DNA of 40,440 bases from positions 1-40,440 of the IMG/VR virus record IMGVR_UViG_3300045999_006777. One strand, 5' to 3'. Made by a program: the position numbers and the translations under genes. This document shows, piece by piece, positions 1 through 40,440 of the stretch (the stretch's first letter is position 1; each line of letters begins with the position of its first letter). Under the pieces are notes generated by a model that saw only the letters and a program-made list of their open reading frames with translations, made no database searches and was not told the DNA's origin. The DNA comes from a virus.

Positions 1-1
1 T

Positions 2-3000
2 GTTGGAAACAGGGTCCTCCCAATTGACGACATTAGTGGAGAATTTAATGGAGTAACTGGAGAATTTAACCTAAAGACCAATTCTAAAGATATTTTCTCT
101 AGAAATATTGAAGCCATTAATTTAGCAAGCAATACAATTACTATCAATAATCATTATTTCACAAATGGCGAGAAGTTGAATTATACTTTTATCGGTTCTC
201 CGATAGGAATAACAACCACTACCATTGTTGGCGTTGGTACAACTAATAAGCTACCGTCAACCGTTTATGTCATTAAGTATGATGAATCAACTATTGGTTT
301 GGCAAGCAGCGCCACAAGTGCACTTAAAGAAACAGTTGAACCATTTATCTTTACATCTGTTGGAATTGGTAGCTCGCACGTTTTATCATCTCTAGACAAT
401 AACACCAGAGTATTAATTTCTCTAGGTGGAGTTATACAATCTCCAATTGTTTCTACTGCTACCACGACCCTTTGCACAGCAGCAGTTGGGGTTGGTTCAA
501 CTTACATTAGATTCAGTAGTGTTAAGCAGTTTTCAAGTGGCGATTTTGTTAAAATTGATGATGAAGTTCTTAAGATTACCGCAGTTGGCATTGCATCTAC
601 AAATGCTGTTTATGTTAATAGGGGTTGGGTTGGAACGGCGGTAACCTCTCATACTTCTAATTCTATTGTTTATAAGGTAGATGGCGAATATAATATCGTA
701 AACAATAAACTCCATTTTACAGAAGCTCCTCCTGCTCCATCCCCGGTAGGAATGAGTACGGTCAATCCTGATAGTGTAGATTATGCCGGTATTACCACTA
801 CATTAAAGTTTAATGGTAGAGTCTTTACTAAGAACGGTGTTTCTAATACAACTGATCATGCCTACTATAACAATTTCGTATTTGACGACATTTCACATAA
901 CTTCAATGGCATCACAACATCTTTCAATTTAACATCTAATGGTCAAAACATCACAGGTTTTGCAACCAATACAGGTTCAATATTAATAAACCAAGTATTC
1001 CAAGAACCTTCAGAATTTAATGGAGCAACCACGACTTTTGGTAACTATGCTCTTAAAGAAACTGCGGGTATTACATCTATTCGTTTCTTAAGTCTACCTG
1101 GTAACCAAGTTTATAATGTAAATGCTTACGATACTCCAGTCGGAGGTGTCATAAAACAGTATAGTCAGATACAAGGTTATGGTCTACAACCTCTAGTTTC
1201 AGCAGCTGGAACTGCAATCGTTTCAATGGCGGGCACAATTCAGTCTATTGTTGTTAGGAATAAAGGTACTGGTTATAGATCTGGTCTACAAACAGTAAAC
1301 GTTGGAGTTTATGCCTCAACAACTGGAATAGCAACAGTCCAGAATATTGGCATTGCAACAATTAGTAGTGGTAGAGTCGTATCTGTTGCAATTACTAACC
1401 CTGGATTTGGATTTACACATACAAATCCACCTATTGTGAAATTTGATGATCCTCTACCTTATACTGATATTCCATTATCTTATTATTCACCGTCTACCGG
1501 AATCGGAACTGGAGCAAGAGCAAATATAACTGTTGGAATGGGTCAGAGCATTGTTGATGTTCAACTTACTAATACTGGCTTTGCATACAAACCCGGAGAC
1601 GTATTAACGATAGGTGTAGCTGGCACTGTTGGTATCCCAACCGCTCTTCCATCTGATGATCTTCCTGATACATGGGTAATGCAATATACAACACCAGCAG
1701 TTGGAGAAACATGGAATGTTGAATATGGTGGTAGTCAATTATTTGTGTCGGATGAAGGTGATATTTATATGCTAGGAGAGCTTCCCAATTCGAGTGGAAG
1801 ATGGCTAAAGGCAATTAAGCTATCACCAGCCGGAACGATACTATGGGTAAAAGATCTCAACAAGGTTAGTGGGTTTGGCGGAAGCGCAAGCGAACTGGGT
1901 CTGTCATTGCGCATATGTGCTTCCGGTGAAAATGTTTTAATCGGTTCATTTGGTTTAGGAACTGGTAGAAGGATTATCTGCCTTGATTCTACAACTGGTA
2001 GTACAAAATGGATTAAAAATATAAGTCTTAACTTAACCGATTCATATACATTTTTAGGTTTTTATTTCAATAAAGTTACTAAGAACTTTTATCTTATTTT
2101 TACAAGCTATAGCAACTCACTGCTTGTTTATAACGTAGGCTTAGTCGTTCTAAATGGTGAAGGAACCGTGATCAATAGTGTTCGTTATACCATTAATGGT
2201 AGTGGCGACGTAAATCTTAATTATGTTAATAAGATTACAAACATACTTACAAAGCCAGATGGATCAATTATTATTACTTGCATTAAAAACGTTGCACCAT
2301 TCGGACAGACACCGATTACGCGGGCAGTCATCATTAATGCTGATGCCATAGGTGCAAATCCAGTTTATAGAGAACTCGGCGACTCAGTAAGTACAACTGA
2401 TATTTCTTTTGGGTGCATATTGCGCAATGGTCTTTGTGCTTTTCGCGGTAGACTTGGCAGCTCTTCATGGCCAGACTTGTATCTAATAAATCCAACCACT
2501 GGTGTTGTTGTAGCTTCAAAAAAACTTGTGATAAGTACCCAGAACGCCTTATCTAATGGCTCACTGATGCAAATTTCAGAAAGGAGTGATGGATCAATAG
2601 TTGTAACGGGCTGGAGAACAGCCGGTCTTTCTATAAACAATCAGTGGGTAACTCAACCTCCACCAGCTGATGCTAATGCAGAGTTGCAGCAAGTCTACAT
2701 GGCTGTATTTTCATCCGATCTTACGACCATGATAGAATATAAAGAGATGGGGTTATTCCCACCTCTAAGTTCTGGTAGTGGCCGATTAGTTTTGGGTGCT
2801 GATATTACGCGTGATCGGTATGTTAATTTGCTAGAAGGTTATACCTATGGTTGGGCTATTACATCAACAACTCTAACAAGAACTCCATATCGGTATCAAT
2901 GTGCACAAAGTCGCTTTGCCCAATTTGCAAGTGCAACAACTACGCTTCCAATTACACTAACGGACTCGGCCATCCCAGTAACAAGCACCCCGAGTTATAC

Positions 3001-4657
3001 ATCAACTACCCCAACTGCAACTCTGGCAAATGATACAACGGTAACCATTGCAGATGGACCACTTGGGATGTCGTATTTCTCCAACCCAATATACATCCCA
3101 CCACTTGTAGACTTTAGACTTATCGTTGATAAAGTTTATAGTGACAAATTTTCTGGTTGGACTTTCGGTGAACTCCAGATTATTGATCCTATTGATCACT
3201 TATTCAATGGCAGTAGAAGACGCTTCCCGATCAAAATTGATAGAGAAAATAAAGGCTTCAGAGCTAATCCTAGTTCTTCAATTATTCTTGAATATACCCT
3301 ATTGATCTTTATTAATGGTATTCTTCAAACACCAGGAGAAAGTTACAATTTTAGTGGAAGTAGTTTTATTGTATTCACCGAAGCCCCTAAACAAGGGAGC
3401 ACATGCACCATCCTTTTCTATAGAGGCAATAGTGTAACCGATGTTATTGATGTTGAGGCGACTTCTGTTATTGAGCCAGGAGATAAAGTTAAATTAAACG
3501 ATGATAACGGACTTATACAAAATGAAAGAACCGTCATTGACATTATTTCTTCTGATACAATAGAAACCCTAACATACACTGGCCCCAATGTAATAACAGA
3601 TAGTTCCTATACCAGACCAATAAAAATCTGCAGACAAACTGAAGACACCTTTATTGGACAAAAGGAAATCACAAAAGACAGGGAAGAATACTCTTACATT
3701 ATTGAACCCTCTACCAATTTGATCAGTTCTGTTGGCGTTTCATCTAATATCCTATTTGTAGAAAACTATAAAACACTATTTGATAGCAGCCGCGAAAACA
3801 CTCAATCCTTTTATAGAAATAAGTATAGAATCATTAGTCAAGAAAATGTTATCCCAGCTATTGCATCTGCCAATGTTTCCATCGCCGGAACCATCGCCTC
3901 AATCAATCTTTCTAATCCTGGTTATGGTTATCTCAATCCTCCAGAGATTACAATCGCTCCTCCTGTGGGCCTAGGAACCTCTTCTAGAGCTACTGCAACT
4001 GCATCTATAATTAATGGTTCTATCTCATCTATTTCCATTGCAAACCCAGGATTTGGTTACACCTCTTCGCCTTATGTACTAATTGAAAGTCCACAAGCTA
4101 CGACTGAAGTTGTTACATCTACTTCTGTCTCCGGTGACTTTGGTATAATCTCTGGCATTGCAAAAACCTCCGTTGGTGTCGCCTCTACTGGTCTTGTATT
4201 TAATCTTTATATTCCTCAAGATTCTCCGCTAAGAAATCCAGCTATTGTTGGAACTGCAATAACTGTAAGTGGTATTCAAACAGGTTATTATTTTGTTGTA
4301 AACAATACCTTTGTTGGAACTGGTGTTACTTCTCTAGACGAAAATAACAACATCATATCTAATGGTAATGATTATTTAAACAATGTCTATCAGGTTGCAA
4401 CTGTCTCAACTGGTCAATCCTATGTTGCGGGTGTTGGCACTACAACCATCACGTCGGTCACTGTTAGCACAGTTTCCAATAATATAACTGGAATTGGAAA
4501 TACACAAATCTACGGAACTTATAGTTGGGGTAGAATTGTAACTCCAATTGGTGGTACAGAAAATGCCTATGTTGTCAACAAAAATGGACTCACCGGAATT
4601 AGTACATCACCTATACTTAAGCGATTTAACCCTCTTAAGTTGAAAAATTATACCTAA
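2..4657 (+). CDS. Giant virion structural protein in the gp7 slot (baseplate wedge), 5'-truncated
   Basis: The frame is open from the left edge of the window (codons from base 2), so the true start lies outside; the internal TTG at 176 is not a credible start. About 1551 residues are visible. The gene lies directly before gp8, the place of T4 gene 7, so a baseplate-wedge role is inferred from position. The segment around 3120-3430 (WTFGEL, then RRRFP, LLIFINGILQTPGE and FTEAP motifs) matches a large virion protein I know from T4-like cyanophages. GxGY-type beta repeats occur near 1265-1430 and 3915-4080 (NPGFGF, NPGYGY, NPGFGYTSSP). Between them, at about 1670-3090, sits a region unlike the rest, listed separately. 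The C-terminus (GTYSWGRI...ILKRFNPLK) is also typical of the family. Sure that it is a virion protein; the gp7 equivalence is only positional. Confidence 0.85.
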   Translation, partial: VGNRVLPIDDISGEFNGVTGEFNLKTNSKDIFSRNIEAINLASNTITINNHYFTNGEKLNYTFIGSPIGITTTTIVGVGTTNKLPSTVYVIKYDESTIGLASSATSALKETVEPFIFTSVGIGSSHVLSSLDNNTRVLISLGGVIQSPIVSTATTTLCTAAVGVGSTYIRFSSVKQFSSGDFVKIDDEVLKITAVGIASTNAVYVNRGWVGTAVTSHTSNSIVYKVDGEYNIVNNKLHFTEAPPAPSPVGMSTVNPDSVDYAGITTTLKFNGRVFTKNGVSNTTDHAYYNNFVFDDISHNFNGITTSFNLTSNGQNITGFATNTGSILINQVFQEPSEFNGATTTFGNYALKETAGITSIRFLSLPGNQVYNVNAYDTPVGGVIKQYSQIQGYGLQPLVSAAGTAIVSMAGTIQSIVVRNKGTGYRSGLQTVNVGVYASTTGIATVQNIGIATISSGRVVSVAITNPGFGFTHTNPPIVKFDDPLPYTDIPLSYYSPSTGIGTGARANITVGMGQSIVDVQLTNTGFAYKPGDVLTIGVAGTVGIPTALPSDDLPDTWVMQYTTPAVGETWNVEYGGSQLFVSDEGDIYMLGELPNSSGRWLKAIKLSPAGTILWVKDLNKVSGFGGSASELGLSLRICASGENVLIGSFGLGTGRRIICLDSTTGSTKWIKNISLNLTDSYTFLGFYFNKVTKNFYLIFTSYSNSLLVYNVGLVVLNGEGTVINSVRYTINGSGDVNLNYVNKITNILTKPDGSIIITCIKNVAPFGQTPITRAVIINADAIGANPVYRELGDSVSTTDISFGCILRNGLCAFRGRLGSSSWPDLYLINPTTGVVVASKKLVISTQNALSNGSLMQISERSDGSIVVTGWRTAGLSINNQWVTQPPPADANAELQQVYMAVFSSDLTTMIEYKEMGLFPPLSSGSGRLVLGADITRDRYVNLLEGYTYGWAITSTTLTRTPYRYQCAQSRFAQFASATTTLPITLTDSAIPVTSTPSYTSTTPTATLANDTTVTIADGPLGMSYFSNPIYIPPLVDFRLIVDKVYSDKFSGWTFGELQIIDPIDHLFNGSRRRFPIKIDRENKGFRANPSSSIILEYTLLIFINGILQTPGESYNFSGSSFIVFTEAPKQGSTCTILFYRGNSVTDVIDVEATSVIEPGDKVKLNDDNGLIQNERTVIDIISSDTIETLTYTGPNVITDSSYTRPIKICRQTEDTFIGQKEITKDREEYSYIIEPSTNLISSVGVSSNILFVENYKTLFDSSRENTQSFYRNKYRIISQENVIPAIASANVSIAGTIASINLSNPGYGYLNPPEITIAPPVGLGTSSRATATASIINGSISSISIANPGFGYTSSPYVLIESPQATTEVVTSTSVSGDFGIISGIAKTSVGVASTGLVFNLYIPQDSPLRNPAIVGTAITVSGIQTGYYFVVNNTFVGTGVTSLDENNNIISNGNDYLNNVYQVATVSTGQSYVAGVGTTTITSVTVSTVSNNITGIGNTQIYGTYSWGRIVTPIGGTENAYVVNKNGLTGISTSPILKRFNPLKLKNYT
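1670..3090 (+). other. Beta-propeller-like domain inserted in the gp7-slot protein
   Basis: Within the large structural protein, the GxGY-repeat pattern (ending near KPGDVLTIG) stops and resumes only at DFRLIVDKVYSDKFSGWTFG. Between them lie six or seven units of roughly 45-60 residues. Each pairs a strand such as GDIYMLGE, ENVLIGSF, GSIIITCI or GSIVVTGW with a second strand such as LKAIKLSPAGTILWVKDL, RIICLDSTTGSTKWIKNI or DLYLINPTTGVVVASKKL. This alternation of a D-G-turn strand and an 'xxLDxxTGxxxWxK' strand is characteristic of PQQ/WD-like beta-propellers. It may be a ligand- or glycan-binding ornament on the baseplate or a fibre. Fold and function are inferred from pattern alone. Confidence 0.5.
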
Positions 4658-4660
4658 ATA
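4654..4660 (+). promoter_or_regulatory. Late promoter core CTAAATA before gp8
   Basis: CTAAATA, close to the T4 late promoter core TATAAATA, lies 13 bases before the gp8 ATG. The TAA stop of the preceding gene (4655-4657) is inside the motif. The same motif recurs at ten other gene junctions in the window. Confidence 0.6.
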
Positions 4661-4673
4661 GCTAAAAACTAAA

Positions 4674-6221
4674 ATGTCATCTATATTTACAGATCAACTA
4701 AGAATTAGCCGCGCAAAAGATTTTGTTAGATCTGCTGCAGCTAATAGTGACATTTACTATACATTTATTGGCCTTCCCAATTCATCTAGCTATCAATCAG
4801 ACTGGGATACAAATCCTCCGGCTCCTAAAGATAGCTTTGATCAAGAGAATGATTATTGGGATACAATGATCGCCCTAAAAAGGATTGCCCCATCTGGAAT
4901 CAGACAGGTTGTAAAAAAAGTTGAATGGTCTTCTGGTGTTACTTATGACATGTACCGCCATGACATTACCAGATCCAATATATCTGAACCATCTGGGGCA
5001 ACTAGCCTATATTCTGCAAACTATTTTGTTGTAAATGAAGATTACCGGGTCTATATTTGTCTATACAATGGAGTTGATCCAGAAAATCCTATCGGTAGAC
5101 CGTCTTTAGATCAACCTACATTTACAGACCTAGAACCAAGACGAGCTGGCGAAAGTGGTGATGGCTATATTTGGAAGTACCTATACACACTTAAACCTAG
5201 CGACATCATCCGGTTTTATTCAAACAACTATTTCCCTGTTCCAAGTGATTGGGAAACAAGTTCTGAATATTCTTCAATTAGGAATCATGCACAAAATAGT
5301 GGTCAATTAAAGATCATTACTATTGTAAATAGGGGGATCTCGGTCGGTTCACCTAATACCACTTATGCTAGAGTTCCAGTAAAAGGAGATGGTTCTGGGG
5401 CAGAAGCCACAATTGTTATTAACAACGATAACAAAGTAGATTCAATTACTATTACAAATGGTGGTTCCGGTTATACCTATGGAACTGTAGATATTACCGC
5501 TGCTGGCATTTTGGTTTCCAATACGGCACCAGTGTTTAATGTCATTATACCTCCTAAAGGTGGTCATGGGTATGACATTTATAGAGAACTCGGGGCAAAT
5601 AAAGTTGTACTTTATACTAGAATAGAAAATGATTCAACCAATCCAGATTTTACGATTGGTAATAGTACAGCTAGAGTTGGAATTATCAGAAACCCAGAAG
5701 CACCATCATCAACCACTGTTCTATCTTCCGACAGAGCTAGTGCGCTTTATGCAATTAAAGTATCAGGTATAAATCTATCTCCTAGCACCTTTCCAGCTAA
5801 TGCTGTATTTACCCAAACCATTGGAGTAGGAGTTACCGCAGTTGGAAAAGTTGCATCATTTGATTATACAAATAATGTTTTGAAATACTGGCAAGATAGA
5901 ACTATGGTTGGGTTTGCTACAGCTGGAGGTTTAAATTCTAATCCTACTTATGGATTTAACCTGAATAGATTCTCTGCAACTCCAGCTTCTGGTGGTTCTA
6001 TTGTTTTAAATTGTGGTTCAAATCAAGTTGGTATTGATACCTCTTTTAATGGTGATTATAATCCGATAAATAATAGTTATCTTGGTCAATACTTTACCAA
6101 TGGTTTATCAACTCCAGAGGTTAAAAAGTATTCAGGGGATATTATTCATGTTCAAAACATGTCTTCTTTCCCCAGATCTGTAAACCAAAAAGAAGAAATT
6201 AAAGTACCTCTGCTGTTCTAA
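4674..6221 (+). CDS. 8: Baseplate wedge subunit gp8
   Basis: 515 residues. The N-terminal part follows the T4 gp8 pattern: YYTFIGLPNSS, then a D-x-x-WD-x-MIALKR motif, W.SGVTYDMYRHD, then a GDGYIWKYLYTLKPSD motif corresponding to GDGYVWEYLF in T4. The C-terminus (YSGDIIHVQNMSSFPRSVNQ...EEIKVPLLF) parallels the end of T4 gp8 (HSGEMIYMENRPPI...EEINILFTF). T4 gp8 has 334 residues; the extra length here is a middle section with a GxGY repeat (NGGSGYTYG, near 5460) and other beta-rich sequence. gp8 forms part of the six baseplate wedges around the hub. The ATG at 4674 follows the CTAAATA core and a short A-rich leader. Next gene starts 7 bases downstream without its own promoter motif, so the two are probably co-transcribed. 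Confidence 0.9.
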   Translation: MSSIFTDQLRISRAKDFVRSAAANSDIYYTFIGLPNSSSYQSDWDTNPPAPKDSFDQENDYWDTMIALKRIAPSGIRQVVKKVEWSSGVTYDMYRHDITRSNISEPSGATSLYSANYFVVNEDYRVYICLYNGVDPENPIGRPSLDQPTFTDLEPRRAGESGDGYIWKYLYTLKPSDIIRFYSNNYFPVPSDWETSSEYSSIRNHAQNSGQLKIITIVNRGISVGSPNTTYARVPVKGDGSGAEATIVINNDNKVDSITITNGGSGYTYGTVDITAAGILVSNTAPVFNVIIPPKGGHGYDIYRELGANKVVLYTRIENDSTNPDFTIGNSTARVGIIRNPEAPSSTTVLSSDRASALYAIKVSGINLSPSTFPANAVFTQTIGVGVTAVGKVASFDYTNNVLKYWQDRTMVGFATAGGLNSNPTYGFNLNRFSATPASGGSIVLNCGSNQVGIDTSFNGDYNPINNSYLGQYFTNGLSTPEVKKYSGDIIHVQNMSSFPRSVNQKEEIKVPLLF

Positions 6222-6227
6222 CCTACA

Positions 6228-9200
6228 ATGCCACAGGAAACGAATTTAAATATCACTCCTTATAATGATGATTATAGTCCAGTAGATTCGTACTATAAAA
6301 TTTTATTCAAACCCAATCCTATTCAGGCAAGGGAGCTAAATTCACTTCAATCAATTCTACAAAACCAGATTGAACAATTTGGCAACCACTTATTTAAAGA
6401 GGGTTCAGTTGTAATCCCTGGAAATATTGATTATGATGGCAATCTTAATGCAGTAGAGTTACAAAATTCATATAATGGTGTAAATATCTCCTCATATTTA
6501 CCACTATTGCAGGGCAAAACTCTTAGAGGAAAAAATAGTGGAGTTAGAGCTACCGTAATCCTTTTTATTACAGAATCTGAATCAGTAAGAGGCAATAACA
6601 CAATCTATGTAAAGTATATTAGTGCTAGTCTTGACAATGGAACAACTTCTGTATTTGCAGATGGAGAAGAATTAGTTCTAGAACAATCCTCCACAGCATC
6701 TCTCTCAGATGGACAGAGTTTCGTTTTTACAGAAGGACAGTCTATTGTTTCAACTATTGCTGATAATTGTAATTCTGTCGCTAGTTCTGTTGCGGTTACT
6801 GATGGTGTATATTTTATTAGAGGAACATTCGTTAATGTTTTCAAGCAAACATTACTTCTTGATCAATATTCTAACAATGTTTCATATAAGGTCGGTTTCT
6901 TTGTAAACGAAAAGATTGTTACGGCATATGATAAGCCACAATTATTTGACAATGCTTCTGGTTTTTCAAACTATACCGCTCCTGGGGCAGACCGTTTTCT
7001 GATTGACCTATCATTAGCAAAATATGAACTAGACGAAAAGCCTAGCAATTTTGTTCAGCTTTTAGAAATAAAGAATGGCACATTAATATCATCACAAAAT
7101 ATTCCAGAATACAATATCTTAGCCAAAGAATTGGCAAGAAGAACATATAAAGAATCTGGAGATTATTATGTAACCAATCCTTCTATAAGCATTAACGAAT
7201 CGTATAATAATCATTTAGGAAATAATGGAATTTATGAAGCCACGGATGTTACATATAATGGCAATACTCCCAGTGAATCTTTGGGGATATATAAAGTTTC
7301 TCCATTCCAGGCATTTGTTCAAGGATATGAAATTAAAACCGGAACAAGTTTTGTAGATTTCCAAAAACCAAGAACTACAAAACTTTTAGAGAGACAAGAA
7401 GTTAATTATTATACAGGCTCAACCATGACCCTCAATCGGGTGTATGGTTCACCAATTATTGGTATTTCTACTAATTATACAGTAAGCCTCAGAGATACTA
7501 GAGTTGGAACAAATCAAAATGTCGCATCAGGTAAAGAAATTGGATTAGCTCGAGTTTATGATTTTGCTCTAGAATCTGGATCATATAATGTAAATAATTT
7601 AAATACCAATGAATGGGTTATTTCTCTATTTGATAGTCAACCATATGTTGAAATATTTGTAAATCAAAATTTAGATTCGGATATTTTATATAACATTCCT
7701 TGTCAAGTTGAAGGCAAATCAAGTGGAGCGAGTGGATTTTTAAGATATGATTCTAGCAATGTTGGCATTCTAACTGTATATGATGTTCGTGGCAATTTTG
7801 CAGTTGGAGAGCGGTTAGTCTTTAATGGAATTGAAAATACCCGTGTTTCCACTGCCGTTACATCATATTCCTTAGATGATGTAAAATCCGTTTACGGAGT
7901 AGTCGGAACTGGTTTTACATTTACTGCTGACACTAAACAATCACTTTATAGAAATTATGGTCAAGTAAACATTACAGCAGTTGACCCTTTAACTGGCATT
8001 TCTACCGTAACTACTACTAATGATAGTTTTCTAGAATACTCTAAATCTGGCAACATTGTTGCATTTACTAATCCTGGTAACTTTATTGTAAATTATGCAA
8101 AAATTATTGCCGTTGCTCCATTTAACCTAAAAATTGTTGGTGTAACAACCGTACCGGGGCTATGCGAGGGTGCATTACCAAATAGTTCAATTAATCCTGT
8201 TGATTTTAGAATTCTCTCCACTTCATTTTCTAGATCTCAAGATAACACTCTTTTTACCAAGTTACCCAAAAAGAGTGTATCAAATGTTAATTTGAATAGC
8301 TCAAATATCATCATAAGAAAACAATTTGATGTTATAATTTTATCAAATTCCGTTGGTCCAATTAATGCCGAGGCTAATGAAAATTTTCTGCCATTTGATG
8401 AAGAACGATATGCCCTAATAAAGGAAGATGGCACTACGGAAATTCTATCTCAAGATAAGTTCTCGTTTACAAATGGTTCTAGCACTTTAACAATTAATGG
8501 TCTTGGAACCAATGGTAATGCAAAACTTATTGCCACTTTACGCAAGGTTAATGTTAGAGAAAAAGTCAAGTATAAAAATAGAATTCAAACTACAGTTATT
8601 GACAAGTCAAAATATAGTGGTTCTGGTATTGGAACTAATACTAGAAACGATGGACTTACATATGGAAACTATCCATATGGAACTAGAGTTCAAGATAAAG
8701 AAATTTGTCTTTTAACACCAGATGTAACTAAACTTTACGGTGTTTTTGAATCATCTACTCTAACAGAGGCAAACTTACCTAGAGTGACTTTAAGTCTATT
8801 GAGTGGTCCCACAAACAAGACAAATGATTTATTAATAGGCGAAAAAATAATTGGCGAAACAACAAATGCAATAGCAGTTTATGTAAAAAGGATTACAGAT
8901 CTAACCATAAGTGTTGTCTATTTAACGGTAGCGACTTTCAATAATGATGAAAGGGTTACTTTTCAAGAAACTGGAATAACTGCAAACGTCTTTAATAAGG
9001 AGTTTGGTGATAGAAATATCACATCCCAATTCATTTTTGATGCTGGACAGAAAAACACCATCTATGATTATTCTAAAATAATACGTATTCCTAGCTATAA
9101 TGAACCAACACGTCCACTATTAATTGTATATGAATCTGCCGAATTTCAAACTTCTGACACTGGAGATCTGATTACTGTTAATTCTTATAACAATTTTGAT

Positions 9201-11249
9201 TATTGTGATATTCCGAAAGTTAATTCAACGACAACATCATCAGATATAATTGACGTTAGGCCAAGAGTATCAAAATATAGTGTTGTTGAGAATACTAGAT
9301 CACCTTTTGAATTTTTAGGTAGAAACTTCTCAGAGCTTTACTCTAACCCAAAAAATATATTGGCATCAGATGAGTCTATCAATTTGGATTATTCATTTTA
9401 TCTACCTAGAATTGATAAACTATTTCTATCACAAAATGGAATTGTAGAACTTGCAAGTGGGGCACCTTCGGAAGTTCCTCAACCTCCAAATACTATTGAA
9501 AACTCACTAGAAATTGCCACAATTTTTCTTCCTCCTTATCTTTGTAACGTTGCTGATGCAGAATTACGTCTTCAAACCCATAAACGTTATAGAATGGAGG
9601 ATATTAAAAAGTTAGAAGATAGAATTTCTAATCTTGAATATTATACATCTCTTTCTTTACTTGAAACTGATACTTCAAAACTTTTTATCCCAGACAACAA
9701 TGGTCTGAATCGTTTTAAGTCTGGATTCTTTGTTGATAACTTCACAAATACAGATACCCAACAAAAGACAACATTAGTCAAGAATAGTATTGACATCGTA
9801 AACAAAGAACTTCGCCCAACTCATTATACAACACAAATTGATCTAATACTTGCATCCAATGGAATAGTTGGGATAACAACAACAGCCAATACTCAAGTTG
9901 ATTTACGATTCGCCAATGATATAATCGGTTCAAATATTAAAAAAACAGGTGAACTCATTACTCTTGATTATGACAATGTTGCCGAAATTATTCAACCATT
10001 CTCAACCCGCGTTGAGAATGTTGCATCTTATAGAAGCAGTATATATGGTGGTACATTATCTCTATATCCATCCTCTGATGTTTGGGCAGATCAGGTTAAA
10101 TTATCTACAAATAATGTTTATTCAAAAACATACACTCCAAGCGATTCCCAACAGACCCTAGCAAGAACCAATCCACAAAATGGCATGAATCCGGTTTTTT
10201 GGGATTATGTTTCACAAATATGGTCTCAAGGAAACACGTTTTTAAGCGCACAAATAGCAAACTATCTTCGCTCGCGTAATATTGAATTTACTGGTAAATG
10301 TTTAAAACCAAATACCAAAATTTATACATTTTTTGATGATCGTCCAATGAGTAGGTTTGTTATTCCAAAGTTATTACAAATCACTATGATTCAAGGAACA
10401 TTCCAAGTTGGTGAAACAGTTTTTGGATCTAGTAGTACAGGATGGGTAATAAAATTTCGGGTCGCAAAATCTAACCATAAATTTGGGCCATATAATAATC
10501 CTACTACTACATATCAAGAAAATCCTTATTTTGTTTATCAAAATGTTCCAGAAACGTATTCATCAACATCAACATTATTAAATATTGATACTTATAGCTT
10601 AGCAAATAATGCTCAAACTGTTTACGGGGGTGCTATCCATAGTGGAATGTTTTTGAAAGGGCAAACATCAGGAGCGGAAGCTACCATTAATGCTGACATT
10701 TCTCTAGTCACAGATAATAATGGGGATATTATTGGTTCTGTCTTTATACCAAATGGTAATGAAGCAGATTATCCTTCCTTTGAGGCTGGAACAAGGAAAA
10801 TGAGATTAACAGATAGTCCAACCAATTCTCTTATTACTGGTGGATCTACAACATATTCAGAGGCAAATTTCATATCAACTGGGAGTTTAATTTATTATCA
10901 AGAAAATGTTGTAGTCGCGCCACCCCCGCCGCCTCCTGCGCCTGCTCCAGCGCCTGCTCCAGCGCCTGCTCCAGCGCCTGCGCCTGCTCTAGCGCCTGCG
11001 CCTGCTCCAGCGCCTGTGCCTGCTCCACAAATGCAGGCTTTTAGAGAACCAACATTAAAAGCCGCATCTGAGTATAGAAATATTACCAGACGTGACGCAA
11101 CAAATGTAGTAAATAGTATTAATAGTCTTAATAATACTTCTTATACATTAAGCGATTTAAACGAAAACACAACAATAGACAGTAGGAGTGATTTAGTGAA
11201 TATTATTACTATAGCCAGGAATAAATATAACTCGCAAATTTATAGCTAA
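6228..11249 (+). CDS. DUF4815-type baseplate/tail-fibre attachment protein
   Basis: 1673 residues. The N-terminus (NITPYNDDYSP...YYKILFKPNPIQARELNSLQSILQNQIEQFGNHLFKEGSVVIPG) is the hallmark of the DUF4815 family, found at the start of large tail structural proteins of T4-like cyanophages and other large phages. It follows gp8, where T4 has genes 9 and 10, so a role at the baseplate periphery or fibre junction is inferred. Residues of about 1125-1150 (AELRLQTHKRYRMEDIKKLEDRISNLEYYTSLSLLE) look like a short coiled coil. From 10918 the protein runs into a proline-alanine linker, then a short helical tail ending in YNSQIYS. In relatives I recall, the chain continues after this point with a DPLAQSF segment; here that segment begins a separate gene at 11273. 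The stop overlaps a late promoter core. Confidence 0.85.
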   Translation: MPQETNLNITPYNDDYSPVDSYYKILFKPNPIQARELNSLQSILQNQIEQFGNHLFKEGSVVIPGNIDYDGNLNAVELQNSYNGVNISSYLPLLQGKTLRGKNSGVRATVILFITESESVRGNNTIYVKYISASLDNGTTSVFADGEELVLEQSSTASLSDGQSFVFTEGQSIVSTIADNCNSVASSVAVTDGVYFIRGTFVNVFKQTLLLDQYSNNVSYKVGFFVNEKIVTAYDKPQLFDNASGFSNYTAPGADRFLIDLSLAKYELDEKPSNFVQLLEIKNGTLISSQNIPEYNILAKELARRTYKESGDYYVTNPSISINESYNNHLGNNGIYEATDVTYNGNTPSESLGIYKVSPFQAFVQGYEIKTGTSFVDFQKPRTTKLLERQEVNYYTGSTMTLNRVYGSPIIGISTNYTVSLRDTRVGTNQNVASGKEIGLARVYDFALESGSYNVNNLNTNEWVISLFDSQPYVEIFVNQNLDSDILYNIPCQVEGKSSGASGFLRYDSSNVGILTVYDVRGNFAVGERLVFNGIENTRVSTAVTSYSLDDVKSVYGVVGTGFTFTADTKQSLYRNYGQVNITAVDPLTGISTVTTTNDSFLEYSKSGNIVAFTNPGNFIVNYAKIIAVAPFNLKIVGVTTVPGLCEGALPNSSINPVDFRILSTSFSRSQDNTLFTKLPKKSVSNVNLNSSNIIIRKQFDVIILSNSVGPINAEANENFLPFDEERYALIKEDGTTEILSQDKFSFTNGSSTLTINGLGTNGNAKLIATLRKVNVREKVKYKNRIQTTVIDKSKYSGSGIGTNTRNDGLTYGNYPYGTRVQDKEICLLTPDVTKLYGVFESSTLTEANLPRVTLSLLSGPTNKTNDLLIGEKIIGETTNAIAVYVKRITDLTISVVYLTVATFNNDERVTFQETGITANVFNKEFGDRNITSQFIFDAGQKNTIYDYSKIIRIPSYNEPTRPLLIVYESAEFQTSDTGDLITVNSYNNFDYCDIPKVNSTTTSSDIIDVRPRVSKYSVVENTRSPFEFLGRNFSELYSNPKNILASDESINLDYSFYLPRIDKLFLSQNGIVELASGAPSEVPQPPNTIENSLEIATIFLPPYLCNVADAELRLQTHKRYRMEDIKKLEDRISNLEYYTSLSLLETDTSKLFIPDNNGLNRFKSGFFVDNFTNTDTQQKTTLVKNSIDIVNKELRPTHYTTQIDLILASNGIVGITTTANTQVDLRFANDIIGSNIKKTGELITLDYDNVAEIIQPFSTRVENVASYRSSIYGGTLSLYPSSDVWADQVKLSTNNVYSKTYTPSDSQQTLARTNPQNGMNPVFWDYVSQIWSQGNTFLSAQIANYLRSRNIEFTGKCLKPNTKIYTFFDDRPMSRFVIPKLLQITMIQGTFQVGETVFGSSSTGWVIKFRVAKSNHKFGPYNNPTTTYQENPYFVYQNVPETYSSTSTLLNIDTYSLANNAQTVYGGAIHSGMFLKGQTSGAEATINADISLVTDNNGDIIGSVFIPNGNEADYPSFEAGTRKMRLTDSPTNSLITGGSTTYSEANFISTGSLIYYQENVVVAPPPPPPAPAPAPAPAPAPAPAPALAPAPAPAPVPAPQMQAFREPTLKAASEYRNITRRDATNVVNSINSLNNTSYTLSDLNENTTIDSRSDLVNIITIARNKYNSQIYS
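10919..11028 (+). repeat. GC-rich tandem repeat encoding a Pro-Ala linker
   Basis: A run of proline codons (10919-10937) is followed by tandem copies of the unit GCGCCTGCTCCA and six-base variants, encoding alternating Pro and Ala. The stretch is strikingly GC-rich inside an AT-rich gene. It would give an extended, stiff spacer between the body of the protein and its C-terminal tail. The unit is prone to slippage, so length variation between relatives is expected. Confidence 0.9.
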
Positions 11250-11252
11250 ATA
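11246..11252 (+). promoter_or_regulatory. Late promoter core CTAAATA before the 834-aa protein
   Basis: CTAAATA contains the TAA stop (11247-11249) of the DUF4815 gene and lies 20 bases before the ATG at 11273. It would let the downstream part be expressed separately from the upstream part. Confidence 0.6.
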
Positions 11253-11272
11253 ACTCATAAAGCATAAGATAA

Positions 11273-13777
11273 ATGAGATTAGTAGATCCAATTGCCCAAT
11301 CATTTTACGTTAGTCAAACAAGCGGGTTTTTTGCCACTGCAATTGATTTATTCTTTTATAGCAAGGATACAACATTTCCGGTAACAATTCAACTGAGGCC
11401 ATTGACATTTGGGCAACCATCTGATGACATCCATCAATATTCTGAGGTGGTTTTATATCCAAGTTCAATTTTAACATCAAATAATGGTACTATTGCAACT
11501 AGAGTAACATTTGATTCGCCAGTTTTTCTAAGTGGTGAAACATTTCATTCTATTTGCATTTCATCAAATTCTGACCAATACAGAGTTCATGTATCAAGAT
11601 TATCTGAAATTGATTTAGCAACCAATTCATCTGGCAATGGTGTGATTGTCTCTAGGCAGCCATTATCTGGTTCATTTTTTAGATCCCAAAATGGCCTAAC
11701 GTGGACACCAATCCAAACTGACGACTTAAAATTTACTCTTTATCGCGCAAACTTTAAGTCATCTCAAGGTTATGTCAATTTTTACAATTCAGAGTTAGGA
11801 GAATTTAATGACCAAATTGCGGTTCTAGAAGATAACCCAATTGATATGCAATCTAGAACAATACGAGTTGGTATAGGTTCTACTTTATTATCAACAAGTC
11901 TAACCGGTGGGAATATTGTAGCACAATTAAATTCTACTGGAACTGGTATTTTTGTTGGAGCTGCTGGTTCCGCCACAAGTACACTTAAAGTTATCAATGC
12001 TGGTATCGGTTATACCCCTTCTTCTGGTTCCTTAACCTATAACAATGTCCCACTCAATTCTATAACTGGTAGTGGTAGAAATGCCACTGCTAATATAACA
12101 ATTACTAATGGTTCAGTTGCATCAATAGGTGCAACTATTTCTTCTGGTGGTAATGGTTATCTTATTGGTGATGTTCTAGAACCAACATCAATAGGTGTTG
12201 CCAATCTCGGTCTAAATATGCAATTATCAGTTCAATCCACAGCAGGATTTAATGAAATTATTTTAACAAATGTTCAGGGTCAATTTGAAACAAACGATCC
12301 GAGCAAAACATTAACATATATTGGAACACCTGGAATTACAAGTGATTTATATTTTAATAGCACTTCAAAGGCATACCCAAATAGCATAGTTGTAACCGAA
12401 AGTGGAGATCATTTTAAAGTAAATCATAGAAATCATGGTATGCATTCTACTGTTAATAAAGTGATCTTAAATGATGTATCAAGCGATTTAACACCAACTA
12501 GACTAACAACAGCTTACTCAAACACATCAACCGCAGACATTAGCGTTGAGAACGCATCTATATTTACAACCTTTGAAGGTCTCCCCGTTTCCGTTACAAA
12601 CCCAGGGTATATTAGAATCAATGATGAGATTTTATCTTACACTGGTGTTTCAGGTAATGCCTTGACTAATATTACCAGATCAATTGATCAAACACTAGCA
12701 TCAACATATTCTGCTCTATCTAACGTTATGAAGTATGAGCTGAACGGTGTTTCGTTAAGGCGCATTAATACAACGTTTACATTAAGTGATTCTACACAAC
12801 CTGACTCAATTGGTTTGGATCACTATAAATTAAAAGTTAATTTCTCTCAGGCTGGAAAGTTAAGTGCGCTTCCACAAGGACAAACAGATAGAACAGCAGG
12901 TTCAACATTGGGAAGACTGTTTTTCAAAAAGACACAATCCTCAGGTGGAACTGTTACAAGAGCCACCCAGAATATTCCTTTTGAGATTATAAAACCTTTA
13001 GTTGAAACAAGAATTTTTCCAAGCACGAGCCTAGGTACAAAAATTAGGACTATTTCTGGAACGAGTATAAGCGGTTCTGAATTATCATATTCGGATAAAG
13101 GGTTTATTGATATTGACTTATCGGAAAAAACTTATTTCAACTCCCCTAGAATTGTAGCATCAAAAGTAAATGAGGATCAAAATCTTTCCTCGTTACCTGG
13201 CAAAAAATCATTGACATTAAATGTTGAATTAAATTCTTCAAACTCTTATGTTTCTCCGATTATTAATTTAGAAAGGGTTGCATTATCATTTACCTCAAAC
13301 CGAGTTAATGATCTTATTAGTAACTTTGAAACCGATGATAGGGTAGCAACTCTATTAAACGATCCATCTGCCTTTGTGTATGCTAGCGTTCCATTACAAC
13401 TTGAACTACCTGCAAATTCACTAAAAGTTTATGTAACAGCGCATGTTAATGTCTATAACGAAATACGATGCCTTTACTCTGTTTCAAACGATCCTAACGA
13501 ATCCCTAGTATATTATCCATTCCCAGGATATAGAAATCTTGATACCAATCAAAACATTATTAATATTGCAAACAATAGCGGTATTGCGGACGTATCAATA
13601 CCAAAGGAGACACAAATTGGGTTTGAATCATCTGGTATCCAGTTCAAAGAATACACCTTTACGATGGATAATCTACCATCCTTTAGGTATTATAGCATTA
13701 AATTGGTGGGAACATCAACGAATCAGGCATACCCGCCTCGCGTTAAAGATTTAAGAGTAGTAGCACTTGCAGGTTAA
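11273..13777 (+). CDS. Virion structural protein resembling the C-terminal half of DUF4815 proteins
   Basis: 834 residues. It opens with MRLVDPIAQSFYV...GFFATAIDLFFYSKD...PVTIQLRP, then SPVFLSGETFHSICI and LKFTLYRANF. In other phages I recall this signature (DPLAQSF, FASKD, IQIR, FTIYRA) inside the C-terminal half of DUF4815-containing tail proteins rather than at an N-terminus. GxGY-like repeats occur near 12000-12180 (NAGIGYTPSSG, SGGNGYLIGD). The C-terminus (FKEYTFTMDNLPSFRYYSIKLVGTSTNQAYPPRVKDLRVVAL) also fits that family. Probably a baseplate or fibre-connector component acting with the preceding protein. It has its own late promoter core, which supports a real gene split rather than an assembly error. 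Exact structural role unknown. Confidence 0.8.
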   Translation: MRLVDPIAQSFYVSQTSGFFATAIDLFFYSKDTTFPVTIQLRPLTFGQPSDDIHQYSEVVLYPSSILTSNNGTIATRVTFDSPVFLSGETFHSICISSNSDQYRVHVSRLSEIDLATNSSGNGVIVSRQPLSGSFFRSQNGLTWTPIQTDDLKFTLYRANFKSSQGYVNFYNSELGEFNDQIAVLEDNPIDMQSRTIRVGIGSTLLSTSLTGGNIVAQLNSTGTGIFVGAAGSATSTLKVINAGIGYTPSSGSLTYNNVPLNSITGSGRNATANITITNGSVASIGATISSGGNGYLIGDVLEPTSIGVANLGLNMQLSVQSTAGFNEIILTNVQGQFETNDPSKTLTYIGTPGITSDLYFNSTSKAYPNSIVVTESGDHFKVNHRNHGMHSTVNKVILNDVSSDLTPTRLTTAYSNTSTADISVENASIFTTFEGLPVSVTNPGYIRINDEILSYTGVSGNALTNITRSIDQTLASTYSALSNVMKYELNGVSLRRINTTFTLSDSTQPDSIGLDHYKLKVNFSQAGKLSALPQGQTDRTAGSTLGRLFFKKTQSSGGTVTRATQNIPFEIIKPLVETRIFPSTSLGTKIRTISGTSISGSELSYSDKGFIDIDLSEKTYFNSPRIVASKVNEDQNLSSLPGKKSLTLNVELNSSNSYVSPIINLERVALSFTSNRVNDLISNFETDDRVATLLNDPSAFVYASVPLQLELPANSLKVYVTAHVNVYNEIRCLYSVSNDPNESLVYYPFPGYRNLDTNQNIINIANNSGIADVSIPKETQIGFESSGIQFKEYTFTMDNLPSFRYYSIKLVGTSTNQAYPPRVKDLRVVALAG

Positions 13778-13779
13778 TT

Positions 13780-14007
13780 ATGGAATATACAAAAATTGAA
13801 GGTCATCCCCATCTCATCCGTGATTCTAGGACAAAGGCAATTATGAACACAAATCAAACTGAATATAATAGCTATATCGCTGCTTCAAGATTAAAGCAAC
13901 AAGAATCAAAGCGTGTTGAATCTATTGAACAGGATCTAGGTGTAATCAAAGGTGAAATTGATCAAGTAAAGCAACTCCTCCAGGAGCTATTAAATGCATC
14001 CAGATGA
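13780..14007 (+). CDS. Small conserved cyanophage-type protein with C-terminal coiled coil
   Basis: 75 residues, starting 2 bases after the previous stop. The N-terminus (EGHPHLIRDSRTKAIMNTNQTEYNSYIA) matches a short protein I recall in many T4-like cyanophages just upstream of the neck genes. The second half (QESKRVESIEQDLGVIKGEIDQVKQLLQELL) has the heptad spacing of a coiled coil. The gene overlaps the next by 14 bases. It is likely a minor structural or assembly factor, but no function is established that I know of. Confidence 0.75.
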   Translation: MEYTKIEGHPHLIRDSRTKAIMNTNQTEYNSYIAASRLKQQESKRVESIEQDLGVIKGEIDQVKQLLQELLNASR

Positions 14008-14182
14008 AATAGAACTCACCAACATATCTAAGCTATTTGAGTATGAAAAGCTTTCTAGAATCATAGATAATGTTGAAGATAAAGAAACACTGAGAATTAT
14101 TGCCAAGAGTAATATTAAATTATACTTAAAACAACAGGAAGTTATTCTATCATGGCCCAACCAAGCTCCAGACAAGAACTAG
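13994..14182 (+). CDS. Small conserved protein upstream of gp13
   Basis: 62 residues (MHPDEIELTNISKLFEYEKLSR...IKLYLKQQEVIL). A strong ribosome binding site AGGAG (13982-13986) lies 7 bases before the ATG, inside the end of the previous gene. The reading frame overlaps the previous gene by 14 bases and gp13 by 31 bases, a packing typical of translationally coupled phage genes. The FEYEKLSR and LYLKQQEV motifs recall a short helical protein found at this site in cyanophages. Function unknown; a neck-assembly role would be a guess from position. Confidence 0.7.
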   Translation: MHPDEIELTNISKLFEYEKLSRIIDNVEDKETLRIIAKSNIKLYLKQQEVILSWPNQAPDKN

Positions 14183-14958
14183 CTGATTATTGTCTACGTC
14201 AACTAGGTGCTCCTGTGATTGAAATCAATATTGATGACCAACAAATTGATGATAGAATTGACGATGCCCTGCAACTATTTCATGAAAGACATTTTGATGG
14301 TACAATTCAAACATACCTAAAATATCAAGTCACCCAGCAAGATATTGACAGGGCAAAGGGAAACGTTGGCATCGCCAGTACATCAACTGACGGTTATGTG
14401 GTAAAGGAAAATGCCAACTACATTAAAATTCCACCACACGTCACTGGTGTAAATCGCATCTTTAATTTTGCATCCGGTAGTAATCTATCCAGTGGACTTT
14501 TCAATATCAAGTATCAGCTATTCTTAAATGATCTTTATTATTGGGGATCACTTGAGCTATTGTCATATACAATGGTTCAAAGATACCTTGAAGACATTAA
14601 CTGGATTCTAACACCAGATAGGACTATTAGATTCAATAAACGGGGTGATAGGCTCTATCTTGATATGAACTGGAACGATATTCAAGTTGACCAGTACATT
14701 GTAATTGATTGCTATCGTATAATGGATCCAACTGAATCTCCTAAAGTTTGGAACGATTCTTTTCTTAAGAGATATGCAACTGCCCTGATTAAACGCCAAT
14801 GGGCTTCAAACCTGTTAAAGTATAGAGGTGCAAAGTTACCAGGCGGGCTTGAATTTAATGCAAGAGAACTATATGATGATGCCCAGAAAGAAATTGACAT
14901 TATCATGGAGAGAATGACCTATGATTATGAGATGCCCCCATTTGATGTTATTGCATAA
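14152..14958 (+). CDS. 13: Neck protein gp13
   Basis: 268 residues. The N-terminus (SSRQELADYCLRQLGAPVIEINIDDQQIDDRIDDALQLFHERHFDGT) is the recognisable gp13 signature, and ERYLEDINWILTPDRTIRFNKRGDRLYLDMNW-type sequence continues the family pattern (here YLEDINWILTPDRTIRFN). The C-terminal KRYATALIKRQWASNLLKYRGAKLPGGLEFNARELYDDAQKEI is also typical. With gp14, gp13 forms the neck that seals the filled head and receives the tail. T4 gp13 has 309 residues, so the length is slightly short but normal for cyanophages. The gene is followed after 4 bases by gp14, as in T4. Confidence 0.92.
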   Translation: MAQPSSRQELADYCLRQLGAPVIEINIDDQQIDDRIDDALQLFHERHFDGTIQTYLKYQVTQQDIDRAKGNVGIASTSTDGYVVKENANYIKIPPHVTGVNRIFNFASGSNLSSGLFNIKYQLFLNDLYYWGSLELLSYTMVQRYLEDINWILTPDRTIRFNKRGDRLYLDMNWNDIQVDQYIVIDCYRIMDPTESPKVWNDSFLKRYATALIKRQWASNLLKYRGAKLPGGLEFNARELYDDAQKEIDIIMERMTYDYEMPPFDVIA

Positions 14959-14962
14959 GTAA

Positions 14963-16342
14963 ATGTTAAATCCATTTTTCAATAACGAGGCTAAAGTTGA
15001 ACAGGGCTTAATGCAAGATCTGGTCAACGAATTTATTAAGATACATGGCATTGATATATACTATCTTCCTAGATTTTACCTAACAAAGAAAAAGGTAATC
15101 CGAGAGGTTATTGAATCTGAATTTACTAATGCTTATCCAATAGAGGCATATATTGATACCTTTGATGGTTATGAAGGTGCCGGCACGCTAATGACTAAAT
15201 TCGGCATTCAACCAGTAACAGAATTATCTCTTACGATTTCAAAAGAAAGATTCCAGCAATATATTTCACCTCTTATCACTAATTTACCTAATGTTGAACT
15301 TCCAACTAGACCCAAAGAAGGTGATCTTATTTACTTTCCATTAGGAGATAGAATTTTTGAAATCAAATTTGTTGATCACGAAAAGCCATTTTATCAGTTA
15401 GGAAAAACTTATACATATTCACTCAATTGTGAACTCTTTCGGTATCAAAATGAAGTTATTGATACCGGTATTAACCCAATTGATGATATTATTGTTGATG
15501 ATGGTTATATTCAATCTTATACCATGGTTGGTTCAGGCGCCACTGCAACCGCATCTGCAACTATTGTCAATGGTGGTGTTAGATCTGTTATAATGATAGA
15601 CAGAGGCTATGATTATACATCCGCCCCTAATGTTAGATTTGGAACTGCTCCAATAGGAGGCCAGACCGCAACTGGTATTGCCACTATGATTAGTGGGATT
15701 GTTGACCTATGTGGGCCAGATCCAACTAAATACCGGGTTCAGGCTGTCAATATCACCAATTCAGGTTTCGGGTACACTGTAGCCCCGTCTATAGCCTTTA
15801 CAGGGGGCGGTGGACGTGGAGCAGAGGCCATAACACTTATTGGAAATGGTGTAGTTGGAGCCATCAACATCATTAATGGTGGTAGTGGCTATGTTGGTAT
15901 TCCATCTGTTACATTTGTCGGTTTGGCATCGCAGTCCGCAGAAGCTAGAGCTATTGTTCAAGATGGAGAAATCACTTCTGTTCAGTTGATTAATAGTGGA
16001 TATGGTTACACTCAACCTCCGTCAATTGTATTCTCAAGTCCAGTGTTTGTTGGAATAGGCACCTATCAATACAATGAAATTGTTGCAGGTTCTGCCACAA
16101 GTTACACCGCAAGAGTTAGGACATGGGATTATCCAACAAAGACTCTCAGATTGTCTAACCCAACTGGAACATTTAGACAAGGTGAACTAATCACTGGACA
16201 GACAAGTGGTGCAAGCTATAAGGTTGAATTGCCGATTCTTGATGATGATTTTCCTGATAAATTTGCAACTAACACAGACATTGAAAATGAATCTGAAGAT
16301 TTAGTTGAATTTTCAGTTAATAATCCATTTGGAAACTTTTAA
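14963..16342 (+). CDS. 14: Neck protein gp14 with C-terminal GxGY repeats
   Basis: 459 residues. The N-terminal half (DLVNEFIKIHGIDIYYLPRFYL, EAYIDTFDGYEGAGTLMTKFGI, ISPLITNLPNVELPTRPKEGDLIYFPLGDRIFEIKFVDHEKPFYQLGKTYTYSLNCELFRYQNEVIDTG, given as separated motifs) is the gp14 core shared with T4. The C-terminal part carries four beta repeats: GYDYTSAP (about 15607), GFGYTVAP (15765), GSGYVGIP (15882) and GYGYTQPP (16000). It ends in an acidic tail. T4 gp14 has 256 residues; the extra length comes from these repeats, which resemble those in the gp7-slot protein and gp8. They may decorate the neck, possibly as whisker-like or cell-contacting elements; this is inference. Confidence 0.9.
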   Translation: MLNPFFNNEAKVEQGLMQDLVNEFIKIHGIDIYYLPRFYLTKKKVIREVIESEFTNAYPIEAYIDTFDGYEGAGTLMTKFGIQPVTELSLTISKERFQQYISPLITNLPNVELPTRPKEGDLIYFPLGDRIFEIKFVDHEKPFYQLGKTYTYSLNCELFRYQNEVIDTGINPIDDIIVDDGYIQSYTMVGSGATATASATIVNGGVRSVIMIDRGYDYTSAPNVRFGTAPIGGQTATGIATMISGIVDLCGPDPTKYRVQAVNITNSGFGYTVAPSIAFTGGGGRGAEAITLIGNGVVGAINIINGGSGYVGIPSVTFVGLASQSAEARAIVQDGEITSVQLINSGYGYTQPPSIVFSSPVFVGIGTYQYNEIVAGSATSYTARVRTWDYPTKTLRLSNPTGTFRQGELITGQTSGASYKVELPILDDDFPDKFATNTDIENESEDLVEFSVNNPFGNF

Positions 16343-16346
16343 TGAC

Positions 16347-16353
16347 TTAAATA
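16347..16353 (+). promoter_or_regulatory. Late promoter core TTAAATA before gp15
   Basis: TTAAATA lies just after the gp14 stop and 21 bases before the gp15 ATG at 16375. An AAGGA ribosome binding site (16360-16364) sits between them. One base off the CTAAATA form seen elsewhere in the window. Confidence 0.5.
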
Positions 16354-16374
16354 GTGTAGAAGGAATTTGCATTT

Positions 16375-17379
16375 ATGTTTGAGTATTTTTATAACGAATC
16401 CATTAGAAAAACTATCATTGTCTTCGGTAGTCTTTTTAATAATATTCAATTAGTACAAAAAAATGAACAAGGTGAGGTGTTCTTTAGAGGAAAAGTGCCC
16501 ATTGCATATGGTCCAACTCAAAAATTTCTTGCACGTTTAATAGAAGTTCCCGATCTCAATAAGCCAGTTCAAATTACATTACCTAGAATGTCGTTTGAGA
16601 TTATTGGACTCTCTTATGATCCTCAAAGAAAGTTACCAAATGCAACAACATTCTGTTCTAAGGATATTAATAGCAATGTATTAAGAGTGACACATATGCC
16701 CGCTCCTTATAACATTAACTTTGAGCTGAATATATTAACAAAACATAACGATGATATGCTCCAGATTATAGAGCAGATTATTCCTTATTTTCAACCGAAC
16801 CTAAAAGTTAGTGCAACACTTCTAGAATCTATTGCAGAGAAAAGAGATTTAGATATTGTTCTTGATAATATATCAATAACCGACAATTATGAGGGAGACT
16901 TTAAAGAAAGACGTGCATTGATTTATACTTTAAAGTTTACTGTTAAAACTTATATTTTTGGTCCAATTTCATCCAACTCTCTTGAATCACAAATTATTAA
17001 AAAGGTTTCAATTGGTCTCGTTGCAGGTGAAATAACTGCATCTCCAATAGTAGATTCTGTTTTGAGTAATTCACCTAGAGCTATTCGCAACTATACTGGA
17101 ATAGTTGAAACAACTTTAACAAAAGAGATTTCTAAAGATTCAATTGAAATTGAAGTGTCTAATGCCACCAATTTAGTTGTTAATTCATACATAGACATAA
17201 ATGGTGAGGCGTTGTTAATTGTTTCTAAAAATGCAAATAGACTCAAGGTTCAACGTGGTATGGATGGTTCTACTGTTCAGTTACATGTTTCAGGTTCAGA
17301 AGTTAAGAGAATTACCGCAGCTGATAATGACCTGATTCCATATGGTGATGATTTTGGTTTTTCTAATACAATTAATTGA
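16375..17379 (+). CDS. 15: Tail sheath stabiliser / tail terminator gp15
   Basis: 334 residues. The start (MFEYFYNESIRKTIIVFGSLFNNIQL) and the following motifs VPIAYGPTQKFLARL, LPRMSFEI..LSYDPQRKL, YNINFELNILTKHNDDMLQIIEQIIPYFQP and RRALIYTLKFTVKTYIFGP are the gp15 family pattern. In T4, gp15 caps the sheath and tube at the head-proximal end and joins the tail to the gp13/gp14 neck. T4 gp15 has 272 residues; the C-terminal extension here (TTLTKEISKDSIEIEVSNATNLVVNSYIDINGEALLI, in separated parts) resembles a short beta domain also present in other virion proteins. The gene is followed closely by gp16, whose ribosome binding site overlaps the gp15 stop codon. Confidence 0.92.
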   Translation: MFEYFYNESIRKTIIVFGSLFNNIQLVQKNEQGEVFFRGKVPIAYGPTQKFLARLIEVPDLNKPVQITLPRMSFEIIGLSYDPQRKLPNATTFCSKDINSNVLRVTHMPAPYNINFELNILTKHNDDMLQIIEQIIPYFQPNLKVSATLLESIAEKRDLDIVLDNISITDNYEGDFKERRALIYTLKFTVKTYIFGPISSNSLESQIIKKVSIGLVAGEITASPIVDSVLSNSPRAIRNYTGIVETTLTKEISKDSIEIEVSNATNLVVNSYIDINGEALLIVSKNANRLKVQRGMDGSTVQLHVSGSEVKRITAADNDLIPYGDDFGFSNTIN

Positions 17380-17389
17380 GGAGTGATTT

Positions 17390-17824
17390 ATGGGACGACC
17401 CAAAAAATTTAGTAAACTAAATGAAACATTCAATCTCGCAGAGCCAGTTGAGGTTTCTGCAGAAGTTGTAGAAAGTTCCAATGCAATTGAAAAATATGAT
17501 GGTCATCTTGAAACAGATTACACATATTCAAGAGACAATTATTACGAGATTATTGAAAAGGGCAAAGAAGCTATTTCAAGTGCCCTTGAACTAGCACAAG
17601 AACTAGACACAGCTAGAGGTTATGAGGTTGTTGGCCATCTTATTAAAAGTGTATCAGATGCAGCAGATAAACTTCTTGATCTACAACTAAAGATGAAAGA
17701 CATCGGAAAAGACGCAAGTAAAAAGGGACCATCATCCGTTACTAATAATGCGGTATTCATTGGCACAACTTCAGAAGCACTTAAACTAATCAGAGAGCAA
17801 ATTAAAGGTAATGAAGATAAATAA
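17390..17824 (+). CDS. 16: Small terminase subunit gp16
   Basis: 144 residues. The central helical part (YYEIIEKGKEAISSALELAQELDTARGYEVVGHLIKSVSDAADKLLDLQLKMKDI, in separated motifs) matches T4-like gp16, which forms a ring that regulates the gp17 motor and recognises DNA for packaging. The C-terminal FIGTTSEALKLIRE motif is also typical. A TGAGGAG ribosome binding site (17377-17383) includes the gp15 stop and sits 6 bases before the ATG, suggesting translational coupling. The gene overlaps the next by 14 bases. T4 gp16 has 164 residues. Confidence 0.92.
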   Translation: MGRPKKFSKLNETFNLAEPVEVSAEVVESSNAIEKYDGHLETDYTYSRDNYYEIIEKGKEAISSALELAQELDTARGYEVVGHLIKSVSDAADKLLDLQLKMKDIGKDASKKGPSSVTNNAVFIGTTSEALKLIREQIKGNEDK

Positions 17825-20372
17825 TATAGCTAAAGCCGTAAAGGAATTAGAGGTTCGTTTATTAAAAGCCAATGACATCAGCTATGATGGAATTGATATT
17901 CTTATGAGAAACATAATGAAATCCCATGATCTTACAGCTAAGGAACTTCACTACGGTTTTAAAAACAAACACCATAAGACTCCCGACGATTGGATTAAGA
18001 TGAAAAGAAACCTCAACGAAGACCACAAAGAAATCAAAAGTGGTAGAATGAAAGACGATGAAGGTTATATGGCAAGGGTTGAGCTGGACAGTATTGATAA
18101 GGCAGTAAATCACCTTAGAAAAGCAATAAAAAAGGGAGATCAACAACTTCCAGCATGGGTCCAATCTAAAATCACAAAAGCTGCAGATTACATTGATACT
18201 GCTGCGGAATATCTTGCAAGTAATGAAAGCGTTAATGAGGCAAGCTCTTTTGAGATTAACCCAGATGCACATAAAAAAGCAAGACCTAAACCGGGGACAA
18301 AAAGTATTATAAATGTTGCCACATCTGATTTACCAAATATTAAAAATAGTGAGGTTCTGACCAGAAAAACTGTACTTCTTCCAAAGCTAAAAGAATCAAC
18401 AGTTGTAGAGAGAATCTTAAGCTCACTTAATGAAGATGAAGGTTGTTCATGTGACGATAAAGACACTAAACCAGTAATGAGCATTGGGTCAATTGCAAAA
18501 AAACACAAAGTCTCAGTCGAAGACATTAAAGCTCAGCTGAAAATGGGCATAAAAGTTGAAAGGGAGCATACTACTGACAGAAATGATGCAAAAAACATTG
18601 CACTACAACATTTGGCCGAGCTTCCAGATTATTATACAAAACTCAAAAAAGTAGAAAAGGTACAGACTGAATCTACCATTGTTACCGATTTACTAGGAAA
18701 TCCTAAATTTGAGTTTATTGATCTCATTAAGCCCGATAAATTACAGGAATCTGGCACTCTACATCATTGGTTCAAAGGTTCAAAATCTAAAAATGGTAAG
18801 CCTGGCTGGGTTCAGGCTGATGGCTCTCCATGTGCTAATGAAGAAGGAGAAAAATCAACACCAAAATGCTTTAGCAGTGGTAGACTAGAAGCCCTAAAGG
18901 AAAAAGGCAAAGAAGGAGAGAAGATTATAAATTCTGCCGTTCGTCGTAAGCGTAAGTATGATAAAGAACAGCAGGAGAAAACTGGGGGAGCAAGCCCCAC
19001 AAATGTCAAAACTTTTGCAAAAGGTAAAAAAGATCGTAATTATGTAAAAGCAGAACCTTCTCTTAAAGAATCCCTAGAAATTCAAGAAGCTAGTAAAGAT
19101 AGACCTGGAAAAGGGAGCGGACAAAAAGATGCCTGCTATCAAAAAGTTAAGAGTAGATACCGAGTATTTCCTAGTGCCTATGCCTGTGTTCCAGAAAATA
19201 GCACAAAATCTCTAACAAAAGAGGGTTGGAAGACAGTAAATGAATTGCGAATTGGAGAAGAAATATTAACATTTAATCTAGAAAAAGATGAGTTAGAGTT
19301 TAAACCAATTTTAGATATTCACAGATACAAGAATGTCAAAACAAACGTAATCCAAAGTGATGATAGTGGATTTGTTTTTGAATGCACAGATAATCATAAA
19401 TGGGTTGTCAATAGTCTAGATCAAAAAGTTTCTTCAGAATCATTAAATGTTATGTCTCTTTTAGAGACAAAAGATTTACTTGAAAAGAATACAAATAAAA
19501 GACTGGTCATCTCCGCTCCATATAAAGGAGAGATTCCAGAAGTAGAGCAACTTGATGATTTCATATTATCCGAATTTTTAAATGGTGGATTTGTAACTTG
19601 GGAAAGCACCAAAGGTAAAAAAACTTATGAGTTTGATTATACAAGTAATAATAGGGTTAAAGACACCACTAATTTAAAATTGGTAGAAGAAAAGGAAACA
19701 GACGTTTGGTGTCCTGAAACTGAAAATAATACTTGGGTTATGTGGCAAGAGACAGATGGTAAAGGTATAATCACTATAACCGGCAATTCTGGTGCATTGG
19801 TGAAATGTCGTAAAGTTGGAGCAGCAAACTGGGGGAATTCTAAAGTAGAAGAGGCAACCTTGCCAGTTCAAAATGGTCAGGTAATGCAGATTCTTTTCTC
19901 GTGGAGAGGAAAGATGATGGCTAGTCAATTATTCTTTCCACAGATTCGTATTCCATCTAGGAAAGAAGTTTCATATGCAATTACACAAGTTTATCCAGAG
20001 GCCAAGGTTTTAAGCTATAAAGTAGCAAGCCAAAATGTTGGCCAACCACTCATCCAAATTCCCAATAGCCACTCAAAGAACTATCTTCTTCAGAATAAAA
20101 CTATCGGAGAAGATGTTGAATATTTTGACGAAGCAGGTCCTAGTCTTTCCGTTGGTAGAGGAGAAAAGCTCCCAGTATCAAGGGGTGGTGGCCTAACCGC
20201 CAAAGGGCGAGCAAAATATAATAGGGCAACGGGCTCCAATCTTAAGGCTCCTGTTACTGGAAAAGTTAAAAGAGGCAGTAAGGCATGGAAACGCCGCAAA
20301 AACTTCTGCAGTCGTTCTAGAAGTTGGAAAGGACCGAGGGGGCTAGCAGCTCGCCGTCGCTGGAGATGCTAA
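17811..20372 (+). CDS. Multi-module protein between terminase genes, interrupted by an intein
   Basis: 853 residues before splicing, 652 after. It reads as a string of small modules that I recall as separate recurring units in cyanophage proteins: YDGIDILMRNIMKSHDLTAKELH..F...H..TPDDWI (residues 25-62); LPAWVQSKITKAADYID (about 117-133); a DUF5661-like unit KHKVSVEDIKAQLKMGIKVEREH...HLAELPDYYTKL (about 230-278); a DUF5872-like LHHWFKGSK...GWVQADGSPC (about 318-340); KDACYQKVKSRYRVFPSAYA|SGALVKCRKVGAANWG (split by the intein); a module with FFPQIRIPSRKEVSYAITQVYPEAKV; and a basic Gly-rich DUF6321-like end. The very basic C-terminus suggests DNA or capsid binding. Position between 16 and 17 suggests a late or packaging role. 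Function unknown; module names are from memory. Confidence 0.75.
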   Translation: MKINNIAKAVKELEVRLLKANDISYDGIDILMRNIMKSHDLTAKELHYGFKNKHHKTPDDWIKMKRNLNEDHKEIKSGRMKDDEGYMARVELDSIDKAVNHLRKAIKKGDQQLPAWVQSKITKAADYIDTAAEYLASNESVNEASSFEINPDAHKKARPKPGTKSIINVATSDLPNIKNSEVLTRKTVLLPKLKESTVVERILSSLNEDEGCSCDDKDTKPVMSIGSIAKKHKVSVEDIKAQLKMGIKVEREHTTDRNDAKNIALQHLAELPDYYTKLKKVEKVQTESTIVTDLLGNPKFEFIDLIKPDKLQESGTLHHWFKGSKSKNGKPGWVQADGSPCANEEGEKSTPKCFSSGRLEALKEKGKEGEKIINSAVRRKRKYDKEQQEKTGGASPTNVKTFAKGKKDRNYVKAEPSLKESLEIQEASKDRPGKGSGQKDACYQKVKSRYRVFPSAYACVPENSTKSLTKEGWKTVNELRIGEEILTFNLEKDELEFKPILDIHRYKNVKTNVIQSDDSGFVFECTDNHKWVVNSLDQKVSSESLNVMSLLETKDLLEKNTNKRLVISAPYKGEIPEVEQLDDFILSEFLNGGFVTWESTKGKKTYEFDYTSNNRVKDTTNLKLVEEKETDVWCPETENNTWVMWQETDGKGIITITGNSGALVKCRKVGAANWGNSKVEEATLPVQNGQVMQILFSWRGKMMASQLFFPQIRIPSRKEVSYAITQVYPEAKVLSYKVASQNVGQPLIQIPNSHSKNYLLQNKTIGEDVEYFDEAGPSLSVGRGEKLPVSRGGGLTAKGRAKYNRATGSNLKAPVTGKVKRGSKAWKRRKNFCSRSRSWKGPRGLAARRRWRC
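19185..19787 (+). other. Intein (201 aa) in the multi-module protein
   Basis: The extein motif KVKSRYRVFPSAYA continues as SGALVKCRKVGAANWG only if residues 459-659 are removed. The insert begins with Cys (CVPENSTKSLTKEGWKTVNELRIGEEILTF), a standard block A. Block B has the T-x-x-H form (ECTDNHKWVV). It ends with a WCPETENNTWVMW segment (block F) and IITITGN, followed by Ser as the +1 residue. The usual penultimate His is replaced by Gly, as in other phage inteins with a TGN end that I recall. I see no LAGLIDADG or HNH motif; a remnant may lie around LDDFILSEFLNGGF. Likely splicing-competent because nucleophiles at both junctions and the terminal Asn are present. Confidence 0.88.
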
Positions 20373-20378
20373 TAAATA
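20372..20378 (+). promoter_or_regulatory. Late promoter core ATAAATA before gp17
   Basis: ATAAATA begins on the last base of the upstream TAA stop and lies 26 bases before the terminase ATG. A small inverted repeat (ACTCA...TGAGT) lies between motif and start. Confidence 0.55.
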
Positions 20379-20404
20379 ACTCATCAAATTGTGAGTAATT
20401 AATA

Positions 20405-23140
20405 ATGCCAGAAGAACATTATCTTGGTAATCCTCTTCTAAAAAAAGCAAACACCGAAATTGCTATTTCACAAGAGCAATTAGTTGAGCTTACTAAGTGT
20501 ACTATTGATCCTGTTTATTTTGCCAAAAATTATATGAAGATCGTGACACTAGATCACGGTCTTCAAAAATTTGGCATGTATCCTTTTCAAGAAAGGATGT
20601 TGAATGCTTTCCATGCCAATAGATTTAATATTGTACTTTGTAGCAGGCAGGCTGGTAAATCTACAACTGTTGTTTCATATCTACTACATTATGCAATTTT
20701 CAATAACAATGTAAATATCGCAGTTCTGGCAAACAAGGCAAGTACGGCAAGAGATCTACTTGGTAGACTACAAACAGGTTATGAAAACCTACCCAAATGG
20801 CTCCAACAGGGCATCCTGTCTTGGAATAAAGGTTCTCTTGAACTGGAAAACGGGTCAAAAATCTTCGCCGCATCCACATCTGCATCGTCTGTGCGAGGTG
20901 GTTCTTATAATGTTATCTTTCTTGACGAATTTGCATTCGTGCCAAGTCAGGTGGCGGATAACTTTATGAGTTCAGTATATCCCACGATCACATCTGGTAA
21001 AGATTCAAAAGTTATTGTCGTATCATGTGTAACTAAAGATACTTATCTACTCACAGAGAGTGGTTACAAAAGAATTGAATCGTTTATTGATAAAGATAAA
21101 ACTGGTGCATACATTACTCCAGAATATTCTGTAAGAGGAAATAATAAGTTCTATTCTAGTACAATTGTTGTAAATCAAGGAAAAGTACCAACGAATATAA
21201 TCAAGACAAAATATGAGACTATTGAATGTTCAGAGTCTCATTATCTTTGGTCTTTTAAGAATGGAACCTATGGTTATAATAAGAGCAAAGATCTATCAGT
21301 TGGTGATTATGTTGCAGTAAAATATAACCAACAAATCTTTGGTGATAATGACCTCATTAATGAAGACTTAGGACCGGTCAATGAGACCCTAGCATTATCA
21401 GTTGGATTATATGTTTCCTCTCCACCCGAAAGGCCGATAACTGTAGATGGTTATTCCCAAGATGAAATAGACGAGGTTCTAACATCTTTAGGGTTTGATA
21501 CATCAACTCAAACCACAAAATGCTTACCGGAAAAAGTTCTGTCATGGTCTAAGAATAATATAATTGCCCTACTACGTGGAATCTTTGATGTACCGGCAAT
21601 TGCTCATTATGGTGGAATTACTCTCAGATGTGTGTCAAGAGAACTTGCTAGGCAGGTTCAACTTTTGATTGCTAATCTAGGAATTTTAGGTTCCTTAGTT
21701 GCTAATGGTGATAATCTCTATCTTATTGAGCTTACTGGTAATTATGCTATTAAGTTTGTAAATGAAATTGGCTTCCAATCAATTCTTAAAGAAACTTATA
21801 CAAAAGAAATTATTCCCTTTTCGTCTTTAATTGATATTGTCCCCGGTTCAAATGTAGTTATCAATCAGGAATCTGTTAATCCCGATGGTCATCCTAGACA
21901 ATTTTTAATGAATAATAAAGATCAATTTTACCTTGGATCTGAGGAGTTTTTTAATGATAATGTTTCTGAAGATCTTATTTGGTTAAAGATTGATGCAATA
22001 GAAAAATCTGAGAATGAGGTTTTTGACGTTTCACTTCCAGATATAGAAGGAGATAAATGGGCACACTCGGTTCTTTATAACAACTTCTTAGGTCACCAGA
22101 CTCCTTATGGAATGAACCACTTTTATAAGATGTGGGATGATGCAATTAAGCAAAAAAATAAGTATATTCCATTGCGTGTGTATTGGCACGATATTCCTGG
22201 GCGCGATCAAAAGTTTAAAGAAGAAACTATTGCTAACATTGGAGAAGTTAAATGGAATGCAGAATTTGAATGTGACTTTCTAGGATCATCAGATACTCTG
22301 ATCAGTGGCATTAAGCTCTCTAACCTAGTTTCAGAACACCCTCTGCGGAGCCATGATCTATTAGATGTCTATGAAGAACCTCAACCGGATAGAATTTATG
22401 TCATCACTGTTGACGTTGCAGAAGGTGTTGAGTTAGATTATTCGGCTTTTGTGGTCTTTGATGTAACAAAGATTCCGTATAGAGTAGTAGCAAAATATAG
22501 AAGTAATCAGATCCCTATTTTAAGATTCCCAGACGTTATTGATCCCGTGGCTAGGGCTTATAATACAGCATATGTTATGTGTGAGGTTAATAATGATTCT
22601 CAAGTTGCCTACATTCTTTATACAGAGTATAGCTATCCTAATATTTTACAAACTAAAACTCTAGGACGAGGTGGACAAGTTGCAGGTCAGAACTTTGGAG
22701 GAAAGGGTGTCAAATATGGAATCAAGATGTCAAAACCAGTAAAAAGAACTGGTTGCCTTAATTTAAAACAATTCATAGAAGAAGATAAACTTATTGTTAC
22801 AGACATAAACATTATTGAAGAGCTTTCAACATTTGTTTCCCGGTATAATAGCTTTAGTGCAGAAGAGGGCAAAAATGATGATCTAGTTGCTTGTCTTATT
22901 CTTTTTGCCTGGTTATGCACACAGGATTATTTTAAAGAAATGACTGAGACAGACATTCGTAAAAAACTCAGAGAGGAATATGAAAAGGAACTAGAGGAAA
23001 ATGATACTATGCCATTTGGTTTTATGTCTAGTAGTCCATCATCAGTCATTTTGGATGGACAAAAAGATTCCGATGGAGCAATCTGGTTTCCAGTAGAAAA
23101 AGAAGATGATATGTCATTTTTCTGGAAATATAACTTTTAA
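20405..23140 (+). CDS. 17: Large terminase subunit gp17 (packaging ATPase/nuclease), interrupted by an intein
   Basis: 911 residues before splicing, 553 after, close to the family's usual length. Walker A is SRQAGKST (residues 80-87), matching SRQLGKTT in T4. Walker B with catalytic acid is VIFLDE (170-175, Asp174, Glu175). The coupling motif, usually S-TP-x-G-x-NHFY, is split by the intein: VIVVS|TPYGMNHFYKMW. The RNase H-like nuclease has Asp670 (VITVDVAEG), Glu727 (CEVNNDS) and Asp825/826 (NDDLVA); the 57-residue gap between the first two equals that between D401 and E458 of T4 gp17. It pumps DNA into the prohead through the gp20 portal and cuts the concatemer. The protein must be spliced for the ATPase domain to be continuous. 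Confidence 0.95.
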   Translation: MPEEHYLGNPLLKKANTEIAISQEQLVELTKCTIDPVYFAKNYMKIVTLDHGLQKFGMYPFQERMLNAFHANRFNIVLCSRQAGKSTTVVSYLLHYAIFNNNVNIAVLANKASTARDLLGRLQTGYENLPKWLQQGILSWNKGSLELENGSKIFAASTSASSVRGGSYNVIFLDEFAFVPSQVADNFMSSVYPTITSGKDSKVIVVSCVTKDTYLLTESGYKRIESFIDKDKTGAYITPEYSVRGNNKFYSSTIVVNQGKVPTNIIKTKYETIECSESHYLWSFKNGTYGYNKSKDLSVGDYVAVKYNQQIFGDNDLINEDLGPVNETLALSVGLYVSSPPERPITVDGYSQDEIDEVLTSLGFDTSTQTTKCLPEKVLSWSKNNIIALLRGIFDVPAIAHYGGITLRCVSRELARQVQLLIANLGILGSLVANGDNLYLIELTGNYAIKFVNEIGFQSILKETYTKEIIPFSSLIDIVPGSNVVINQESVNPDGHPRQFLMNNKDQFYLGSEEFFNDNVSEDLIWLKIDAIEKSENEVFDVSLPDIEGDKWAHSVLYNNFLGHQTPYGMNHFYKMWDDAIKQKNKYIPLRVYWHDIPGRDQKFKEETIANIGEVKWNAEFECDFLGSSDTLISGIKLSNLVSEHPLRSHDLLDVYEEPQPDRIYVITVDVAEGVELDYSAFVVFDVTKIPYRVVAKYRSNQIPILRFPDVIDPVARAYNTAYVMCEVNNDSQVAYILYTEYSYPNILQTKTLGRGGQVAGQNFGGKGVKYGIKMSKPVKRTGCLNLKQFIEEDKLIVTDINIIEELSTFVSRYNSFSAEEGKNDDLVACLILFAWLCTQDYFKEMTETDIRKKLREEYEKELEENDTMPFGFMSSSPSSVILDGQKDSDGAIWFPVEKEDDMSFFWKYNF
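21026..22099 (+). other. Intein (358 aa) in terminase with degenerate LAGLIDADG endonuclease
   Basis: Residues 208-565. It starts with Cys (CVTKDTYLLTESGYKRIESF), has a block-B-like ECSESHYLW and ends NEVFDVSLPDI...HSVLYNNFLGHQ, with Thr as the +1 residue. The terminal residue is Gln, not Asn, a variant known in some inteins. The middle resembles a LAGLIDADG endonuclease: motif 1 at LALSVGLYVSSPP (329-341), motif 2 at LLRGIFDVPA (389-398), followed by GGITLRCVSRELARQVQLLIANLGI, the usual sequence after motif 2. The expected acidic residues (as in GDG and DADG) are missing in both motifs, so nuclease activity has probably been lost while the frame stayed open. Insertion falls in the ATPase coupling motif. 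Confidence 0.92.
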
Positions 23141-23152
23141 AAGCCTATTTTC

Positions 23153-23159
23153 CTAAATA
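23153..23159 (+). promoter_or_regulatory. Late promoter core CTAAATA before gp18
   Basis: CTAAATA lies 31 bases before the tail sheath ATG at 23191, in a 50-base gap after gp17. An AGG (23181-23183) 7 bases before the ATG may serve as ribosome binding site. Confidence 0.65.
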
Positions 23160-23190
23160 ATACTAAGACATACTGATTTTAGGCGTAAAG

Positions 23191-25356
23191 ATGGCGACAC
23201 CCCAATTATCTCCTGGTTATATTATTAATGAAGTTGATCGGACTATTGGTCGGGTTGATAATGTCGTTGATAATATTGGTGCATTTGCTGGTCCTTTTAA
23301 TATTGGTCCAGTTGAAGAGGCAGTGAATATTAGAAATGAGCAGGATCTTATTAACGTATTTGGTCTCCCTAAAGATGCCGATGCTCAATATGAATACTGG
23401 CATTCTGCGTCCTCTTTCCTTTCATATGGTGGAACACTCAGTGTAATTCGTTGTGATGGTTCTAACCTTGTTAATGCCAATTCACGCCACGATGCACTGG
23501 GCATTTCTACTGTAGGAGATGCCGCCCTTAAGATCAAAAACTACGATGATTATAACCTCAATCATCTAGGTGATGCAAAAAATTATATCTTTGCTGCTAA
23601 GACTCCAGGAGAATGGGCCAATAATCTAAAGATTGCTTATATTGATGACAAGGCTGATCAGATTCTTAATGTGGGTGCGGCTGCAACTTCTGGTGTTGTT
23701 GGTCTTGCTGTAACCACTGCTCTAGTTAATCTACCTTCTGCTGGTGTTGGTGCAACCTCAGTTTTCAATGGTTATCTTAAGGCCATTGTTACTGGCGTAG
23801 GCAATAGCACCATTGATGTAAAGATTACCTCGGTGGTTAGTTCAACTAATATTGAAACACCAGTTGAGTATGCGGAACTTACTCAACTCCGTTCATTTAT
23901 CAATAGTAACGTTGTCAGAATTACCAATACATCAGGTGTTGGTATTGCTACTACTGCAGTTACAGAGGTAAAAGATTGGTACAATGAGCAGGTAATTCCT
24001 CTTACCAATAACACAATTTATTGGAGGTCAATTGCATCTAAACCAACCACAACTCAATATACCCTTGAGCGAAATGGTAAGAACGATGGCATCCATATTG
24101 CTGTTATTGATGATAATGGCTCAATTACGGGCATTCAAGGAACTCTTCTAGAAAAGCATCTCAATCTTTCCAAGGCAAGTGATGCACGTTCAACTGTTAA
24201 TGCTCCTCAAAGTATTTTCTGGAAGGATTATATTGCCGAATACTCTAATTATATTTACGTTGGTGATAATCCTTCTGATAATAGCAATAATGAAACCGCA
24301 TATGCAACTGGCTTTGGCACTGGGTTCACTGCCCTAACCAATAGCGACGGTCTATGGAATCTTCCTGCTCAAAGTAAAACTTTTAGTTCTATCGGCAACA
24401 ATTCTTATACTCTATTGGGCGGGAAAGATTACGGCCTAAATGGTGGTATGCTACCAACCCTTGCCAATGTCGTAAGTGCATATCAGATGTTCTCAAACTC
24501 TGATCGGTACCCAGCTGATTATATCATTATGGGACCTGGATATATTAATAAAGTTGATTCGCAAGCAAAGGCAAATCAGATTATTACTATTGCCGCTCAG
24601 CGTAAAGACTGTGTTGCAGCTATCTCTCCTCATAGAACTGATGTGGTTGGTTTAACCAATTCTGAGACTCAGACGAATAACGTCATTGAGTTTTTCACCA
24701 GCCTTTCTAGTTCTTCTTATGCTGTGTTTGACTCGGGTTACAAGTACGTCTTTGATCGTTTCAATAACCGTTATCGGTATATTCCTTGCAATGCCGATGT
24801 TGCAGGTCTGATGCTCCGCACTTCAATCAATAGTTTCCCTTGGTATTCACCAGCCGGTCAAGAGCGTGGTGTACTCAATGGTGCAATCAATATTGCATAT
24901 AGCCCAGATAAGTCCCAACGTGATCGGCTCTATTCTGCTAGAATTAATCCAATCGTCAATTTCCCTGGGTTTGGGCCACTTCTATGGGGAGATAAGACCG
25001 CTCTTGGTTATAGTTCAGCTTTTGACCGGATTAATGTTCGTAGACTATTCTTAACAATTCAACAGGCTCTTAAGTCAACCGCAAATGCTACACTATTCAA
25101 CAACAACACTGAATCAACAAGACTAAACTTTATCAACATTGTTGAGCCTTATCTGCGTGATATTCAGGCAAAAGGTGGTCTATATGATTTCAGAGTAATT
25201 TGTGATAGCACCAATAATACTGCAGCTATTATAGATAATAATGAATTTGTCGCTAATATCTATCTAAAACCAGTTAAGTCTATCAATTATGTTACCCTTA
25301 CATTCACTGCAACTCGCACTGGTGTAAATTTTGAAGAAGTGATTGGTCGTTCTTGA
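23191..25356 (+). CDS. 18: Tail sheath protein gp18
   Basis: 721 residues. The N-terminus (LSPGYIINEVDRTIGRVDNVVDNIGAFAGPFNIGPVEEAVNIRNEQDLINVFG, in parts) and C-terminal region (NALFNNNTESTRLNFINIVEPYLRDIQAKGGLYDFRVICDSTNN-type sequence, then NEFVANIYLKPVKSINYVTLTFTATRTGVNFEE) are those of contractile sheath proteins; the PAD-YIIMGPGYI and SPAGQERGVLNGA motifs lie between. gp18 polymerises around the gp19 tube and contracts on infection. T4 gp18 has 659 residues; the extra length is in the middle (about 23680-23960), rich in GVG/VTS beta-type sequence like that of other virion proteins in this window. The gene has its own late promoter core, and its codons are less AT-skewed than the fibre genes, as expected for a highly expressed protein. 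Confidence 0.96.
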   Translation: MATPQLSPGYIINEVDRTIGRVDNVVDNIGAFAGPFNIGPVEEAVNIRNEQDLINVFGLPKDADAQYEYWHSASSFLSYGGTLSVIRCDGSNLVNANSRHDALGISTVGDAALKIKNYDDYNLNHLGDAKNYIFAAKTPGEWANNLKIAYIDDKADQILNVGAAATSGVVGLAVTTALVNLPSAGVGATSVFNGYLKAIVTGVGNSTIDVKITSVVSSTNIETPVEYAELTQLRSFINSNVVRITNTSGVGIATTAVTEVKDWYNEQVIPLTNNTIYWRSIASKPTTTQYTLERNGKNDGIHIAVIDDNGSITGIQGTLLEKHLNLSKASDARSTVNAPQSIFWKDYIAEYSNYIYVGDNPSDNSNNETAYATGFGTGFTALTNSDGLWNLPAQSKTFSSIGNNSYTLLGGKDYGLNGGMLPTLANVVSAYQMFSNSDRYPADYIIMGPGYINKVDSQAKANQIITIAAQRKDCVAAISPHRTDVVGLTNSETQTNNVIEFFTSLSSSSYAVFDSGYKYVFDRFNNRYRYIPCNADVAGLMLRTSINSFPWYSPAGQERGVLNGAINIAYSPDKSQRDRLYSARINPIVNFPGFGPLLWGDKTALGYSSAFDRINVRRLFLTIQQALKSTANATLFNNNTESTRLNFINIVEPYLRDIQAKGGLYDFRVICDSTNNTAAIIDNNEFVANIYLKPVKSINYVTLTFTATRTGVNFEEVIGRS

Positions 25357-25393
25357 TTATTATCTAATTTAAATCGGAGGCTCTAAGAGTAAA

Positions 25394-26020
25394 ATGGCAA
25401 CTTTAAAAACAATCACTGGATTTAAGAGTAAATTAGCTGGTGGTGGCGCTAGGTCAAACCTATTTGAGGTGAGCATTCCTGCTTTCCCTAGTATTGTTCC
25501 TAACTGGGACAATGAGACATTTCAGTTCATGTGCCAGGGCGCACCTATTCCAGCTGCAAACATTGGGGCTGTTGATATTCCTTTTCGCGGTAGAACTCTA
25601 CCGGTTGCAGGTGATAGAACATATGACCCCTGGTCAATTACTGTTATGAATGACGAAAACTATCTAATTCGCACGGCATTTGAAAGATGGTCCAATGCTA
25701 TCAATAGAATGGAAAGTGGTACAGGTGTTACCAATCCTAATTCTTATATGGCCCCTGTTGCTTATGTTCAACAATTAGGTAGAGGTTATGATACTGGCAT
25801 TGAATCTTCTACCATTTCCAATGCTGCCAATAATGCCACTATTAGACCGATTAGGACTTACGTTATTCACAACCTATGGCCAACTAACATTAGTGCCATT
25901 GACCTAAACTATAATAATACAGATCAAATTCAAACTTTTAATGTTGAGTTCCGCCTGACTCATACAAGTGCTGGAAATGCCAATGGTATCCAAGACATTG
26001 TGAATGTTCCTGTTAGCTAA
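25394..26020 (+). CDS. 19: Tail tube protein gp19
   Basis: 208 residues. The start (FKSKLAGGGARSNLFEVSIPAFPS), FMCQGAPIPAANIGAVDIPFRGRTLPVAGDRTYDPWSITVMNDENYLIRTAFERWSNAIN (in parts) and the C-terminal FNVEFRLTHTSAG are the gp19 pattern; T4 gp19 has 163 residues. It forms the hexameric-ring tube inside the sheath through which DNA passes. A GGAGG (25376-25380) lies 13 bases before the ATG, longer than ideal spacing. No TAAATA-type core occurs in the gap, so the gene is probably read together with gp18. Confidence 0.95.
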   Translation: MATLKTITGFKSKLAGGGARSNLFEVSIPAFPSIVPNWDNETFQFMCQGAPIPAANIGAVDIPFRGRTLPVAGDRTYDPWSITVMNDENYLIRTAFERWSNAINRMESGTGVTNPNSYMAPVAYVQQLGRGYDTGIESSTISNAANNATIRPIRTYVIHNLWPTNISAIDLNYNNTDQIQTFNVEFRLTHTSAGNANGIQDIVNVPVS

Positions 26021-26021
26021 G

Positions 26022-26028
26022 CTAAATA
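26022..26028 (+). promoter_or_regulatory. Late promoter core CTAAATA before gp20
   Basis: CTAAATA lies 1 base after the gp19 stop and 28 bases before the portal ATG at 26057. Confidence 0.65.
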
Positions 26029-26056
26029 GGACAACAAACCATAGTGTAATTTAATA

Positions 26057-28210
26057 ATGGCAAAGTTATTTGGATTTTCTATTGAGGATAGTAATAAGTT
26101 ATCCAAAAGTGTAGTTTCGCCGGTCCCCCCAAATAATGATGATGGTTCTGATCATTATTTGACGACCGGCTTTTTTGGCTCTTATGTTGATGTAGAAGGA
26201 GTATATAGAACCGAGTTTGATAAAATCAAACGTTATCGGGAAATGGCGCTTCACCATGAAGTTGATAGTGCCATTGAGGATATTGTAAATGAGGCAATTG
26301 TTTCTGACACTAACGATTCGCCCGTTGAAATTGAACTATCCAATCTAAGCGCTAGTGATTCTTTAAAAAATATCATCAGGAAAGAATTTAAGGGCATTTT
26401 GGAGATGCTAGATTTTGATAGAAAATCTCACCAGATATTCAGAAATTGGTATATTGATGGAAGACTACATTATCACAAACTCATTGACGTAAAAGACCCC
26501 CATGCGGGAATCCAAGATATTCGCTATATTGATTCATTAAAAATTAGAAAAGTTAGGAGACCCAAAAAACAAAAAGGCGAGTCTCTTACGCAAAAGATTT
26601 ATAGTAACCAAAATATTCTTGATCAAGTATTTCCAGATCTAGAAGAATATTTTGTATATAATCCCAAACAGTCATATCCAGTGGGAGCCGCCGATATGTC
26701 TGGCGGTTCGGAAAAAGGCATCATGTTTACAAAAGATTCAATTGCATGTTGTACTTCAGGTCTTAAGGATACAAATAAAGGTACTACCCTCTCATACCTT
26801 GATAAGGCAATCAAAGTCTTAAATCAACTACGAATGATTGAAGATAGTATTGTCATTTATCGTCTTAGCAGAAGCTCAGAGAAAAGAATTTTTTACATTG
26901 ATGTCGGCAATATGCAGAAAGATAAAGTTGAACAATACATGAGAGAAGTTATCTCTAGGTATCGTACTAAGATGAATTATAATAGCACTACTGGTGAAGT
27001 TGATACCTCTCGTAGGTTTATTAGCCTTATGGAGGACTTTTGGTTCCCAACTAGAGAAGGTGGTAGAGGAACAAAGGTTGATACTTTACCTGCTGGGTGT
27101 CTGGCAATGGACACTAAAGTTTCACTATTAGATGGTAGATCTCTTACCATTTCTGAAGTAGAGTCTGAACTAAAACAAGGTAAGGTTGTGTGGACTTATT
27201 CTTGTCATCCTACTACTGGAGAATTTGCACCTGGTCTTGTTTCTTGGGCAGGTATTACACAAAAAAGCGCAAAGGTTCTTAAGATTACTCTTGATAATGA
27301 AGAGAACATTATCTGCACATATGACCACAAATTTCCGATTTATGATCGGGGTTTTGTTGAGGCAAAAGACCTAGAGATTGGTCAGGTAATGATTCCAGTT
27401 CATGGAAACATGGAACAAGAAACAAGTGCTCCTATTGTAACCAACATTGAATACCTAGATGATGAAATTGAAGTGGGAACCCTCACTATTGATTCAGATG
27501 AAACATTACATAACTATCACACATTCTCTCTGGCTTGCGGCATTTATACAAAGAACAGTAATTTAGGCGAATTGACAGACTTAGATTACTTTAAGAGAAA
27601 TCTCTATAAATCACTGAACGTTCCTGAGACACGTATTGGAGGCGATAGCGGTTTCAATCTCGGCCGTTCTACCGAGATTTTAAGAGATGAAGTTAAATTT
27701 ACTAAGTTTGTCGGTGGACTTAGAAAGCGGTTCTCGCAGCTATTCTTAGACTTCCTTGGAACACAACTAATTCTTAAGAATATTGTGACTCCAGAAGACT
27801 GGAAAAAAATGGCCGAACATATTCAGTTTGATTATCTTTACGATAATCATTTTGCCGAGCTTAAAGAATCTGAGCTTTTCACTGATCGTTTAAATATGGT
27901 TTCAATGGCTCAACCTTATGTTGGTAAGTATTTCTCGCAAGATTATCTACGTCGTAAAATTCTCAGACAGACCGATGAGGAAATTATTGAACAAGATGAA
28001 CTTATGGCAAAAGAGATTGAAAGTGGAATTATTCCAGATCCTACTGCTCCAGTCGACCCTCAAACTGGTCTTCCACTAGATAACATTCCACAAGACAATC
28101 AACCACAAGTACAGTCTGATAATAATATTGAGGGGCAATCTGGTAAAGTTCCTGTAACTCCCGACATAAAGGCACCAGAAATTAAAATGCCCAAGGGTGG
28201 GGAAATCTAA
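26057..28210 (+). CDS. 20: Portal vertex protein gp20, interrupted by an intein
   Basis: 717 residues before splicing, 564 after; T4 gp20 has 524. Family motifs include YREMALHHEVDSAIEDIVNEAIV, FKGILEMLDFDRKSHQIFRNWYIDGRLHYHKLID (in parts), RYIDSLKIRKVR, LRMIEDSIVIYRLSRSSEKRIFYIDVGNM, FWFPTREGGRGTKVDTLP, and after the intein NLGELTDLDYFKRNLYKSLNVPETR and FSQLFLDFLGTQLILK. gp20 forms the dodecameric portal through which gp17 packages DNA and which nucleates prohead assembly. The C-terminal tail is rich in Pro and Gln. The intein sits in the conserved segment between VDTLP and NLGELTD. The stop codon is embedded in the next late promoter core. Confidence 0.95.
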   Translation: MAKLFGFSIEDSNKLSKSVVSPVPPNNDDGSDHYLTTGFFGSYVDVEGVYRTEFDKIKRYREMALHHEVDSAIEDIVNEAIVSDTNDSPVEIELSNLSASDSLKNIIRKEFKGILEMLDFDRKSHQIFRNWYIDGRLHYHKLIDVKDPHAGIQDIRYIDSLKIRKVRRPKKQKGESLTQKIYSNQNILDQVFPDLEEYFVYNPKQSYPVGAADMSGGSEKGIMFTKDSIACCTSGLKDTNKGTTLSYLDKAIKVLNQLRMIEDSIVIYRLSRSSEKRIFYIDVGNMQKDKVEQYMREVISRYRTKMNYNSTTGEVDTSRRFISLMEDFWFPTREGGRGTKVDTLPAGCLAMDTKVSLLDGRSLTISEVESELKQGKVVWTYSCHPTTGEFAPGLVSWAGITQKSAKVLKITLDNEENIICTYDHKFPIYDRGFVEAKDLEIGQVMIPVHGNMEQETSAPIVTNIEYLDDEIEVGTLTIDSDETLHNYHTFSLACGIYTKNSNLGELTDLDYFKRNLYKSLNVPETRIGGDSGFNLGRSTEILRDEVKFTKFVGGLRKRFSQLFLDFLGTQLILKNIVTPEDWKKMAEHIQFDYLYDNHFAELKESELFTDRLNMVSMAQPYVGKYFSQDYLRRKILRQTDEEIIEQDELMAKEIESGIIPDPTAPVDPQTGLPLDNIPQDNQPQVQSDNNIEGQSGKVPVTPDIKAPEIKMPKGGEI
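27098..27556 (+). other. Mini-intein (153 aa) in the portal protein
   Basis: Residues 348-500. It begins CLAMDTKVSLLDGRSLTIS, has a WTYSCHPTTGEFAPGLVSWAG segment, and block B as ICTYDHKFPIYDRGFVEAKDL with T-x-x-H. It ends HNYHTFSLACGIYTKN, followed by Ser (+1). Removing it restores TLPAG|SNLGELTD, the portal consensus region. The residue before the terminal Asn is Lys instead of the usual His. There is no room for an endonuclease, so this is a minimal splicing domain. The N-terminal half matches a phage intein type I recognise, often carrying more residues in the middle. Confidence 0.92.
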
Positions 28211-28213
28211 ATA
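28207..28213 (+). promoter_or_regulatory. Late promoter core CTAAATA before the 67-like gene
   Basis: CTAAATA includes the TAA stop of gp20 (28208-28210) and lies 22 bases before the ATG at 28236. Confidence 0.6.
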
Positions 28214-28235
28214 GACATAGTTAATATTCAACAAA

Positions 28236-28397
28236 ATGGAAGAACAAGATCTACTTGATATGATTGCAGCAGATGAATCTCCTGCACAGATTAGCGATAT
28301 GATTAAACAGATCATCTCAGCTAAGGCAATGGATAAAATTGATGCCCTCGTTCCTGAGGTTTCCTCTAATCTCTTTAATGGCACAGAGGATGAATGA
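28236..28397 (+). CDS. 67: Small prohead core protein, gp67-like
   Basis: 53 residues (starting MEEQDLLDMIAADESPAQIS and ending SSNLFNGTEDE), acidic and helical. It sits right after the portal gene, the place of T4 gene 67, whose product is a small acidic core protein of the prohead. The central AKAMDKIDALVPEVSSNLF parallels the AxTIDLI...IA/NFL pattern of small core proteins. T4 gp67 has 80 residues with a long acidic tail that is absent here; a long acidic tract is instead present in gp22. Its stop overlaps the next start (ATGA), implying coupled translation. The assignment rests on position, size and short motif similarity. Confidence 0.7.
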   Translation: MEEQDLLDMIAADESPAQISDMIKQIISAKAMDKIDALVPEVSSNLFNGTEDE

Positions 28398-29170
28398 CAA
28401 GCCTTGGAGACTTCTTTAAGGCAGTAAATGAAGAGAAAAAGATACAAAGACAAGAAGTAGATCAGATAGTATCTACTTCTTTTGATGATTTCTTTGTCAC
28501 ACCTTTAAAAGAAGAGATAACACCAAAACCAAAAGCGAAACTAAAATTAAAGAAGAAAAGACCTAAACCGATTAAAGAAGAAACAACCTTAATTGAGAAG
28601 TCAATAGGTCTTTTAGCTGAACCAACTTCAGTAAAAAATGAGGATCCACTTACTCCTCTAAATCAGAACTTTATGACTGTTGAGGCTTTTCAGAAGCATT
28701 ACCAGTTATTTTTATCAAGGATACAACAGCAATTATCAACACTTGGCGGCGGTGGAGAAGTAAGGCTTGAATTTCTAGACGACGTTAATAGAGATTCTGT
28801 TAAACAAAACAACAAGTTTGTTTTCTATAATGCTACTACCAAAAAGTTTGAAGGCTATTACTCTGGTCAAAGAGGAGTAAAATATTCTACAGTTTCAGTT
28901 ACAAGTTCAACATATACCCCCACAGAATTAGATTACTATATTGGAGTAAATTATACAGGGGCAGTAACAATTACTTTACCTAGCAATGTTGTAGAGGGAA
29001 CTTGCTATGTTGTTAAAGATGAATTAGGTCAGGCATCGCAAGGAACCAACCGATATATTGATATTGTTCCTAGTGGTTCAGACTTAATTGACGGTAGAAC
29101 TAAAGCTACCATCGCCATTGATTATGGGTCTATTACCTTAATCTATAGAAACGGCTGGAGGGTAGTCTAA
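28394..29170 (+). CDS. Virion structural protein with C-terminal fibre-type beta domain
   Basis: 258 residues. The N-terminus (TSLGDFFKAVNEEKKIQ) resembles a protein I recall after gp20 in cyanophages. A Lys/Pro-rich stretch follows (residues about 43-63: KPKAKLKLKKKRPKPIKEE). The middle (NQNFMTVEAFQKHYQLFLSRIQQQLSTLGGGGEVRLEFLDDVNR) is helical then Gly-rich. The C-terminal 85 residues (YYIGVNYTGAVTITLPS...GTCYVVKDELG...IDIVPSGSDLIDG...SITLIYRNGWRVV) form a beta domain common at the tips of phage fibres. Probably a head- or tail-associated adhesin subunit. It starts in an ATGA overlap with the 67-like gene and ends in a TAATG overlap with the next, so the block is translationally linked. Confidence 0.7.
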   Translation: MTSLGDFFKAVNEEKKIQRQEVDQIVSTSFDDFFVTPLKEEITPKPKAKLKLKKKRPKPIKEETTLIEKSIGLLAEPTSVKNEDPLTPLNQNFMTVEAFQKHYQLFLSRIQQQLSTLGGGGEVRLEFLDDVNRDSVKQNNKFVFYNATTKKFEGYYSGQRGVKYSTVSVTSSTYTPTELDYYIGVNYTGAVTITLPSNVVEGTCYVVKDELGQASQGTNRYIDIVPSGSDLIDGRTKATIAIDYGSITLIYRNGWRVV

Positions 29171-30399
29171 TGTCTCATTTGTATAAACCTAGTGATAACA
29201 TTTATGATGCCTTCGGGCGATTAAAAGTCGCTAATCCTCTAACCCTATTTGATTCTAGCCATCGCTATAGAGATAATAATCTCTGGGCAACTTCGGTTAC
29301 TGGAGCAGGCACAACATATTCTTTCAATCAGAATCAAGGATTAGTTGAGCTAACAGTTGGGGTTGGGACAACCTGTCAGATTATCAGAGAAACAACCAAA
29401 GTATTCTCATATCAACCTGGAAAGGGTCTCACCATAAAAAATACAGGTATAATGAGCAAACCGAAGCAAAATCTTCGGCAGAGAATTGGTTATTTTGGTA
29501 ACGATAATGGAATATACTTTGAGTTAGATGGTAATACGGTAAATATTGTAGAAAGATCAATAGTTACTGGAATCGTTTCTGAAACAAGAGTTCCACAATC
29601 TCAGTGGAATAAAGACACTTTGACTGGCATCGGGGTTTCCAATCCTTCTGGAATAGCATTGGATATTTCTAAGGCTCAGATTTTCTGGTCTGATATTGAA
29701 TGGCTAGGTGAAGGAACAGTAAGAGCTGGCTTTGTTATAGACGGTAAAATTATTGAGACTCACCATTTCAATCATGCAAATGCCATTGAATCAACTTACA
29801 TGACAACCGCAAGTCTACCATTGCGTTACGAAATAACTAATACTGGTCTGACAACTAGCTCTAGTACATTAAAACAAGTTTGTTCTACCGTTATTTCAGA
29901 AGGTGGTTATGAGTTAAGAGGTTTACAGCAAGCGGTCGGGACACCAATTACTTCTCCTGTAAACTTACCAACTGCTGGAACATTTTATCCAGTCGTTTCA
30001 ATAAAACTAAAGTCATCTCCAAATAGACTAGATGCTATTATAATTTTGACTGCAATTTCAATGATGGGCATCACTAATAATGCAAACTACAATTGGAGAG
30101 TTATTGCAAGTGGTATAACAACTGGTGGAACTTGGACAGATGCTGGCATAGATTCATCAGTAGAATATAAAATTGACGGTGGTTCAATTACTGGTGGTAG
30201 AGTATTGGCATCCGGGTATTTTAGTGCATCCAATCAATTACATAGCAATATTGATATTTTAAAGGAAGCACTATTTAAGTTTCAACTTGAACGAAATGGT
30301 CTAACAAATACTCCATATGAATTATCATTGGTGGCAGCAGCAAGTTTAGGTAATGCGAATATTCATGCCTCAATGGACTGGGAAGAAATTAGTCGTTAA
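29170..30399 (+). CDS. Virion structural / tail-fibre-like protein
   Basis: 409 residues, beginning MSHLYKPSDNIYDAFGRLKVANPLTLFDSSHRY. The DAFGRLRV..P.TLFD opening is a pattern I know from virion proteins of large phages, followed by beta-rich sequence (SRYRDNN.W.....GAGTTYSFN, GKGLTIKNTGIM, RQRIGYFGNDNGIYFELDG, FWSDIEWLGEGTVRAGFVIDGKII, LRYEITNTG). These segments suggest a jelly-roll-like head or fibre domain. It belongs to the cassette between gp20 and gp21. Start codon overlaps the previous stop. Precise role not known; a surface or receptor-contact function is inferred. Confidence 0.7.
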   Translation: MSHLYKPSDNIYDAFGRLKVANPLTLFDSSHRYRDNNLWATSVTGAGTTYSFNQNQGLVELTVGVGTTCQIIRETTKVFSYQPGKGLTIKNTGIMSKPKQNLRQRIGYFGNDNGIYFELDGNTVNIVERSIVTGIVSETRVPQSQWNKDTLTGIGVSNPSGIALDISKAQIFWSDIEWLGEGTVRAGFVIDGKIIETHHFNHANAIESTYMTTASLPLRYEITNTGLTTSSSTLKQVCSTVISEGGYELRGLQQAVGTPITSPVNLPTAGTFYPVVSIKLKSSPNRLDAIIILTAISMMGITNNANYNWRVIASGITTGGTWTDAGIDSSVEYKIDGGSITGGRVLASGYFSASNQLHSNIDILKEALFKFQLERNGLTNTPYELSLVAAASLGNANIHASMDWEEISR

Positions 30400-30400
30400 T

Positions 30401-30408
30401 TATAAATA
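30401..30408 (+). promoter_or_regulatory. Late promoter core TATAAATA before the fibre cassette
   Basis: An exact match to the T4 late promoter core TATAAATA lies 1 base after the preceding stop and 22 bases before the ATG at 30431. This is the only full 8-base match noticed at a junction in the window. Confidence 0.75.
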
Positions 30409-30430
30409 GTCTATAGATTGTTATATAATA

Positions 30431-30697
30431 ATGCAAATTACCAAGATTATTGAAACACAAATTTCAACTCCAATTACAGCCGGAACTGCAACTAGCATTA
30501 GTTCTGCAACGTGCGTTCGGTTATGTAATGATACTGCAAACCCTATTACTGTAAGTATTTCAACTGCTATTGGTGCAGCCACAACGAATACTTTTACAAT
30601 ACCTTCATATAATGTTGAGTTTCTTCAGAAACAACCAACTGATGTGATTTTTACTAGCGTTGCAATCAAAGCCAATAAAGTAGGGTTCACTAATTAA
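30431..30697 (+). CDS. Small beta-rich protein in fibre cassette
   Basis: 88 residues (MQITKIIETQISTPITAGTA at the start), rich in Thr, Ser, Ile and Ala with alternating hydrophobic residues, so probably all-beta. Similar short proteins sit beside tail-fibre genes in cyanophages as I recall, but no function is known to me. It has its own late promoter and its stop overlaps the next start (TAATG), so it is expressed with the 110-aa protein and the collagen-repeat fibre. Confidence 0.65.
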   Translation: MQITKIIETQISTPITAGTATSISSATCVRLCNDTANPITVSISTAIGAATTNTFTIPSYNVEFLQKQPTDVIFTSVAIKANKVGFTN

Positions 30698-31029
30698 TGG
30701 CAACTCAAGAGATTACAGGAATCACTATTGAAAAAGGTACCGATTTTACGGCATCTTTTCTTGTGGATTCTTTTGATGGTAATCCTCTTGATTTAACCAA
30801 TTATACAATTGTTGCAAAGATAAGAAAATATCCTAGCTCACCTACAGCAAAAGCCTTTTCTTCTTCAGTTCTTGGCAATACTGGCTATATTGCTATTTCA
30901 ATGAATGATACAGATACTAGATTATTAAAAGCTGGAAGAAATTATTTTGACATTCTTCTTACCAATAATTATGAAACCTTTAAGGTTGTTAAAGGTACAA
31001 TAATGGTTGAAGACACTGCATCGTTATGA
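30697..31029 (+). CDS. Small tail-fibre accessory protein
   Basis: 110 residues. The sequence ([40 protein letters not shown], in parts, then [44 protein letters not shown]) has the organisation of an immunoglobulin-like or BppU-N-type beta domain: a G..F...F.....G.P.DLT.Y...A.IR opening and a Y.DI.....G....V..G.I.V close. Such domains sit at the base of receptor-binding proteins in several phages. The gene overlaps both neighbours (TAATG upstream, ATGA downstream), so it is translated with the collagen-repeat fibre, and may be its assembly partner or base. Inference from pattern. Confidence 0.65.
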
Positions 31030-33095
31030 ATAGCTATAATGTACGCTTACGCAATCCAAATACTGCCACTAGGGTTAGCACAGTACAAGATCCTATTTCA
31101 ACTGCTTCATATAAAGTATTTACCCGACAAGAAAGCGTAAATAATCCATATTATCTAACCTTTGTTGGTATAAACTCTGCAACTGCAGTTCAAAATGAAG
31201 TTTATACAAATCCAGGAATTACCTATAATCCATATACCATTAGTGTATCAATTTCCACTGTAACCATAAGTTCAAATTCAATTTCTTATGGAACAACATC
31301 CTTTTCTATCGGTAATACCTCCAATCCCGGTATAACATCATTTATTGGTAATATCAGCATTAGTGGTGGAACATACAGTCCACAGCCTAATCAATTAGCT
31401 TATGTTCTTCCTGGTGGTATAATTTCTGGATTGAATATTGGTTCGGGTTTAGATATTATAAATGGTAGCCTTATTTCACTTGGAGGGGGAGGTGTTGGTA
31501 GTATCGGCGCAACAGGTGCAACAGGCCCTATTGGAATTGGTTCCACTGGTGCAACTGGACCGGTAGGAATTAGCGGCGCAACAGGACCAACCGGCCCACA
31601 GGGGCCTATTGGTATAGGAATCACAGGTGCAACTGGTCCCATAGGAATTACTGGTGCAACCGGTCCGTCTGGTTTACAAGGAGTAACTGGTTCTATCGGC
31701 ATTACTGGTGCAACTGGCCCACAAGGACCCGGCGGTGATATAGGATCTACAGGGCCAATTGGTGCAACTGGTCCGTCTGGTTTACAAGGTATAGCCGGAA
31801 ATGATGGTCAAACTGGCCCTACTGGTGCTTCAGGACCTATAGGAATTACTGGAGCTACTGGACCCATAGGAATTACTGGTGCAACTGGTCCTTCAGGGGT
31901 AGATGGAGATCGTTATCATACAACTAGCACTTCTACTTTTACAATAGGTGGAACAGGTAACATAACTGTATTCACTGCTGATTTAAACTTAGACTATTCA
32001 ATTGCCCAAACAATCATTTTAGCTTATGATTTAAATAATCATCAACATTGTGAAGTAAATTCATATAACAAGACAACGGGAGAACTAACTTTACGAAAAA
32101 CCACAAGTTCCGGTTCCGGTACATATTCTCTTTGGGAGATTAATTTAGACGGGGCAGTTGGCATTCAGGGTGCAACTGGTCCTACTGGACCACAAGGTTC
32201 TACTGGAAGTATAGGAGAAACTGGAGCAACTGGACCAGCTGGCATTAGCGGTGCAACTGGCCCCATTGGTGTAACTGGTGCAACAGGAGTTATTGGTATT
32301 TCTGGTGCAACTGGTCCACAAGGACCAGCAGGAAATGAAGGTGCAACTGGTCCAATTGGTGCTACTGGTGCAAGTGGAAAAACTATTCTTAGTGGTTCTG
32401 GTGCTCCAAGTATTATTATTGGAACAGATGGCGATTATTACTTAGATACAACTTCTTCCATTTTTTATGGCCCCAAAACTACAGGAGTTTGGGGTTCCGG
32501 CATCAGTCTTATTGGTCCAACTGGAGCTACCGGTCCTATAGGGGTCTCGGGGGCAACTGGACCAATTGGTATAACGGGAGCCACTGGACCCATAGGAGTC
32601 TCGGGGGCAACTGGTCCTATAGGAATTACTGGAGCAACTGGGGTTGCTGGTATTGCTAATGCGCCATCCCCACTTTCTTATAATTCTGGAACCCAAACAA
32701 TTAGTCTACCTAGTATTGGCGACGGTCTAATTTTGGTAATTAGTAATAAAGGAGAAACGGCAACACAAGGCACAAACTATCTTGAATGGCCAGTACCAGT
32801 TCCTAGTGGCAACTTTACAATAACTACACTAAGATTTGGTTGTCATATAGATAATACTGGTAGTAGTAGTACAACATTTAATGCCTATCGCCGCACGGCA
32901 GCTGGTGTTAAAACTACTCTAATGACAGGTAATGCAGCATTAACTTCTGGTTCTAGTTTAGTTGATGCAACTACTTTGTTAATTGCCGCTCCAACATTAA
33001 CTATTGGGGATAGAATAGGCATTGATTTAATAGGTGTAGGAACCAATGTTCAAGGTCTTTTCGCTCAATTCACGTTCACCCGCTCTCCCTCATAA
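31026..33095 (+). CDS. Collagen-like repeat tail fibre protein
   Basis: 689 residues. An N-terminal beta region (to about 31490) is followed by Gly-X-Y triplets in three blocks, mostly [14 protein letters not shown]-type: about 31505-31910, 32160-32380 and 32510-32650. Between blocks 1 and 2 lies a globular insert ([16 protein letters not shown]...[10 protein letters not shown]); between blocks 2 and 3 lies SGAPS...[20 protein letters not shown], a short domain common in bacterial collagen-like proteins. The C-terminus (from about 32655) is a beta domain that could form the trimeric tip. Such proteins form trimeric rods; with its neighbours this is a likely host-contact fibre. The repeats favour recombination and length change. 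Confidence 0.85.
31505..32650 (+). repeat. Degenerate DNA repeats encoding Gly-X-Y triplets
   Basis: Recurring units such as GGTGCAACTGGTCC and GGAATTACTGGTGC produce the collagen-like triplets in three blocks separated by non-repeat inserts. Units are near-identical in places (for example around 31625-31660 and 32525-32640), which suggests recent duplication or exchange. Confidence 0.85.
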
Positions 33096-33097
33096 CT

Positions 33098-33715
33098 ATG
33101 TCTCAACCTAACATTTTAATCAACCCTGATACAGAAATCCGTTATTATTCAGATCCAGGTCCATTAGAAGGTCAAAGTGTTGATTTCTTCGTGCCGCTGC
33201 GCGGCGAGTTGGTGACCAACCCCGGAGGCACCCGCTGGCCTAACCTGTTTGGCCTGCCATACGACGGCACCGAGTTGCAGTTTTACCTGAAAGGCGAGCC
33301 GAAGGTGCGCGAGTATGACCCACAAATCTTCTTTGAAAGGGCATCCTGGGTAGCGATTGATTATGCAAACCCCAAGGCGGGTGGCCCGGCTGGAACATGG
33401 GAGGAAACTTTGGAAGTGCTACGCAGGCCGGTAGAAGAGCTACTAAATCAAGTAGATGCGGCCCTGCTACAGGCGAACAGTAAACTATATCCAGCCAACG
33501 TGGACCCAATGCAAGGGGTTCTCTACAGCGAGGCGATCCGCCGCAGCGCAGATGGAACCGCAACTCAACCCATGCTAGATCTACTGCATAAACATGATTC
33601 ACTGGTAGCCGCTGGTTTCCAGAATATGGAGAGAGCGGCCGAACTGCGCCAGCAGATCCAGGCCGGGGAAGCCTTCGACCTGTCAGCCGGGTGGGTCAAT
33701 GAGCTACCGGCATGA
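33098..33715 (+). CDS. Chimeric protein of unknown function at GC-rich junction
   Basis: 205 residues, starting 2 bases after the fibre gene's stop. The first 30 codons are AT-rich and phage-like (MSQPNILINPDTEIRYYSDP...), then from about 33190 the codons become GC-rich (GTGCCGCTGCGCGGCGAG) without a frame break. The later part (TRWPNLFGLPYDGTELQFYLKGEPKVREYDPQIFFERASWVAIDYANP, in parts; then LRRPVEELLNQVDAALLQANSKLYPANVDP and a helical end) is not a family I recognise. The composition jump inside one gene indicates a recombination joint. By position it may be a fibre-tip or chaperone-like component. Confidence 0.6.
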   Translation: MSQPNILINPDTEIRYYSDPGPLEGQSVDFFVPLRGELVTNPGGTRWPNLFGLPYDGTELQFYLKGEPKVREYDPQIFFERASWVAIDYANPKAGGPAGTWEETLEVLRRPVEELLNQVDAALLQANSKLYPANVDPMQGVLYSEAIRRSADGTATQPMLDLLHKHDSLVAAGFQNMERAAELRQQIQAGEAFDLSAGWVNELPA

Positions 33716-33737
33716 GTGGCGACCTGGGCCTTACATC

Positions 33738-33743
33738 GGAGGT
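33738..33743 (+). promoter_or_regulatory. Ribosome binding site deciding the LamG-like protein start
   Basis: GGAGGT lies 6 bases before the ATG at 33750. The in-frame ATG at 33699 overlaps the previous gene and has no comparable site, so 33750 is preferred. Confidence 0.7.
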
Positions 33744-33749
33744 AACAAG

Positions 33750-34499
33750 ATGCTGATTGTTCCTAGGCGGAGGGTGGCGGCTGGCGGTTGGACTCCCGCA
33801 CAGATCAGCCTCGCGCTGTGGCTGGATGCCAGTGACAGCAGCACGCTGTTTGCGAACAACACCGGCTCAACGCTGGCGACGGTAGGCGGAGCCGTGGGGA
33901 GGTGGGAGGACAAGAGCGGGAGTGGCAGGCATGTCAGTCAAGCTACGCCCGCAAAACGGCCCACTTTGATAAGTCCTTCAGGGGTAAACTTTTCATCGGC
34001 TTCGCACGTCCTTGCGGGCAATGTGATTAGCTCAACCACACTCTCATTTTATTATGTTACAAGCGATCGTGCCGGTGCGGTCAGCGGCTTGCCTGTTTAC
34101 AATGGCAACGCAGGCTCTGACGGACTTGGCCCAATACATAACTATAGAAGCGGCAGAATTGACGTTCTGTATGGAGGCCTCGGCTTCCCTGAGTCTTCTT
34201 TGACGCAAGACGTGGGGGTAGATACGATTATAGGTTTTCGCCGCAGTGCGTCGGCTATTGCTATTGCTAAAAACGGAACGGCTGGCACTATTTCAACAAG
34301 CTTGATTCCTAAAGCTCCTACGCTAGCTTTCTCGGTTGGCCTGAATGGTTCCGGCGTTCTTCGAGAGGTTATCGTAGCAAGTTCGTACTTGGCTGATTCC
34401 GTGGGCCAGCAGATCGAGGGCTACCTGGCCTGGAAGTGGGGCCTCGCCGCCAGCCTCCCAGCCGGCCATCCCTACAAGTCCTCGCCGCCGACCTCATGA
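33750..34499 (+). CDS. LamG/lectin-like adhesin of the fibre cassette
   Basis: 249 residues with the start chosen by its strong ribosome binding site; an upstream in-frame ATG at 33699 would add 17 residues. The sequence begins with WTPAQISLALWLDASDSSTL and VGRWEDKSGSGRHVSQ, and ends QQIEGYLAWKWGLAASLPAGHPYKSSPP. This frame (WLDA...WxDKSG...N or Q...P... and a final IEGYLAWKWGL..LP..HPY) is that of concanavalin-A/LamG-like domains found in many bacterial surface and large-phage proteins. The gene lies wholly in the GC-rich patch. A glycan-binding, receptor-recognition role is inferred. Confidence 0.75.
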   Translation: MLIVPRRRVAAGGWTPAQISLALWLDASDSSTLFANNTGSTLATVGGAVGRWEDKSGSGRHVSQATPAKRPTLISPSGVNFSSASHVLAGNVISSTTLSFYYVTSDRAGAVSGLPVYNGNAGSDGLGPIHNYRSGRIDVLYGGLGFPESSLTQDVGVDTIIGFRRSASAIAIAKNGTAGTISTSLIPKAPTLAFSVGLNGSGVLREVIVASSYLADSVGQQIEGYLAWKWGLAASLPAGHPYKSSPPTS

Positions 34500-34567
34500 C
34501 CCGTCTTATCTACAACCCGGCTCCAAACTCCAGATTGATTTTCAAAAACAATAAACTGCACTCATAA
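34496..34567 (+). CDS. Possible 23-residue peptide
   Basis: Starts in an ATGA overlap with the end of the LamG-like gene and ends at TAA inside the CATAAATA promoter region. The peptide is MTRLIYNPAPNSRLIFKNNK followed by LHS. The first half is GC-rich and the second AT-rich, so it spans the right edge of the foreign patch. It may be a real translationally coupled peptide, or the remnant of a longer gene cut by the recombination. Confidence 0.35.
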   Translation: MTRLIYNPAPNSRLIFKNNKLHS

Positions 34568-34570
34568 ATA
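34564..34570 (+). promoter_or_regulatory. Late promoter core ATAAATA before the glycosyltransferase
   Basis: ATAAATA lies 24 bases before the ATG at 34595, just beyond the GC-rich patch. Confidence 0.6.
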
Positions 34571-34594
34571 CGCATAACACTTTGTTATCCACAA

Positions 34595-35677
34595 ATGAAT
34601 GAAAATCTACCAACACTCCATCTAATAGGTATATTTCATACTCTCCACACTTCAGAATATAGTCATTGTGCTTTCACTGGAAAGGCACTTAGATTTCCCA
34701 AAATGATGATGGCTCTAGGTTGGAATGTTATTGAATATTCCAACGAGGGTTCCGAGGCAAATGCAACAGAGCATGTGGCAATGCTAAGCAAGCAAGAATT
34801 TTCTAACCTATATGATAACCGTTCAGATAAAGATTTTCATGGAAACGATGCTGTAATTGGTTCAGATGGTCATAAACTTTTCAGCGAGCGTCTAATAGTA
34901 GAACTGCGTAAAAAGGTTAAACCCCGTGATATTATATGCCATCCATTCGGCCATTCTCATTCAAATCTTATTTCAGAATTTCCAAATAATATTCATGTTG
35001 AGACTGGGATCGGTTATCCAACAACAATGGAAGGGTCTAAAAAGATATATGAATCTTATGCCTGGATGCACTATCATCAAGGTAAAGAAAATAGAAATGG
35101 AAATAATTATGAATGGGTTATACCAAATTATTTTGATGTAAATGAATGGAAACTGAATAAAAATGCTGGTAGCTATCTTGCATTTTTAGGTAGAATAACC
35201 AACCTAAAGGGTATGGATACACTTCTTGCCTTGGCTGATCATAGTCCATGGCCTATTCATGTTGCAGGCCAAGGTGACCCAACTCCATGGAATCATCCGA
35301 ATATTAATTATATTGGCCCACTTAAAGGAAAAGAAAGAAGTGATTTTCTAAGAAATGCCCGTGCATCTTTAATGCCAACAGTATTTACAGAACCTTTCGG
35401 GGGTTCAGGTGTTGAAGGAATGTTGTGTGGAACCCCTTTAATTTCAGTAGATTATGGTGCATTCACTGAGACAATTGTAGAAGGTGTAACAGGGTTTAGA
35501 TGCCATACACTACAAGATTGGATTGATTCAATTCATAAGGCAGGAGATCTCAATAGAAAAGCAATATCAACTTATGCAAGAAATAAGTATAGCCTAGAGG
35601 CATGTGGATTAAAGTATGATAGAGTATTCAAAGATTTAAATAATCTATGGGATAAAGGTTGGTACACATTAAAATAA
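34595..35677 (+). CDS. GT-B glycosyltransferase (GT4-like)
   Basis: 360 residues. The C-terminal half is the nucleotide-sugar-binding domain of GT4-type enzymes: LAFLGRITNLKGMDTLLALAD, then PIHVAGQGDPTPW, YIGPLKGKERSDFLRNARASLMPT, and the E-x7-E motif EPFGGSGVE (Glu266 to Glu274), followed by GTPLISVDYGAFTETIVEGVTGF. The N-terminal half (LHLIGIFHT...FTGKALRFPKMMMALGWNVIEY) fits the acceptor-side domain. The gene stands between the fibre cassette and gp21 and has its own late promoter core, so it is made late. Likely targets are virion proteins such as the fibre or capsid; modification of host surface glycans is the alternative. Donor and acceptor cannot be read from sequence. Confidence 0.85.
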   Translation: MNENLPTLHLIGIFHTLHTSEYSHCAFTGKALRFPKMMMALGWNVIEYSNEGSEANATEHVAMLSKQEFSNLYDNRSDKDFHGNDAVIGSDGHKLFSERLIVELRKKVKPRDIICHPFGHSHSNLISEFPNNIHVETGIGYPTTMEGSKKIYESYAWMHYHQGKENRNGNNYEWVIPNYFDVNEWKLNKNAGSYLAFLGRITNLKGMDTLLALADHSPWPIHVAGQGDPTPWNHPNINYIGPLKGKERSDFLRNARASLMPTVFTEPFGGSGVEGMLCGTPLISVDYGAFTETIVEGVTGFRCHTLQDWIDSIHKAGDLNRKAISTYARNKYSLEACGLKYDRVFKDLNNLWDKGWYTLK

Positions 35678-35690
35678 ATTGTATCATTTT

Positions 35691-35697
35691 CTAAATA
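35691..35697 (+). promoter_or_regulatory. Late promoter core CTAAATA before gp21
   Basis: CTAAATA lies 24 bases before the ATG at 35722. Confidence 0.65.
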
Positions 35698-35721
35698 GTA
35701 TCATAAACCTGAGCATAGATA

Positions 35722-36369
35722 ATGAAACTCATTTTAGAAGAAGCACAAGATGTAAAGATGATTACCGAAAATGTAAAAGGTAAGAAGAAACTTTACATTG
35801 AAGGCGTATTTTGTCAGGCCGAGACTAAGAATAGAAATGGACGAGTATATCCGATTCATGTTCTAAACAATGCTGTCAACTTTTATACTGAAAACTTTAT
35901 TAATAGAGGTAGGGCTGTTGGTGAATTAAACCACCCTTCTTCCCCAACCATTAACTATGATAGGGTATCTCATAAGATTGTTTCAGTTGTTAGGGAGGGT
36001 AATAGTTTTAGAGGTAAGGCCCTTATCGTTAATACACCTATGGGCCAAATCGTAAAGAACCTCCATGAAGAAGGTATTGTCTTTGGTGTTTCTTCAAGGG
36101 CAGTTGGTTCACTGAGACCTACTAATGAGGGAGTTAATATTGTCGGGGACGATTTAATGTTCTCAACAGTTGCAGATATTGTTCATGACCCTTCATGCAC
36201 TTCAGCTTTCGTTGAAGGTATTATGGAAGGTAAAGAGTGGTATTATGACGTTACTAAAAACGAATGGCTCATTGAGAGCACTCAAAAGAAAATTAATAAT
36301 CTAGCTTCCTCTCGTCAACTTGAGGAAAGAAAGCTAGAAGTTTTTGAGAGTTTCCTAAATAGTATTTGA
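35722..36369 (+). CDS. 21: Prohead core protein and maturation protease gp21
   Basis: 215 residues, close to T4 gp21 (212). Family motifs: LYIEGVFCQAETKNRNGRVYP, then GELNHP with catalytic His71, and FGVSSRAVGS with Ser124/Ser125, which holds the catalytic serine. The later DLMFSTVADIVHDPSC segment is also conserved. As in T4, it is the serine protease that cleaves scaffold and gp23 during head maturation and then itself. It lies upstream of gp22 and gp23 in canonical order, with its own late promoter core. Confidence 0.95.
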   Translation: MKLILEEAQDVKMITENVKGKKKLYIEGVFCQAETKNRNGRVYPIHVLNNAVNFYTENFINRGRAVGELNHPSSPTINYDRVSHKIVSVVREGNSFRGKALIVNTPMGQIVKNLHEEGIVFGVSSRAVGSLRPTNEGVNIVGDDLMFSTVADIVHDPSCTSAFVEGIMEGKEWYYDVTKNEWLIESTQKKINNLASSRQLEERKLEVFESFLNSI

Positions 36370-36389
36370 TCCGAAAGGAAATAACTTTA

Positions 36390-36396
36390 CTAAATA
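36390..36396 (+). promoter_or_regulatory. Late promoter core CTAAATA before gp22/gp23
   Basis: CTAAATA lies 44 bases before the gp22 ATG. No similar core precedes gp23, so this one probably drives both scaffold and capsid genes. Confidence 0.65.
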
Positions 36397-36426
36397 AAGA
36401 TAGATTAACACATTAATTGGTTTTAA

Positions 36427-36433
36427 AAGGAGA
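36427..36433 (+). promoter_or_regulatory. Ribosome binding site deciding gp22 start
   Basis: AAGGAGA lies 7 bases before the ATG at 36441, the strongest such site in the head-gene region. The longer frame from TTG at 36417 would place this site inside the coding region and is rejected. Confidence 0.8.
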
Positions 36434-36440
36434 GATTAAA

Positions 36441-37628
36441 ATGCCTCGTGGTAAAAATCTACAAGAAATGGACGCAAAGAATCCTCAGTCAAGAACTGCA
36501 GTAAATCGCGGTGCTAAACCAGCCGATACTATGCCAAAACTAACAACTGGCATTCCCGATGGACAAACCGGAGGTTGGGAAGATCTAGGCGGTCCTACCC
36601 CTGAAAATTATAGGAACGATGACGATTCAGCAAAGTATAAAGATGCAGCTGGTCGTATTGCCCAAGTTAAAGATGTAGTAAATCGCGGCGCAAAGCCCGC
36701 TGATCCTACTCCTCATCTTGCTTCCGGTGCAGTTAAAGAATCCCTAGATGACGAGGACGATGATCTCCTAGATGACGAGGAACTAGAGGATGAGGATCTA
36801 GACGAGGAAGAGCTAGATGAAGAAACCGATGAGGACGAAGACGAAGATGAGGATGAGCTAGAGGAAGAGACCGATGAACTAGAGGAAGATACTCTAGAGG
36901 ATTTTGACATTGAAGAGGATGTCAATGCCCTAATGGAAGGTGAAGAGCTATCCGAGGCTTTCCAAGAAAAAGCTCGCACCATCTTTGAGGCCGCCCTAAA
37001 AACTCGTGCTACTCAACTAAAAGAAGCCCTTGAGGCTCAATATGAGCAAGCACTTATTGAAGAAGTTGAAGCTATTAAAGGCGAACTAGAAGAGCGTGTT
37101 GATTCTTATCTAGAGTACATTGCTGAGGAATGGCTAGAAGAAAATCGTCTCCAAGTTGAGACCGGTATTAAAGTTAAGGTAACCGAGTCATTCCTAGAAG
37201 GTCTTAAGGGACTTTGTGAACAACATTATGTGCAGATGCCTGAAGAAAAGTATGACGTGCTGGAAGGCATGGTAGAAAAACTAGATGAAATGGAAGAAAA
37301 ACTCAACGAGCAAATTGAGAAAAATATCCATCTAAACCAAAAACTCTCTGAGTCGGTTGCCGATCGGATTCTTGATGACGTATCTGAAGGACTTGCTGTC
37401 ACTCAGAAAGAGAAGCTCGCCACACTTGCTGAAAGTGTTGAGTTTGAAGGTGAAACAAGTTATAGAGATAAACTGGTGACTCTAAGAGAATCTTATTTCC
37501 CTACCCGTAGAGTTCCCCAGGCCGCGGAAGTTCAAACACTCTCAGAGGATTACGACTATTCACCTGAGTCAGTCTCAGATGTGATGTCTACTTATCTCAG
37601 AGCTGCTGACATGTTCCGCAAAAGCTGA
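36441..37628 (+). CDS. 22: Prohead core scaffold protein gp22
   Basis: 395 residues. The N-terminal part has two similar segments around VNRGAKPAD (near 36505 and 36680). A tract of about 60 residues almost purely Asp, Glu and Leu follows (about 36745-36910). The remainder is helical (FQEKARTIFEAALKTRATQLKEALEAQYEQAL, in parts; YLEYIAEEWLEENRLQVETGIKVKVTESFLEGLKGL), the characteristic gp22 scaffold motifs. The end (SDVMSTYLRAADMFRKS) is also family-typical. T4 gp22 has 269 residues. It forms the internal core around which gp23 assembles and is then degraded by gp21. The acidic tract is longer than in T4 gp22 and may make up for the short 67-like protein. Confidence 0.92.
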   Translation: MPRGKNLQEMDAKNPQSRTAVNRGAKPADTMPKLTTGIPDGQTGGWEDLGGPTPENYRNDDDSAKYKDAAGRIAQVKDVVNRGAKPADPTPHLASGAVKESLDDEDDDLLDDEELEDEDLDEEELDEETDEDEDEDEDELEEETDELEEDTLEDFDIEEDVNALMEGEELSEAFQEKARTIFEAALKTRATQLKEALEAQYEQALIEEVEAIKGELEERVDSYLEYIAEEWLEENRLQVETGIKVKVTESFLEGLKGLCEQHYVQMPEEKYDVLEGMVEKLDEMEEKLNEQIEKNIHLNQKLSESVADRILDDVSEGLAVTQKEKLATLAESVEFEGETSYRDKLVTLRESYFPTRRVPQAAEVQTLSEDYDYSPESVSDVMSTYLRAADMFRKS

Positions 37629-37673
37629 TTTTAGCATTAATCAAATTCAAAACTACAAAAGGTAAAAAAGCAA

Positions 37674-39086
37674 ATGTATCTAACCGAAGAACAATTGCAG
37701 GCAAAGTGGTCACCCCTTCTCAACCATGACGGTCTTGATCCCATCAAGGATGCTCATCGCAGAAAGGTAACCGCTCATCTGCTAGAAAACCAAGAACTTT
37801 ATCTCCGCCAAGAGCAAGATTTCTCTCGCGGTATGCTATTTGAAGCCCCTTCAACCTTCGGCAATGCCGCTGGTACTGGTGGTGCTTTTGGTGGCAATGC
37901 TGCCCCTGGTGGCCCTGTTGCCGGTTTTGACCCTGTACTGATCTCCCTGATTCGTCGGTCAATGCCCAACCTCGTGGCCTATGATCTAGCCGGCGTGCAG
38001 CCAATGAATGGTCCTACTGGACTAATCTTCGCCATGCGCTCCCGCTATAACAACCAGTCTGGCAACGAATCATTCTTTAACGAGCCTGATACCACTTTTT
38101 CTGGTCAAGACAGTGGTTTCAACGTTACTGCCGGTTTCACCGATGCTAACGTTGGTATGGGAACTACCAACAATAACAATGCTGGTTTTAACCCTGGTCT
38201 GCTAAATCCCGTTGGTACCGCCTCTTCTACCGCTTATCAAGTAGGTCAGGCCATGAAGACCGGTGATGCAGAAGCCCTAGGCTATGCCACTGGTGACCAG
38301 TTTAACGAGATGAGCTTCTCTATTGAGAAAGTTCTTGTTGAGGCCAAGAGCCGCGCTCTGAAGGCTGAATACACTCTTGAACTTGCTCAAGACCTTAAGG
38401 CTATTCACGGCCTCAGCGCTGAAGCTGAGCTTGCCAATATTCTCTCTACTGAGATTCTGGCCGAAATCAACCGTGAAGTTATTCGCACCATTTATAAGGC
38501 TGCCGAACCTGGTGCTGCCGTAAACGTTGCTACTCCTGGCGTTTTTGACCTTGATGTTGACTCAAATGGCCGTTGGTCTGTTGAGAAATTCAAAGGTCTA
38601 CTCTTCCAGATTGAGCGTGATGCCAATGCTATCGCTCAGCGTACTCGTCGCGGTAAGGGTAATGTTATCATGTGCTCCGCCGACGTGGCCTCTGCGCTAA
38701 CTATGGCTGGTGTGCTTGATTATACTCCTGCTCTTAATGCCAACCTTAACGTTGATGATACTGGCAATACCTTTGCTGGTGTTCTGATGGGTAAGTATCG
38801 CGTTTATATTGATCCCTATTCTGCCAACGTTAGCGAAACTCAGTATTATGTGGTTGGTTATAAGGGTTCTTCTCCCTACGACGCAGGAATTTTCTATTGC
38901 CCTTACATTCCGCTACAAATGGTTCGTGCCGTCCATCAGGATGCTTTTACACCTCGTATCGGATTTAAGACTCGCTATGGTATCGTCGCTAACCCATTTG
39001 CAGAAGGTCTAGATAAAGGTCTCGGCCGTCTACAGATTAATAGCAACCGCTATTACCGTCGCGTGGCCATCCGAAATCTCATGTGA
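37674..39086 (+). CDS. 23: Major capsid protein gp23
   Basis: 470 residues. Motifs: MYLTEEQLQAKWSPLLNHDGL, LIRRSMPNLVAYDLAGVQPMNGPTGLIFAMRSRY (in parts), MSFSIEKVLVEAKSRALKAEYTLELAQDLKAIHGLSAEAELANILSTEILAEINREV (in parts) and the C-terminal YYRRVAIRNLM. This is the cyanophage type of gp23; T4 gp23 has 521 residues and is cleaved by gp21 near residue 65. The codons are richer in C and G at third positions than in the fibre genes, consistent with very high expression. The leader has AAAAGG (37657-37662) 11 bases before the ATG and no promoter core of its own. A strong terminator follows. Confidence 0.97.
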   Translation: MYLTEEQLQAKWSPLLNHDGLDPIKDAHRRKVTAHLLENQELYLRQEQDFSRGMLFEAPSTFGNAAGTGGAFGGNAAPGGPVAGFDPVLISLIRRSMPNLVAYDLAGVQPMNGPTGLIFAMRSRYNNQSGNESFFNEPDTTFSGQDSGFNVTAGFTDANVGMGTTNNNNAGFNPGLLNPVGTASSTAYQVGQAMKTGDAEALGYATGDQFNEMSFSIEKVLVEAKSRALKAEYTLELAQDLKAIHGLSAEAELANILSTEILAEINREVIRTIYKAAEPGAAVNVATPGVFDLDVDSNGRWSVEKFKGLLFQIERDANAIAQRTRRGKGNVIMCSADVASALTMAGVLDYTPALNANLNVDDTGNTFAGVLMGKYRVYIDPYSANVSETQYYVVGYKGSSPYDAGIFYCPYIPLQMVRAVHQDAFTPRIGFKTRYGIVANPFAEGLDKGLGRLQINSNRYYRRVAIRNLM

Positions 39087-39103
39087 TCATTTTCTGACAT
39101 TTC

Positions 39104-39133
39104 AAAAAGAGGGTCATTACGACCCTCTTTTTT
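39104..39133. terminator. Bidirectional intrinsic terminator after gp23
   Basis: A 12-base-pair stem (39104-39115 with 39121-39132, core AGAGGGTC/GACCCTCT) with loop ATTAC is followed by T residues on the plus strand. The A-run on the left arm gives a T-run when read on the minus strand. It can therefore end transcription of both gp23 and the converging endonuclease genes. Confidence 0.9.
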
Positions 39134-39134
39134 A

Positions 39135-39916
39135 TTAGCTATTCGCTTTCCTACATTTATAACCTTTATGATGATTTAAAGAACCAGAAGCGACTGAATA
39201 CATTTTACTTCTAGATAATTGTTTTTCTACACAATAATCCGATAAATTTACAACAAACTCTTCGGTTCCATCTGGAGTTACAACTATCCATTCTTTTTGT
39301 TTAGACTCAATATTTTTCCTTAAAACATCTTCCTTTAAGTTATGTTCTCTAAGTTTTAATTTAACCTCATCAGTTACATGCCTACCTTTGGCCTTTTCAC
39401 TTATTTTTCTTTTATGTTCTTCAGTTTTTGGTTTTCCAGTATGCGCCGCACTGATCTTGTGTTTTACTTCATCAGTACGTTTTCTACCTTTATTAGCCTC
39501 ACTAATTAACCTTTTTGTTTCCTCTGAATGTTTTTTACCATAAAATCCATTTTCTTCCTTAAATCTTTTAATTGGGCGATTTGAAATAAAGAAATTAAGG
39601 AGAACCCATCTTCATCAAAACCTATTCTACCATAATTTAAAATCTGTTCTTCTTCCATTAAGTAAGCCTCCTTTTCTTTAAGATTTTCTTTAATTTTGAT
39701 AACCTCAGGCTCAATACCAATTTTTCTAAGATTTTGAATATGACCCGTTAGCCTTTTATTTTTAGAGTATTCTGGTTTATCTAATAGGTGTTGATAACAC
39801 CTTCCACCTTTACCTTTTCCAACATAAAAGGGTATTCTCGTCGAAGGATTTACTATATTGTAAACATAATAAACGGGTGTTTCATCATAATCCGTAAACG
39901 TCTCTTTTCTAATCAT
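39135..39916 (-). pseudogene. GIY-YIG/NUMOD3 homing endonuclease, split by a frameshift
   Basis: The first frame (39916 down to about 39606) encodes a GIY-YIG nuclease domain: YYVYNIVNPSTRIPFYVGKGKGGRCYQH, with Glu in KEKEAYLMEEEQI. After FDEDG the frame is lost and runs to a stop at 39506. The adjacent frame continues without stops to TAA at 39135-39137: LNFFISNRPIKRFKEENGFYGKKHSEETKRLISEANKG (in parts), three further NUMOD3-type units (GRKRTDE, GKPKTEEH, GRHVTDE), and a C-terminal EWIVVTPDGTEEF...NLSDYC...HHKGYKC domain. One extra G in the GGG run at 39605-39607 would restore DEDGVLLNFF and a 260-residue enzyme. Either a real inactivating deletion or a sequencing error. It starts 1 base after the stop of the upstream gene. 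Confidence 0.88.
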
Positions 39917-39917
39917 T

Positions 39918-40439
39918 TTAATTTACTCCAAAACTTAAACTACCACAATCGTAAATTTTATTAAAACCCATTTCCCTGGCCTTTTCATATTCGGTACACT
40001 CATAAGCACCGATTAATTTCTTCTGGAACTTCATACGATTATGTCTAATAAGATAATTCTTATCAACATAGTAATAAGCAGCCTTGTTAATTCTAATCAG
40101 GTCAAATCCATTTTTAAAGTAGACACTACCATTACTCCAGCGGCGATCGGCATAAGATATAATGGACCCAGTATAATTGTTCCGAAAATAAGTTAATAAT
40201 TTACTAAAACCGCCAACAACATTAATACCTCTAAAATTACAAAATCTAACAAGTTCCCATTCATAGTTTCTATTAAACCTAGACTTATTAAAGGTCATTA
40301 GACATACAAGATCACCATCATATTCTAAGCCAAGTTTAATACTGGATTTATCTTCACCTTGAATGTGATTATGATTTAAGAAATCATTCTTAGTAAGAAC
40401 ATCAACTTCTACAATTTTACACTTGCGGGCATACAAGTT
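39918..40439 (-). CDS. C-terminal part of a second homing endonuclease, 5'-truncated
   Basis: The frame is open through the right edge of the window (codons before the TTG at 40436 read Asn), so the start is outside; about 173 residues are visible. The sequence (ARKCKIVEVDVLTKNDFLNHNHIQGEDKSSIKLGLEYDGDLVCLMTF, in parts; ELVRFCNFRGINVVGGFSKLLTYF; SIISYADRRWSNGSVYFKNGF; GFNKIYDCGSLSFGV) is a C-terminal domain I recognise from phage homing endonucleases that carry a PD-(D/E)xK- or EDxHD-type nuclease at the N-terminus. That catalytic part would lie beyond the window. It precedes the GIY-YIG gene by 1 base, with a GGAG near its end serving that gene, so the two are an operon. Confidence 0.78.
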   Translation of the reverse strand, partial: NLYARKCKIVEVDVLTKNDFLNHNHIQGEDKSSIKLGLEYDGDLVCLMTFNKSRFNRNYEWELVRFCNFRGINVVGGFSKLLTYFRNNYTGSIISYADRRWSNGSVYFKNGFDLIRINKAAYYYVDKNYLIRHNRMKFQKKLIGAYECTEYEKAREMGFNKIYDCGSLSFGVN

Positions 40440-40440
40440 T

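Follow-up and report, generated by a model that had tools for sequence, protein, structure and literature searches.

An intein with a degraded LAGLIDADG endonuclease domain in the coupling motif of a T4-like phage terminase

Does the intein that interrupts the large terminase of this virus still carry a working homing endonuclease, or is it now maintained for splicing only? A preliminary description, made from the sequence, had favoured endonuclease decay under selection for splicing only. We analysed the whole stretch of DNA, hereafter the window. This 40,440-base record represents a fragment of a T4-like, cyanophage-like virus; its virion genes are of T4-like type and encode baseplate, tail sheath, T4-type portal and large terminase proteins.

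The insertion site and the splicing domain

The window terminase (Table 1) without its insert is about 59% identical to the terminases of Synechococcus phages that have no intein (e.g. S-SM2). The extein aligns with T4 gp17 (3cpe) over most of its length (E 3e-86). In this alignment VIVVSTP lies opposite IIITTTP of gp17, and the intein falls between residues 2 and 3 of the gp17 TTT motif. Hence, the insert divides the ATPase coupling motif, as had been proposed, and occupies the position between the second and third residues of this motif that defines the C-motif TerL intein allele. We gathered same-site inteins from viral contigs and obtained 84 distinct complete ones, all with the junction S/C.../TP (a slash in a junction marks a splice site). 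A scan of the genome collection with the intein alignment retrieved no relative, so the family is seen here solely in viral contigs. Mutants of the T4 coupling motif lose ATPase turnover and packaging (PMC9958956). The unspliced window precursor should therefore be inactive, and packaging probably depends on splicing.

Table 1. Features of the terminase locus, in window positions.
Feature	Position	Strand	Details
Large terminase gene (T4 gp17-like, TerL) with intein	20405..23140	+	911 aa precursor, 553 aa spliced; Terminase_6N, Terminase_6C
N-extein	20405..21025	+	Walker A SRQAGKST, Walker B IFLDEF, VIVVS at end
Intein, class 1, 358 aa	21026..22099	+	Cys1, block B SxxH, His357, Gln358, Thr+1
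N-terminal splicing half, residues 1-106	21026..21343	+	alignment and model
Decayed LAGLIDADG endonuclease domain, residues 107-318	21344..21979	+	alignment, HMM, rates, deletion map
LAGLIDADG motif 1 remnant GLYVSSPP, residues 127-134	21404..21427	+	GLYVAEGY in intact relatives
First-repeat deletion points	21458..21478	+	11 + 26 residues missing relative to L001 (157-167, 173-198), strands of DNA-binding beta-sheet
LAGLIDADG motif 2 remnant GIFDVPA, residues 185-191	21578..21598	+	GMFDGDG in intact relatives
C-terminal splicing half, residues 319-358	21980..22099	+	ends HSVLYNNFLGHQ
C-terminal splice junction GHQ/T	22091..22102	+	sequence
C-extein	22100..23140	+	opens TPYGMNHFYKMW..., then RNase H-like nuclease domain

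The proposed limits of the intein also held (C1...Q358/T+1, the Gln being residue 565 of the precursor). Several features place it in class 1. Its nucleophile Cys1 is invariant in the aligned members (73/73), the block B pattern (T/S)xxH is present as S69-E-S-H72, followed by the block F/G histidines H347 and H357, and Q358/T+1 fits the rule of Asn or Gln before Cys, Ser or Thr. All residues invariant over the 73 members, including Cys1, His72 and Asp334, are kept in the window. In profile searches an intein N-terminal region was recognised below the cut-off, together with a LAGLIDADG_3 domain. The structure model (pLDDT 93) has a Hint fold, which matches the GyrA intein 1am2 (Z 20.1) and the RecA splicing domain (Z 16.6). 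Given the 911-aa open frame, the conserved splicing-block residues and the confident fold, the insert is not a chance pattern. As the sequence comes from a viral fragment of 40 kb, one might suspect an error of sequencing or assembly, or a defunct insertion in a terminase pseudogene. This is scarcely credible for 911 codons free of stops and frameshifts, with precise junctions and splicing residues kept, and for an insert with an independent same-site relative (L006) about 61% identical to it over the 254 residues available. The conserved residues suggest that the window intein splices: an N-S shift at Cys1 would be followed by transfer to Thr+1, cyclisation of Gln358, as in other Gln-ended inteins, and release.

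The terminal Gln followed by Thr had been regarded as a rare combination, which proved wrong. Among 33 complete loci found through an N-terminal pattern, and thus with an unconstrained C-terminal end, the last residue is Gln in 27 and Asn in 6, with Thr next in all of them. GHQ/T is therefore the rule of the family and no mark of decay. The pattern GHQ/TP matched at least 120 stretches, a number that does not gauge the frequency of Gln because the pattern demands it. Gln/Thr-ended inteins are thus common in environmental T4-like phages. Gln-ended inteins splice through cyclisation of Gln; this is slow in the Pol II inteins, whereas the CIV ribonucleotide reductase intein splices efficiently, and better with Gln than with Asn (PMC4031507, PMC8175363). 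The CIV intein and those of P. abyssi and P. horikoshii Pol II resemble the window intein in their Gln end, able to cyclise and to support splicing, but come from other hosts, and that of P. abyssi Pol II is slow with Gln (PMC4031507, PMC8175363).

Inteins at this site are known from other phages. Terminase inteins of mycobacteriophages, one of them in the C-motif, have been reported and shown to splice (Kelley et al. 2016, PMC5050341). Like the window intein, TerL6-f interrupts the C-motif (coupling motif) of a Terminase_6 TerL, and that of Chandler spliced in a reporter assay (PMC5050341). The parallel drawn here concerns the site; the hosts are mycobacteriophages and no decay series was described. 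A further case is the large intein in the TerL of the Microcystis phage Mic1, which shares with the window the C-motif site (LLTG/C...HN/TPKGYG), a cyanophage terminase and an endonuclease domain, at 23% identity (PMC7156551). It differs in its Asn end, in belonging to a siphophage and in the presence of a second intein in the terminase nuclease domain. Cultured phages gave remote matches only, and among those inspected Mic1 was the sole case at the C-motif site: in phage Perkons the terminase intein is near Walker A, and the terminase of Synechococcus phage B23, a gapped match taken up as a same-site candidate, was rejected because its intein is at Walker A.

The endonuclease remnant

The catalytic acids that end the two LAGLIDADG motifs, and on which activity depends, are replaced in the window, as first noticed: alignment with intact relatives shows changes from E to S in motif 1 and from D to P in motif 2. 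The structural acid of motif 2, D188, is retained. The core had been considered complete in length, and this does not stand. Relatives of the nearest clade with intact motifs have 431-440 aa, against 358 in the window, and in comparison with one of them (L001) 81 residues are missing, spread over nine gaps of which the largest fall in the first LAGLIDADG repeat. This shortening strengthens the case for decay.

We modelled the window intein with AlphaFold from the 73-sequence alignment (mean pLDDT 93, pTM 0.92). The model comprises a Hint domain and a LAGLIDADG remnant in which the motif helices are kept. Intact LAGLIDADG domains have two complete alpha-beta-beta-alpha-beta-beta-alpha repeats; here the second is complete and the first lacks its strands, the motif 1 helix leading through a loop to the next helix. 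In the model of the intact L001 (pLDDT 95) the first-repeat strands are present and both repeats are complete. Consistently, the Pfam LAGLIDADG_3 match in the window is confined to the second repeat. The best structural match is the TliVMA intein (Z 28.5, rmsd 3.9, 335 aligned), and PI-PkoII (27.3), a TliVMA deletion variant, PI-PfuI and PhoVMA (Z 23.1) also match; the best Foldseek E-value is 1e-15. The structure prediction thus agrees with the suggested LAGLIDADG origin, in reduced form, and gives no other fold.

PhoVMA (PDB 7qst) and TliVMA (7qss), among the closest solved folds, form a close parallel: decay of an intein LAGLIDADG domain was shown there with structure and assay (PMC8966425, 2022). 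As in the window, both motifs of a class 1 intein are without their acids and the LAGLIDADG domain is incomplete; the same-site relative TliVMA is active. PhoVMA differs in its host, an archaeal V-ATPase, and in what was lost, block E (the motif 2 helix) being truncated there whereas the sheet of repeat 1 is lost in the window. The preserved helix and strands of the second repeat, together with D188, could be read as signs of a nuclease still active through substitute residues or another chemistry. We consider this highly improbable, given Ser and Pro at the two catalytic positions, the absence of the first-repeat DNA-binding sheet, the relaxed constraint described below and the inactivity in assays of PhoVMA, which has similar losses (PMC8966425). 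The window intein has probably ceased to cut DNA.

Relaxed constraint and repeated losses

The two parts of the intein evolve very differently. Over the alignment columns of the splicing domain, the window shares 66-77% identity with its intact neighbours, and these share 62-77% with one another. In the nuclease columns these values are 36-43% and 51-69%. On a fixed topology, the HEN/splicing ratio of tip lengths is 7.5 for the window and 7.4-15.7 for three other decayed members, against 0.66-3.5 for ten intact ones. Across 73 non-redundant members of the family, the window ratio (3.83) exceeds those of all 55 intact inteins (maximum 3.08). Decayed and intact members contrast less strongly family-wide (p 0.011) than within the near clade; part of the reason is that the nuclease part is not accelerated where a point loss is the only change. 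Third codon positions are about 30-60% identical between the window and its relatives, near saturation and too saturated for dN/dS. Hence, there is good support for endonuclease decay with splicing alone under selection: evolution proceeds at a normal rate in the splicing domain and several times faster in the nuclease part, and the catalytic acids and the DNA-binding sheet are lost while the reading frame stays open. A recent horizontal transfer of the window intein found no support, as intein and extein are alike in their identities to the neighbours.

Alternatively, the remnant might no longer be a nuclease but be kept as a scaffold or regulator of splicing, the timing of splicing then controlling packaging. 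The remnant still has 212 residues and is confidently folded in the model, mutualism between Hint and HEN domains is known from other inteins (PMC8966425), and a conditional role was put forward, as a proposal, for the Mic1 terminase inteins (PMC7156551). Yet the sequence of the remnant changes several times faster than that of the splicing domain, and same-site relatives have shrunk to 312 and 254 aa with their splicing residues intact. In L018 the nuclease remnant has been nearly removed in nature. The remnant thus looks dispensable, and we regard such a role as unlikely.

We therefore favour, with a probability of about 0.88, a decayed-endonuclease intein under splicing-only constraint and passively inherited. 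The history would have begun when a class 1 intein, in which a homing endonuclease with two LAGLIDADG repeats was nested, invaded the coupling-motif site in the terminase of a T4-like phage. Selection on the endonuclease would then have been lost in the window lineage, with replacement of both acids and deletion of about 81 residues, including the first-repeat DNA-binding sheet. The splicing halves would have stayed fully constrained, since DNA could not be packaged with the coupling motif still interrupted, and the intein would now be passed on as a passive, non-homing element.

Similar losses are found throughout the family. Both catalytic acids are kept in 65 of the 84 same-site inteins and at least one is lost in the other 19. 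All inteins of up to 406 aa lack an acid (11/11), and none below 416 aa has both. Members such as L056 (438 aa) and L113 (456 aa) lack an acid although they are of full length, which suggests point loss as the earlier step and deletion as the later one. The site thus holds full-length intact inteins, full-length ones with one acid lost, truncated ones and a near-mini intein of 254 aa. Changes to acid loss fall on at least seven well supported branches of the splicing tree and at least nine of the C-extein tree; hence, the losses were repeated. A single decay origin for the window, L016, L017 and L018 was rejected by AU tests against one clade of decayed copies (p 0.006 for the splicing domain, 3.5e-7 for the extein), although for the splicing domain pairs such as the window with L018 were not rejected. 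One and the same hairpin segment of 10-11 residues (L001 275-284) is missing from all four short members of the nearest clade. This might reflect shared rather than separate decay; our guess is a parallel loss of an exposed DNA-contact loop.

In one pair (L012 and L016), one intein is intact and the other decayed. The flanking exteins are 98-100% identical in amino acids over 100 residues and the inteins are 84% alike in their splicing part. At third codon positions the identity of their N-exteins declines with distance from the junction, from 78% to 48%, a pattern that co-conversion would produce.

Vacant sites and other inteins

The site is empty in 79 of 80 viral contigs (the best 80 by N-extein similarity). 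Under the homing-cycle model, decay is expected once vacant sites run out. Hence, either decay did not wait for local fixation, or our sample does not represent local populations. It is possible, at somewhat less than even odds, that at the terminase coupling motif all stages of decay coexist and were reached independently many times while vacant targets are still common, in a window phage none of whose three inteins seems to carry a working endonuclease. Decay may then not need the exhaustion of vacant targets, unlike in the usual homing-cycle account.

Inteins with inactive nucleases and C-motif inteins of terminases were already known; the novelty lies in how many inteins are gathered at one site and in the gradation among them. 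Structural study has dealt with one pair, that of PhoVMA, whereas at the coupling-motif site at least 7-9 losses arose independently, alongside intact relatives and many alleles that have no intein. Whether acids are lost first and residues deleted later, and how vacancy relates to decay, thus become questions that sequence and assay can address. The natural shortened inteins may serve protein engineering.

The window has two other inteins. The T4-type portal gene (26057-28210) contains a 153-aa mini-intein (27098-27556, + strand; end KN/S). Its same-site relatives in L260, L262 and L275 contain a large nested insert that includes an HNH-like stretch (HHxDxNRxNNxPxNL); the window copy thus appears to be endonuclease-free too. 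A gene with no assigned function (17811-20372) contains a 201-aa intein (19185-19787, + strand), whose complete relatives have 278-279 aa and an extra middle segment absent from the window copy. As both lack the segments of their relatives, all three window inteins seem, as judged from these comparisons, to be nuclease-free. Elsewhere in the window, an ORF at 39506-39916 (- strand) starts with YVYNIVNP...FYVGKG and resembles a GIY-YIG nuclease.

Some relatives have more complex terminases. The terminase of L001 has, upstream of position 3001, two Walker A inteins three residues apart (PRQ/../CGK/../STT); these look like class 3 inteins (no N-terminal nucleophile) and bring its inteins to three with that of the C-motif. 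In L012, L016, L017, L055, L140 and L056 the C-extein stops after about 60 residues and runs into an apparent short N-part of a split intein. A split-intein C-part (end SHN/C) lies further downstream in L012, L016 and L055, with an endonuclease-like ORF in between in L016, which we take to resemble the AceL-TerL fractured-gene arrangement. In L030, L048, L074, L078 and others, another intein seems to end (SHN/TGG or similar) about eight residues upstream of the C-motif intein, leaving one short strand flanked by two inteins.
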